Below are positions 1 to 43,381 of a DNA stretch of 43,381 bases, piece after piece. Position numbers and translations under genes: made by a program. Where the stretch lies: the IMG/VR virus record IMGVR_UViG_3300025949_001138, positions 1-43,381 of that record, one strand, 5' to 3'. The notes under the pieces were generated by a model. The model saw only the letters and a program-made list of their open reading frames with translations. It made no database searches and was not told the origin of the DNA. The stretch comes from a virus. Numbering within the stretch: position 1 is the first letter of the stretch; every line of letters starts with the position of its first letter.

Positions 1-258
1 CTAGATCATCTCGATCCATTTGTGGAGATAGCCGTCTTCGGCCTTGAGTTGCGCGAGCATCATGTCGCGCAGGGCGTCGGCCTCGCGTTGGAGTTCCGCG
101 CGCTCCTCGAGGTCGAAGTCGAAGCGGGCGCGCCGGAGCGCCAGCGCCCGCATCTGGGCGCCGGCGGGATCGTCGGGAACCGGCCCAGGCGCGGGCCCGG
201 GCTCGGCCTCGGCTCCGGCGTCTGCCAGGCGCGGGACGGGGGCCAGGAGTGCGCTCAC
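1..258 (-). CDS. 85-residue host protein, downstream partner of the interrupted gene; function unknown
   Basis: The protein starts at GTG 256-258 and stops at TAG 1-3, the window edge. Residues 1-35 are rich in Ala, Pro and Gly; from about residue 40 it is charged and helical, ending in DGYLHKWIEMI. I do not recognise the family. The GTG overlaps the TGA of the host gene remnant (GTGA, 255-258), so in the uninfected chromosome it would be translationally coupled to the gene now split by the prophage. It lies on the host side of attL, so I take it as host rather than phage. The lytic transglycosylase at the other end of the same reconstructed operon would fit a secretion or envelope-spanning apparatus, but that is inference only. 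Confidence 0.6.
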   Translation of the reverse strand: MSALLAPVPRLADAGAEAEPGPAPGPVPDDPAGAQMRALALRRARFDFDLEERAELQREADALRDMMLAQLKAEDGYLHKWIEMI

Positions 259-312
259 TCGCCGATGCTCTGGATGAACTTCTTGGTCACGGCGTTGTCT
301 TCTTTACGCTGG
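255..312 (-). pseudogene. Stranded 3' end of the host gene split by the prophage
   Basis: Reading leftwards from the att core, the frame CAG CGT AAA continues as EDNAVTKKFIQSIGE and stops at TGA 255-257. It has no start of its own except an internal GTG. The 5' part of the same gene lies at 42484-42731. Joined at the shared core, the two parts give a 101-residue protein in one frame. The fragment is separated from any visible promoter by the integrated phage. Confidence 0.75.
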
Positions 313-332
313 CGTAAAGACGGTCAGACAAC
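303..332. other. attL: shared 10-bp core (303-312) plus phage arm of attP
   Basis: TTTACGCTGG at 303-312 is repeated exactly at 42474-42483. To its right the phage arm continues as GCGTAAA (312-318), seven bases, then AGACAAC (326-332), which mirrors TTTACGC and GTTGTCT at the right prophage end. The centre of symmetry is the dinucleotide TG at 310-311, the usual form of a large-serine-integrase crossover. The arm overlaps the stop codon and last codons of the integrase gene. Left of 303 is host DNA. Confidence 0.75.
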
Positions 333-1748
333 GGACGAGAGATGCTCGCCCGGGAACTCGAGACGATAGTCGTCGGCGACGGTGGGGTAGCCGAAGACCG
401 CGAAGATCGCGGCGTTCATCTCGGCGCGCTCGGCGCGCGTTCCGTCCCGGTAGGCTTCGGCTGCGTTCGCCATCATCGCCGCGACCTTTGCTCGCGCCAA
501 GAGCCGCGCTTCGTACGATTCGATCTCGGCGCGGATCTCACGAATCCGATCGTCGATGCGAGCTACCTCTTCGACGATCGCGGCCGATCGGGCTTTGAAT
601 GTGGGGCCGTCGTAGGTGCCGTCCTCGAACGCCTGGTGAATGCGCGTCCGCTTCGCCTCCGCGGCTTCGCGCCGCTTGGTGAGCAGTTCGGCTTCCCGGC
701 TGCTGGCCGGCGGGCGCTCCTCCATATCCCAGGACCCCTTGCCGGTCGAGAGGCCGCGGAGCTTCTCCATCCACGCGACGTCGATCTTGTCTTCGCGGTA
801 CGACCGCCACCGTGGCGCGTCGGCGTGGCGCAGGGACGCGCAGACGTACCAGACCAGCGGCTCCGTCGATCGCTGACGGCGGGGGTCTTCGTTCGTGCGC
901 GGCTTGAGCCGGGCGCCACAGGAACACCGCAGGCCCGAGAAGGGGTAGACGTGCTTCCGCAGGCCCGAGGGGCGCGCGGCGGCGTTTTGCCGGCGCTGCG
1001 CGCGGTCCCAGGTCTCCGCGTCGACGACGACGTCCCGATACGTCTCGCACCGGATCATCCGGTAGACGTGCGAGAGGTCCCACTTGAAGACGAGCGGGTT
1101 CCCGGTGCGGACGGACGCCCGCGGGGGCGCGTTCTGGCGTAGCCAGAGAACCAGGTCGGCCGGCGCGTCGCCGTCGAGCCACCGGTCGAAGATGAGCCGC
1201 ACCGTCGGCGCGGTCGCGGGGTCGGGTTCCGCGCGCCCGTCCTTGCCGCGTAGCACCCCGTAGGGCGGCTTCGAGGCGACGAGGAGACCGTTGGCCCGCC
1301 GCCGGACGAACGAGGCCCGGGAACGGTCGGCGCGGACCTCATTCTCGAAGCCGGCTTGCAGGGCGGCGAAGATGGGGCCGACCGAGTCGATCACGCGCGC
1401 GAAGGTCACGTCGCCATCGGTGCGCGTTCGGATGGTGACGCCGAGCTTGCGGAGGTCGTTCAGCGTCGCGATCGCGTCGAGCGGCATGCGCCCGACCCTG
1501 TCTAGGCGGACCATGAGGATGCGCCCCGGACGGTCGGCCTTCGGAATGCCGCGAAGCCGCTCGACCAGCTCGACCAGGATGGTGCGCGCCCCGTCGCGCC
1601 CGGAGGCAACCCCCTCGAAGATCCCGTTCGGGTCAATCGTGGCGCCCAGGCGCGCGGCCTCTTCCTCGGCCCACCGGCGTTGCTCGGGCAGCGTGTAGCC
1701 TTGCTCGTCCGAACTCACGACCAAGTAGACCCAAACGCGCTCGCTCAT
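324..1748 (-). CDS. int: Large serine recombinase / phage integrase
   Basis: A 474-residue site-specific recombinase, expected to integrate the phage between attP and attB through a 5'-phosphoserine intermediate. Residues 8-16 are YLVVSSDEQ, matching the resolvase motif YxRVSxxxQ with Ser12 as nucleophile. LDRVGR at 82-87 holds the conserved Asp-Arg and Arg. The recombinase domain follows (about 165-290), then a reduced zinc-ribbon-like CxC...C segment (about 300-350) and a coiled-coil stretch (about 385-440), the usual order for large serine integrases. ATG 1746-1748 is chosen because upstream codons are unlike the family. Oddity: the near-invariant Arg two residues before the catalytic Ser is Val10. 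The gene ends inside attP, as is common for phage integrases. Confidence 0.93.
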   Translation of the reverse strand: MSERVWVYLVVSSDEQGYTLPEQRRWAEEEAARLGATIDPNGIFEGVASGRDGARTILVELVERLRGIPKADRPGRILMVRLDRVGRMPLDAIATLNDLRKLGVTIRTRTDGDVTFARVIDSVGPIFAALQAGFENEVRADRSRASFVRRRANGLLVASKPPYGVLRGKDGRAEPDPATAPTVRLIFDRWLDGDAPADLVLWLRQNAPPRASVRTGNPLVFKWDLSHVYRMIRCETYRDVVVDAETWDRAQRRQNAAARPSGLRKHVYPFSGLRCSCGARLKPRTNEDPRRQRSTEPLVWYVCASLRHADAPRWRSYREDKIDVAWMEKLRGLSTGKGSWDMEERPPASSREAELLTKRREAAEAKRTRIHQAFEDGTYDGPTFKARSAAIVEEVARIDDRIREIRAEIESYEARLLARAKVAAMMANAAEAYRDGTRAERAEMNAAIFAVFGYPTVADDYRLEFPGEHLSSVV

Positions 1749-1769
1749 CGAACCCACGTTCGAGGTTTT

Positions 1770-1797
1770 CCGTGAAACAAATGCATGCCGTGAAACA
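1770..1797. repeat. 10-bp direct repeat upstream of integrase, possible operator
   Basis: CCGTGAAACA occurs at 1770-1779 and again at 1788-1797, an 18-bp period. The pair fills the gap between the stop of the 68-residue gene and the integrase start at 1748. The spacing and position would suit a protein-binding site controlling integrase; no regulator can be assigned. Confidence 0.4.
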
Positions 1798-2004
1798 CTA
1801 CTCGGCCGGCTCGTCCTTCTTGCCACCGTCGATGACGGTGAACCCCTCGCGGCGCTCGCGCGCATGCAGGGCGATCTGCCGGTCGGCGATCGCGCGCGTC
1901 TCTTCGGCGGTCCACTTCTTTTTCGGCTTGGGGTTCTGTGCCTCGAGCTTGGCGAGGATACCCGACATGTCGACGTTGATCGTCAGGCGACGACGGTCGC
2001 TCAC
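1798..2004 (-). CDS. Small basic protein between exported protein and integrase; unknown
   Basis: A 68-residue protein, starting at GTG 2002-2004 overlapping the TGA of the upstream gene (GTGA), which implies coupled translation. It begins SDRRRLTINVDMSGIL, has a lysine-rich stretch (NPKPKKKWT) and ends acidic (GGKKDEPAE). No family is recognised. It sits directly upstream of the integrase in the same transcription unit. Small basic proteins in this place are sometimes recombination directionality factors for serine integrases, but nothing in this sequence proves that role. Confidence 0.6.
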   Translation of the reverse strand: MSDRRRLTINVDMSGILAKLEAQNPKPKKKWTAEETRAIADRQIALHARERREGFTVIDGGKKDEPAE

Positions 2005-2624
2005 GGGTGCGAGGCCGCCCAATCGTCGCGCGCGGGCGCGCACGCCGAATCCGCCCAGGTGCGCCATACCCAACCGACCAGGGGGCCCTTGCTGACCTCA
2101 CAGCCGGCCGGGTGGCCGCCGTCGCGGTGGTCCGTCGTGTCGTAGCGCACGGTCGCGCTCACGGACCTGCGGCGTGGGTCCGGGGTAGCGGTCGAGTCGC
2201 CGAGGGCGTCGAGCCAACGCGCGGAAAGCGTGCCGTCGGCATTGAGGTAGAACAAGACGCGCGCCTCCCCATTGGCTCCGAAGGTCAGGGTGGTGTTCGT
2301 GAAGACATTCGCGCAGCTCCCGTTCGAATCCGCGCCTTCGCCATCGGTTTTCCGCTCGTAGTCGAAGAGCTTGACGTCACCCTTCATCTTGACCACGCGT
2401 AGTCCGTACGCCTGACACCGCGCGGCGCCCTCGTTGTAGACCTCGATCCGGGAACCGTCGGGTGCGGCGAGCGCCGCGCACATGTCGCCGGCACCGCACC
2501 GATCAGGCGCCGTCGCTATGGATCCGTCAGGGTAGGTCGTGGCCGCGACCGCTGCGCCACGAACAGAGAGAGCCAAAAGAACCATCGTACTCACAGCCCT
2601 GTGGATAACTCCTGTGTCACGCAT
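2001..2624 (-). CDS. Exported Cys-containing protein of the lysogeny operon, possible lysogenic-conversion factor
   Basis: A 207-residue protein with an N-terminal signal peptide: basic start MRDTGVIHR, hydrophobic core VSTMVLLALSV, and Ala-x-Ala-like cleavage near AAVAATT. The mature part has about seven cysteines (CGAGDMC, ARCQ, GSCA, GCE, SACA), as in a disulfide-stabilised secreted or periplasmic protein. No family is recognised. ATG 2622-2624 is preferred because GGAGG lies seven bases upstream. A longer in-frame start at 2696 overlaps the repressor stop (ATGA) but would bury the signal peptide. Lying between repressor and integrase, it is probably expressed in the lysogen, so it could alter the host surface or exclude other phages (inference). 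Confidence 0.75.
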   Translation of the reverse strand: MRDTGVIHRAVSTMVLLALSVRGAAVAATTYPDGSIATAPDRCGAGDMCAALAAPDGSRIEVYNEGAARCQAYGLRVVKMKGDVKLFDYERKTDGEGADSNGSCANVFTNTTLTFGANGEARVLFYLNADGTLSARWLDALGDSTATPDPRRRSVSATVRYDTTDHRDGGHPAGCEVSKGPLVGWVWRTWADSACAPARDDWAASHP

Positions 2625-2692
2625 ATGGCACCTCCGGATGTTCAACTTGGGCATGGAGCCGCTTTCGCTTTTTGACCCCGCCGTGAATGAGA

Positions 2693-3136
2693 TCATGACT
2701 TGCCTCCGGATCGCTTCCGAGGTAAACTCTTGGGTGCCGCTGCGGCCTCCGCGCTGCCCGCTCGGGCTTGCGCCAGATCACGAACCATCCGAGCTAGATC
2801 GTCGACGCGGACCTCGATCGCCGCAAAGCGATCTTCCAAATCGAGAGACCGGCTAGCCCGAGCCTCGGCGGCGCCTGGCATCCCCGCCAGCTTCTTTGCC
2901 TGCCACCCCTCATCGGGCAAGAAGTCCTCAAGGCGCTTCCCGAGGACGAGGGCGATCCGTGCCATCTGTTGGATGCCGGGGTCGTTGGTTTGGTCCTGCT
3001 CGAGCCGCGAGATGACCGCCTGAGCGACGCCTGCACGACGAGCTAGCTCGTCCTGTGAAAGACCGGCCTCGGTTCGAAACGCCCTTACAATACCACCCAA
3101 TGTCGCCATCCGAAAATGGTTAGACAAGTCCAGCAT
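2693..3136 (-). CDS. XRE-family cI-like repressor with C-terminal coiled coil
   Basis: A 147-residue protein with a classic helix-turn-helix at about residues 14-70: LSQDELARRAGVAQAVISRLEQ, then a helical LGKRLEDFLPDE segment. A predicted coiled coil (about 95-125) probably serves dimerisation; there is no S24 peptidase domain, so it does not look RecA-cleavable. It heads the minus-strand lysogeny operon and diverges from the Cro-like gene at 3206, the usual switch layout. Start 3136 has GTGAGG just upstream; an alternative ATG at 3107-3109 begins nearer the domain. It most likely binds the repeated half-sites at 3155-3209. Confidence 0.85.
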   Translation of the reverse strand: MLDLSNHFRMATLGGIVRAFRTEAGLSQDELARRAGVAQAVISRLEQDQTNDPGIQQMARIALVLGKRLEDFLPDEGWQAKKLAGMPGAAEARASRSLDLEDRFAAIEVRVDDLARMVRDLAQARAGSAEAAAAPKSLPRKRSGGKS

Positions 3137-3154
3137 AAAGCCTCACCCGGAAAA

Positions 3155-3209
3155 GAATATCCGAAACTGATTGACAGGGTATCCACAATCGGGTATCCTG
3201 TGGATATGC
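3155..3209. promoter_or_regulatory. Immunity operator region and early rightward promoter
   Basis: GGGTATCC occurs at 3177-3184 and 3191-3198 (14-bp period), with related half-sites GAATATCC at 3155-3162 and GGATATGC at 3202-3209. ATCCACA (3181-3187) and TGTGGAT (3199-3205) form an inverted pair. A good sigma70-like promoter overlaps them: TTGACA 3171-3176, 17-bp spacer, TATCCT 3194-3199, reading right into the Cro-like gene. Binding by either regulator would occlude this promoter. Confidence 0.7.
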
Positions 3210-3409
3210 AAAATCGGTTTGCCGACCAGCTACGGGCGGCGATGGGTCAGATGACCCAAGAAGAGCTTGAGGCCGCGTCCGGGATTCCGCAGACGACGAT
3301 CTCCCGGTACCTGCGCGGGAACGCCCAGCCGAACGTGGCGCGCCTCGAGACCCTCGAGCGCGTACTTCCGACACTGCGCGATCTTCGCGCCAAGGCTGTA
3401 GCGGCATAA
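3206..3409 (+). CDS. XRE-family Cro-like regulator
   Basis: A 67-residue helix-turn-helix protein: MTQEELEAASGIPQTTISRYLRGNAQPNVARLETLERVL is a typical XRE fold, and almost no other sequence is present. ATG 3206-3208 is chosen because it follows the promoter closely and gives a single compact domain; an upstream in-frame ATG at 3116 would run through the operator. It is the first gene of the rightward early operon and diverges from the cI-like gene, so it probably represses the lysogeny promoter. Its TAA overlaps the next ATG (TAATG). Confidence 0.85.
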   Translation: MQNRFADQLRAAMGQMTQEELEAASGIPQTTISRYLRGNAQPNVARLETLERVLPTLRDLRAKAVAA

Positions 3410-3795
3410 TGGGGACGGTAGCACAATCCAAGCGGGCACCCCGTATTTCCCGCGCAGGACGCCCCAAGGCGACCGTGGTCGCGACCATCGAGTCGAACCT
3501 CGATGCGGTCTCGCGCGACCAGGACGAGGCGAAAACCCTCGCCGACCTCATCGAAGAAGAGCGCATCGCGACCGCTCACTGCCGGTGTGCGAACAAGCGC
3601 CTCCACAAGATCGACTGCGAACTCCAAAAGCTGCTCCTCGCCCGCGCCGATGACGCCGAGAAGCGCATTGCCGAGAACGCGAAGCTCTCTAAGCTGGTCG
3701 TTCCCGACAACGAAGCTGGGCATCGCATCGTCCGCGCGATCGACAAGATCGTCCAGCGCGTCGAGCGCGAGACGCGCCCGAGTGCAGTCGCATGA
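3409..3795 (+). CDS. Early protein with coiled-coil region; unknown
   Basis: A 128-residue protein, ATG overlapping the Cro-like stop (TAATG). The first 25 residues are basic (SKRAPRISRAGRPKA). Residues about 40-115 are strongly charged and helical (DLIEEERIATAH...ELQKLLLARADDAEKRIAENAKLSKL), with CRC at about 58-60. No family is recognised. It is the second gene of the early operon and overlaps the next start by ATGA. A DNA- or protein-binding accessory role is possible but unproven. Confidence 0.65.
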   Translation: MGTVAQSKRAPRISRAGRPKATVVATIESNLDAVSRDQDEAKTLADLIEEERIATAHCRCANKRLHKIDCELQKLLLARADDAEKRIAENAKLSKLVVPDNEAGHRIVRAIDKIVQRVERETRPSAVA

Positions 3796-3932
3796 GCGAT
3801 CGCGTCATCCTTCTGGACGACGTCCAGGTCGCTCGTCTCCTCAAACTCCAGGACCGCGTCCTCGCTCGTATTGCGAGAGAAGAAGCCTTGGCCTCTTCGA
3901 CCGGTTCGCTTGAAGGGAAGGTCGCATCGTGA
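3792..3932 (+). CDS. 46-residue early protein; unknown
   Basis: MSDRVILLDDVQVARLLKLQ opens a short helical protein that ends SLEGKVAS. It begins with ATGA overlapping the previous stop and ends with GTGA overlapping the next start, so it fits the continuous coupled chain of this operon and the gap would otherwise be unexplained. No family is recognised. Confidence 0.6.
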   Translation: MSDRVILLDDVQVARLLKLQDRVLARIAREEALASSTGSLEGKVAS

Positions 3933-4183
3933 TTCATCCTTCTGTGGTGGCCGCTCACGCGGCGCTTCGCCAGGCGAAAGAAGCCATCGAGGCGATCCCC
4001 GAGCGCATCGTCTGGTCCGAAGCCGCGCAGCGCCAGATCATCGACGTCACCTACGCGCTGGGCGATGGCATCGAGTTCACCTCGGCCCTCGGCGCGATGG
4101 ATTCGTGCGAAGATGGTTGCGCGCATCGCGACCTCTCGTACTACGGCGCGGCCATCATCGACGAGAAGACGGTGGCGGCATGA
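3929..4183 (+). CDS. 84-residue early protein; unknown
   Basis: It starts at GTG 3929 (GTGA overlap) and continues IHPSVVAAHAALRQAKEAIEAIPERIVW, an amphipathic helical start, with a central acidic patch and a Cys pair in DSCEDGCAHRD. The end overlaps the next ATG. No family is recognised. Codon use is like its neighbours, and both coupled junctions support translation. Confidence 0.65.
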   Translation: MIHPSVVAAHAALRQAKEAIEAIPERIVWSEAAQRQIIDVTYALGDGIEFTSALGAMDSCEDGCAHRDLSYYGAAIIDEKTVAA

Positions 4184-4380
4184 CGCCCGAGATCGAGTTC
4201 TGCTGCGTCTGCCATGTCGAGACGATCGAGATCTTCACCGACGCGGACTACAACTTCGAGACCGGCACCTACACCGACGCGACGACCATCTTCACGAAGG
4301 GTGCGGTCGACGGGCGCGACTTCGGCTACTCGGCCGGAACCTACGTCGGACCCAAGTGCGCCCAGGCGATCGCGGCATGA
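4180..4380 (+). CDS. Small CxxC protein; unknown
   Basis: A 66-residue protein beginning MTPEIEFCCVCHVETIEIFTD. The Cys cluster CCVCH and a later Cys (PKCAQ) could bind zinc, but two full CxxC knuckles are not present. The rest is acidic and aromatic (DYNFETGTYTD). It overlaps both neighbours by ATGA. No family is recognised. Confidence 0.65.
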   Translation: MTPEIEFCCVCHVETIEIFTDADYNFETGTYTDATTIFTKGAVDGRDFGYSAGTYVGPKCAQAIAA

Positions 4381-4805
4381 GCGACATCGCACAGCAGACC
4401 CAACTCTTCGCGCCGATCGTCGGGGACGACGGGACCGCTCCGGTCCTCTGCGCCTGTGGCTTGACCGAGCAGAACCGCATCCACAATCCGCGCAAGAACG
4501 CGCGCGGGCGCGGCTACCATGCCTTCGTCGGCGAGTGCGCGGCGGCACGGTTCCACAGGCATAATCCGCACGTCATCGACCTCTTGGCCGAAACGACGCG
4601 GCGTATCAAGCGCGATCTCGGGGCGGAGTGCATCGGTTTCCGGCTCGTTTGGGAGTTGGCGCGCTACGACTATCGCCTCAAGACGCGCGACGAAGAGAGC
4701 GCGAAAAAGCTGAACAACAATTACCAGGGTTGGTACTCGCGCGAGATCATGTCGCGCTACGCCGACCTCGACGGTGCCTTCCATGTTCGGGAGCGAGCGG
4801 CATGA
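4377..4805 (+). CDS. Conserved-looking phage protein of unknown function
   Basis: A 142-residue protein. The N-terminus carries VLCACGLTEQNRIHN with CxC, then GYHAFVGECAAARFHRHNPHV. The C-terminal half reads WELARYDYRLKTRD...LNNNYQGWYSREIMSRYADLDGAFHVRE, resembling a short domain I know from other tailed-phage early regions (a tyrosine-rich segment, an LNNN stretch, and an ending like GxFxxRE). Its role is not known to me. Coupled by ATGA at both ends. Confidence 0.65.
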   Translation: MSDIAQQTQLFAPIVGDDGTAPVLCACGLTEQNRIHNPRKNARGRGYHAFVGECAAARFHRHNPHVIDLLAETTRRIKRDLGAECIGFRLVWELARYDYRLKTRDEESAKKLNNNYQGWYSREIMSRYADLDGAFHVRERAA

Positions 4806-4996
4806 ACGTCAAAGAGAATCCCGACGTTCGGGTATCGAGCATCGCGCTCGTCATGCTCAACGCGGCTCACGAAGTAGGCGCGACGGACGAAGAGACCTTC
4901 GCCGCGTCGGAGCAGATCGTCGCCGTCCACAAGATGGTCGGGCGGAGCGCGGCGCCCTCGAACGTCATCCCCCTGAGGCCGCTCGCATGTGTCTAG
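4802..4996 (+). CDS. 64-residue early protein; unknown
   Basis: It begins MNVKENPDVRVSSIALVMLNAAHEVGATDEETF and is mostly helical, ending SNVIPLRPLACV. No motif is recognised. It starts inside the previous stop (ATGA) and overlaps the next gene by ten bases, so it belongs to the same coupled chain. Confidence 0.6.
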   Translation: MNVKENPDVRVSSIALVMLNAAHEVGATDEETFAASEQIVAVHKMVGRSAAPSNVIPLRPLACV

Positions 4997-5283
4997 CATC
5001 GCTTCTTGAGCAGCCCGAGGCCATCGACGCACAAGCGTCCGCAGAGAAGCTCGACGCCGCGCTCTCGCTCTACAACGAAGCCGACGAGGCGATCCGGTAT
5101 TGGGTCGGTCGCCGGAACGATGCCGGCCACGACGTGATGCGCTTGCTCAACGTCCAGGGGCGCTTCACCTCGCTCACGTTCTCAACCGAGACGCTGCCCT
5201 GGCGGTGGTACGGCATCCGTGGGCGTCACCTCTCCCCTTCGGCCAAACGCGAACTCCGTCGCTTGGAGGCGATGTACGAATGA
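4987..5283 (+). CDS. 98-residue early protein; unknown
   Basis: MCLASLLEQPEAIDAQASAEKL opens a helical N-terminal half (about 1-45). The C-terminal half is basic and aromatic (RYWVGRRNDAGHD, LPWRWYGIRGRHL), ending SAKRELRRLEAMYE. It could bind nucleic acid, but no family is recognised. ATG 4987 overlaps the previous gene; the TGA overlaps the next ATG. Confidence 0.6.
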   Translation: MCLASLLEQPEAIDAQASAEKLDAALSLYNEADEAIRYWVGRRNDAGHDVMRLLNVQGRFTSLTFSTETLPWRWYGIRGRHLSPSAKRELRRLEAMYE

Positions 5284-5951
5284 TCTCGCTCCACCTCACC
5301 AACGCCATCGGCGCGAACGTCTCCGTGCCGGTCGAATCCGAAGCCGACCTCATCGACGCGATGCGCACCTGGGGCCGTAAGCGGTTCCGTACGATCTCGC
5401 TGCCCTACGGCGGGTTGCACTTCCCGCTCGCGATGGCGCAGACGTTCGATTGGTCCATCATCGGCGCGCAACCGGACGAACTCAAGAACGACGAGAGCGG
5501 CGCGATGGAGCCAGGCGTCTGGTTCGAGAATCGCTTTTGGAAGCGCCGCGATCTGCCGGCCAACGAGAAGAAGAAGATGGGCGCCGCCGTCAAGTATTCG
5601 CGCGGCGCGAACGACACCGACCGCGCGAACCCGAACGTCCTCGTCGAGGGTGACGACAAGTTCGGTTACGTGACGCTCGTCATTTTCCGCGGCGAAGGTC
5701 GCGCGCAAGCCGAGTACGAGCGCCCGCGCGCAGCCGCGGAGCCGAAGGCGGAGCGCACATCTGACGACGCCGACCCGATCTCCGACAAGCTCCTCGCCGC
5801 GATCGTCGCCGCCGCAAAGCAGCGCGGCATGGGAAACCGTGCCCTCATCGACCTTTCGGTCCAAGTCAACCAAACACCGGGCTACCACACCTCGACGATG
5901 GCGCAAGGGCGCAAACTCTTCGAGGCCATCGCCCGCTACCAAGCCGCCTAG
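5280..5951 (+). CDS. 223-residue early protein; unknown
   Basis: Begins MISLHLTNAIGANVSVPVES. A compact N-terminal half holds WGRKRFRTISLPYGG and WFENRFWKRRDLPANEKKK. An Ala/Glu-rich hinge lies near residues 140-160, followed by a helical C-terminal segment SDKLLAAIVAAAKQRGMG. It is the largest protein before the replication genes and lies where phages often carry single-strand binding or recombination functions, but I see no diagnostic motif for either. Followed by a 25-base gap with a new ribosome site. Confidence 0.6.
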   Translation: MISLHLTNAIGANVSVPVESEADLIDAMRTWGRKRFRTISLPYGGLHFPLAMAQTFDWSIIGAQPDELKNDESGAMEPGVWFENRFWKRRDLPANEKKKMGAAVKYSRGANDTDRANPNVLVEGDDKFGYVTLVIFRGEGRAQAEYERPRAAAEPKAERTSDDADPISDKLLAAIVAAAKQRGMGNRALIDLSVQVNQTPGYHTSTMAQGRKLFEAIARYQAA

Positions 5952-5976
5952 ATTCAAGGGAAAGGAGCCGAACACC

Positions 5977-6153
5977 GTGACCGATTGCTTGAACGAAGCC
6001 TGCGCTCGCGCGTTCCGCGATAGGAACAACGGCGCGCAGCGCATCGGCCTCTGCGCCGACTGTCTGGCTGCGACCATCCGGGAGAAGATGGGCCTGGATC
6101 TCCCGCGCGCGTCGAACCACCTCGACGTCGGCGTCTCGGGTCGCGCGGCATGA
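5977..6153 (+). CDS. Small zinc-finger-like protein
   Basis: A 58-residue protein starting at GTG 5977, with AAAGGAG nine bases upstream. Two Cys pairs, DCLNEAC and GLCADC, are spaced like a compact zinc-binding fold. The rest is basic (RAFRDRNNGAQR). Probable zinc-binding, possibly nucleic-acid-binding; no named family. Coupled to the next gene by ATGA. Confidence 0.65.
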   Translation: MTDCLNEACARAFRDRNNGAQRIGLCADCLAATIREKMGLDLPRASNHLDVGVSGRAA

Positions 6154-6437
6154 AGGCGATCGTCAACGTGGAGCGCCGCAAGCGTTTCGCGGGGACCACG
6201 ATCGGCCATGCGGAGGTCAAGGACGCCGCCACCGGGCGCGTTGTTTCCGAGGCGTCCATCACCGATTCCTGGGCCACCCCTGCCCCCAAGACGTTCGCGG
6301 AGAGCGATGCCCGCGACCGGAGCGATGCACCGGCGGCGTTCCTAGTCGTCGCCGGTGTAGCCGTTCTCTTGTTCCTCTCGTTCGTCGGAGCGGTTGACCT
6401 GTTCCATACGATCATCGCGTGGGTGGGATCGTGGTAG
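6150..6437 (+). CDS. Single-pass membrane protein; unknown
   Basis: A 95-residue protein: a soluble charged N-terminal part (about 1-65, MKAIVNVERRKRFAG...), then a clear hydrophobic helix AFLVVAGVAVLLFLSFVGAV at about 69-88 and a short tail HTIIAWVGSW. Membrane anchoring in the inner membrane is the only supported statement. Its place among early genes argues against a holin. ATGA overlap with the upstream gene. Confidence 0.7.
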   Translation: MKAIVNVERRKRFAGTTIGHAEVKDAATGRVVSEASITDSWATPAPKTFAESDARDRSDAPAAFLVVAGVAVLLFLSFVGAVDLFHTIIAWVGSW

Positions 6438-6446
6438 CCCAAGGAT

Positions 6447-6481
6447 ATGCGCTCGCTCCGCTCGCGGCTTCGCGCCGCGAT
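6447..6481 (+). repeat. Dispersed GC-rich palindromic element, forward form
   Basis: ATGCGCTCGCTCCGCTCGCG followed by GCTTCGCG: shares GCGCTC, TCGCGGCT and TTCGC with the copies at 12488, 13775 and 15782. Intergenic, between the membrane protein and the next ribosome site. Confidence 0.5.
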
Positions 6482-6525
6482 GCAAACTCATACCTCAACT
6501 CGGCCAACTAGAAAGGCTCGACACA

Positions 6526-6771
6526 ATGGACGCAACCCACCTCGGACGCACCATGAAGGACCGGATCACCGGCTTCCAGGGCACGGCGACCGGCTTCGTG
6601 GTCTACATCAGCGGGTGCAATCAGTTCCTTCTCGCGGCTCCCTCGAAAGACGGCAAGAGCGGCGAGGCCAATTGGTTCGACGATCAGCGCCTCGAACTCG
6701 TCGGGGAGACGCACGTCGTCCTCGACAACAGCAAGACGCCCGGCTGCGACGCCGCCGCTCCGGTTCGCTAG
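6526..6771 (+). CDS. Small phage protein with ITGF/SGCNQ signature; unknown role
   Basis: An 81-residue protein: HLGRTMKDRITGFQGTATG, YISGCNQFLLAAP and WFDDQRLELV form a pattern I know from many tailed-phage early regions, where it is a short conserved beta-rich protein with no established function. GAAAGG lies about nine bases before ATG 6526. It is preceded by an 88-base gap holding a palindromic repeat. Confidence 0.75.
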   Translation: MDATHLGRTMKDRITGFQGTATGFVVYISGCNQFLLAAPSKDGKSGEANWFDDQRLELVGETHVVLDNSKTPGCDAAAPVR

Positions 6772-6777
6772 GCCCTC

Positions 6778-7119
6778 ATGTCCGCGCAACTGCAGGCGTT
6801 CGAACTCGGCGAGATCACCTTCTGCACCTACGCGGAAGAAGAGCGCGCGCGGTTCGTGGCTTGGTGCCTCGACGAGTGGACGCGCGCTCGTTGGGGCCTT
6901 TCCGAATACCGGGTCTACGAGACGAGCGAAGCCGCGCCCGCAGGCGCGCACATCCTCGACTTCAAGCATGCTCGCAAGGTCTATCGAGCCTACAAAGTCG
7001 CCCTCTACGAAGAGGGCTCGAAGTCCGGTGCGATCTCCAAGATGGTGCTCCACGCGATTCCGTGGGCCTGTGCGGTCGCCATCGTGTTCCTGGTCGTGCT
7101 CATGGCGGTGAACAAGTAG
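6778..7119 (+). CDS. C-terminally anchored membrane protein; unknown
   Basis: A 113-residue protein with a soluble acidic/aromatic domain (about 1-88: EITFCTYAEEERARFVAWCLDEW...) and one C-terminal hydrophobic helix WACAVAIVFLVVLMAV (about 95-110) ending NK. The topology is tail-anchored. Nothing identifies a function; it sits directly upstream of the replication initiator. Confidence 0.65.
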   Translation: MSAQLQAFELGEITFCTYAEEERARFVAWCLDEWTRARWGLSEYRVYETSEAAPAGAHILDFKHARKVYRAYKVALYEEGSKSGAISKMVLHAIPWACAVAIVFLVVLMAVNK

Positions 7120-7123
7120 CCGC

Positions 7124-7927
7124 ATGCCGCAGCCCTTCATCAAGTTCTACCCCCGCGATTGGGACGCCGACATGCAGCTCCTGGGCTGTTCTCTCGCCGC
7201 GCGCGCCCTCTGGTTGCACATGATCCGGGTCATGTCCGAAGCGGACCCGTTCGGGTTCTTCGTCGGTCGCGCCGGCGAGCCGATCGACCTAACCGCGTTC
7301 TCGCGCCGGATCTGTGCGGAGCCTCGCGACGTACGGAAGCTGATCGTGGAACTCCGCACCGGCGGCGTCTTCTCGACGGACTCGAGCGACCGCATCTTCT
7401 CGCGGCGGATGGTTCGCGAGCATGCGCGCCGGGAGCAGCTCATCGCGAATAGTGGACTACCTGTTGTGAACACAACTTGTTCCACAAGCGAAACGAATCT
7501 TGTGGACACAAGAAAACCGTCGTTTGTGCACACGGCTACCAATGGAAGCCAGAAGCCAGATACCAGAGATACGTCCTCACTTCGTTCGTCCGCGCTGGCT
7601 TTCGGGTCGTGGCCCGTCGGGGACATCCCGAGACTCCGCGAACTGGCCGCGCTCTTTCTCGCCGCCTTCGGGAACTGCCGCGACCCGATCAAGGCCGAGA
7701 AGCACATGGGCGCCTACACGACCGTCCTCGCCACGTTCTCGTCGCGTCAGGCGACGATCGAGCAAGCCTGGGACGCCTGCGTCGACGCGCTCGAAGCGGC
7801 CGGCGGACGCCCCCTGTTCTCGTCCGCGATCCGAACGGCGATCGCGTTTCTCAAGCCCGCGCGGCCCTCGGAATCCACGCGCTCCAAGACCACGCAGTAC
7901 CTCCACGACCACGGGATGACCGCATGA
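7124..7927 (+). CDS. Phage replication initiator / replisome organiser (O-like)
   Basis: A 267-residue protein. Residues 1-105 begin MPQPFIKFYPRDWDADMQLLG and continue as a winged-helix-like domain of the type seen in phage replication initiators. Residues about 108-155 are a low-complexity, Ser/Thr-rich linker, and the DNA encoding it is a cluster of dyad iterons (7463-7536). The C-terminal part (about 160-255) is helical and may contact the helicase loader. Being followed at once by a DnaC-type gene (ATGA overlap) supports an O/P-like pair. By analogy with lambda O, the protein would bind the repeats within its own gene to open the origin. Confidence 0.75.
   Translation: MPQPFIKFYPRDWDADMQLLGCSLAARALWLHMIRVMSEADPFGFFVGRAGEPIDLTAFSRRICAEPRDVRKLIVELRTGGVFSTDSSDRIFSRRMVREHARREQLIANSGLPVVNTTCSTSETNLVDTRKPSFVHTATNGSQKPDTRDTSSLRSSALAFGSWPVGDIPRLRELAALFLAAFGNCRDPIKAEKHMGAYTTVLATFSSRQATIEQAWDACVDALEAAGGRPLFSSAIRTAIAFLKPARPSESTRSKTTQYLHDHGMTA
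7463..7536. repeat. Iteron array inside the initiator gene; candidate replication origin
   Basis: Four related dyads of the form TTGTGnnCACAA: GTTGTGAACACAAC 7463-7476, CTTGTTCCACAAG 7476-7488, CTTGTGGACACAAG 7499-7512, and TTTGTGCACACG 7523-7534. Dyad centres are about 12.5, 23.5 and 24 bp apart. The stretch is noticeably more AT-rich than its surroundings, and AT-rich, purine-heavy DNA follows to about 7570. Some half-sites resemble DnaA boxes (TCCACA). Confidence 0.7.
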
Positions 7928-8649
7928 TCGAAACCATCAGCGACGTCGCCAAGCGCGCCGCCGCGAACGCCGCAGTCCCTCGGCCGGACCTCGAGCAACT
8001 CGAGACCGAGCGCCGGGAAGAACGCCGCCTCGAAGAGTTGGCGCGCACCCGGCGCGTCTCGGCCATCCCGCCGCGCTACGCGAAGGCGACGGTCGAGAAC
8101 GTCAAGGTCGACGGGCGCAACCGCCCCGCCGTCGACCGCGCGCGCAGCATCGTCTCGGCTGGCATCTACCGCACCGGTTTCGGGATGTGGGGACCGGCCG
8201 GCGTGGGGAAGACCTACATCGCCGCGGCCATCGGGAACGGCGCGATCGCCGCCGGGTTCGGGGCCAAGATGTTTACCCCCGAGCAGCTCTTCGCGCGGTA
8301 CTTTAGCGCCTCGAGCTACGGCGGGGATGAGGCCGTCGCAGACCTCCTCCGCGAGGTTGCCGAGACCCCCGTCCTGATCCTTGACGACTTCGGCTCGGAG
8401 GCCGTCTCGCGCCCGAAACTCGCCTTCCTAGCCGAGATCCTCAACGCGCGCTGGAACGCCGATTGCGGCACCCTGATCGTGACCGCGAACACGTCGTTCG
8501 CCGACCTCATGGACAAGTACGTCGAGCTGTCCGAGAAGGCCGGCGACCGGGAGCGCGGGTTCGCGATCATGGACCGGATCCGTGCTTTGACCGGCGAGTG
8601 GCTCGGCCTGGTCGGGAAGTCGCAGCGCGGCTTCGACGGTGACGCATGA
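7924..8649 (+). CDS. DnaC-type helicase loader (AAA+ ATPase)
   Basis: A 241-residue AAA+ protein: Walker A GPAGVGKT at 90-97, Walker B VLILDDFG at 150-157, and the sensor-like stretch LIVTANTSF. Length and order match DnaC/IstB-like loaders: a charged helical N-terminus (about 25-45) for helicase contact, then the ATPase. It should load the host replicative helicase at the phage origin using ATP. It begins with ATGA at the end of the initiator gene and ends with ATGA into the next, so it is co-translated with the replication module. Confidence 0.92.
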   Translation: MIETISDVAKRAAANAAVPRPDLEQLETERREERRLEELARTRRVSAIPPRYAKATVENVKVDGRNRPAVDRARSIVSAGIYRTGFGMWGPAGVGKTYIAAAIGNGAIAAGFGAKMFTPEQLFARYFSASSYGGDEAVADLLREVAETPVLILDDFGSEAVSRPKLAFLAEILNARWNADCGTLIVTANTSFADLMDKYVELSEKAGDRERGFAIMDRIRALTGEWLGLVGKSQRGFDGDA

Positions 8650-8819
8650 CGCGCGCACAGTTCGAGACCTGGACGACCTGGGTCATCTGCTGGACCTGCA
8701 TCATCGTCGGGGCGATGGTGCTCGGTTCAGATTCGACGATGCAGGCACTTGCGCGTGGGTTCGCGCTCTTGGCCTTCCTCGCGTTCTCGGTTCCTCTTCG
8801 GGCGCAGGTGCTCGAATGA
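8646..8819 (+). CDS. 57-residue two-helix membrane protein; unknown
   Basis: Two hydrophobic stretches, WVICWTCIIVGAMVLG (about 12-27) and FALLAFLAFSVPL (about 39-51), are joined by a short polar loop. It overlaps both neighbours by ATGA, which supports translation. The shape is holin-like, but the position inside the replication operon makes a lysis role unlikely. Confidence 0.6.
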   Translation: MTRAQFETWTTWVICWTCIIVGAMVLGSDSTMQALARGFALLAFLAFSVPLRAQVLE

Positions 8820-9142
8820 ACCGCGCCGATCGCATCGCTCAAGGCATCTGCGTCGACTGCTCGCAGAAGGTCTACAAGGGCACCCAACGGTGCTTCGACT
8901 GCGGCGTCCAGAACTCCAAGCGCGGACGCGAGGCGAGCGCGCGCGCGTACGCCGCGAAGAAGCGTTGGGGTAAGCTCCCCGTCTGCCCGAAGCACGGGAA
9001 GAAGCACATCGACGGGCGCCTCTGCGGCGAGGCTCCCGGTCAACCGAGGCAGCGCAAAGCGTTACCCGAGCGCCTCGTCGCGCCGCGTGGCCGGAACTTC
9101 GATAGCTCCGCGCTCCTGCATCTTTTGGCGGAATCGGCATGA
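8816..9142 (+). CDS. Zinc-ribbon protein; unknown
   Basis: A 108-residue basic protein. GICVDCSQKVYKGTQRCFDC gives two CxxC knuckles at about 12-31, a zinc ribbon of the kind found at the N-terminus of some phage HNH proteins, but no HNH nuclease motif follows. A Lys/Arg-rich stretch (NSKRGREASARAYAAKKRWG) and a second Cys/His group (CPKHGKKHIDGRLC) come next. Probably nucleic-acid-binding. Coupled to both neighbours. Confidence 0.65.
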   Translation: MNRADRIAQGICVDCSQKVYKGTQRCFDCGVQNSKRGREASARAYAAKKRWGKLPVCPKHGKKHIDGRLCGEAPGQPRQRKALPERLVAPRGRNFDSSALLHLLAESA

Positions 9143-9357
9143 GTAAGGGCGGCAGAAAGTGGCTCGTCCTGCAAGCGGTCATCGACCTGACCGCGCAAGG
9201 CAACGGACGCCCCCCGACCTACGATGAGATCGCTGCGCTCGTCGGCGTCTCGAAAGCGAACGTCGCGCACCATCTCTCCGTGCTCGCGCGCGAAGGGAAG
9301 ATATCATGGCGCAAAGGCGAGCCGCGTTCGCTTCGGGTGATTGACGATGCTGCCTGA
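9139..9357 (+). CDS. LexA-like winged-helix DNA-binding protein
   Basis: A 72-residue protein consisting only of a winged helix: LQAVIDLTAQGNGRPPTYDEIA, then VSKANVAHHLSVLAREGKISW and RSLRVIDDAA follow the order of the LexA N-terminal domain (PPTxxEIA, recognition helix, LxRKGxI). The LexA dimerisation/autoproteolysis domain is absent. It may regulate early genes or modulate host SOS-type control; the target is not visible. Its end overlaps the next start by eleven bases. Confidence 0.75.
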   Translation: MSKGGRKWLVLQAVIDLTAQGNGRPPTYDEIAALVGVSKANVAHHLSVLAREGKISWRKGEPRSLRVIDDAA

Positions 9358-9508
9358 CATCGACAACGGTACGCTCGTCCTGCTTGCGATAGCCGCCGGC
9401 TTCGTGCTCTTGTTCGTCGCGTTCGTCTTGAACCGTACGACCAACGAGACCGCCGAAGCCGCCCAATCGCCTCTTCACGACTACCATCATGAGGTGCCTT
9501 TTGAGTAA
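9347..9508 (+). CDS. 53-residue single-pass membrane protein; unknown
   Basis: MLPDIDNG, then a strong hydrophobic helix TLVLLAIAAGFVLLFVAFVL (about 9-28), then a polar His/acid-rich tail ending HHEVPFE. It overlaps the previous gene by eleven bases. Only membrane insertion can be supported. Confidence 0.55.
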   Translation: MLPDIDNGTLVLLAIAAGFVLLFVAFVLNRTTNETAEAAQSPLHDYHHEVPFE

Positions 9509-9704
9509 CGAGAATACGCGCGCCGATGGCGCGGCTTCGCCTGCCGATGCCGTTCTGTGTACCTCATGCGCGCTTGAGGAGAGCGAGGTCTGCCACGACG
9601 GTAAGTACGTGACGTTCTTCGAGGATTTCGATCTTCGCCGTTCACACACAATACGTCCGCACCGTTTCGCGAAGCCCGCGCCGTCAGGCGAGGCATCATC
9701 GTGA
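9501..9704 (+). CDS. Small Cys-containing protein; unknown
   Basis: I chose TTG 9501, which has GAGG six bases upstream and overlaps the previous stop; an ATG at 9489 without a visible ribosome site would add four residues. The product has VLCTSCALEESEVC, a likely metal-binding or redox Cys group, and ends RFAKPAPSGEASS. Palindromic repeats lie at both ends of the coding region and contribute the peptides GAASPAD and FAKPAPSGEA. Its TGA overlaps the next GTG. Confidence 0.5.
   Translation: MSNENTRADGAASPADAVLCTSCALEESEVCHDGKYVTFFEDFDLRRSHTIRPHRFAKPAPSGEASS
9518..9550 (+). repeat. Dispersed GC-rich palindromic element, forward form, in frame
   Basis: GCGCGCCGATGGCGCGGCTTCGCC and TGCCGATGC; GGCTTCGCCTGCC matches the copies at 13429 and 13775. 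It encodes GAASPADA in the surrounding gene. Confidence 0.5.
9664..9697 (-). repeat. Dispersed GC-rich palindromic element, reverse form, in frame
   Basis: TTCGCGAAGCCCGC followed by GTCAGGCGAGGCA. It carries the mini-hairpin CGCGAAGC and the AGGCGAGGCA end shared with 10865 and 11715. It ends just before the GTG of the next gene. Confidence 0.45.
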
Positions 9705-10117
9705 GTCACGCATACGAAGGCGATTCGGTCCCGATGGACGACCGGCGCATCCTCTCCGAGCCCGGCTTCAAGCATGGGGTGACGAACAAGACGCGCGGCG
9801 CCCTGTTCGCCGCCATGCGCGACTATCTCGAGGTCGACCCGAAGGACAAGGTCTCACGCATCGCCTTCGCGCGCGCGCAGGGTATCATGATCCACTCGTT
9901 CGCACAGTTGACCGAGGGACAGGCGCGCTACCTCATCGGGCGCGTGGAGGACGTCGGGCCGATCAATCACGTCTTCTTGCCGGTCGACGCCGACGTGCTC
10001 GCCGAACTGCTCGACGGGTATGGCGGGGAGTCGCCGATCATCCAGCAGACGAAGCTGCGCGACGACATCACCCGCGCGCGGTTCTCCGCAAAGATGGGGG
10101 CGCCGTCGTGCGTTTGA
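9701..10117 (+). CDS. 138-residue early protein; unknown
   Basis: GTG 9701 overlaps the previous TGA. The protein runs SHAYEGDSVPMDDRRIL, a helical middle GALFAAMRDYLEVD and TEGQARYLIGRVEDVG, and a Leu-rich segment DADVLAELLDGYGG. No family is recognised. An ATG at 9734 is a possible later start. It overlaps the RusA gene by ten bases, which suggests the two are made together. Confidence 0.6.
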   Translation: MSHAYEGDSVPMDDRRILSEPGFKHGVTNKTRGALFAAMRDYLEVDPKDKVSRIAFARAQGIMIHSFAQLTEGQARYLIGRVEDVGPINHVFLPVDADVLAELLDGYGGESPIIQQTKLRDDITRARFSAKMGAPSCV

Positions 10118-10521
10118 CCGTCATCGGCGTCGCGCTTCCCCAGGGCTCGAAGTCCGCTTTTGCCTTGAAGTCGGGGCGCGTGGTCGTCACCGATGGGAAG
10201 AAGGGCGGGAACCTCAAGGAGTGGCGCGGCGCGATCGCGGCCTGCGCGCGCCTGTGGCTCTCACAGAACGGCATGCCCGCGCCCCTGGACGGCCCGGTGA
10301 AACTCTCGGTGACGTTCTACCTGCCCCGTCCCAAGAGCGCGCCCAAGCGCGTCACGAAGCCCGACAAGAAGCCCGACCTCGACAAGCTCGTCCGCGCAGC
10401 CGGCGATGCCCTCTCGAAGATCGCGTACACCGAGGACTCGCGTATCGTCGAGATCCACGCGACCAAAGAGTTCGCCGTCGACGCGCCCCCTCGCGCCGAG
10501 ATCCACATCGAGGCGGCATGA
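10108..10521 (+). CDS. rusA: RusA-family Holliday junction resolvase
   Basis: A 137-residue protein. The RusA signature is clear: KPDLDKLVRAAGDAL at 88-102 with Asp90 and Asp92, and YTEDSRIVE at 107-115 with Asp110, matching the three metal-binding aspartates of the family. The N-terminal TVIGVALPQGSKS and VTFYLPRPKSAPK also fit. It cuts four-way junctions arising in phage recombination or replication as a homodimer. The GTG start at 10108 lies inside the end of the previous gene; the TGA overlaps the next ATG. Length is normal for the family. Confidence 0.93.
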   Translation: MRLTVIGVALPQGSKSAFALKSGRVVVTDGKKGGNLKEWRGAIAACARLWLSQNGMPAPLDGPVKLSVTFYLPRPKSAPKRVTKPDKKPDLDKLVRAAGDALSKIAYTEDSRIVEIHATKEFAVDAPPRAEIHIEAA

Positions 10522-10841
10522 GACCGCTTCAAGCCAAGGCCAAGACCACCAAGGATGCTCGGACCTGGCATAACGAGGTCTTCGCGCTCTACGGGAATCT
10601 CTGTTGGTTCGGGAAGCGCGTAGGGCATCCGAAGAAGCGCGCGATCGACGCGGCGCATGTCATCAACCGCGGCACGAAGCTCGGGCCGCTCCGGTTCGCC
10701 GACGCGCGTCTCGGCCGGCCGCTTTGTCGGGAGTGTCACGACGCCCAGGGCGCACATGAGATCGAGTTCTCACTCAAGGATCAGCGCGAGGCGGTTGCCG
10801 CGCACAACGAGATCGCCAAGGTCAAGTTGGTGATGCCGTGA
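10518..10841 (+). CDS. HNH-type nuclease-like protein
   Basis: A 107-residue protein. LCWFGK is followed by IDAAHVINRG and GRPLCRECHDAQGAHE, the order Cys, DxAH, then CxxCH of small HNH proteins in phage recombination regions (NinG-like by position). The first knuckle is a single Cys rather than CxxC, so zinc binding may be incomplete. It directly follows RusA with ATGA coupling, consistent with DNA processing. Confidence 0.75.
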   Translation: MRPLQAKAKTTKDARTWHNEVFALYGNLCWFGKRVGHPKKRAIDAAHVINRGTKLGPLRFADARLGRPLCRECHDAQGAHEIEFSLKDQREAVAAHNEIAKVKLVMP

Positions 10842-10909
10842 CGTTCAATCGGCAGGCGAAGTCCGAGCCTTTAGGCGAGGCACCCCATTCGTTTTCTTGG
10901 AGAGTCTAG
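10838..10909 (+). CDS. 23-codon coupled small ORF containing a repeat element
   Basis: GTG 10838 overlaps the previous stop and reads TFNRQAKSEPLGEAPHSFSWRV, then TAG. The peptide EPLGEAP comes from a palindromic repeat and recurs as EPLGEG in the gene at 13415. It may be translated only because of the coupled start; function is doubtful. Confidence 0.3.
   Translation: MTFNRQAKSEPLGEAPHSFSWRV
10865..10884 (+). repeat. Short palindromic element, EPLGE subtype
   Basis: GAGCCTTTAGGCGAGGCACC. Near-identical copies lie at 13703-13723 (same strand) and 12896-12915 (opposite strand). Confidence 0.6.
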
Positions 10910-10911
10910 AT

Positions 10912-11013
10912 ATGTATTCAGAAGAAGTAGTAGGAGAGGAGTCTTTGGGCTCCGAGGATGTGGTGCGCTCCGGCTTCGCCTCCGCGGCTTCGCGTGGTGG
11001 GCTGAACCCGTGA
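10912..11013 (+). CDS. 33-residue small protein ending in a repeat element
   Basis: ATG 10912 has GGAGAG eight bases upstream. The peptide starts MYSEEVVGEESLGSEDVV and continues into RSGFASAASRGGLNP, encoded by a palindromic repeat, with TGA overlapping the next GTG. The good ribosome site and GTGA coupling support translation; no function is known. Base composition is less GC-rich than in the flanking genes. Confidence 0.5.
   Translation: MYSEEVVGEESLGSEDVVRSGFASAASRGGLNP
10962..11002 (+). repeat. Dispersed GC-rich palindromic element, forward form
   Basis: GGTGCGCTCCGGCTTCGCC, then TCCGCGGCTTCGCGTGGTGG. Two GCTTCGC mini-hairpins. It supplies the ribosome site (GGTGGG) of the gene starting at 11010. 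Confidence 0.55.
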
Positions 11014-11471
11014 GCCAAGAGCCACTCCCGTTGACGTACGAATGCTCGCCGCAGACCTACGGTCACGTTATCTCGCCGGGGCACACCTACTGCCATTGTA
11101 ACTCCCTGCTCGTCCGCAGCCACGACGTTTTCAACTTCGAGGAAACCCGTGATGCAGTACAGGGAAAAATCATGGAGGGGCTCTATCGCGGCGAATCGCT
11201 CGCGGAGATTCTCAAGGTTGCGGTCGTCCAACTGATCCCGCTCGACCCGACGCTCGAAACCTACATCGACGACGCAGAGAAGCGCCGTCGCGACGAGAGC
11301 GGCGAAACGCTCCTGAGCAAGTACGCCGTCTGCCATGGCTGCAGGGTGGTCATGGAACACGCCGACCTTCGTTGCAAGCCGTGCGCCGAGGGACGTAGTC
11401 CGTACGACCTGCTTAACCGCAACGGCTCGGGCGAACCCTATGACCGCAAATGGCCGGAGAAGAAAGCATGA
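11010..11471 (+). CDS. Zinc-ribbon-like accessory protein; unknown
   Basis: A 153-residue protein, starting at GTG 11010 coupled to the small ORF upstream. The N-terminal part has TYCHCNS; the C-terminal part carries VCHGCRVVMEHADLRCKPC, two CxxC knuckles typical of a zinc ribbon. Between them lies a helical region (EGLYRGESLAEILKVAVVQL). No family is recognised. It ends with ATGA coupling. Confidence 0.6.
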   Translation: MSQEPLPLTYECSPQTYGHVISPGHTYCHCNSLLVRSHDVFNFEETRDAVQGKIMEGLYRGESLAEILKVAVVQLIPLDPTLETYIDDAEKRRRDESGETLLSKYAVCHGCRVVMEHADLRCKPCAEGRSPYDLLNRNGSGEPYDRKWPEKKA

Positions 11472-11746
11472 GTGTTCGCAATCGTCGCCGCGCGGCTCGC
11501 CAGATCGCGCGAGCCAGGAAAGCCGTCGAGCATGCCGATTGGCAGAGCAAGCCGCCCGAGTTCTGGCCCGCGATGGCAAAGGCGTACAACCCGACGTTCG
11601 ATGATGCCGAGGCCGAGAAGGTGGGCGAATCGCTACGCAAGTTCTGGCTCATGTGGTCGGACCCGGCGCATGCCATCTATGACTTGAACGCGCCGCACGA
11701 GTCTCGTTCTTCTTGCGCCGAAGCGCCCGAGCGAAGCGAGGCATAG
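11468..11746 (+). CDS. 92-residue accessory protein; unknown
   Basis: MSVRNRRRAARQIARARKAV is a strongly basic helical start, followed by WQSKPPEFWPAMAKAYNPTFDD and a helical middle. The last ten residues (CAEAPERSEA) come from a reverse-form palindromic element, so the original C-terminus may have been replaced. ATGA overlap with the upstream gene. Confidence 0.55.
   Translation: MSVRNRRRAARQIARARKAVEHADWQSKPPEFWPAMAKAYNPTFDDAEAEKVGESLRKFWLMWSDPAHAIYDLNAPHESRSSCAEAPERSEA
11715..11743 (-). repeat. Dispersed GC-rich palindromic element, reverse form, in frame
   Basis: GCGCCGAAGCGCCCGAGCGA followed by AGCGAGGCA; holds GAGCGAAGCGAG. It encodes the C-terminal AEAPERSEA of the host ORF and ends at its stop codon. 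Confidence 0.6.
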
Positions 11747-11751
11747 ACAAC

Positions 11752-11838
11752 GTGCGTTCTCCTCGTAGTAAAAAACAGAAGTACGATGGTGCCCTCGCTA
11801 TTCGCTCGGGGCTCCGCCAGGCGAGGTTACACCCGTGA
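11752..11838 (+). CDS. 28-residue small ORF ending in a repeat element
   Basis: GTG 11752 reads RSPRSKKQKYDGALAIRSGL and then RQARLHP, with the TGA overlapping the next GTG in the string CCGTGAGCCA, exactly as for the small ORF at 10912. Very basic at the start. No clear ribosome site; possibly a leader or coupling peptide. Confidence 0.35.
   Translation: MRSPRSKKQKYDGALAIRSGLRQARLHP
11788..11832 (+). repeat. Dispersed GC-rich palindromic element, forward form
   Basis: GGTGCCCTCGCTATTCGCTC, then GGGGCTCCGCCAGGCGAGG. GGCTCCGCCAGGC is exact in the copies at 12488 and 15782. It lies at the start of the next gene and supplies GGCGAGG as its ribosome site. Confidence 0.65.
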
Positions 11839-12158
11839 GCCATCGCTTCTGCATCGAGTGTACGGACGAAGCCTGCGCGCTCCACCAGGCTATGGTGGAC
11901 AGCCGCGAGCATCCAGGATGCTTCTTCATCGACGATGACGGTACGCCGTGCCCCTCGCCCTCTCGCGCCCACAACACCCTCGGGTGCTATCGCTACCACG
12001 CTGACCTCATGCCGCACTGCCGCGAGTACGACGACGACCTCGTTTGCATCGGCGGACGGTGCTGCTACATGTGCGACTTCGAGGTTCAACCCGAGGACGA
12101 GGAGCCGGATCCGGTCGAGCCTGCGTCCTTGCCCCTGCAGACGGCGCTGTTCGCATGA
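11835..12158 (+). CDS. Cys-rich accessory protein; unknown
   Basis: A 107-residue protein with about eleven cysteines: FCIECTDEACALH, HPGCFF, TPCPSP, LGCYRY, PHCRE, VCIGGRCCYMC. The Cys/His content suggests one or two zinc sites. It ends with an acidic tail (PEDEEPDPVEP). GTG 11835 is coupled to the preceding small ORF; ATGA leads into the next gene. Confidence 0.6.
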   Translation: MSHRFCIECTDEACALHQAMVDSREHPGCFFIDDDGTPCPSPSRAHNTLGCYRYHADLMPHCREYDDDLVCIGGRCCYMCDFEVQPEDEEPDPVEPASLPLQTALFA

Positions 12159-12367
12159 GCGCCTACAAGGACCGCCTTTCTCGGAAGGACGAGGAGTCGA
12201 TGCACATGCTCCTCGTCGCGATTATCACGCACCGAAACGAGTGCGGGTGTCCAATCGACATTCAGGTCCAGCACGGATACCGTTGGAGCGCTCACCCGAA
12301 TCATCAGATTGGTTGCCACCGCAGGCTTTTTCGGATGCACGACCTGCCGGAGCACTTGCGTTCGTGA
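12155..12367 (+). CDS. 70-residue His/Cys-containing protein; unknown
   Basis: Begins MSAYKDRLSRKDEESMHMLLVA. The second half has NECGCPIDIQVQHGYRWSAHPNHQIGC, with scattered Cys and His that could bind metal, and a basic end. No family is recognised. ATGA coupling upstream. A 72-base gap with a palindromic repeat follows. Confidence 0.55.
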   Translation: MSAYKDRLSRKDEESMHMLLVAIITHRNECGCPIDIQVQHGYRWSAHPNHQIGCHRRLFRMHDLPEHLRS

Positions 12368-12384
12368 CGCCGACCGCATCGCCC

Positions 12385-12415
12385 GCCTCGCGGAGCCGCG
12401 CGTAGCGCGCACCCA
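12385..12415 (-). repeat. Dispersed GC-rich palindromic element, reverse form
   Basis: GCCTCGCGGAGCCGCGCGTA, then GCGCGCACCCA. Intergenic, between the genes ending at 12367 and starting at 12440. Confidence 0.5.
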
Positions 12416-12439
12416 CCACGTCTTTAGAAAGGCACAAAA

Positions 12440-12946
12440 ATGAGTTTACGAGATACTCTTAGGAAACAGATTGAGGAGTTAGAACGTGGTGCGCTCCCGT
12501 TGGTCGCGGCTCCGCCAGGCGACCTAGACCGCGATGCGCTTGCGGAAGCGTTCCTCGTCGCCTCACGCGGCCCGTGCAACCTGATCGGAGCCACGTCGTG
12601 GCTCGCATTCGGTCGTCAGCACGCTCGCATTCACCACGACGACGAAAAGGGCGAGCACCCCGAAACCTGCTTCAACTGCTGGCATACGGTGCTTGAGGAA
12701 GCGTACGCGAGCGCCGATATTGCCATCGGCTTCGCGAAGCCCGCCGAAGGCGGCACACCCTCCCCCAACCCGTGTCTCTATGCCCTCTATGCGGTGCTGG
12801 AACTCTGCAACGACTTCCATTCGGACGCCGAGATGCGCCCCGTCGTACTCGCAATCGAAGAAGCCGCTACCAAGGCATACGAAGAAGCGTTGTCCGGTGC
12901 CTCGCCTAACGGCTCGGTTGCTCGCGCAAAGGAAGAACGTCAATGA
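12440..12946 (+). CDS. 168-residue accessory protein with an inserted repeat peptide; unknown
   Basis: ATG 12440 is preceded by AGAAAGG. After a helical start (SLRDTLRKQIEELER) comes GALPLVAAPPGDLD (about 17-30), encoded by a forward palindromic element and repeated as LPAVAAPPGK in the gene at 15628. The rest is helical with ARIHHDDEKGEHPETCFNCW, a His/Cys cluster. Two further repeat copies give GFAKPAEGG and GASPNGS near the C-terminus. No family is recognised. Confidence 0.6.
   Translation: MSLRDTLRKQIEELERGALPLVAAPPGDLDRDALAEAFLVASRGPCNLIGATSWLAFGRQHARIHHDDEKGEHPETCFNCWHTVLEEAYASADIAIGFAKPAEGGTPSPNPCLYALYAVLELCNDFHSDAEMRPVVLAIEEAATKAYEEALSGASPNGSVARAKEERQ
12488..12530 (+). repeat. Dispersed GC-rich palindromic element, forward form, in frame
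   Basis: GGTGCGCTCCCGTTGGTCGC, then GGCTCCGCCAGGCGACC. Encodes ALPLVAAPPGD. The best match to the copy at 15782. Confidence 0.7.
12728..12760 (-). repeat. Dispersed GC-rich palindromic element, reverse form, in frame
   Basis: GGCTTCGCGAAGCCCGCCGA then AGGCGGCACACCC. Perfect inner dyad GGCTTCGCGAAGCC. Encodes GFAKPAEGGTP; compare FAKPAPSGEA at 9664. Confidence 0.5.
12896..12915 (-). repeat. Short palindromic element, EPLGE subtype, inverted and in frame
   Basis: GGTGCCTCGCCTAACGGCTC is the reverse complement of GAGCCGTTAGGCGAGGCACC; compare 10865 and 13703. It encodes GASPNGS in this orientation. Confidence 0.6.
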
Positions 12947-13146
12947 ACGGTTGCATCGGCGAGAACGCCGCGCATGAGTTTACCGAAATGAATGGCGAGA
13001 TGAGTACCGAGAATCAGAAGCGCCTTACCCGCGTCGATATAGTTGGGTGGGCGTGGTGTAAGCGTTGCGGCTCAGTCTTGGAAGTCAAGGCGGGTGCGGG
13101 AGAACCGCCCGTGATTACGGCACCCCGATATAGCGTGGCGACATGA
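12943..13146 (+). CDS. Small CxxC protein, paralogue A
   Basis: A 67-residue protein with WAWCKRCGSVLE, one CxxC knuckle, plus an N-terminal Cys (NGCIGENAAHEF). About three quarters of residues are identical to the protein at 13851-14054, so the two arose by duplication. The ATG overlaps the previous TGA. Function unknown; binding metal through paired monomers is conceivable. Confidence 0.65.
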   Translation: MNGCIGENAAHEFTEMNGEMSTENQKRLTRVDIVGWAWCKRCGSVLEVKAGAGEPPVITAPRYSVAT

Positions 13147-13418
13147 AAGCGAAGTCCTGTTGTGACGAGGACCGTCGCCCTCCGCATCCGATGGGAACGG
13201 TCGGGCTCGCCTATGAGAAGTATCAAGCCATCGTGATCGCGGACCTCGGTACGTTTTGCGGCGGTGGCGATGACATCAAAGCGGTCGTGAACTACGAGGG
13301 CAACGAGTGGGACGTAGGTTGGCTCGGTGCCGATGAGTTTGCCCCCATCGCGGAGTCCGCCCGTGAGGGCGGCGTATCATCCCCCTTGGTTTCTGCGGAA
13401 AAGGATGTGACCAAATGA
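13143..13418 (+). CDS. 91-residue accessory protein; unknown
   Basis: MKAKSCCDEDRRPPHPMGTV, a short hydrophobic strand (KYQAIVIADLGTF) and an acidic aromatic segment NEWDVGWLGADEFAPIAE. No motif is recognised. Coupled by ATGA at both ends. Confidence 0.55.
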   Translation: MKAKSCCDEDRRPPHPMGTVGLAYEKYQAIVIADLGTFCGGGDDIKAVVNYEGNEWDVGWLGADEFAPIAESAREGGVSSPLVSAEKDVTK

Positions 13419-13756
13419 CGGATAGAGAGGGTGCCCTCCCTGCGGTCGGGGCTTCGCCTGCCAAGTTGAGCCCGGAGACGAAGCCCCGCAAGCTGACGGA
13501 GCGCCAGAAGCGCTCATACGTCGAGCAATCGTTCGGAGCGCGCCAGGCTTGCTACGAACTGCTCCATCGCGTTGGAGATGCCAACGCCCGTGCCGCGATC
13601 GTAGAGCAGGGCCGCGCAGCAGAAGAATCGCTCGTCAAATATGGCGGGATGATATTCGGCTCGCTCTTCGCGGACGACGTTCTTCCTGTCCCGCAGGACC
13701 CTGAGCCGTTAGGCGAAGGCACCTCATCGTCCCCCCACTCTTCTAAGGGGAGGTAA
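13415..13756 (+). CDS. 113-residue accessory protein with repeat peptides at both ends; unknown
   Basis: The N-terminus (EGALPAVGASPAKLSP) and the C-terminus (EPLGEGTSSSP) are encoded by palindromic elements. Between them is a helical region, KLTERQKRSYVEQSFGARQACYELLHRV, that probably represents the original protein core. No family is recognised. Coupled upstream (ATGA); GGGGAGG at its 3' end serves the next small ORF. Confidence 0.55.
   Translation: MTDREGALPAVGASPAKLSPETKPRKLTERQKRSYVEQSFGARQACYELLHRVGDANARAAIVEQGRAAEESLVKYGGMIFGSLFADDVLPVPQDPEPLGEGTSSSPHSSKGR
13429..13473 (+). repeat. Dispersed GC-rich palindromic element, forward form, in frame
   Basis: GGGTGCCCTCCCTGCGGTCG, then GGGCTTCGCCTGCCAAG. 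Encodes GALPAVGASPAK. Confidence 0.65.
13703..13723 (+). repeat. Short palindromic element, EPLGE subtype, in frame
   Basis: GAGCCGTTAGGCGAAGGCAC plus C; encodes EPLGEGT. Compare 10865 and 12896. Confidence 0.6.
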
Positions 13757-13759
13757 AAC

Positions 13760-13849
13760 GTGAACCAGGATGATATGCGCTCGCGTTCGCTCGCGGCTAC
13801 GCCTGCCAAGCCGAACCGGGACAGCGCGGTGCAGGAAGGAAACGGCTAA
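13760..13849 (+). CDS. 29-residue small ORF built around a repeat element
   Basis: GTG 13760 has an excellent ribosome site, GGGGAGG (13747-13753). The peptide NQDDMRSRSLAATPAKPNRD followed by SAVQEGNG is largely encoded by a palindromic element. The stop is one base before the next ATG. The strong ribosome site favours translation; the role is unknown. Confidence 0.45.
   Translation: MNQDDMRSRSLAATPAKPNRDSAVQEGNG
13775..13817 (+). repeat. Dispersed GC-rich palindromic element, forward form
   Basis: ATGCGCTCGCGTTCGCTCGC, then GGCTACGCCTGCCAAGCCGA. Encodes RSRSLAATPAKP; CGCCTGCCAAG is shared with 13429. Confidence 0.6.
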
Positions 13850-13850
13850 G

Positions 13851-14054
13851 ATGAACGGATGCATTGGCGAGAACGCCGCGCATGATTTTGTCGAAATGAA
13901 CGGCGAGATAAGCGCCGAGAATCAGAAGCGGCTCGGGCGTACCGACGTAGTTGGGTGGGCTTGGTGTAGGCGGTGCGGGTCCATCCTGGAGATCAAGGCT
14001 GGAGCGGGCGAGCCGCCCATCATCACGATTCCAAAATACGGAGAAAACGCATGA
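13851..14054 (+). CDS. Small CxxC protein, paralogue B
   Basis: A 67-residue homologue of the protein at 12943: the same NGCIGENAAH start, WAWCRRCGSILE knuckle and GAGEPP end, about 75 percent identical by eye with mostly conservative changes. AGGAAGGA lies upstream of ATG 13851. Both copies keep every Cys, so both are probably functional. Overlaps the next gene by ATGA. Confidence 0.65.
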   Translation: MNGCIGENAAHDFVEMNGEISAENQKRLGRTDVVGWAWCRRCGSILEIKAGAGEPPIITIPKYGENA

Positions 14055-14488
14055 AGGCACCCATCCAGGAGTACCGAGAGCGCAGCGCGATTTGGAACTC
14101 GTTTGGCAAAGGCCCAAAGTGGTCGATGGAAGACCTCCCGCTAACTGACGAGCAGAAGGTTCTCGTTCTCGAATGGTACGCCCGCAAGATCATGGATGCG
14201 TTCGTTAACCTTGGCATACAGGACGGCTACGGCAAGTCTTATGATCCTATGAGCATCGAGGAAGATCGCAACGTGGCTCACTCGTACGTGTTCGACCTTG
14301 AGGATGGTGGCCGCCATCATGCATATGTGAACCTAGCGGACCTAGAGCGCCGATTGTCGCTGGAGCTAACGACTCAGATACGCGACTACGTAGACGATGG
14401 CAACGGTTTCCTTACCGTCAACAAGTTTGCCGGCCACGCGGAGCCGCGTAGCGCAGCGGAGCGCACCACACCCAAAGAGGAGCGTTAG
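14051..14488 (+). CDS. 145-residue accessory protein; unknown
   Basis: MKAPIQEYRERSAIWNSFGK, a helical segment DEQKVLVLEWYARKIMDAFVNLGIQ, then mixed structure. The C-terminal GHAEPRSAAERTTP is encoded by a reverse palindromic element and closely resembles GHAEPERSEAHSP in the gene at 17205. No family is recognised. Confidence 0.55.
   Translation: MKAPIQEYRERSAIWNSFGKGPKWSMEDLPLTDEQKVLVLEWYARKIMDAFVNLGIQDGYGKSYDPMSIEEDRNVAHSYVFDLEDGGRHHAYVNLADLERRLSLELTTQIRDYVDDGNGFLTVNKFAGHAEPRSAAERTTPKEER
14435..14472 (-). repeat. Dispersed GC-rich palindromic element, reverse form, in frame
   Basis: CACGCGGAGCCGCGTAGCGC, then AGCGGAGCGCACCACACC. Encodes HAEPRSAAERTTP. Confidence 0.65.
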
Positions 14489-14878
14489 ATGGATCGCAAA
14501 GCGATAGAGAAGCGGCTGGAAGCCGAGCGGGCCTTTACTGCGGAGTGGATGGTCGGGCGCATAGCCGAGACTGACCGCGACATTCGGGACCTCTTAGCTC
14601 GAATCACCGAGTTAGAGGATGAGGTGGGATACGTCCTGGACGAGATCGCGCACCTGCGAAAGACGGCTGACGAGGTAGAGAACGCGGGGCTGACGCGCAA
14701 GAAGTTTGGCTCGACGGAATACGTTGCCTATACGCCGAGCGCCGTCCATCATCTGCGCCAGAAGGCCGACGACCTCGAAGGCTTGCTCGCCGGGAAAGGT
14801 GTCGGCGGCACCAAGGCTCCGCGCCGCGATGCGAAGCACCGGAGCGAAGCGACGGCACAAGGAACGGCTACCCCATGA
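14489..14878 (+). CDS. Coiled-coil accessory protein; unknown
   Basis: A 129-residue protein. Residues about 1-65 are a long coiled coil (AIEKRLEAERAFTAEWMVGRI, ITELEDEVGYVLDEIAHLRKT), followed by a short Tyr-containing linker and a second helix (VHHLRQKADDLEGLLAGKG). The C-terminal DAKHRSEATAQG derives from a palindromic element. It starts directly after the previous stop. Confidence 0.6.
   Translation: MDRKAIEKRLEAERAFTAEWMVGRIAETDRDIRDLLARITELEDEVGYVLDEIAHLRKTADEVENAGLTRKKFGSTEYVAYTPSAVHHLRQKADDLEGLLAGKGVGGTKAPRRDAKHRSEATAQGTATP
14815..14861 (-). repeat. Dispersed GC-rich palindromic element, reverse form, in frame
   Basis: GGCTCCGCGCCGCGATGCGA, then AGCACCGGAGCGAAGCGACG and GCACAAG; two GCGAAGC mini-hairpins. 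Confidence 0.5.
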
Positions 14879-15084
14879 AGCCTGAGGAGATAGTAGTAGG
14901 GGGAGTCTATCGGGTGAAGGGGTGGGCGCGGCCTCGAACGGTCAAATCCATCTTCACGAATGGAATGGGTCGCGTCATGGTTCATCATCACGGCCCGCAG
15001 AACGCTTGGGGAATAACCGAAACGCAACTCAAGACCTTCGCTTCTTGGGCTACAGAGCGTATAGACGGAGAGAACCATGAGTGA
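14875..15084 (+). CDS. 69-residue protein, possible SH3-like fold; unknown
   Basis: KPEEIVVGGVYRVKGWARPRTVKSI, then a second strand set (GRVMVHHHGPQNAWGITETQLKTF). The alternating hydrophobic pattern and GGVYRVKG suggest a small beta barrel, which is inference. Coupled to both neighbours by overlap. Confidence 0.5.
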   Translation: MKPEEIVVGGVYRVKGWARPRTVKSIFTNGMGRVMVHHHGPQNAWGITETQLKTFASWATERIDGENHE

Positions 15085-15631
15085 TGATGTGCGGTGCTAC
15101 GCCCCGACCCCCGTACTGCAAGACCTGGTGACGGATGAGATTGTGGACGACGCTCTGACGCTATGGACGGGCGATAAGTGGGGACCCAAGCACGACGTGG
15201 ACGAGCACGACGAGTATCAGGTCGATATGCGCTCCTCGATGCGGGCGGTCCTCGAAGCCGCGATCAAGGCCAGCCAAGCGAAGCCGACCGAAGGTCGCAC
15301 AGAACCCAAGGGCGGTTGGTGTCAAACCCCTGCTAAGTGCATGTTCTGTGGGAAGGTGCGAGATATAGCCGTTTGGCTTGGTGATAAGTACGTCGCGGCT
15401 TGCCAACAATGCGTAGAGGATTGCGGTCTATCGGACGAAGCGGGCACCAACGCATCCCCCTCAAGCGTGGCACCCCTCCTAACTGACGACGGGATAAAGC
15501 ATCGCGTCATCGAGTACCACATCGAGGGGCAACAGCCGGGAGCGTCTTGCGTCAAAACCTGCGCCGCCTACGAAAACGGCATCAGGTGGGCTCGCGATCA
15601 CTACGAGAAGCACTTGAGAGGTGAAGCATGA
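15077..15631 (+). CDS. 184-residue zinc-finger-containing accessory protein; unknown
   Basis: After an acidic helical start, the middle holds GGWCQTPAKCMFCGKVRDIAV and ACQQCVEDC, a multi-Cys site that could bind two metals. The C-terminal part has HRVIEYHIEG and ENGIRWARDHYEKHLRGEA. The peptide QAKPTEGRTEPK near residue 72 resembles a repeat-derived stretch. No family is recognised. Confidence 0.55.
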   Translation: MSDDVRCYAPTPVLQDLVTDEIVDDALTLWTGDKWGPKHDVDEHDEYQVDMRSSMRAVLEAAIKASQAKPTEGRTEPKGGWCQTPAKCMFCGKVRDIAVWLGDKYVAACQQCVEDCGLSDEAGTNASPSSVAPLLTDDGIKHRVIEYHIEGQQPGASCVKTCAAYENGIRWARDHYEKHLRGEA

Positions 15632-16137
15632 GTGACCTGATAGAACGGCTGGACCGCCTCATCGCAGCAGACCGAGACGTTCGAGGCTACAACATCGGAG
15701 AAGACGAAGCGGTCCTCATCGAAGTACGAGACACCATAGAGCGTCTACAGAGAGAGAACGAAGAACTCCGAGGACGAGTAGACGCGCTCCCTGCGGTCGC
15801 GGCTCCGCCAGGCAAGCCGAGCGAGGAGTTTCTGCTAGGCCGCCATGCGGGCCAGCGCGATATGCGCGACAAGCTCGACGGTAAGTACGAACGCATCCTC
15901 GACACCATGCGCGAACATTCGGTCATGTGGAGAACACGCGCCAGGACAGCCGAAGGCGAGCTGAGAGCGTTGCGTCGTGGCTGGCGCGTCACCGAAGCGA
16001 TGGCAAGGCGCGTGGTCATCGACTACGAGGGCCAGGTGAACAAGCTCGGTGGACTAGAGCCGTATGCCTCGACGGTTGCGACAATGCAACGCATTCTCGA
16101 AGTCGTATTCAAGACGGGACATACATCATGCCCGTGA
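15628..16137 (+). CDS. Coiled-coil accessory protein with an inserted repeat peptide; unknown
   Basis: A 169-residue protein. A coiled coil (about 25-50: RDTIERLQRENEELRGR) is followed by DALPAVAAPPGKPSE (52-66), which comes from a forward palindromic element and matches the peptide in the gene at 12440. A long helical part follows (RDKLDGKYERILDTMREH, TAEGELRALRRGWRV). No family is recognised. It overlaps the next gene by ten bases. Confidence 0.55.
   Translation: MSDLIERLDRLIAADRDVRGYNIGEDEAVLIEVRDTIERLQRENEELRGRVDALPAVAAPPGKPSEEFLLGRHAGQRDMRDKLDGKYERILDTMREHSVMWRTRARTAEGELRALRRGWRVTEAMARRVVIDYEGQVNKLGGLEPYASTVATMQRILEVVFKTGHTSCP
15782..15822 (+). repeat. Dispersed GC-rich palindromic element, forward form, in frame
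   Basis: ACGCGCTCCCTGCGGTCGCG, then GCTCCGCCAGGCAAGCCGAG. Encodes ALPAVAAPPGK. Confidence 0.7.
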
Positions 16138-16232
16138 TCCCATACTTCTGCGCCGACCTCGGCCACAATTGGGTCCGGACGAGCGGGTATACGATGACCT
16201 GTCCGCGTTGCGGGAAGCGGATGGTCATATGA
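16128..16232 (+). CDS. 34-residue zinc-ribbon peptide
   Basis: MPVIPYFCADLGHNWV and MTCPRCGKRMVI: a C-x(n)-H and a CPRCG knuckle, a minimal zinc ribbon. ATG 16128 lies inside the end of the previous gene, and the stop overlaps the next ATG. Small size and coupling make it plausible; function unknown. Confidence 0.55.
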   Translation: MPVIPYFCADLGHNWVRTSGYTMTCPRCGKRMVI

Positions 16233-16309
16233 CGCCGACCATCAACGCTCGCCAGGCGGAGCCGGAGCGAAGCGACGCACAAACTCCCTCGGAAAAGAGC
16301 CTAGGATGA
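16229..16309 (+). CDS. 26-residue small ORF built around a repeat element
   Basis: ATG 16229 overlaps the previous stop and reads MTPTINARQAEPERSDAQTP then SEKSLG, the QAEPERSDAQTP part being a palindromic element. The TGA overlaps the next ATG. It begins MTPT, like the VTPT of the 13-codon coupled ORF at 12364. Confidence 0.35.
   Translation: MTPTINARQAEPERSDAQTPSEKSLG
16246..16284 (-). repeat. Dispersed GC-rich palindromic element, reverse form, in frame
   Basis: CGCTCGCCAGGCGGAGCCGG, then AGCGAAGCGACGCACAAAC. Encodes ARQAEPERSDAQ. Confidence 0.6.
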
Positions 16310-16587
16310 ACAACGAGAGTAAGCGGCCTTCGGCCGGCGCTGAGGCGCGAGAGGAAGTGGTCCCGACGATCACCGCAACGGCCGGGGATTGCCAGGTCGA
16401 TGTTCAGGCCGGCGTCGAGCCGCGCTATTGGTATCACCAACTATTGGGCTTCGAGCGGATGCCCGGATCCGCGAAGATCCAGCTACGACGCCTCGACCTG
16501 AACGTGATCGTCGCAGGGCAGACGCTGACGTTCCGCCTGTGCAACGTCAAGATTGAAGGCGAGACGGTGCCCGAAACGCGAGATTGA
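16306..16587 (+). CDS. 93-residue accessory protein; unknown
   Basis: MNNESKRPSAGAEAREEVVP, then a beta-rich body PRYWYHQLLGFERMPG, IQLRRLDLNVIVAGQTLTFRLCNVKI. No family is recognised. Its stop lies within the first copy of the TTGAAC repeat that begins the next control region. Confidence 0.55.
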   Translation: MNNESKRPSAGAEAREEVVPTITATAGDCQVDVQAGVEPRYWYHQLLGFERMPGSAKIQLRRLDLNVIVAGQTLTFRLCNVKIEGETVPETRD

Positions 16588-16620
16588 ACACACGTTCAAC
16601 ACATCGCATATTGAACGTAC
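16581..16620 (+). promoter_or_regulatory. Promoter/operator before the endonuclease VII-like gene
   Basis: TTGAAC 16584-16589, 17-bp spacer, CATATT 16607-16612 is a fair sigma70-like promoter. TTGAAC and GTTCAA (16584-16599) make a perfect dyad over the -35, and TTGAAC recurs at 16611-16616. AGATTGAAC plus ACGT is also found after the gene (17151-17165). Confidence 0.5.
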
Positions 16621-16669
16621 TGACGTATGATGCCACCCGTATGGCACCGCTGCCCGCTAGGCTTGCGTC

Positions 16670-17152
16670 ATGGACGCACCCGATCAAATACTGATCGCCG
16701 GGGTCGAGCCGCTGACTGTGAAGTGGTGCCCTCGGTGCAAGACCTCAAAGCCGTTCTCGGAGTTCTGCAGCAACAAGGCCGCGAAGGATGGGCTTTGGCT
16801 CTACTGCCGACCGTGCAAGGCGGCCAAGTGGCAGGAGGGCGATGCGAAGCATCCCGGGCGTACGCGGGAGTGGGGCCGCAGATGGCAGCGTAAACGCACC
16901 TACGGGATGGAGTGGGGCGACTACGACCGGATGCTCGCGGAGCAGAACGGTCTGTGTAAGATCTGCGGCAAGCCACCGACCAAGGGCAAAGGCAAGATAC
17001 TGCACGTCGACCACGATCACAAGACGGGCCGCGTCCGCGCGCTCCTGTGCGTCAACTGCAATCAGATGATCGGCCACGCCCAAGAAGACGCCGATATACT
17101 TGTCGCCGGAGCCCGGTATATCGAACATTGGAACCTCAAAAATACCGGCTAG
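16670..17152 (+). CDS. Endonuclease VII-type HNH nuclease
   Basis: A 160-residue protein. The N-terminal zinc ribbon KWCPRCKTSKPFSEF...YCRPC (19-49) precedes a recombination-endonuclease-VII-like core: LCKICGKPP (95-103), LHVDHDHKTGRVRALLC (111-127) with the HVDHDH active site, then CVNCNQMIGHAQED (127-140). Such enzymes cut branched DNA or act as free-standing homing nucleases. The gene has its own promoter-like region and is bracketed by near-identical AGATTGAAC repeats, unlike the coupled genes around it, which suggests a separately acquired cassette. Confidence 0.88.
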   Translation: MDAPDQILIAGVEPLTVKWCPRCKTSKPFSEFCSNKAAKDGLWLYCRPCKAAKWQEGDAKHPGRTREWGRRWQRKRTYGMEWGDYDRMLAEQNGLCKICGKPPTKGKGKILHVDHDHKTGRVRALLCVNCNQMIGHAQEDADILVAGARYIEHWNLKNTG

Positions 17153-17195
17153 ATTGAACGTACGTAAGCAGGGAAAGCAGGCTTGCGCTTGAGAA

Positions 17196-17211
17196 TTTCC
17201 ATGCATGGAAA
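17196..17211. promoter_or_regulatory. Perfect 16-bp palindrome at a gene start
   Basis: TTTCCATGCATGGAAA is perfectly symmetric and contains the ATG at 17205. It could be an operator for an autoregulated gene, or a hairpin hiding the start codon. Confidence 0.45.
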
Positions 17212-17669
17212 AAGCGAGAGGGATGGACGACGTCATGGGTCTGACGATTCGGCGCCAGACGTTCTTCGATCTCGGTGGTCGCGACCCCGACGATCTGCAT
17301 CGCGCCGCGATCGACGCGGCTACCGACTTCATCGCCGAACTTCCCCCCGAACGTCGTAACGACCTGACCGACATCATGGACACCGGCGTCGACCTGTGGG
17401 AGGCGATGGAAGCCCTGGGGATGGTGAAGCTCGTCCGAGAGACCGCCGGTCACGCGGAGCCCGAGCGCAGCGAGGCGCACTCTCCTCGTTGGTCCACGTC
17501 ATTCATCGAACACCTGATGAAACCAAGCGTAGCCCCCGCCCACACCGGAGGCCGAAGCAAGGGCAAACGGAGCAGCGGGAACACGATCAACAGCCGAAAG
17601 CAACCGATCAGTTGGAGCATGGGTCCTCCCGATCGCAAGCCAGAGAGCAGATACGGGAAAGCATCATGA
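17205..17669 (+). CDS. 154-residue accessory protein; unknown
   Basis: Residues about 1-80 are a helical domain (LTIRRQTFFDLGGRDPDDLHR, ELPPERRNDLTDIMDTGVDLWEAMEALGMVKLV). Then GHAEPERSEAHSP, from a reverse palindromic element, and a basic Ser/Gly-rich tail that may be an extension caused by the insertion. The start is either 17205, inside the palindrome, or ATG 17223. No family is recognised. Confidence 0.5.
   Translation: MEKARGMDDVMGLTIRRQTFFDLGGRDPDDLHRAAIDAATDFIAELPPERRNDLTDIMDTGVDLWEAMEALGMVKLVRETAGHAEPERSEAHSPRWSTSFIEHLMKPSVAPAHTGGRSKGKRSSGNTINSRKQPISWSMGPPDRKPESRYGKAS
17451..17485 (-). repeat. Dispersed GC-rich palindromic element, reverse form, in frame
   Basis: CACGCGGAGCCCGAGCGCAG, then CGAGGCGCACTCTCC. 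Encodes HAEPERSEAHSP. Confidence 0.65.
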
Positions 17670-17833
17670 CCAGAGATCAGCTCGTCGCCAACGCCAGGGA
17701 CGCGGTCAAGGCGCTCGCTGTCAAGGAGTCACCCGAGGACAACGCGGCCGACGGCGGCGAGATGGTCGCGGAGATGTCGCAGCTCATCATCGAAGCGGTC
17801 GTCGACTCGGTCTTGAAGTCGCAGGCGGCATGA
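17666..17833 (+). CDS. 55-residue acidic helical protein; unknown
   Basis: MTRDQLVANARDAVKALAVK followed by an acidic middle (ESPEDNAADGGE) and a hydrophobic amphipathic helix (MSQLIIEAVVDSVLKS). ATGA coupled on both sides. No family is recognised. Confidence 0.55.
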   Translation: MTRDQLVANARDAVKALAVKESPEDNAADGGEMVAEMSQLIIEAVVDSVLKSQAA

Positions 17834-18021
17834 AGAATCCCTCAGGCCGGCCACCCGACGGTGAAGAGACGAAGAGCATCATCCGCTCCGTCCGCCTGAC
17901 GCGCACCGAAGTCCAGAACCTCGGCGGTCTGACTGTCGCCGCCATCGTGCGCGTCGTCGCGAACGATCGTCACGCTCGCGGCATGATTCGTATTGCATTG
18001 GGGTATGATCCCGTGGTATAA
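17830..18021 (+). CDS. 63-residue basic protein; unknown
   Basis: MKNPSGRPPDGEETKSIIRS then VRLTRTEVQNLGGLTVAAIVRVV. The strand-helix pattern and basic charge recall ribbon-helix-helix regulators, but the match is weak. It is the last gene before the late control region; its end overlaps a promoter-like sequence. Confidence 0.5.
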   Translation: MKNPSGRPPDGEETKSIIRSVRLTRTEVQNLGGLTVAAIVRVVANDRHARGMIRIALGYDPVV

Positions 18022-18022
18022 C
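17993..18022 (+). promoter_or_regulatory. Possible late promoter
   Basis: TTGCAT 17993-17998, 18-bp spacer, TATAAC 18017-18022. The -10 is good and the -35 weak, as expected for an activated promoter. A strong terminator begins about 40 bases further on, before the late genes. Confidence 0.4.
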
Positions 18023-18063
18023 GGGTGTACAAGTAGACGCGAAACACGTTTACGAAATAGGAC

Positions 18064-18097
18064 AGACGTTCGATGACTGTGACCATCGGGCGTCTTT
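18064..18097 (+). terminator. Rho-independent terminator before the late genes
   Basis: AGACGTTCGATG (18064-18075) pairs with CATCGGGCGTCT (18084-18095 region) over 12 positions, two of them G-T, around an eight-base loop, followed by TTTTTAT. It ends early transcription or acts as an antitermination checkpoint. Confidence 0.8.
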
Positions 18098-18112
18098 TTA
18101 TATGCGTCGACA

Positions 18113-18149
18113 GGTGCGCCCACGCGCAGCCGCGCGAAGCGCGCGTACC
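18113..18149 (-). repeat. Dispersed GC-rich palindromic element, last copy
   Basis: GGTGCGCCCACGCGCAGCCG, then CGCGAAGCGCGCGTACC. Intergenic, between the terminator and the first late gene; no copy is seen downstream. Confidence 0.5.
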
Positions 18150-18171
18150 TTCGACCCCTAGGGAGTAAGAC

Positions 18172-18561
18172 ATGAGTCTCGGTCGTCTCATCGGACGTCT
18201 CTTCGGCCATGAGCCCAAGCCCCGCAACCCCTCGTTCGCGACCTTCACGGCCGAACACCAAGCCGACGAGGAGCCCACGCCCGCCCGTTGCGGCGCCCCC
18301 GTCGTGGCGCGCGCCATCACCGCCCCCATGGTCGTCCACGTCCACACGAACGGCGACGTCCTGGCGGACTCGCGGATCGTCGACGACATCTCCTCGGCGG
18401 TCGAACGGCGCAGCCGCTCCATCCCACAGTTCGAGGCCCAACGTCGCGCCCGATCGATCGCACCGAACGCAGTGAAGAAGGCGCCGGCCAAGAAGGCCGC
18501 CCCGAAGAAGCTCGTCGTCGTCCCCCGCAAGAAAGCCGCGAAGAAAGCACCCAAGAAGTAG
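18172..18561 (+). CDS. Late protein with histone H1-like Lys/Ala tail; unknown
   Basis: A 129-residue protein with GGGAG before ATG 18172. Residues 1-95 form a mixed domain (SLGRLIGRLFGHEPKP, ITAPMVVHVHTNGDVLAD). From about 100 to the end the sequence is KKAPAKKAAPKKLVVVPRKKAAKKAPKK, a PAKKA-type tail as in histone H1 or HU-like proteins, suited to non-specific DNA binding. First gene of the late operon, beside terminase; perhaps a packaging accessory or nucleoid-binding protein. Confidence 0.65.
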   Translation: MSLGRLIGRLFGHEPKPRNPSFATFTAEHQADEEPTPARCGAPVVARAITAPMVVHVHTNGDVLADSRIVDDISSAVERRSRSIPQFEAQRRARSIAPNAVKKAPAKKAAPKKLVVVPRKKAAKKAPKK

Positions 18562-18563
18562 CC

Positions 18564-19052
18564 ATGTCAGCCAAGCGCCTCGGTGAGGCCGTCTGGGCCG
18601 GGGCGCGAGACGAGTACGTCACCGGGAACGAATCCTATGCCGAGATCGCTCGACGCCTCGGCGTCCGAACGCGAGCCGTCGAAGACCACGCGCTCAACCG
18701 GGGGGCGAACGGGGGGCAGACCTGGGGTGAGATGCGTGAGGAGTTCCTCGACGGCGTCTCAGGCAAAGCTCGGAGCAAGGCGAGCGACAAGTTAGCGGTC
18801 GTCCTGGCGCGCGTTCGCGAGAAGTCGGCCAACGTCGCCGAGGCCGCGCTGAAGCGCCTCGCTACGAAGCTCGAGAGCGATCAGCCGATGGAAGACAAGG
18901 ATCTCATCCAGGCGGCCAAGCTCGCGACCGCGGTCAAGATCGAACTCGGCGGCGACCCGAACGGCGCACCGGTTGACGTTCGCGCTACGCTCGCGGAACT
19001 GACCGTTGCGGACCTCAAGCGCCTGGCGAACAATCTCTCGGAGGATACGTGA
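18564..19052 (+). CDS. terS: Terminase small subunit
   Basis: A 162-residue protein. An N-terminal helix-turn-helix (ESYAEIARRLGVRTRAVEDHALNRG, about 23-47) for recognising the packaging site is followed by a long helical region for oligomerisation (SDKLAVVLARVREKSANVAEAALKRLATKLE). Position directly before the large subunit, overlapping its GTG, makes the call firm although the family is divergent. Confidence 0.8.
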   Translation: MSAKRLGEAVWAGARDEYVTGNESYAEIARRLGVRTRAVEDHALNRGANGGQTWGEMREEFLDGVSGKARSKASDKLAVVLARVREKSANVAEAALKRLATKLESDQPMEDKDLIQAAKLATAVKIELGGDPNGAPVDVRATLAELTVADLKRLANNLSEDT

Positions 19053-20443
19053 TTGACCTGGGCGCCCGGGAGAATGCAGCTCTTCGTGAAGCCGTCCTCG
19101 AGGCGCTAGCCCGCAAGGACTTCCAGGCGTTCTGCGAGCGCACCGACCCGACGTATATCCAGACGCGGCACACGCGCGCGATCTGCGAGCATCTCCAAGC
19201 CCTCGCCGATCGCGAGATCCAGAAGCTCATGCTTTGGATTCCGCCGCGGCACGGCAAGACGTACCACGCTTCGGAGCGGTTCCCGGCGTTCATCGAGGGT
19301 TCCGACCCGACGACGCAGGCTATCCTGGCCTCGTACACGATCGACCGCGCGCGCGCATCCAGCCGTAAGGCGCGAGAACTCTTCCGGTCGTCCACCTGGC
19401 CCTTCGAGCCACGGCTCGACCCGAACGCCCAGGGCGTCGACGAATGGCGAACGACCGCCGGCGGTGTGGTCAAGGCGTCCGGTGTGGGCGGCTCGATGAC
19501 CGGGTTCGGTGCTCACCTGCTTGCGATCGACGACCCGCTCAAGGGACGCGCCGAGGCGAACAGCGAGACGCACCGCGAGGGACAATGGGAGTGGTATACC
19601 GAGGTCGCTCGCACCCGTCTCATGGCGCGCGCAATCGAGCTCATCGCGACGACGCGCTGGCATGAAGACGACATCTGCGGGCGCATCCTCAACACGAAGG
19701 CGGCATCGAAGTGGACCATCCTGCGTCTGCCGGCTATCGCCGAAGAGAACGACCCGCTCGGGCGCGCGGTCGGCGAGGAGTTGGCCCCGGAGCTCGGCAT
19801 CGAGATCCCGCGACCGGACCTCGGAGAGATCAGCACCAGAGGCTTCGAGGCGCTCTACCAGGGAAATCCGACGCCTCAGGAAGGCGACCTCTTCAAGCGC
19901 GCCTGGTTCGGCCAACGCTACCGCGCGCTGCCAACTCTCACGAAGGCCGCGCTCTATCTGGACGGCGCCTGGAAAGAGGGCGTAGCGAACGACCGTAGCG
20001 CGATCGGCCTGTGGGCGACCGACGGCGTGAACTACTACCTCGTCGACGCCTGGGCGAGTCGCGTCGAGTACCCCGACCTCAAGACGAAGCTCAAGGACTA
20101 TTGGGAGCGGTGGAATGGCTTGGCCCCAACGATGTGGGCCTGCGTCGAAGACGCCGCTTCGGGCATCCCGATCATCCAAGAGCTGAAACGCACGACGAGC
20201 ATCCCGATCGTCGGCGTCACCGTGGACAAGTCGAAGTGGACGCGCGCGGAAGCGGTCACGCCAATCTTCGAGAGCGGTCACGGCTACTTGCCAGAAGCCG
20301 CGCCCTGGCTCGACGAGTGGATCGAAGAACACGTCGGATTCCCCGGCAAGCACGATGACATGGTCGATACGACGAGCGGCGCGCTCGCGAAGCTCGCAAC
20401 CGCCTCGACGATGACCTGGGGCAAGGCCAAGAACATCAAGTGA
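19049..20443 (+). CDS. terL: Terminase large subunit
   Basis: The 464-residue packaging motor. ATPase domain: Walker A PPRHGKT at 65-71, Walker B LLAIDD at 157-162, then IATTRWHEDD (coupling motif). C-terminal nuclease domain: YLDGAWKEG with the first acidic residue, CVEDAASG, and KHDDMVDTTSGAL near the end. It cuts and translocates the concatemer into proheads. GTG 19049 overlaps the small-subunit stop. The sequence resembles terminases of long-tailed phages; the packaging mode cannot be told from the sequence. Confidence 0.95.
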   Translation: MIDLGARENAALREAVLEALARKDFQAFCERTDPTYIQTRHTRAICEHLQALADREIQKLMLWIPPRHGKTYHASERFPAFIEGSDPTTQAILASYTIDRARASSRKARELFRSSTWPFEPRLDPNAQGVDEWRTTAGGVVKASGVGGSMTGFGAHLLAIDDPLKGRAEANSETHREGQWEWYTEVARTRLMARAIELIATTRWHEDDICGRILNTKAASKWTILRLPAIAEENDPLGRAVGEELAPELGIEIPRPDLGEISTRGFEALYQGNPTPQEGDLFKRAWFGQRYRALPTLTKAALYLDGAWKEGVANDRSAIGLWATDGVNYYLVDAWASRVEYPDLKTKLKDYWERWNGLAPTMWACVEDAASGIPIIQELKRTTSIPIVGVTVDKSKWTRAEAVTPIFESGHGYLPEAAPWLDEWIEEHVGFPGKHDDMVDTTSGALAKLATASTMTWGKAKNIK

Positions 20444-20454
20444 AAGGAGCCAGA

Positions 20455-21858
20455 GTGCCGATTCTCGACAAACTGCGCTCCGCGCTCGGAATCCAGGCCA
20501 AAGCCGCCACGTCGAAGACCTCGTACGCCGCCGGCCCCTACGGTCGGGTGCGCGTCCAGATGCAGGTCCTCGGCGGTGACCCGCGCGCCGGTGCGAAGAT
20601 GCTCCGCGACTTCTCGCGGCGCTGCGAGCCGGTCCGCACGGCCATCAACCGCCGGAAGCGCCAGATCAGCCAAGCGAAGTGGCGCATCGTCCGCACGGAT
20701 GACCCGAAGGCCGTAGTCAACCCGGCCATCGAGAAGAAGATCACCGACCTCCTGCGGTTCGTCAACCCGAAGGGCGAGAGCTTCCGCACGTTGCTCGACA
20801 TGGTCCTCGAAGACGTCCTGGTGCTCGACGCCGGATGCATCGAGAAGGAGAAGACCCTGGGCGGACAGATCGTCGCCCTGTGGGCGGTCGACGGCGCGAC
20901 CATCGTCCCCGATCCCGAGTGGGACGGCTCCGACCAGACCGCGCCGCGCTACTACCAATACGTCGACGGGCGCCTGGTCGCGAAGCTCCGCAACGATCAG
21001 CTCGTCTACATCATGGGGACGCCGACGACGTACTCCCCGATCGGGTGGTCGCCGGTCGAGGCGCTTGTCCGCGTCATCGAAGCGACGCTCTACGGCTCGC
21101 AGTACGACTACGACATGCTCCGGCAGACGGCTCCGGCCGGCGCGCTCGACCTCGGGCGTGGTCTGAGCACCGAGCAAGTCGTATCCTACCGCGAATACTA
21201 CGAGAGCGAGATCGCCGGCACCAAGGACATCGCCATCTTCGGCGGCGGCGAACCGGGCCAAGGCTCGGGCGTCAACTTCATCCCGTTCCAGCGGTCGAAT
21301 GCCGACATGCAGCGAGCCGAGTACCGCGAGTGGCTCTGCAAGGCGATCGCGACCGTCTTCGAGATGGATCCGACCGTCTTCGGGATCACCGGCGACGTCA
21401 ATAAGTCGGCATCCAAGAGCCTGCAGGTTCGGACGGACGAAGGCCACGTCGCCTACGCGAAGCTCATCGAAGAGTTCATCGAGCGCGAGATCGTCTGGTC
21501 GTTCGACCAGAACCACGGGTTCGAGTTCGAGGAGCTGAACGCTCGCGACGAGCTGGCGCAGGCCAAGATCGACCAGATCTACATGTCGATCGGGAAGACG
21601 TTCCCGAACGAGCTGCGCGCGCGCGACGGCGAAGACCCGGTCGATTGGGGCGAGCAGCCCTACGTCGCGACGCAGTCGGCCTTCGCCGGCGACGAGCCGG
21701 ACTCGGGCGAGGCCGACGACCAACCGGAGAATACCGCGAGCGGCTCGGGGTCCGGCAAGTCCGCCGTCCCTTTCGGGTCAAGGGCGCCAATGCCGCGCGC
21801 GAAGGCGACCTTCACACAACGCTCCATGCCATCGTGGCATCGGAGCAGCGGCGCATAG
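20455..21858 (+). CDS. Portal protein (zero-frame product)
   Basis: A 467-residue portal that forms the dodecameric head vertex. Typical features: PVRTAINRRKRQISQAKWRIV near the start, YYQYVDGRLVAKLRNDQLVYIMG and PIGWSPVEALVRVI in the middle, FGITGDVNKSASKSLQVRTDE and FEELNARDELAQAKI towards the end. GTG 20455 is preferred because AAGGAG lies six bases upstream; a coupled GTG at 20440 would add five residues. From 21775 the portal frame looks unlike coding sequence (rare AGG, TCA, CCA, ACA), while the -1 frame looks coding; see the frameshift signal at 21768. Confidence 0.92.
   Translation: MPILDKLRSALGIQAKAATSKTSYAAGPYGRVRVQMQVLGGDPRAGAKMLRDFSRRCEPVRTAINRRKRQISQAKWRIVRTDDPKAVVNPAIEKKITDLLRFVNPKGESFRTLLDMVLEDVLVLDAGCIEKEKTLGGQIVALWAVDGATIVPDPEWDGSDQTAPRYYQYVDGRLVAKLRNDQLVYIMGTPTTYSPIGWSPVEALVRVIEATLYGSQYDYDMLRQTAPAGALDLGRGLSTEQVVSYREYYESEIAGTKDIAIFGGGEPGQGSGVNFIPFQRSNADMQRAEYREWLCKAIATVFEMDPTVFGITGDVNKSASKSLQVRTDEGHVAYAKLIEEFIEREIVWSFDQNHGFEFEELNARDELAQAKIDQIYMSIGKTFPNELRARDGEDPVDWGEQPYVATQSAFAGDEPDSGEADDQPENTASGSGSGKSAVPFGSRAPMPRAKATFTQRSMPSWHRSSGA
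21768..21812 (+). other. Candidate programmed -1 frameshift signal (portal to MuF)
   Basis: CCCTTTC at 21768-21774 is in exact X XXY YYZ phase with the portal frame (GTC CCT TTC). After five bases, AAGGGCGCC (21780-21788) pairs with GGCGACCTT (21804-21812), eight of nine positions. Slipping back one base continues as PFRVKGANAAREG into the MuF-like frame, giving a 683-residue fusion. A one-base sequence error in the C/T run would look the same. Confidence 0.6.
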
Positions 21859-22505
21859 ACGGCGCCTTCACCGAACTCAAGGCGAGCCTGCTCGACCGCT
21901 ACCGGCGCATTTACAAGGACGCGAACAGCGACGACATCGCCCGCCTGCTTCGTGACTTCGCCGCCGGCCTGGTCTCCGAGAGCGAGATTGAGAAGGCCGC
22001 ACAAGCCGGCATCGACGCGGTCCCCGACCTCGCGCACGTCACGAAGCCCGAAGCGCATGCGGTCGCGGCCATCTGGATCGGCAAGGTCCGCAAGTACCAA
22101 CGGCAGTTCCCGGGGCGCATGGGTGACGAGATCGCCGCCGCGGCGTCGGAGGCCGAACAGGCCGCGCGCGACCAGGGGCTCGAGGAGGCGGCGGTCGCCG
22201 CGACCATCCTCGACGCGATCGAAGCGAAAGCCGAAGCCTTCCGCGCCGAGGCGCTCCTCTACGCCGAGCCGGTGTGGAGCGCCGGCAATCAGGGCTACGG
22301 CGAGACGCTCGATGCGTCCGACGTCAGTCTCGATTGGGTGTGCGAGCCGGACGCCTGTCCGATCTGCTCGCCGCTGCCCGACGGCAATCCGTACTCGGTG
22401 GACGCCCTGCCGATGTGGCCGGGCGATCCTCATCCGAACTGCCGGTGCTACGTGACGCCGGACGACGCCTCATGGACCGCGATCTTCGGCGACGCCGCCG
22501 CATAA
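21834..22505 (+). CDS. MuF/SPP1 gp7-like head morphogenesis protein
   Basis: From GTG 21834 the protein has 223 residues, but the frame is open and looks coding from 21774, so it is probably made as an extension of the portal. There is a helical body (LLDRYRRIYKD, AVAAIWIGKVRKYQRQFPGRM), then the diagnostic end: VCEPDACPICSPLPDGNPY and MWPGDPHPNCRCYVTP, the CxxC...HPNCRC pattern of phage Mu F-like minor head proteins. These bind the portal and may enter the head. No ribosome site is visible before GTG 21834, consistent with frameshift expression. Confidence 0.85.
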   Translation: MASEQRRIDGAFTELKASLLDRYRRIYKDANSDDIARLLRDFAAGLVSESEIEKAAQAGIDAVPDLAHVTKPEAHAVAAIWIGKVRKYQRQFPGRMGDEIAAAASEAEQAARDQGLEEAAVAATILDAIEAKAEAFRAEALLYAEPVWSAGNQGYGETLDASDVSLDWVCEPDACPICSPLPDGNPYSVDALPMWPGDPHPNCRCYVTPDDASWTAIFGDAAA

Positions 22506-22526
22506 AACACCGAGGAGGTGAACACG

Positions 22527-23957
22527 ATGCCCGACCTACAGCGCCCCCCGATCGTCAACAAGAACGACGAGCGGTACTTCTCGATCAAGACCGCCAAGGT
22601 CGAAGCGACCGTCAAGACCGCCGCCGACGGCAGCGAGACGAAGGTCATCCGCGGCATCGCGTCATCCACGGTGCAGGACCGCATGGGCGACTACCTGACC
22701 GAAGCCTGTCAGGTCTCGATGCTCGACCAATGCAAGGGCATGACCATGTGGCTGAATCACAGCTACAAGGTCCCCGAGGACATCCTCGGGACGCTCACCG
22801 ACGCGACCCTTCAACGGTCGACGGACGCAAGCCAAGGCGACTGCATCGACCTCATGATCGAGGTCACGATCGACGAGACGAACCCGCGCGCCCTGCAAGC
22901 CTGGACCTCCGTCGCCGAGCGCGGCGTGAAGCTGGGCTTCTCCATCGGCGGCTACTTCCTCGACGTGACCATCGAAGAGGACGAGCGGTACTACTACGCG
23001 CTCACCGTCAACGACATCGAACTGCTCGAGATCAGCCTGGTCGGTATCCCGGCCAACCCGCGCGCGTATACCAAGGCGTTCGAGGCACCGATCGAGGCGC
23101 TCAAGGTCGCGATCGTCAAGCGCGCCGAGCAGATCGTCAAAGAGGGCAAGACCAAAGCCGAAGCCGGCATACTCGTCAAGAAGTCGCTGTTCGGCGGCTC
23201 GGAGGAACACATGGATCAACTCGAGACGCCCGCGGGCGACGCCCCCGCTCTGACCGACGCCGAAGTCGAGAACGCAAAGCTCGCCGCGGCCGGCGGCGAC
23301 GCCGAAGCCGATCCCGAGGCCAAGGGCGCGAAGCTCGCGTTCAACGAGCCAGCCGACGTCAAGACGCTCGACGAAGCGAAGGCGCTCCTCGTCCAGATGA
23401 AGGCCGCCAACGACGAACTCGCCGCCGCGGTCGTCGAGACCAAGGACGTGATGCCGGACGCCAAGTGCGCCGCCACCGTCGAGGCGATGAAGTGCATCAA
23501 GTCGGCCATGACCCACGGGATGTGCAAGGACGCCGCGACGTCGTCGCGCACCGGCCACGCCATCCTCAAGTCGATGCTCCCCGACGACTACGACGTCCCC
23601 GACGACGCGACCCTGGATGACGGTTCGTCCGAGTGCGCCGCGGCCGACCTCGTCGTCCTGAACGCCGATGCGCCGAAGCTGCGCCAACAGATCGCCGACG
23701 ACACCGCCGCGATCGAACAACTTTCCGCCGACAAGGCCACCCTCGAAACCGAGAAGGCCGACCTCGAGCAGAAAATCGCTGAACTCAAAGCGACCCCGAC
23801 CGGAAGGCAGACCGCGTCTTCCCACTCCGGCGGAAGCACCAAAGGAAGCGAGCCCATCGCGGACGCGAGCCTCTATCACAAGTCGGCCACCGAGCTCACC
23901 TCGGCGATCGGCAAGTCGGTATCGGGTCCGTCCGACGCGCGAACGATGCTTCGTTAG
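22527..23957 (+). CDS. Prohead protease fused to a scaffold-like region
   Basis: A 476-residue protein. Residues about 38-185 are an HK97-type (S78) prohead protease: MWLNHSYKVPEDILG with His78, GVKLGFSIGGY with Ser139, then LLEISLVGIPANPRA. Residues about 215-450 are Ala/Glu/Lys-rich with a coiled coil (LRQQIADDTAAIEQL...EKADLEQKIAELKA), like a scaffold removed by self-cleavage during maturation; a Cys cluster (CAATVEAMKCIKS, GMCKD) is unusual there. ATG 22527 has GAGGAGG eight bases upstream. Confidence 0.88.
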   Translation: MPDLQRPPIVNKNDERYFSIKTAKVEATVKTAADGSETKVIRGIASSTVQDRMGDYLTEACQVSMLDQCKGMTMWLNHSYKVPEDILGTLTDATLQRSTDASQGDCIDLMIEVTIDETNPRALQAWTSVAERGVKLGFSIGGYFLDVTIEEDERYYYALTVNDIELLEISLVGIPANPRAYTKAFEAPIEALKVAIVKRAEQIVKEGKTKAEAGILVKKSLFGGSEEHMDQLETPAGDAPALTDAEVENAKLAAAGGDAEADPEAKGAKLAFNEPADVKTLDEAKALLVQMKAANDELAAAVVETKDVMPDAKCAATVEAMKCIKSAMTHGMCKDAATSSRTGHAILKSMLPDDYDVPDDATLDDGSSECAAADLVVLNADAPKLRQQIADDTAAIEQLSADKATLETEKADLEQKIAELKATPTGRQTASSHSGGSTKGSEPIADASLYHKSATELTSAIGKSVSGPSDARTMLR

Positions 23958-23983
23958 CGCCTACCCACCCCACTCACTCCCCG

Positions 23984-24014
23984 ACGAGCGCGCCAGATGG
24001 CGGGCTCGTTTTTC
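23984..24014 (+). terminator. Terminator between protease and capsid genes
   Basis: ACGAGCGCGCC and GGCGGGCTCGT pair at ten of eleven positions around AGAT and are followed by TTTTTC. It would limit read-through from upstream head genes or protect a capsid mRNA 5' end. Confidence 0.7.
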
Positions 24015-24029
24015 TTTGGAGGTTTCCTC

Positions 24030-25127
24030 ATGGCAGAGTATCCGCTCTGGCGTCCGGCCACCAAGGATCTCCCGCGTAACCACGGTGGGATGCAGTTCGA
24101 GAAAGGCGTCGAAGACCTGGCTACCAAAGCCGTCGCCGACTCCGTCTCGACCTCGCCGATCGTTCCGCAGGAGCTCTCGCCGGAAGTCATCCCGATCTTC
24201 GTGCGCGACTTCCCCCTGTACGACATGATCCGCAAGGTTCCGTCGAACGGGCTCTCGCACACGTTCCAACAGCAGACGGCCTTCTCGCAGAACGCCACCC
24301 CGGCGCTCATCTCCGAGACCGGCACCGTCTCCGACGACGTCAACACCTACAACCGTCAGACGTCGAACGTCTCGGTATTCGGTGTCCGTCGCGGCGTCAC
24401 GCTCAAGGGCAAGTACGCCGGCGCCAACGCCGGTGGCCCCGGCTCCGACCTCGCCGGTCGCGAGCTCGAAGGCGGCTTGCTCACGATCGCGCGCGACGCG
24501 CAGAACGTGCTGCTCCGCTACCAGGACGTTGACTCGTCCGCGACCACCGACACCGCGGCGAACGGTCGCTACAACGTCCACGGCTTCAACGGTCTGCGCT
24601 ACGTGCTGCAGAACCTCGCACCGTCGGCGAACACGATCACCGTCGACATCACCTCGCCCTGGACCGACCAGCGCGTCCTGAAGGCCGTCCGCAAGGGCGT
24701 CAATCAAGTGTGGGATGCCGGCGGCAAGATCAACCTGCTCATCACGAACACGACCGGCTCCGAAGCCATGTTCGAGGATCAGCTCTCGCTCGTCCGCTAC
24801 GTGGACGACAAGACCTCCGAGATCATCCCGGGCCACACCGTCCGCATGATCTCGACCGACCAGGGTCTCATCCCGGTCCTCGTCGTCCCCGGCGGTGCGC
24901 TCGGAACCTACGTCGGTGCGGGTTCGCACACGTACTCCGACATCATCGGCGTCGACACGGACACGCTCGAGATGCCGTATCTCGGCAACCCCACGCCGTC
25001 GGTGCTGCGCATCCCGATCGGCACGGACGGATCGCTGCGCGAACTCGTCATCCCGTTCGCGATGTTCGGCCTGGCATGTCTGGCCCCCCAGTACATGTTC
25101 CGCGTCGGCCTCGAGACGGCAGCGTAG
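24030..25127 (+). CDS. Major capsid protein
   Basis: A 365-residue protein with GGAGG seven bases before ATG 24030. Position after protease/scaffold, size and an HK97-fold-like layout support the call: an N-terminal arm (AEYPLWRPATKDL), then VIPIFVRDFPLYDMIRKVPS, ETGTVSDDVNTYNRQTSNVSVF, a central LLITNTTGSEAMFEDQLSLVRYV and a C-terminal MPYLGNPTPSVLRIPIG, resembling the SU10-type capsid family. Set off by terminators on both sides, it may be transcribed at its own level. Confidence 0.85.
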   Translation: MAEYPLWRPATKDLPRNHGGMQFEKGVEDLATKAVADSVSTSPIVPQELSPEVIPIFVRDFPLYDMIRKVPSNGLSHTFQQQTAFSQNATPALISETGTVSDDVNTYNRQTSNVSVFGVRRGVTLKGKYAGANAGGPGSDLAGRELEGGLLTIARDAQNVLLRYQDVDSSATTDTAANGRYNVHGFNGLRYVLQNLAPSANTITVDITSPWTDQRVLKAVRKGVNQVWDAGGKINLLITNTTGSEAMFEDQLSLVRYVDDKTSEIIPGHTVRMISTDQGLIPVLVVPGGALGTYVGAGSHTYSDIIGVDTDTLEMPYLGNPTPSVLRIPIGTDGSLRELVIPFAMFGLACLAPQYMFRVGLETAA

Positions 25128-25138
25128 GAGGCTGAGAC

Positions 25139-25339
25139 ATGGCAAAAGACTTCTACACGATCCCCTGCAACGTCGTGAACGTGCCCGACACGTCCGGCGG
25201 TCAGGCCCAGGTCTTCCTGAACATCCAGATCCCCCCGGGCGAGGGCAATCAGCAGGAAGGCTTCATCACCGTCCAGGTCGCCGCGGCGAACTTGGGCACC
25301 ATCGCAGCCGGCGCCGCCACCCTGCACTTGATGCAGTAG
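25139..25339 (+). CDS. Small head protein, possible decoration protein
   Basis: A 66-residue protein, GGAGG before ATG 25139, eleven bases after the capsid gene. Beta-rich: FYTIPCNVVNVPDTSGGQAQ, FITVQVAAANLGTIAAGAAT. Location between capsid and connector genes and size suit a head decoration or stabilising protein; no family match can be claimed. Confidence 0.6.
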   Translation: MAKDFYTIPCNVVNVPDTSGGQAQVFLNIQIPPGEGNQQEGFITVQVAAANLGTIAAGAATLHLMQ

Positions 25340-25359
25340 GCTCCGACCACACGAACCCC

Positions 25360-25390
25360 GAGGGGTCGGCTTCGGCCGGCCCCTCTTCAA
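25360..25390 (+). terminator. Terminator after the capsid block
   Basis: GAGGGGTCGGC and GCCGGCCCCTC pair over eleven positions (one G-T) around a TTCG tetraloop, followed by TTCAAT. It ends the capsid transcript, probably only in part. Confidence 0.7.
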
Positions 25391-25410
25391 TATGCATACC
25401 GGAGGGCTCC

Positions 25411-25689
25411 ATGCGCCACGCGATCAAGGGAATTCGCCCCGGGCAGACCATCCACACCGCCGGCGGATTCGTCGCGACCAACGCCATCGACGGCGGCGCG
25501 CATCTCTCCGACCGCCAGATCAAAGATTTGACCACGCGCGGGTACGAGCTGACGAAGCTCCCCGACGCGACGCCCGAACCGGTCGAAGAGGTCGATGCCG
25601 ACGCGCAAGCGCGCATCGCCGAACAGACCGCCGCGGCGGCAGACCACGCCACCAAAGCGACCGCCGCGCCGAAGAAGGTCGCGAAGTAA
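25411..25689 (+). CDS. 92-residue virion-region protein; unknown
   Basis: MRHAIKGIRPGQTIHTAGGF, then LSDRQIKDLTTRGYELTKLP, an acidic stretch (PEPVEEVDADAQ) and an Ala/Lys-rich end (KATAAPKKVAK). GGAGGG precedes ATG 25411. Small Ala/Lys-tailed proteins before the connector are common in phage head operons; their function is often unknown. Confidence 0.6.
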   Translation: MRHAIKGIRPGQTIHTAGGFVATNAIDGGAHLSDRQIKDLTTRGYELTKLPDATPEPVEEVDADAQARIAEQTAAAADHATKATAAPKKVAK

Positions 25690-26628
25690 GTGGCCGTCAC
25701 GCTCCCCGCGAGCCTCGTCGAAGCGGCTCCGGGCAACGCCATCACCATCGCGGGCACCGGTCTCGGCTCGACCCCGACCGCGTCGATCGGCGGCCAACTC
25801 GTCATCCACTCCGACGGGACGCCGCCGACCTACGACGGCACGGCACCTATCCCGACGGCGGGATCGTCCGATACGAGCCTGCACCTCGCCATCCCCGACG
25901 GCATCACCTCGGGCACCGTGACGGTCACGGCGACGGACAACTCGACCGCGACGTTCCCGTTGCGCGTCGTCTCGCAGTACGCCCAGGCGTCCGAGTACGT
26001 CGGCGAAGGCGTGGATACGTCTGGCCTCGCGGCCGGGGAACTCGACGTCATCCTGCGGCGCGCGTCGGCCTACGTGGACGCCTACTGCGGCGCCGGGTCG
26101 ACCGAAGCGCCAGGCTTCCGGCAACTGCAGTCCGTCGAGCTGCATCGCTTCCGCCCGGGTCGGAATCGCGCTCCTCGGTTCTGGCCCTGGCGGAAACCGA
26201 TCGTCTCGCTGGACTCGTTCGTCTTCGTCTCGAGCAACCAGACGCGCACGAAGTTCTCGGTCAACCCCGGCGTCTCGAGCGACATCTACGTCAATACGAG
26301 CATCGGCTACACCGAAGCCCTGGCCTATGCGTTCGGGAACTACGTCCTGCTCGGCGCGATCGACTCCATCGGCTTCTCGGCCAACGTCGTGGAGATCGGC
26401 TACACCTCGGGCTTCACGATGCTCAACTGCCCCGCCCCGATCCGCCAGGCGACGATCATGGTCGCGACCGAGATCCTGTCGTACCGGAACATCCAATCCT
26501 CCGGCTTCGGCGGGCTCTCGCGCGTGAAGACCGGCGGGATTCAGTACGACCGCCGGAACGAGTCCTTCGCGATGCCCGAGCCGGTCAAAGACCTGCTCCG
26601 CCCGTTCGTCTCGCGGCGGCTCGCATGA
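25690..26628 (+). CDS. Head-tail connector with N-terminal Ig-like domain
   Basis: A 312-residue protein starting at GTG 25690 right after the previous stop. Residues 1-95 form an IPT/Ig-like beta domain (PASLVEAAPGNAITIAGTGL...GTVTVTATDNSTATFPLRVV). Residues about 96-312 resemble a gp6-type connector: LDVILRRASAYVDAYCGAG, VELHRFRP, VVEIGYTSGF, PAPIRQATIMVATEILSYRN. The usual protein has about 110-200 residues; the Ig-like addition could decorate the neck or bind surface sugars (inference). Confidence 0.7.
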   Translation: MAVTLPASLVEAAPGNAITIAGTGLGSTPTASIGGQLVIHSDGTPPTYDGTAPIPTAGSSDTSLHLAIPDGITSGTVTVTATDNSTATFPLRVVSQYAQASEYVGEGVDTSGLAAGELDVILRRASAYVDAYCGAGSTEAPGFRQLQSVELHRFRPGRNRAPRFWPWRKPIVSLDSFVFVSSNQTRTKFSVNPGVSSDIYVNTSIGYTEALAYAFGNYVLLGAIDSIGFSANVVEIGYTSGFTMLNCPAPIRQATIMVATEILSYRNIQSSGFGGLSRVKTGGIQYDRRNESFAMPEPVKDLLRPFVSRRLA

Positions 26629-27056
26629 GCCTCCTGCGACCGAACACCGTCCAGGTCATCCGCAAGGGTGGGGGTGCGAAGACCAACTCGGGCGGCACCG
26701 TCCCGACCATGACGCCGATCTACACGACGCTCCCCTGCCTCGTCGACATGAACGTCGTCACGCAGGGGCGCATGATGCAGTCGTCCACCGGCGGCCCGGT
26801 CATCGAGTCCACCCACGTCCTCTACGCCGACGGATCGAAGGTCTCGGGATACACCCCGGGGACGCACGTCACCATCCGCGGCATCGATATGATCGTCTGC
26901 GGCAACGCGCGCGGCGCCTTCCCGGACATCCGCCGAAACGACAAGATCATCGACGAGCGCGGCAGGTCGTTCCTGGTCCTCAACGACCCGTCGATGTACT
27001 ACGACATCTTCCCGAACATCCAAGTCGAGCTCGCCGAAGGAAAGGAGCCGTCCTAG
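26625..27056 (+). CDS. Neck / head-closure protein
   Basis: A 143-residue, beta-rich protein (NTVQVIRKGGGAKTNSGGTV, GTHVTIRGIDMIVCGNARGAF, RSFLVLNDPSMYYDIFPNIQ) coupled by ATGA to the connector. Order (connector, this, HK97 gp10-like, tail terminator) and size fit a head-closure (stopper) protein. The assignment rests mainly on position. Confidence 0.6.
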   Translation: MSLLRPNTVQVIRKGGGAKTNSGGTVPTMTPIYTTLPCLVDMNVVTQGRMMQSSTGGPVIESTHVLYADGSKVSGYTPGTHVTIRGIDMIVCGNARGAFPDIRRNDKIIDERGRSFLVLNDPSMYYDIFPNIQVELAEGKEPS

Positions 27057-27542
27057 ATGCAGATCCAGATCGACGGCATCACCACCTTGACCGAAGGCAT
27101 CGACAACTGCTCGAAGCGCGTCATGCACTCAGCAATCGTCGGCGTAACAAAGGCGCTTGACCGCGCACTCGAACTCTCCCGCGCGGAGCTGAATGAGACC
27201 GACCACTCCCTCAAGGACCTGGCCGCGCTCGGTCATCCGTACTCGAAGGCGAACCCCCAGGTCATCCACGACCCGGATACGATCGTCCACGCGCAGACCG
27301 GCGACTACATCGACGCGCTGCGCGTCTCGAAACCGACCTCGGACGCCTACGGCGTCGTCGGGGGTGACGTGCATGTCGCCGAGGAGCAGGCGCAGCTCGA
27401 CCGGTGGATCCAGCAAGGAACGACCAAGATGCGCGCGCGCCCCTGGATGCAGGACGTGGTCGACAATCACGGCACGGAACTCTCGAACATCGTCCAGGCC
27501 GAGATCGAAGTCGCGGTCGCTCGGGATGCCTTCCGCAAATGA
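27057..27542 (+). CDS. HK97 gp10-like neck/tail protein
   Basis: A 161-residue protein: helical N-terminal part (IVGVTKALDRALELSRAELN), then HAQTGDYIDALRVSKP, GDVHVAEEQAQLDRWIQQGT, RARPWMQDVVDNHGTE, the HTG...S, RPW pattern of gp10-like proteins. It joins head and tail or helps tail completion. It starts directly after the neck gene and overlaps the next by ATGA. Confidence 0.7.
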   Translation: MQIQIDGITTLTEGIDNCSKRVMHSAIVGVTKALDRALELSRAELNETDHSLKDLAALGHPYSKANPQVIHDPDTIVHAQTGDYIDALRVSKPTSDAYGVVGGDVHVAEEQAQLDRWIQQGTTKMRARPWMQDVVDNHGTELSNIVQAEIEVAVARDAFRK

Positions 27543-28030
27543 CGCGGTCGACGCTCCAAGCCACGCGCGCCGCGATCTACGGAGCCCTCTCGACGAACCT
27601 CGTCTATCAGGTCGATACCGGGTCGTCCTACACGACGGCGACGCTCGATCCGACGCATGTCGTGCCGCGGTCAGTGTGGCTGGCCGGCGGCGACCAGGCC
27701 CCGGACCCGCTCGTCTGCTTCTCGATCGCTGACCTCGGCGACGTCGACGGACGACCGACGGCCGGCGAGCGCGTGATGCGCCTGACGGTCTGGTGCGTCT
27801 CGACCGACGAGGATACGACGTCCTTCATCTATGAGGCCGTCCGAGCGCGCTTGAGCTACGCCGACCAGGATGCGATCGACGGGACCGCCGACCTCTCGCG
27901 CCCCGCTGCGACCTACCAACTGCCGGCGCAGTTCCGCTCCATCGTTCCGCAGCCGTCGTCACCATGCGACTACGATACGGCGACCGGCAAGTGGTATATC
28001 CGCGCGGTCTTCCGCGTGAACGCCATCTAA
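27539..28030 (+). CDS. Tail terminator protein
   Basis: A 163-residue protein: LQATRAAIYGALSTNLVYQV at the start, VPRSVWLAGGDQAPDPLVCF in the middle, MRLTVWCVSTDEDTTSFIYEAVRARL (typical of gpU/gp17-like terminators), and KWYIRAVFRVNAI at the end. It caps the growing tail tube. Position between gp10-like and tail tube genes agrees. Confidence 0.72.
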   Translation: MTRSTLQATRAAIYGALSTNLVYQVDTGSSYTTATLDPTHVVPRSVWLAGGDQAPDPLVCFSIADLGDVDGRPTAGERVMRLTVWCVSTDEDTTSFIYEAVRARLSYADQDAIDGTADLSRPAATYQLPAQFRSIVPQPSSPCDYDTATGKWYIRAVFRVNAI

Positions 28031-28112
28031 CTTTACCCACGTCGGCGGCGGAAGAAGCCGTCCCAAACAACCGGGGGCGCACGGAGACGTGGGAGCGCCC
28101 GACTTTCAATCC

Positions 28113-28145
28113 AGGACCGGCGTACACGCGCGGTCCTTTTTCGTC
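28113..28145 (+). terminator. Terminator before the tail tube gene
   Basis: AGGACCG (28113-28119) and CGGTCCT (28132-28138) form the stem, with an inner GCG/CGC pairing, followed by TTTTTC. The preceding 28075-28100 also holds GGGCGC/GCGCCC. It isolates the tube gene, which has its own GGAAGG ribosome site. Confidence 0.65.
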
Positions 28146-28177
28146 GCCGCTGATTGCGGCGGAAGGGACTATCCATC

Positions 28178-28951
28178 ATGCCTGTTCAGCAAAAAGACAA
28201 GCTGTCGTTCGGCACCGGTCGCGCGTTCATCCAGGCCGCCGGCTCCGCCGTCCTCGTGCCCTACGGCAACTTGACCGACTTCTCGGTCGAGTTCAAGACC
28301 GATCAGGTCTCGGCGTTCGACGAGAACGGCTTCCCGGTCGGCGTCTTCGACGGCCACAAAGAGATCGCGCTCACGATCAAGCACATGCGCTTCGATCTCA
28401 CCTCCCTCGGCTTGGACTTCAACCAGGCCGCACCGGGTGCGTCGACGCAGACCTGGGCGTTCTCCGAGCAGCAGCCGATCGCGACCCACGCCGCGACCCT
28501 GACCAACGGCGCGACCTACGCCGTCGGGACGCTCTCGCTGCAGACCAACCTCAACGGCGCGCTCGTCCAATACACGCCCGTCACCGCGGGCTCGGAAGTG
28601 GCCGGCGTCTCGTACTCGGTCTCCGGTTCGGGCGTCATCGCGTTCGCTGCGGGCGAGACGGCCACGACGTGCTACTGCACGTACGCCTACACGCTCACGA
28701 CCGGCTCGAAGTTGACGATCGTCAACACCTACCAGAACTCGGCTCCGTCGTACAAGTTCATCTTCGTGAAGCGCGATAAGTCGATCATCGACTCCTCGGT
28801 CGGCTGCACGGCGATCACCTTGAACTCGGTGCGGTTCGGCAGCTACAAAACCGGCTGGACCGACAACAAGCAGGTCGAGATCGAACGGTCGCTCATGGCG
28901 TTCGCCGATCCATTCGGCAACATCGGCGACATCCAACTCACCAACGTCTAA
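28178..28951 (+). CDS. Major tail tube protein
   Basis: A 257-residue, Thr/Ser/Ala-rich beta protein: KDKLSFGTGRAFIQAAGSAV, YGNLTDFSVEFKTDQVSAFD, HKEIALTIKHMRFDL, and RSLMAFADPFGNIGDIQL at the end. Composition, size and place between terminator and assembly chaperones fit the tube protein that polymerises around the tape measure. The Ser/Thr-rich central part (about 95-190) may be an added surface domain. Confidence 0.8.
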   Translation: MPVQQKDKLSFGTGRAFIQAAGSAVLVPYGNLTDFSVEFKTDQVSAFDENGFPVGVFDGHKEIALTIKHMRFDLTSLGLDFNQAAPGASTQTWAFSEQQPIATHAATLTNGATYAVGTLSLQTNLNGALVQYTPVTAGSEVAGVSYSVSGSGVIAFAAGETATTCYCTYAYTLTTGSKLTIVNTYQNSAPSYKFIFVKRDKSIIDSSVGCTAITLNSVRFGSYKTGWTDNKQVEIERSLMAFADPFGNIGDIQLTNV

Positions 28952-28972
28952 GGCTGAAAGAGGGCATCTTTC

Positions 28973-29530
28973 GTGAGTGCAACGCAGAGCCGCTCGGGGG
29001 CAACCTCGAGCGGCTTCTTCCGCAAAGAGCGCGAGGCAGAACTGCTCGCGCAGGCCGTCGGCGATCCGTCCGGCGTCCTCGTCACCATCGGCGGCTACGA
29101 GTTCAACCTCGTCCCGTTCGACACGGATACCGGCATCAAGCTCTTCGCGCTCATCCCGCGCATCGGGCTCCTGTGGGGCAAGATGCAAGCCGGCGTCGCC
29201 AACGATTCCGACGCATCCAGCGTCGAGGACGTCATCGAGAACGATGCGCCGTGGATCCTGGGCCTCATCAAGGCGACGCTTCTGGACTCGGCATCCTGTG
29301 CCGACCCGGACCTCGACGTCGAGTCCTTCGAGAAGTGGTTCGGACGGACGCGGTTCATCCCCATGCTCGAGGTCCTCGTTCCGAAGATCCTCCGCGCGAA
29401 CGGGATGGATAGCCTCGCCGACCAGATCGAGAACGCGATCGCGAGGTACAAGAACAAGCCCGACCCTACGACACCGGCGGAGACGCCGGAGCCGGAACTT
29501 CCCCTGACGGAGGGGATCGTGAAAACCTGA
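28973..29530 (+). CDS. Tail assembly chaperone (upstream, G-like)
   Basis: A 185-residue protein starting at GTG 28973. Body: VTIGGYEFNLVPFDTDTGIKLFALIPR, LGLIKATLLDSASC, FEKWFGRTRFIPMLEVLVPKIL, then an acidic Pro-rich end (TPAETPEPELPL). Location between tube and tape-measure genes and the tail-tube-like start fit the first of the two assembly chaperones. A hairpin with T-rich tail lies within its first codons (28988-29020). Confidence 0.75.
   Translation: MSATQSRSGATSSGFFRKEREAELLAQAVGDPSGVLVTIGGYEFNLVPFDTDTGIKLFALIPRIGLLWGKMQAGVANDSDASSVEDVIENDAPWILGLIKATLLDSASCADPDLDVESFEKWFGRTRFIPMLEVLVPKILRANGMDSLADQIENAIARYKNKPDPTTPAETPEPELPLTEGIVKT
28988..29020 (+). terminator. Terminator-like hairpin inside the 5' end of the chaperone gene
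   Basis: AGCCGCTCG and CGAGCGGCT are perfect nine-base complements around a ten-base loop, followed by TCTTCC. A GAAAGA/TCTTTC hairpin also lies just before the GTG. These may lower expression of chaperones relative to the tail tube gene. Confidence 0.5.
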
Positions 29531-29532
29531 GC

Positions 29533-29826
29533 ATGACCGACATCGTCAAGCACGTTGTCGCTCACTATCGCCTCATGCCTAGAACAGCTATGCGCGGGCT
29601 CACGTTCGCGCAGATGCTCATCATGTTCGACGCGATGGTCAAGCTCCACGTCCTCACCAACCCGTTCGGGTCCGGTGAAGGCGGCGGCTCCCGGTCGGGA
29701 CCGCAAGACGTCGACGGCGTCACCGGCGCGCAGATCCTCGGCGACGCCGGGATCTTCCCGGTACGCAGGGCCGACAAGTCAACACTCGATCCGGCGATCC
29801 AAGCCTATCTCAACGAGGGGGGGTGA
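29533..29826 (+). CDS. Tail assembly chaperone (downstream, T-like)
   Basis: A 97-residue protein two bases after the upstream chaperone: MTDIVKHVVAHYRLMPRTAM, LTFAQMLIMFDAMVKLHVLT, then a Gly-rich linker and a helical end. It lies in the -1 frame relative to the upstream gene, as in G/GT pairs, and that frame is open back to about 29413, but I see no canonical slippery heptamer, so separate translation is equally possible. Confidence 0.65.
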   Translation: MTDIVKHVVAHYRLMPRTAMRGLTFAQMLIMFDAMVKLHVLTNPFGSGEGGGSRSGPQDVDGVTGAQILGDAGIFPVRRADKSTLDPAIQAYLNEGG

Positions 29827-29833
29827 TTCCAGC

Positions 29834-32800
29834 ATGGCATCGGAGACCGAACTCGCGATCACCGTCAAGGCGATCGTGGACGACGCGATCGTCAAACTCG
29901 GCAAGGTCAAGGCCGGCGTTGGCGACCTCGGCAACGCGGCGCAGGGCACGACCAAGAAGCTGAACGATCACCAGAAGTCGGTCGACGGCCTCTCGGGAGC
30001 CCTCAATAAGCTCGGGACGCACTATCGCGCTGCGAATCAGGCCGCCGAGTTGTTCGGGGTGTCGGCCGGCGGCGCGGTCGGTAAGATGGGCGCGCTCATC
30101 AACGTCGTGGAGGCGTTCAAGGGCGCCATCCCGATCTTCGCTGGCGTCGCGGCGGCGGCGGTCTCGGTCGGTGCGGCGTTCAACTTCGTGCGCGGATCGG
30201 TCGAAGACGCCGAGAAGCTGCAGAAGGCCATGACCCTGCTCGGGCAGACCGTTCGCGACCAGGGCGGCGATTGGGGCCACCTCTCCAAGCAGTTCGAGGA
30301 GTGGATCGAACTGCAGGAGCGCACGACGACGTTCGGGCGCCTGGACCTCATCGAAGGCGTCAAGAAGCTCACCGCGGCGGGCATGGATCTCGAGAAGGCG
30401 CAGAAGGTCACGCGCATCGCCGAAGATGCGTCGGCCGCGACCGGAAAGAGCCTCATGGACGTCGAGAACGGCCTGATGGAGGCCATGCACGGCCGGACGC
30501 AGGCGCTCACCGCCTTGGGTATCGGAACCCGCGCGGGCATCCGCGACGGCATGTCGTTCGACACCGTCATGCGCCTCATCGAGAAGAGCATGGGCGGCGC
30601 GGCGGCGGCGGCGGCGAACACCTACACGGGCGCGCTCGCGCAGGCCGGCAACGCCGTCACGGACCTCAAGGAGAACATCGGCACGGCGCTTCTGCCTGCG
30701 CTGACCGCGGTCGTTAAGGGCTTCTCGTCGATCGTGCAGAGTGCCGACGGCGAGTTGAAGCCGGCGCTGGACCGGTTCGCGACCTGGGTCAAGGGCAACG
30801 TCCCGGGCATCAAGGAGTGGTTCTCCCAACTCTGGACCACCATCAAGGACCTCGGCAAGGCGTGGCAACAGGACGTGAACCCGCAGATCGCGGAGTTCGC
30901 GCGCCAATGCGGCCTCACATTCACCGCGCTCGGGAAGCTCGATGGCGAGGTCTCGAACGGGAAGACCGGCTGGCAGCAGTTCCGCAACGTCATCCGCGAC
31001 CTCATCAAAGACCTCTCGCAGATGCTCGGGTTCTTCAACGGCATCGGGCGCGCGCTCGACGGGATGACGAACGCGCAGAACCGGTTCGCGAATACGATGT
31101 CCAACTTCTGGGGAAGCACGACCGGGAAGATCCTCTCGGCGATGATCCCGGGGCTCGGCGGCGTCGTCAACCGTCGCACCGGTGCATCCGGTGGGTGGGG
31201 CACTCCCGGCGCGTCCGGTTCGTGGGGGCGCCACGGCGCATCCGGATCCTGGGGCTCGCCCGGTGACAAGCCGGCGAAGCCCGCGGACAGCTACAACCCG
31301 GCCGACACCGATACCGGCGTCGACGCGATGGTCGGCGGGCGTGGCTCGCACACGAAAAAGAAGAAGGCCGTCGGGGCGACCGTCATCCATGACGACTCCG
31401 CCAAGGTCATGGCGGCCATCCTCAAAGCCTGGATCGGCAACCTGACCAATCAGATGACCCGCAACGACTCGGCGGGTGAGAAGAGCATCGCCGGTCTCGA
31501 AGCGCAGAAGGAAGCCGTCCGTCACGGTATCGCGATGGCGCAGGCCAAGGGCACCGCTACGCCGGCGATGGAGCAATCCGCCGCGGCGCTCACCGCGCAA
31601 CTCGACCTCTCGATCGCGAAGATCAAAGAAGAAGTCGCCGCGCGCGATCTCTCGACGGCCAAGATGATGGACCAACTCGAGAATACGGCTGCATCCCACA
31701 AGAAGGTCGCCGAGTCAGAGAACGCCCTGGGAGCCGCGCACGTCGCTGTCACGAAGGCGGGCAACGCGCTCGCTGAGACGATCGCTGGACTTGGCGACCA
31801 CCTCGATACCTTCGGACAGGGTCTCGAGAAAATACTCGCGTCGAAGATTCCCGGGCTAACCGCCAAGCAAGCGAAGCCAGGTGATCCGGTGACGCTCGGC
31901 TTCTCCTGGGCCACGTTCTTGCTCTCGGCCGTGCAGAACACCAAAGCCTTCGCGGACATCATGAAGACGATCACCGAGATCATGGGCGTCGTCGCGCAGA
32001 TCTTCGACGCACTGCGACCGGTCATCGACTTGTTCTTGAAGGGCGTCATCCTCATCGCAAACGGGTTCATTACCCTCTGGAACGTCATCGCGAAGCTGTT
32101 GCGTCTGCTCGGCATCCACGTCGCCTTGCTCGACAAGATCAACGCCGACTTCTCGGACCTCTCGCAGAACGCGGCTCCGTTCATCCAGATCGTCCACGAC
32201 ATCCCCACGATGAACGAACTCGCGTCGGGTAAGGTCGGCGCGCTCTACCCGGCCGGCACCGGTCACGACACCATCGTCTCCGGTATCACGACACCGATCA
32301 CCGACGGCCTCGCCGACCCCGGTCTCGGCGGTGGCCTGTTGGGCGCGATCCTCGAAGTGGTCGCCGGCATCGAAGGGCTCAAGCTCCTCACGAAGATGGG
32401 TGGCCTCAGTTCTGTCTCGGGCGGCATCTCGAAGCTCTTCGGAAGCGGCGGGATGCTCTCGAAGGTCAGCGCGGCCCTGGGTAGCTCGAGCACCCTGCTC
32501 GGCAACCTCTTCGGCGCCGGCACGACGCTCGGAAGCTCGCTCTTGGCGGTCGGCGGCGGCGCGCTCGTTGGCTCGGTCGTGGGCAATCTGCTCGGCGGCG
32601 GGTCGCATACGACCAACGGCGCGGCCGGCGGCGCGATCGGCGGCGTCATGGGTCTCCTGTCGGCGGCCGGACCAATCGGCGTCATCGGCGACATCCTCAT
32701 CGGAGCGATCGCCGCCGGCGTCTTCGGCCACAAGGACGACCCGGCGAAGATGCCCGATGTCTACGCGAACGGCTATGGTCAGGAGATGGCCGACCTGCAA

Positions 32801-33406
32801 GGCTCCGGCGTCTACGCTGGCAAGGAAGCCATGAACGCCAACGGTCAGTCCTATACCGAAAGCGGTCAGGTCGCGTCCGCGCTCGGCGGTATGGGGATGA
32901 TGCAGTTCATCGCCTCCTACATCGCAAAGACGGGCGGAACGGGACTGACCTCGGCGGAGATCAGCGACTTCACCGGCGAGAACGTCAAGGATACGATCGT
33001 CGGCGGGAAAGACGGCAACCTGCAACTCGCCAACGGGCAGACCGTCTTCTGGTCAGACCTCGTCGCCGCGGCGAACGACGCCATCACCAAGATCGGGCAG
33101 TCCTTCGCTGATATGGGGAACGCGGCTACCGCGAACATCTCCTCGGTCGCCGGGAACATCACGCGCTTCATCGACGCTTCGACGAACGACCTCGCCGGCC
33201 CGATCAAAGACGGCCCCGGCGTCGCGAGTGGAAAGACGACGCAACCGGTCGCGACCGCTCCGGTTGGCGGGGGCGACATCAACGTCACGATCCAAGGCGA
33301 CGTGAACGGGTACAACGACGTGCAGCAGATCGGCTCCGACCTGGCTGACTCCGTCGCGCGTCGTCAGCGCATGCTGCAGTACGGCCTCGCGCGGGTGCCG
33401 GCATGA
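29834..33406 (+). CDS. Tape measure protein
   Basis: 1190 residues, the longest gene. ATG 29834 follows a GAGGGGGG run. N-terminal helical region (ELAITVKAIVDDAIVKLGKVKAG), a hydrophobic stretch (IPIFAGVAAAAVSVGAAF, about 99-116), a tail-assembly-like domain (about 130-320), a Gly/Ser/Trp repeat (about 451-477), helices to about 690, then hydrophobic Gly/Ala-rich segments (about 730-770 and 895-965, GAGTTLGSSLLAVGGGALVG) probably used for membrane passage of DNA. Sets tail length; by rule of thumb about 175-180 nm. Ends coupled to the distal tail gene. Confidence 0.92.
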   Translation: MASETELAITVKAIVDDAIVKLGKVKAGVGDLGNAAQGTTKKLNDHQKSVDGLSGALNKLGTHYRAANQAAELFGVSAGGAVGKMGALINVVEAFKGAIPIFAGVAAAAVSVGAAFNFVRGSVEDAEKLQKAMTLLGQTVRDQGGDWGHLSKQFEEWIELQERTTTFGRLDLIEGVKKLTAAGMDLEKAQKVTRIAEDASAATGKSLMDVENGLMEAMHGRTQALTALGIGTRAGIRDGMSFDTVMRLIEKSMGGAAAAAANTYTGALAQAGNAVTDLKENIGTALLPALTAVVKGFSSIVQSADGELKPALDRFATWVKGNVPGIKEWFSQLWTTIKDLGKAWQQDVNPQIAEFARQCGLTFTALGKLDGEVSNGKTGWQQFRNVIRDLIKDLSQMLGFFNGIGRALDGMTNAQNRFANTMSNFWGSTTGKILSAMIPGLGGVVNRRTGASGGWGTPGASGSWGRHGASGSWGSPGDKPAKPADSYNPADTDTGVDAMVGGRGSHTKKKKAVGATVIHDDSAKVMAAILKAWIGNLTNQMTRNDSAGEKSIAGLEAQKEAVRHGIAMAQAKGTATPAMEQSAAALTAQLDLSIAKIKEEVAARDLSTAKMMDQLENTAASHKKVAESENALGAAHVAVTKAGNALAETIAGLGDHLDTFGQGLEKILASKIPGLTAKQAKPGDPVTLGFSWATFLLSAVQNTKAFADIMKTITEIMGVVAQIFDALRPVIDLFLKGVILIANGFITLWNVIAKLLRLLGIHVALLDKINADFSDLSQNAAPFIQIVHDIPTMNELASGKVGALYPAGTGHDTIVSGITTPITDGLADPGLGGGLLGAILEVVAGIEGLKLLTKMGGLSSVSGGISKLFGSGGMLSKVSAALGSSSTLLGNLFGAGTTLGSSLLAVGGGALVGSVVGNLLGGGSHTTNGAAGGAIGGVMGLLSAAGPIGVIGDILIGAIAAGVFGHKDDPAKMPDVYANGYGQEMADLQGSGVYAGKEAMNANGQSYTESGQVASALGGMGMMQFIASYIAKTGGTGLTSAEISDFTGENVKDTIVGGKDGNLQLANGQTVFWSDLVAAANDAITKIGQSFADMGNAATANISSVAGNITRFIDASTNDLAGPIKDGPGVASGKTTQPVATAPVGGGDINVTIQGDVNGYNDVQQIGSDLADSVARRQRMLQYGLARVPA
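31184..31264 (+). repeat. Three tandem GASGxWG repeats within the tape measure gene
   Basis: GASGGWGTPGASGSWGRHG then ASGSWGSPGD: three copies of about nine residues encoded by divergent codons, so selection may hold the peptide rather than the DNA. Confidence 0.6.
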
Positions 33407-34239
33407 CCTTCATCCAATCGAACATCACGTTCGGGACGTATACGTTCCCCGCGGCGTTTTCCGTCGACACCGTCCAGCAGCCAAACCAGATCGACGAGAC
33501 GAAGATCCCGTTCCTCGATGGGACCTCCGCTCCGGCTGGCTCACGCTCCTCGAAGCTCATCCGCATCACCGGCGACATCGGCGGGTGGGGCACGACCGAT
33601 TCGGCCGGAACGTACATCCTCACGCAAGATCAGGCGCAAGCGGAGTTCGACCGGATGAACGCGCAGATCGAAGCCGGCTATCAGCAGCTCTCCATCGGCG
33701 ACAATCCGGCTCGGTACATCTACGCGCAGAAGAAGCAGTCGACGCTCACGCCGCGTCCTGGTTCGGGTCGTCGGGCGTGGACGGTGCAGATCGACTTCGT
33801 CGCGCAGGACCCCCGCTGGCTTGCGCTCACCCCCCAATCGTTCGGACCTTCGTCCTCGCTTCATCATTTCACGGTCACATCGACGGGGAACGCCGTCACA
33901 TACCCGATCGTGACGTTCACAGGGGCATACGCTAACCCATACCTGCAGATCTATCCAGGGACCGGAAACAGCACGCGATATATCGGAGTCAACTTCGCGA
34001 TCACGATGGTCGGCGGGGATGTGTTGGTGATCGACTCCAATCCGCGCAACCGCGCTCGGGCCGTGCTCTTCAACGGCGTTCCGCGCCTTGACCTGCTCGG
34101 TACGACGGGAATTACGAACCTCATGGGGGACGCCGCGTTCTTCCCCTACATCCTTCCGGGCGACAATATTGTTTTCGCTGAATCGGTTACGGCGAACGGG
34201 AGCGGTGTGACCCTGGCCTTCCAGGATGCTTGGCTATGA
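33403..34239 (+). CDS. Distal tail protein (Dit-like)
   Basis: A 278-residue beta-rich protein: FIQSNITFGTYTFPAAFSV, SSKLIRITGDIGGWG, RAWTVQIDFVAQDPRWLA in the N-terminal part, and VTYPIVTFTGAYANPYLQIY, GGDVLVIDSNPRNRARAVL in the C-terminal part. The combination matches siphoviral distal tail proteins (phage tail family). It forms the hexameric hub below the tube. ATGA coupling to both tape measure and hub genes. Confidence 0.8.
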   Translation: MTFIQSNITFGTYTFPAAFSVDTVQQPNQIDETKIPFLDGTSAPAGSRSSKLIRITGDIGGWGTTDSAGTYILTQDQAQAEFDRMNAQIEAGYQQLSIGDNPARYIYAQKKQSTLTPRPGSGRRAWTVQIDFVAQDPRWLALTPQSFGPSSSLHHFTVTSTGNAVTYPIVTFTGAYANPYLQIYPGTGNSTRYIGVNFAITMVGGDVLVIDSNPRNRARAVLFNGVPRLDLLGTTGITNLMGDAAFFPYILPGDNIVFAESVTANGSGVTLAFQDAWL

Positions 34240-36617
34240 GCGACGGGGGCTTCTGGCAGGTCCGCGTCTATACGGCGGCGGGCGCGCTTGTCGATCTTCC
34301 AAGCGCGGACATCGAGTCCATCGATGTCACCGATGCGATGAATGGCGGCTCGGGAACGGGCACGATTCAGTTCAAGCGTGGATTCAACTCCGTCGGTGCG
34401 ATCGCGTACGGGTATCAGGTCCTCATCTGGGTTTGGGGACCAGGGGAAACGCAGCCGACTGATCCGTGGTACGCCGGCTTCATCCAGGACATCGACCAGG
34501 AACAGCAGTCCGCCTCGGGCCTGGTCACGGCGCATCTGCAGGGGAACATGACGCTTCTCGACGCCGCGATCGTCACGGAGCAGACCAATCCGTCCATCGG
34601 AACGAACCCGTCGCTCGACGCGGGCGCGTACGTCGCGCACCTTCTCTCGACGTATCAGCCGACCTCGTTCGGGTCGCCGACCATTCCCGGCACGACGTTC
34701 AACATGTTCCCGACCAACTTCGACGGGACCAAGTTGGGCGCCGCTATCGACACCGTCATCAAGCAGGGCCAGGACCTCACCGGACTCATCTTCGCATGGT
34801 ACGTCCGTACCAAGGCGGACCTGACGAAGAAAGTCATCGTCCAGGTCGACCAGAATCCCAACGTCGTGGGTGGCGTGAAGTTCATCCACCTATTCCTGCA
34901 AAGCCAGATCGATCAATACAAGATCGCGACCAAGTACCGCGACATCATCAACGTGGTCGCGGTCTACGGCGCGAAAGATCCGACGACCGGACAGCAAGTC
35001 TACGGCGTCTTCGAGGACGCGACCTCGGTGGCACAGTTCGGCCCGCTCGAAGACAAGATCAGCGTCCCCGCGCTGACGACCGCGGCCGGATGCCAATCCT
35101 ACGCGACGACCTGGCTGACCCTCAACGCCTACCCCCAAGCGCAAGGCACCTTCCGTATCTTGCAGCCCACCTACAAGGTGCAGGCCGGAACGTGGGTTCA
35201 GATCTGGGAGACCCCGGCGGTCATCAAGCAAGTCCGGTGCGCGCAGGTCAACCTCAAGATCAGCGGCGAGCGCATCGACCTCTACGTCTCGACCACCTCG
35301 CCCGTTCCCTACCTCGACGACGCGGTCTACCGCATGGGGATGAACGCCGGTACGTCGCAGGCGATCGTCAACACGCCGCTCGCGGTCAATAAGCAGGCCC
35401 TCTTCATCCGCGCCGGCGCGACTCTGGTCACGACGGCTTCATCCCCGGCGAAGGTCCAACTGACCGGAGCGGAGGCGGTCTTCCCGACCGTTGGCATCGT
35501 CTACGTCTCTCCCCTCGCGCTCACGCAACTCACCGACAACTCGGGCGGCGTGAACAACGGGCAGACCGGCGACGGCGCCTACACGGTTTCGGTGAATACG
35601 GCCGGATCCTGGATCATCACCAAGGGGCCGCGTCCGCAGAACAGCGCGACGCAGCAGAACGTCCTGACCGCGGTGGTCATCTCGGGCGTCCCGTACACGG
35701 CGGATTGCCGCACCCTCAACGGACAGCCGGCCTTCCCAACGCTCCCCGCGCCTACCCTGGCATCCGGCCATCCGACCGTCACGCTCGGAACGCCGGTCAA
35801 CGCGGGGTCCGGTGCATACGATCAGCCGACGGACTTCTGGCTGGACCCGGCGACGTGGACGAACGCGAACCCGCAGCTCGCGTACTTCGAGCTTGGGGCC
35901 GTTCCTGCGGGGCAACCGCAACCGACCGCGTCGATCGCGCCGCTCCAACCCAACGCGACCGGGCACTACACGCCCACGATTCCCGCCTTGGGCGGTGGTA
36001 CGGCCTACGACCTCTACGTCCGCGCGCACGACAACCTCGACCGGAATACGCCGTGGCTTGCGCTCGGGACGACCAATCCGAACCCCGTGGACGCCTCGGG
36101 CCTCGCGTCGATTCCCGCGACCGGAACGCCGAGCGCCGCCACCGCTCCAACCATCAGTTCCGCCGCTCTTGGCGCGGTGAACGATCAGGGCGCGGCTGGC
36201 TGGAAGCAATCCGTCTCGGCCGCTTGGGCCGATTGGTCCGTGGGTTCCGTTCCTGGATGGGTCGCGGGGTCGCGCTTCTACACACGTACGCACGGCGGAA
36301 CAGCGGTGGTCGCTGCGGGCGATCGGGGCGTCCAGCAGATTTCAAATGCGATCCTCGGGACGGTCACGCTTCCGGCGGGTGTCATTTGCGATATTGGAAT
36401 CAGCCTTTTCGACCTGGCCTCTGGAGCCGAGACGCCGATTGCATGGCCGGCGGCGTGGTCGAACATCCTCGCCGCCCAGATCACCTCGACGACGCTCGAC
36501 ATCCTCGCGCAACTCAAACTCGTCGAGCCCGACTACGTCATCAGCGGCGGCGACGTCACCTCAACCGGCAACGGGTGGGACGTTGGCACCTGGGACTCGG
36601 TCCCGTGGGACTTCTAG
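34236..36617 (+). CDS. Tail tip / baseplate hub protein with C-terminal beta domains
   Basis: 793 residues. The first about 370 residues (FWQVRVYTAAGALVDLPSAD, GTIQFKRGFNSVGAIAYGY, WYAGFIQDIDQEQQSASGLV, DQYKIATKYRDIINVVAVYG, VPALTTAAGCQSYATTWL) resemble the hub family of siphophages with gp37-like tail proteins. The rest is a series of beta domains, with a fibronectin-III-like segment at about 600-650 (GGGTAYDLYVRAHDNLDRN). It should lie at the tail tip and take part in adsorption. ATG 34236 overlaps the Dit stop. Confidence 0.75.
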   Translation: MSDGGFWQVRVYTAAGALVDLPSADIESIDVTDAMNGGSGTGTIQFKRGFNSVGAIAYGYQVLIWVWGPGETQPTDPWYAGFIQDIDQEQQSASGLVTAHLQGNMTLLDAAIVTEQTNPSIGTNPSLDAGAYVAHLLSTYQPTSFGSPTIPGTTFNMFPTNFDGTKLGAAIDTVIKQGQDLTGLIFAWYVRTKADLTKKVIVQVDQNPNVVGGVKFIHLFLQSQIDQYKIATKYRDIINVVAVYGAKDPTTGQQVYGVFEDATSVAQFGPLEDKISVPALTTAAGCQSYATTWLTLNAYPQAQGTFRILQPTYKVQAGTWVQIWETPAVIKQVRCAQVNLKISGERIDLYVSTTSPVPYLDDAVYRMGMNAGTSQAIVNTPLAVNKQALFIRAGATLVTTASSPAKVQLTGAEAVFPTVGIVYVSPLALTQLTDNSGGVNNGQTGDGAYTVSVNTAGSWIITKGPRPQNSATQQNVLTAVVISGVPYTADCRTLNGQPAFPTLPAPTLASGHPTVTLGTPVNAGSGAYDQPTDFWLDPATWTNANPQLAYFELGAVPAGQPQPTASIAPLQPNATGHYTPTIPALGGGTAYDLYVRAHDNLDRNTPWLALGTTNPNPVDASGLASIPATGTPSAATAPTISSAALGAVNDQGAAGWKQSVSAAWADWSVGSVPGWVAGSRFYTRTHGGTAVVAAGDRGVQQISNAILGTVTLPAGVICDIGISLFDLASGAETPIAWPAAWSNILAAQITSTTLDILAQLKLVEPDYVISGGDVTSTGNGWDVGTWDSVPWDF

Positions 36618-36626
36618 GAGAATAGC

Positions 36627-38393
36627 ATGGCTCATCCGTGGTCTTTCGCCGGTGTCCCTGCGGGCACGGCTATTTCGTCGTCGAAGGTCAACGACAACTT
36701 CAACGCGCTCGACGTCGGCTTCTTCAACATCACGCAGTACGGTGCGAAGTGCGACGGCTCGACCGACGATACGACGGCATGGCAAAACGCCTTCAACGCG
36801 TGTAACGCGGCGGGCGGCGGCGTGGTCTACCACCCGGGCGGAACGTCGATGATAAGCGCCCCGATCGTGCGTGGCCTCAACCCGTGCATCCTGCGCGGCG
36901 CTGGCATGGGTGTCTCGATCATTAAGCTCCTGCCCTCGGCGAACATCAACACAAGCGCGATGGTCGCCTCGACCAGCTCCTCCGCCCTCATGCACCACGT
37001 CTTCGACGTGACCTTCGACATGAACGGTGCGAATCTGAGCACCATTCCCTCGAACACCACGTTCCTGCACGTCCCGAACGGCAGCATCCTCAAGCAGTGC
37101 GAGTTCAAGAACCGCATCGGCAACCCGACGCTTTCGAACCTCAACTTCGTCCTCTTCCTCAATCAGAACGATTGGACGGTGGAGGATTGCTACTTTCACG
37201 ACGACGTCGCTCCGATCAATACGACGGGAACGATTGGCGGAACGGGAAGCCAGGTCGTCACCCCGGCGAGCATGGCCGGCATCGTCGTGAACTCCATCAT
37301 AACGGTCGACTCGACCGGAACGCCTGAGACCGTCGCCGTGACGGCCAAGACGAGCACGACCTATACCGCGACCTTCCTCCACACCCATTCGGGGACGGTG
37401 GATATGAAGGGCGGCACGGCGACGAGCGACTGCGTCGGCGGTGGAAGCACCTCGCTCTCCGTGCTCTCGCAGCGCGGCGTCCTGCAGAACAACCGATTCG
37501 AGAACCTGCTCTCGGATGCGTATCAGCGCACCGACGCGCACTCCGATCTCATCGCTGGCAACCGGGTCACGAACTGCTATGCGGGGATCCTCGTCCAGGG
37601 CGGGAGCGGGCATCGCGTCGTCGGCAACGTCGTCGACTCGACGCTGCGCGGGATTCAATCCGAGTCGAACCTCAACGGCATCGCGGTCAACTTTCAGCCG
37701 GGTTCACCGGACACCTATAACGTGGTGGTCGAGAACAACGTCGTCATCGGTGCGAACATCAGCGTCCCCTTCGGATCGGGCGTCTTCGCGCATAACCTCA
37801 TCGTCGCGGACAACATCGTCGACACCCCATCGGGTGCGGGCATCGCCTTCGCCAACGTCAAGGGAATCAAGATCCGCGGGAACGTCATCCGCAACCCCAA
37901 CGCACAGGGCTACACCACCCAACCCGGCGGGTCGCAGCAGACCGCGGGCGTCTACATGTTCGGAACCTCGGATAACGTCGATTGCGCCGGGAACGACATC
38001 ATCGACGACCGCGGCTCACCGAAAGCGCGGAACGGGTACGCGATCAACACCGGCACGATCACGAACGTCTCGATATCGGGTGGCCTGGTTAGCGGCGTCA
38101 TCAATAAGGCGATAGACGCCGCGAGTATGACGTCCGTTCGCGTCGCGAGGGTCAATGGCTACAACCCGGTAGGCGTTCAGGCGGGCGTTGCGGTTCCCAA
38201 CGGGACCGGAACCGCCTACGTCAACAATTCCGGCGTCGATCAGACTTGGCACGTTTCGGGCGGTTCGGTGACGATCATCCAGGTCAACGGGGTCACGACC
38301 GGACTCACGTCAGGGACCTTCTCGCTTCCCGTTGGTGCGAACATCGCGATGATCTATAGCTCCGCGCCGACGCAGGTCGTCTACGGTGCATAG
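36627..38393 (+). CDS. Tail spike with pectate-lyase-like beta helix
   Basis: 588 residues. The entry motif NITQYGAKCDGSTDDTTAWQ (about 34-53) is the start of a right-handed beta helix of the pectate lyase superfamily; many NxxxNxV rungs follow (NRFENLLSDAY, GNRVTNCYAGILV, NNVVIGANI, DNIVDTPSG, GNVIRNPN). A separate beta insertion at about 195-270 (PASMAGIVVNSIITVDSTGT) interrupts the helix, and the C-terminus (about 525-588) may trimerise. It probably binds or cuts a surface polysaccharide; catalytic residues cannot be assigned. Confidence 0.85.
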   Translation: MAHPWSFAGVPAGTAISSSKVNDNFNALDVGFFNITQYGAKCDGSTDDTTAWQNAFNACNAAGGGVVYHPGGTSMISAPIVRGLNPCILRGAGMGVSIIKLLPSANINTSAMVASTSSSALMHHVFDVTFDMNGANLSTIPSNTTFLHVPNGSILKQCEFKNRIGNPTLSNLNFVLFLNQNDWTVEDCYFHDDVAPINTTGTIGGTGSQVVTPASMAGIVVNSIITVDSTGTPETVAVTAKTSTTYTATFLHTHSGTVDMKGGTATSDCVGGGSTSLSVLSQRGVLQNNRFENLLSDAYQRTDAHSDLIAGNRVTNCYAGILVQGGSGHRVVGNVVDSTLRGIQSESNLNGIAVNFQPGSPDTYNVVVENNVVIGANISVPFGSGVFAHNLIVADNIVDTPSGAGIAFANVKGIKIRGNVIRNPNAQGYTTQPGGSQQTAGVYMFGTSDNVDCAGNDIIDDRGSPKARNGYAINTGTITNVSISGGLVSGVINKAIDAASMTSVRVARVNGYNPVGVQAGVAVPNGTGTAYVNNSGVDQTWHVSGGSVTIIQVNGVTTGLTSGTFSLPVGANIAMIYSSAPTQVVYGA

Positions 38394-38421
38394 CATGACG
38401 CCAAGGTTCGGAGGGTAGGGG

Positions 38422-39768
38422 ATGGCCGGTCTCGTCGCGACCCTCAACGCAGCGGTCGTCTACATCGGCGGAACGCGCTATCCCGTACCCGCCGCTTCCC
38501 TGACGCTTGCGGACAACTCCACGACACTCATTGTCGCGAAGCCAACGGGGTACGCCCAGGTCGTCCCGCCCGCCGTTCCCGTCGCGGGGACCGCGGCGAT
38601 CATCTCGCTCATCGTGACGAGCGGCGGAAGCATCGTCAAGGAGTACGACGTCCGTCAGTACGGCGGCGTCACCGGGAACAACGCCGCGCCGCCGTCGACC
38701 TTCCCTGGCATAACGAGCGCATCGATCGTTCCGTTCGTCGAGGGCGTCGGAACCATCGGCGTAAACATCAGCCTCACGCTCGCCGCGCCGCTCGACCGGA
38801 CGATCCAGAGCGCCGGCTTCACCTACGCGGTCGCGGATTCGGGGAAGTGGCATCAGTTCTCGGCTGCGGTGACGGACGCGACCAACGTCCAGACGGCGAC
38901 GGGAACGATTCACGGGCTCGACCCCGACCAGGCGCTCGACTTCGCCTTCCAGGCGGTCGGCATCGACGGGACGCCGCTTCCCACGAACCCGCTTCTCATC
39001 GGGAGCATCCCCGCGCAAAGTGTCCCGACGCCGATCGCGAAGGTCATCGTCCCGCGCGATAGCCCGACCTACGACCCGAGCAATCCGCTCGCATCGGGGC
39101 AGATCGTCGTTCGCCACTTTCAGGGCGCCGATCTTGCGAACACCAGCACGGTCATGGGCGACGACGGCGTTGATTCGTACTTCAACCATGCGAACATGTC
39201 GGTCGGCGTTCAAGCCCTGCTCGACGCGCTCGGGAATATCCTCGGTAGCGGCGGGTTGCAGACCAATGTCCCCGGATCCGTGCAGTACGGCACGGATATG
39301 ATGCTCGGGATCGTCATCGGCGGGTCTCCCTTCCCGGTCTCGTTCTACATCTTCGGAACCGGCGGATCGGGTACAGCCCCGAAGATCTGGTTCCCATCGG
39401 CCCCCGCGTCGCCGATGACCCTGACCTCCTACGGCACGTCGGGATCGCCGATCTCGCTGCCCGCTCCGCTGACAAGTTCGCTCAACACCGACACCATCTA
39501 CGTCGCCGCGACGAACAAGCCGGGTTCGATCGCGGGTGTCATCAACACCTACGCGGCCAACGTCTTGCAAAACTCGACCGCGACAGGTAACGGTTGGACC
39601 GTCTTCGCGCAGAAGAACGCGGACTTCTCTGCCGACCTCTACGCGATTCTCAACGCCGATGGATTCGCGGTCACGTTCACCTCGCGCGGCGGATCGGTCA
39701 CGTTTGCGGGCGGTTCAGCCGGAAGCACCGTCAAGCCGGGCGGCGGAAAGGCGCAAGGCGGCCTGTGA
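38422..39768 (+). CDS. Tail fibre-like structural protein
   Basis: 448 residues with Ser/Thr/Gly-rich beta character: AAVVYIGGTRYPVPAASLTL, a fibronectin-like section (about 95-190: IQSAGFTYAVADSGKWHQF, IHGLDPDQALDFAFQAVG), then ALLDALGNILGSGGLQTNVP and repeated strands to a Gly/Lys-rich end. Lies after the spike and overlaps the next gene (GTGA), so it is likely a tail-tip or fibre component. No exact family. Confidence 0.65.
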   Translation: MAGLVATLNAAVVYIGGTRYPVPAASLTLADNSTTLIVAKPTGYAQVVPPAVPVAGTAAIISLIVTSGGSIVKEYDVRQYGGVTGNNAAPPSTFPGITSASIVPFVEGVGTIGVNISLTLAAPLDRTIQSAGFTYAVADSGKWHQFSAAVTDATNVQTATGTIHGLDPDQALDFAFQAVGIDGTPLPTNPLLIGSIPAQSVPTPIAKVIVPRDSPTYDPSNPLASGQIVVRHFQGADLANTSTVMGDDGVDSYFNHANMSVGVQALLDALGNILGSGGLQTNVPGSVQYGTDMMLGIVIGGSPFPVSFYIFGTGGSGTAPKIWFPSAPASPMTLTSYGTSGSPISLPAPLTSSLNTDTIYVAATNKPGSIAGVINTYAANVLQNSTATGNGWTVFAQKNADFSADLYAILNADGFAVTFTSRGGSVTFAGGSAGSTVKPGGGKAQGGL

Positions 39769-40094
39769 ATCACATCATCGTCCTCCACGCGCGCGACAAG
39801 GAAGAGATCGACGCGATTCGCGATCGCGACTTGCTCACGCACGACATTCGCTACGTCGACCTCAAGGATGGCTTCCTCGCGACGTTCCGCACGAACGACT
39901 ACCTTCTTCGTCACCGTCTTGCCGCGCAAGACGGCATAACAGTCTTCCCTCACGTCTTCTCGTCCATCGGTATCACCCAAGCAGAAGCCGACCTCATCGG
40001 TCACGGAGCAAGAGTGGGAGACACGATGGAGACCGCTTTGCTCAAAGTCGACGACGCCTACGATCACTTCCGCCTGCATCCGCATAGCCTCTGA
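39765..40094 (+). CDS. 109-residue late protein; unknown
   Basis: GTG 39765 overlaps the fibre stop. NHIIVLHARDKEEIDAIRDR, IRYVDLKDGFLATFRTNDYL, ITQAEADLIGHGARVGDTME. A compact alpha/beta protein. It could be a fibre assembly factor by position, but nothing in the sequence proves it. Confidence 0.55.
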   Translation: MNHIIVLHARDKEEIDAIRDRDLLTHDIRYVDLKDGFLATFRTNDYLLRHRLAAQDGITVFPHVFSSIGITQAEADLIGHGARVGDTMETALLKVDDAYDHFRLHPHSL

Positions 40095-40113
40095 ACCGGG
40101 AAAGGGACTTTAC

Positions 40114-40536
40114 ATGGATTGGTTTCAAGCAATTGAGGCCGCGTCGGCCGGGATTGGCGCACTCGCCATACTGTACGGCGTCATTCGAGGGACGAAGTAC
40201 CTCAAGAGCAACGTCGCTCTCGCGCGTCAACTCATCCAGACGGAACAGCGCGAGAAGGAAGCGCGCGAGGCCGCCGAGGGTTTCCGTCTTGCGGCGGATG
40301 GATGGAAGGCGGCGGTCGACCAGCTCAGCGCGCAGGTCGTCGAGCTTCGCGTCGAGGTGAAGGAGCAACGCGTCGAACTAGGCGCGGCGATTCTCTACAT
40401 CTCCGACCTCATCGTCCACATCAAAGGCGGAGGCAAGCACGACAACCTCCCGCCCATACCGACCATTCTCCAAGACGCCGTCTCACAGGGGTTTCGCAAT
40501 CGCGAGACCCCTTCGCTTTCAACCGGAGGGCATTAG
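40114..40536 (+). CDS. Membrane-anchored coiled-coil protein, possible spanin or holin-related
   Basis: 140 residues. One N-terminal membrane helix (IGALAILYGVIRGTKYL, about 14-30) then a long coiled coil (ARQLIQTEQREKEAREAAEG, VDQLSAQVVELRVEVKEQRV) and a polar tail. This build matches inner-membrane spanin subunits and some class III holins. It stands first in the probable lysis region with GGGAAAGGG upstream. No lipoprotein partner is seen nearby. Confidence 0.6.
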   Translation: MDWFQAIEAASAGIGALAILYGVIRGTKYLKSNVALARQLIQTEQREKEAREAAEGFRLAADGWKAAVDQLSAQVVELRVEVKEQRVELGAAILYISDLIVHIKGGGKHDNLPPIPTILQDAVSQGFRNRETPSLSTGGH

Positions 40537-40537
40537 C

Positions 40538-41029
40538 ATGTCAGTCAGTCTCGAACACGAACCGACCATCGGCCCGAACGACGCCCACGCAGAGTTCGAC
40601 GGGACGCACCTCAAGTTCTACGTCTACGGCGGCGAGCTACGCCACGAATGGCCCTGCCTCGACGTCGGCGTCCTCGACGGCAACTCCGACGCGGATCAGA
40701 CCGGCTACCATCACAAGTGCCCGCCCGGAAACGGCTACATCGTCGGCAAGCCGCAGGCGCTCAACCCGGCCGAACCCGCGTACGGCAACTTCTTCACGCC
40801 GATCGAGGACGACCCGGACGGCGACATGCGGATCCACGGTCGCGCCGGCATCGGCGTCCACGGCGGGGGTTCCGCGCTCGGGTCGCACTTCGACGACCCC
40901 GAGCAGCCGCTGCGCCCCACCTACGGATGCTTCCGGCTCCACAACGCGGACAACGAGGAGTGGGTTCGCGCGGTCGCTTTCGTCCAGGCGCACGGCGGCA
41001 CGGTCTACTTCGACAATTTGCAACAGTAA
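40538..41029 (+). CDS. YkuD-type L,D-transpeptidase-like enzyme, candidate lysis protein
   Basis: 163 residues. The active-site pattern HGGGSALG (108-115) and TYGCFRLHN (128-136) matches the YkuD signature HGx...S/xGCxR, with His108, Cys131 and Arg133. There is no signal peptide. It sits between a membrane/coiled-coil protein and a holin candidate, where an endolysin is expected, and no other muralytic enzyme is found within the prophage. Hydrolytic or exchange action on peptidoglycan peptides is inferred. GGAGG precedes ATG 40538. Confidence 0.75.
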   Translation: MSVSLEHEPTIGPNDAHAEFDGTHLKFYVYGGELRHEWPCLDVGVLDGNSDADQTGYHHKCPPGNGYIVGKPQALNPAEPAYGNFFTPIEDDPDGDMRIHGRAGIGVHGGGSALGSHFDDPEQPLRPTYGCFRLHNADNEEWVRAVAFVQAHGGTVYFDNLQQ

Positions 41030-41030
41030 G

Positions 41031-41465
41031 ATGCCGCCGAAGAGACGTGATTGGCGGGAGCGTTTCGCTGCCCGCGTTGCTCCGATGATGGACGACCGTG
41101 GATGTTGGGAGTGGGTCGGCGCAATCCAGCCTAACGGATACGGCGTGTTCGGAATCTCTCCGCGCCAGAAGATCCTGGCGCACCGTGCATCCTTCGAGAT
41201 AGCGAAGGGTCCGATCCCGGACGGCCTCGAGATCGACCACCTCTGCCGAAACCGGTCGTGCTGCAACCCGGCACATCTTGAGGCCGTGACCCACCAAGAG
41301 AACAAGCGGCGCGAAAGCGCCTCCTACCGCGCGCGCGTCACGACATGCCCGCGCGGTCACGCCTACAGCGACGCGAACAACGAAGGGATAAACAACCGGG
41401 GCAAGCGGTATTGCCGCGCCTGCGACCGGGACAGGTATCACCGTCGTCGCGCGCGCCAGGAGTAG
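41031..41465 (+). CDS. HNH homing endonuclease-like protein
   Basis: 144 residues. CWEWVGAIQPNGYGVFG is followed by LAHRASFEIAKGPIPDGLEIDHLCRNRSCCNPAHLEAVTHQEN, the well-known phage HNH homing pattern (Asp69-His70, Asn79, His82). C-terminal zinc-like CPRGHAYSD...RYCRACDRDRY. ATG 41031 is one base after the previous stop. It splits the lysis region, consistent with free-standing homing insertion. Confidence 0.9.
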   Translation: MPPKRRDWRERFAARVAPMMDDRGCWEWVGAIQPNGYGVFGISPRQKILAHRASFEIAKGPIPDGLEIDHLCRNRSCCNPAHLEAVTHQENKRRESASYRARVTTCPRGHAYSDANNEGINNRGKRYCRACDRDRYHRRRARQE

Positions 41466-41519
41466 CCGACGTGCTCGCGCTCGTCCTGGTCGCGATGCTC
41501 CACCATCTCGAGGTGCCCT

Positions 41520-41831
41520 ATGCTCCTGTCCATGAACCGGCGGCTCACCGCCTATCTTGGCCTGGCTGTTGCTGCCGCAACGGCCCTCAAGGTCGTCTTC
41601 GATCCCGCATGGCTCCTCGCTCTCTTCTATGCGATCGAGCATCTGCGCGCCCACACCGCGACCGACGCGGACTACCGCGTCATCGCCCAGGCCGCCGCCG
41701 CTTTCCTCGGCGCGGTCTTCTTGCTCTACTTCGGCCGACCGTTTTCGGTGCCGAAGGCAGTACCGCCGTCGACCGGATCGTCGACATCGTCGCCGGCCCC
41801 GCCGGCATCTGAGGGAGATTCCCATGGCTAA
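41520..41831 (+). CDS. Two-helix membrane protein, holin candidate
   Basis: 103 residues. Hydrophobic segments TAYLGLAVAAATALKVVF (about 10-27) and VIAQAAAAFLGAVFLLYF (about 54-71) with a charged loop between, followed by a Ser/Pro-rich tail. Size, topology and position after the muralytic candidate suit a class II-like holin. GAGG lies seven bases before ATG 41520. Confidence 0.65.
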   Translation: MLLSMNRRLTAYLGLAVAAATALKVVFDPAWLLALFYAIEHLRAHTATDADYRVIAQAAAAFLGAVFLLYFGRPFSVPKAVPPSTGSSTSSPAPPASEGDSHG

Positions 41832-42144
41832 CCCCGCAACCGCCGTCCTCGGCGCCATCCTCGCAGCCGGCGCCACGTTCGCCGAGAACAACGAAGCCGC
41901 CGTCGTCGCCGATCTCAAAGCCGCGAACGTCCGCGTCGCCGACGCCGCGATCGCGCTCGTCGACTCCACGATCGACGCCGCCGCCGGCCACAACCCGCTC
42001 TTCGTCGCCTTCAAAGGGACGCTCAAGTCCGCCGCGGCCAACGCCGAAGGCGCGCTCATCGCCGCCGCGGGCAGCGAGGAGGCCGCCCTCTACGGGCTGG
42101 GTGTGGCCTGGCTCAAGTCCGAGGCGGCTCGGCTCTCGGCCTAG
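41824..42144 (+). CDS. Ala-rich late protein; unknown
   Basis: 106 residues, about a third alanine: ANPATAVLGAILAAGATFAE, VADAAIALVDSTIDAAAGHN, AAANAEGALIAAAGSEEAAL. Helical; the N-terminal stretch is moderately hydrophobic but not a clear membrane helix. Last plus-strand gene, overlapping the holin candidate and followed by a strong terminator. May belong to the lysis set or the virion. Confidence 0.6.
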   Translation: MANPATAVLGAILAAGATFAENNEAAVVADLKAANVRVADAAIALVDSTIDAAAGHNPLFVAFKGTLKSAAANAEGALIAAAGSEEAALYGLGVAWLKSEAARLSA

Positions 42145-42185
42145 TTTCCGTCCCGGTGCCGCCCTCCCCGGGCGGAAAGCGATCG

Positions 42186-42220
42186 AAGCGTCAGTCCCTC
42201 CCGGGGGCTGGCGCTTTTTT
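42186..42220 (+). terminator. Strong terminator of the late operon
   Basis: AAGCGTCAGTCCC (42186-42198) pairs with GGGGCTGGCGCTT (42204-42216) over 13 positions, two G-T, followed by a run of T. Ends plus-strand late transcription before the tRNA-like element and attR. Confidence 0.85.
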
Positions 42221-42241
42221 CGTACCTCGGGATGACAATTG

Positions 42242-42278
42242 AAGAGGCCGAGGATTGCTCCCCGGCCTCTGGCCTCTT
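42242..42278 (-). terminator. Second hairpin, possible terminator for leftward host transcription
   Basis: AAGAGGCC (42242-42249) can pair with GGCCTCTT (42271-42278), or AGAGGCCG (42243-42250) with CGGCCTCT (42263-42270). Two exclusive pairings; on the minus strand a weak T-containing stretch follows. Could stop transcription entering from the host operon. Confidence 0.45.
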
Positions 42279-42286
42279 GATACGGT

Positions 42287-42388
42287 GGTCCACCTGTCGC
42301 GCCCATCGTATCGGTCTATCCGGCGTCTGTCAACCGGGTTTGGAGAGGACGGGAATCGAACCCGCTCGGTCTACTTGACAGGTGGACC
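42287..42388. repeat. 12-bp inverted repeat copying the tRNA-like anticodon arm
   Basis: GGTCCACCTGTC at 42287-42298 and its exact reverse complement GACAGGTGGACC at 42377-42388. The second copy is the 5' half of the anticodon arm of the tRNA-like element. Confidence 0.55.
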
Positions 42389-42409
42389 TCCCTGACCAAG
42401 GGCCTCCCC
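42342..42409 (-). tRNA. Degenerate tRNA-Asp-like element (GTC anticodon)
   Basis: On the minus strand GGGGAGG pairs with CCTCTCC (one G-T) as acceptor stem; GCGGG-TTCGATT-CCCGT is an excellent T-arm; CTGTCAA is an anticodon loop with GTC, on a stem with one C-A mismatch. The variable loop is four bases. The D-arm region has only 16 bases between acceptor and anticodon stems, too short for a normal D-arm, and the element is 68 bases long. No CCA is encoded. It may be a decayed tRNA or a tRNA mimic. Confidence 0.45.
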
Positions 42410-42413
42410 ATGT

Positions 42414-42731
42414 TCACAGTATGCGCCTGCCCGGTGCCATACGGGTGGCATTCGTATCGGTTGTCTCGCGAGATTTACGCTGGGTCATCTCGACGTCGCG
42501 CAGCGTGTTGATCTGGCGCATGTTCTCCGAACGCTCGTCCATGGCTTCGTCGAACATGGTCGACTGGACGCTCATCTGCTCTTGGTGCTGCATCTGCTGG
42601 GCGTAGAGGCCCATCTGGAACGCCTCGTCTGCGCTGTTGAGGCCCTGCATGGCGGCCGACCCGACCGCGTTGCCGGCGGCGCCTCCGAGGGCGCCGATGG
42701 CGGCCGGCGCCAAAGCTGCGAGAAATGACAT
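42414..42731 (-). CDS. Host small protein with C-terminus replaced by phage sequence
   Basis: 105 residues. AAAGGA precedes ATG 42731. Residues 1-28 are a Gly/Ala-rich hydrophobic segment (LAALAPAAIGALGGAAGNAV); 35-86 are a Gln/Met-rich amphipathic helix (FQMGLYAQQMQHQEQMSVQS). At Lys86 the frame crosses the att core and continues as phage-derived SRETTDTNATRMAPGRRIL. The uninterrupted host version would end EDNAVTKKFIQSIGE, 101 residues. Family not recognised; a small membrane-active or secreted structural subunit is plausible. The replacement ends the original C-terminal helix and separates the downstream gene from its operon. Confidence 0.7.
   Translation of the reverse strand: MSFLAALAPAAIGALGGAAGNAVGSAAMQGLNSADEAFQMGLYAQQMQHQEQMSVQSTMFDEAMDERSENMRQINTLRDVEMTQRKSRETTDTNATRMAPGRRIL
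42460..42483. other. attR: phage arm of attP plus shared core
   Basis: GTTGTCT (42460-42466), seven bases, then the core TTTACGCTGG (42474-42483). Host DNA begins at 42484. Together with the arm at 313-332 it makes a symmetric attP: GTTGTCT, N7, TTTACGC, TG, GCGTAAA, N7, AGACAAC. Confidence 0.75.
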
Positions 42732-42748
42732 GACTTGAGTCCTTTCGT

Positions 42749-43381
42749 CTAATCGGAGGGCTGCGCGTCGCCGAGGAGGGCGGCGAACGGGTCGGCATCG
42801 GACGGCGGCGTGAGGTCGCGGTACGAGCGGCGGTGGTAATCGGCCAGGGCGTTCACCGATCCGAGGGTGGCCGGCCCCTCGGCGATGGCCTCGCCCAGCA
42901 TCGTTGCCGGGTCGGGCGCCGGGCAAGCGCCGGCGTTCCCGTCCCCGGCGATCCGCCGGTAGTGCCGCATCACGGAGTCGGCATAGCCGAGCACGCGGCC
43001 GTCCTTCCAGCGGGTGGTCGTTCCCCGTGCATGCGGGTCGCCTGCGTTATATGACGAGAGGGCGGCGTGGACGTCCCCCCGGTTGCGGTCCAGCAAGCCG
43101 CGCAGGAGGTGGGCGGCGTACTGGGCGTTGGCCGCCGGCTTCATCGCATCGGAGGTCCGAGCGAAAGCATGCCAGCGGTCGTCGATCTGGAAGACGCCGT
43201 GGCCGTGGCCCCCGTCGCCGACGATATTGGCGCCGGCATCGGTATCGGGCCCGCCGGTCTCTTGGGCGGCCACGGCTGCGAGTAAGGTCGGGTCGAGGTG
43301 GTTCCTGACGGCGGCGGCGGTGATCTCCGGCGCGAAGGCCACCCCGCGGGCCGCCAGGTCGGTCGAGGTTGGAACATTCAT
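42749..43381 (-). CDS. Host lytic transglycosylase (SLT-type)
   Basis: 210 residues; ATG at 43379-43381, the window edge. Residues about 15-150 are a lysozyme-like SLT domain: LDPTLLAAVAAQETGG with the catalytic Glu41, GHGHGVFQIDDRWH, AAHLLRGLLDRNRGDVHAALSSYNAG. The C-terminal about 60 residues are acidic and Pro/Ala-rich. No signal peptide is visible, so export may use a dedicated machine. It lies outside attR and heads the minus-strand host operon; such enzymes often open the wall for secretion or conjugation apparatuses. Confidence 0.85.
   Translation of the reverse strand: MNVPTSTDLAARGVAFAPEITAAAVRNHLDPTLLAAVAAQETGGPDTDAGANIVGDGGHGHGVFQIDDRWHAFARTSDAMKPAANAQYAAHLLRGLLDRNRGDVHAALSSYNAGDPHARGTTTRWKDGRVLGYADSVMRHYRRIAGDGNAGACPAPDPATMLGEAIAEGPATLGSVNALADYHRRSYRDLTPPSDADPFAALLGDAQPSD

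Follow-up and report, generated by a model that had tools for sequence, protein, structure and literature searches.

A conserved slippery heptamer near the end of a phage portal gene very probably directs a -1 ribosomal frameshift into a MuF-like frame

Analysis of a viral DNA of 43,381 nucleotides (IMG/VR record IMGVR_UViG_3300025949_001138; hereafter the window) leads us to propose that a programmed -1 ribosomal frameshift near the 3' end of its portal gene very probably produces a 683-aa portal-MuF fusion alongside the 467-aa portal protein. The slippery heptamer, its phase, the relation of the two frames, the lack of a usable MuF start, the conservation of the arrangement among relatives and an upstream Shine-Dalgarno (SD)-like element can all be read in the sequences themselves.

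Results

Portal gene and MuF-like frame in the window

The features at the junction are:
20455..21858, + strand: portal protein ORF, 467 aa, matching PF04860 (Phage_portal) at E 1.7e-26 over residues 60-391
21768..21774, + strand: slippery heptamer C_CCT_TTC, in phase with the portal ORF; all nine -1 loci conserve it, as does L007
21774..22505, + strand: MuF-like frame, -1 relative to the portal, 243 codons after the slip plus a stop

The portal ORF starts with GTG, with AAAGGAG upstream, and its PF04860 match is above the Pfam cut-off and spans most of the domain. The last 27 codons, 3' of the heptamer, form an unconserved 0-frame tail. The MuF-like ORF adjoins the portal gene directly on its 3' side. 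In PHROG profile searches it matched phrog_115 (minor head; E 9e-5) and the C-terminal part of phrog_2662 (E 2.6e-5); the latter is a portal profile of 717 positions, and the window's portal ORF matches its N-terminal part. A Brochothrix minor capsid protein was among its best phage tblastn matches (E 3e-4), and the frame can be aligned with the MuF of the relatives described below. Because the curated Pfam MuF model PF04233 gave no match in the window, and in the related locus L004 only one below the cut-off (E 0.12), we call the frame MuF-like; no solved structure matched the domain by sequence.

The first-pass annotation of this DNA had suggested a -1 frameshift at a correctly phased CCCTTTC, and positions 21768-21774 do split as C_CCT_TTC in the portal frame. 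Likewise, its 683-residue product beside a 467-residue portal agrees with the portal ORF ending at 21858 and the -1 frame running to 22505. It had also found no convincing start for MuF, and we could add none: the only starts available in the -1 frame are TTG 21645, within off-frame Arg-rich sequence, and GTG 21834, within the conserved MuF N-terminus, and neither has a convincing ribosome site, unlike the neighbouring genes, whose sites are strong (AAAGGAG, GGAGGT).

The portal ORF holds no in-phase X_XXY_YYZ besides C_CCT_TTC, and the whole window has just one CCCTTTY on its + strand. The same heptamer, as C_CC.U_UU.C, supports high-level frameshifting in E. coli (PMC4066793).

Conservation of the heptamer and of the frame relation

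Relatives were found by portal searches of viral contigs and bacterial genomes. Nine distinct loci showed the -1 arrangement, namely the window, L001, L002, L003, L004, L005 (the same as L006), L031, L032 and L095; as L031 and L032 are mutually close, they represent about eight independent lineages. Portal identity to the window was approximately 45-66% across these loci, and the fusion would be of conserved length, 677-729 aa, in the -1 relatives. Together with L007, in which portal and MuF are in frame, they form one clade of ten loci (support 100/100), within which L007 groups with L095 (100/100). None of the relatives in this clade carries portal and MuF as separate, non-overlapping genes, an arrangement that the first-pass annotation had considered contrary to its proposal.

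An in-phase C_CCT_TTY lies at the frame change in all nine -1 loci (C_CCT_TTT in L005, C_CCT_TTC in the others). Its proline codon is mostly a rare one: of the eight -1 loci counted, CCT accounted for 20% of proline codons in L004 and for 0-7% in the other seven. The base before CCT is invariably C, while the amino acid to which it belongs varies (V, R, N, T, S, L). The joint probability of a rare CCT and a preceding C over eight loci is about 5e-14, a figure that ignores common descent and is meaningful only as an order of magnitude. We interpret the rare CCT and the invariant C with a varying residue as conservation of the heptamer beyond any protein-level constraint. In addition, L031 and L032 differ at 2 positions in the 60 nt after the heptamer and at 4-12 in later 60-nt blocks, a difference that is only suggestive.

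Six of the nine loci (L001, L002, L004, L005, L031, L032) have a -1-frame stop 3-27 nt before the heptamer and no start codon from there to the heptamer, so that the -1 frame can hardly be entered except via slippage at the heptamer. This closure of the frame, together with the heptamer, phase and frame relation kept in nine loci, upholds the initial suggestion that a -1 frameshift makes the fusion. The alternative that MuF is translated separately, through coupling to the end of portal translation or from an atypical start codon in the overlap, with no fusion made, would agree with the usual arrangement, in which MuF is a separate gene just after the portal gene (PMC5576092), and with an ATG 63 nt past the heptamer in L005. 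No start is shared between the loci, however: the first ATG, GTG or TTG comes 63 to >200 nt past the heptamer, within the conserved MuF residues or beyond them, and in L004 the 240 nt that follow the heptamer contain none. In L001, L002, L004, L005, L031 and L032, conserved MuF residues precede any later start. Furthermore, the portal stop falls 5 to 28 codons past the heptamer, at a distance that varies by locus, and separate translation would leave the conserved in-phase heptamer unexplained. We regard this alternative as very unlikely.

Around 45 more distant portal relatives (mostly 25-41% identity) had neither an adjacent MuF match nor a heptamer of this kind at the end of the portal gene, which we count in favour of the frameshift; one of them, L080, carries CCCTTTT approximately 500 nt before its portal stop. 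Another distant relative, L030, was considered as a portal and MuF split by one stop codon and rejected, as the second ORF has its own start with AAGGAG; by its sequence this pair is read as ordinary separate genes. No new close loci came from additional scans in which L007, L032, L004 and L005 served as queries. Among genomes of the phylum of G001 one new locus, L095, was found, and among relatives of G002 none. L031, L032 and L095 (genomes G001, G002 and G124) come from one bacterial phylum and are apparently prophages or phage contigs in bins; this phylum hints at the hosts of the phage in the window.

An SD-like element upstream of the heptamer

One further feature, absent from the earlier account, lies 5' of the heptamer:
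21744..21752, + strand: SD-like element CTCGGGGTC, candidate upstream stimulator, core GGGG at 21747-21750, anti-SD pairing -6.2 kcal/mol

In all ten loci an SD-like stretch is found at a fixed spacing, with its peak at offsets -25 to -21 relative to the heptamer. The mean pairing energy there is -9.1 kcal/mol vs. approximately -1.9 kcal/mol at other in-phase portal positions, and none of 200000 draws over the ten loci was as low. The element is strong in L001, L002, L005, L031, L032 and L095. It is good in L004 and fair in L003; the window and L007, at -6.2 kcal/mol each, have weak versions. The residues encoded by the stretch vary between loci, which points to selection on the RNA. Cumulatively, the element is likely, on these pairing energies, to be a conserved stimulator of the slip.

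Two observations speak against the frameshift reading here. The element is weak in the window, where 3.8% of in-phase portal positions are equally good, and about 14-17 nt separate its core from the heptamer, a spacing at the upper limit of, or slightly over, the 9-14 nt described for -1 shifts (PMC5009743).

The fusion could also arise without ribosomal slippage if the polymerase slipped at the C/T run, giving mRNA with an altered number of bases that is then translated in the standard manner. Transcriptional slippage normally requires a long single-base run, and the run here consists of only three C and three T. Moreover, the loci conserve two features that belong to ribosomal slippage, the codon phase and the SD-like element. 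Even with the precedent of frame-fused products made by transcriptional slippage in some bacterial genes (reviewed in PMC5009743), we consider this origin of the fusion exceedingly improbable.

Downstream RNA structure

Two predicted structures lie 3' of the heptamer:
21777..21815, + strand: short stem-loop region, fold -15 kcal/mol, z +0.81
21781..21868, + strand: larger predicted fold, z -2.4 for 21740-21880 vs. shuffles

The nine-position stem-loop that had been put forward as part of the signal can be drawn, yet it is no better than chance, which counts against the frameshift reading: at -15 kcal/mol it is weaker than the shuffle mean of -17.2 kcal/mol, and 159 of 200 shuffles fold equally well. 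A consistently strong short downstream stem was not found in the relatives, and we rejected it as a conserved stimulator. In the comparison with related phages that had been proposed at the outset, the heptamer is kept in all ten loci and the stem is not conserved.

The larger fold fares better in the window, where only 3.7% of synonymous shuffles of the 90 nt downstream are as good. A fold of these 90 nt that beats synonymous shuffles is confined to the window and L007 and is not general in the relatives; it is possible that the larger fold acts as an extra stimulator in the window's phage. Belonging to this fold is a strong predicted hairpin, GCTCCATGCCATCGTGGCATCGGAGC, at 21821-21846, just 5' of the portal stop. 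A trade-off between SD strength and downstream structure was not significant (Spearman -0.39, p 0.26).

A locus with portal and MuF in frame

In L007 (IMGVR_UViG_3300041409_000940, 6329-6345) portal and MuF form one in-frame ORF and C_CCT_TTC is kept, so that a -1 slip at the heptamer would add two more residues, followed by a stop, to give a short portal in a dnaX-like topology. That L007 is in frame is a point against the frameshift reading. Since the tree nests L007 inside the -1 clade, the in-frame arrangement either arose secondarily or reflects an assembly error. In the latter case there could be one extra base in GTCCGT just past the heptamer; with one base removed from this stretch, the -1 frame would read on as in the relatives. 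Favouring a real slip site, CCT is otherwise absent from the portal-MuF gene of L007 (0 of 43 proline codons outside the slip site), and the 90 nt downstream fold better than 99% of synonymous shuffles.

L007 also bears on the proposal that the frame change in the window is itself a sequencing or assembly error, with a base missing or added close to the C/T run in what is truly one continuous portal-MuF ORF. The record is a metagenomic contig, L007 shows such a continuous ORF, and single-ORF portal-MuF proteins are known elsewhere. However, the same -1 relation occurs at the same heptamer in nine distinct loci on different contigs and genomes, and an error would leave the rare CCT codon and the upstream SD-like element unexplained. 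We find this proposal scarcely credible, and retain the ribosomal frameshift as the preferred reading.

Discussion

We envisage that ribosomes translating the portal gene would arrive at C_CCT_TTC, where a fraction of them would slip one base back in both the P and A sites (tandem slippage), CCT pairing being exchanged for CCC and TTC for TTT. Slipped ribosomes would continue in the MuF-like frame and yield the portal-MuF fusion, plausibly as a minority product, while unslipped ribosomes would terminate a little later to release the portal alone. Anti-SD pairing with the G-rich element about 14-17 nt upstream probably aids the slip; in the window's phage, in which this element is weak, the larger downstream fold may help. 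The fusion would then anchor MuF, in a limited number of copies, to the portal ring within the head. The slippage itself, its rate, the presence of the fusion in virions and the purpose of the tethering we infer from this scheme, as we do a role for frameshifting in setting the MuF copy number.

The mechanism is of a known type. In the tail assembly chaperones of the lambda G/GT type, too, a morphogenesis gene has an X_XXY_YYZ near the end of the first ORF and a -1 C-terminal extension, whereas the genes here encode a portal and a MuF-like head protein and the upstream SD-like element is conserved. A possible tail chaperone pair in the window, suggested by its position before the tape measure gene (28973-29530 and 29533-29826), has no in-phase X_XXY_YYZ in the last 180 nt of its first ORF; 28973-29530 has no PHROG match, and 29533-29826 has its own ATG right after the stop of that ORF. 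In E. coli dnaX, as proposed here, a -1 slip with an upstream SD stimulator gives two co-produced proteins, but dnaX slips on A_AAA_AAG, and a defined stem follows downstream, in contrast to C_CCT_TTC and no general stem in our loci. The topology of dnaX is reversed in some bacteria (PMC5009743), which resembles the relation of L007 to the remaining loci. The major head and tail proteins of Lactobacillus phage A2, as cited in PMC5009743, are also structural proteins made in short and long forms by -1 frameshifting, though neither is a portal and the extension is not MuF-like.

The same two domains occur in one polypeptide in single-ORF portal-MuF proteins (phrog_2662), such as those of Brevundimonas phage Polewnik (774 aa) and Arthrobacter phage Sonali (995 aa), and the existence of these natural proteins indicates that a fusion is compatible with assembly. 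There the ORF is continuous and every portal subunit carries MuF, whereas a frameshift would yield both kinds of subunit. As the single-ORF fusions show, not every phage needs a mixed portal ring. In the Sonali protein (L082:2144-5131) a NUDIX hydrolase domain separates the portal domain from the MuF domain, and Arthrobacter phage Mufasa8 has an ORF of similar length (L083:2134-5136), for which one record names a MutT/NUDIX hydrolase. In SPP1, as here, MuF (gp7) follows the portal (gp6), but the two are separate genes whose products bind non-covalently, in contrast to the covalent fusion proposed here; gp7 binds the portal and few copies enter the procapsid (PMC6316719, PMC5576092).

We found no published case of the portal-MuF gene pair as a site of frameshifting. 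No description of a portal with frameshifting or a MuF fusion was found in the open-access literature, a search whose scope makes this weak evidence of absence. The nearest report is that of PRFect, which lists, for SEA-PHAGES genomes, predicted frameshifts that lack annotation at VIP2 and MuF-like genes (PMC10885494).

We further entertain the idea, which we would sooner doubt than assert, that a conserved SD-stimulated -1 frameshift sets the number of MuF-tethered portal subunits and that the site was retained through the inversion in L007, reflecting selection for both products, as in dnaX. MuF is present at the portal in only a few molecules (one to two copies in SPP1), and portal-MuF fusions made by frameshifting would be a simple, testable way to fix that number. 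Routine annotation of this little-known phage group would leave MuF startless, split or lost; if the frameshift is true, the portal joins the phage structural genes with a programmed frameshift.
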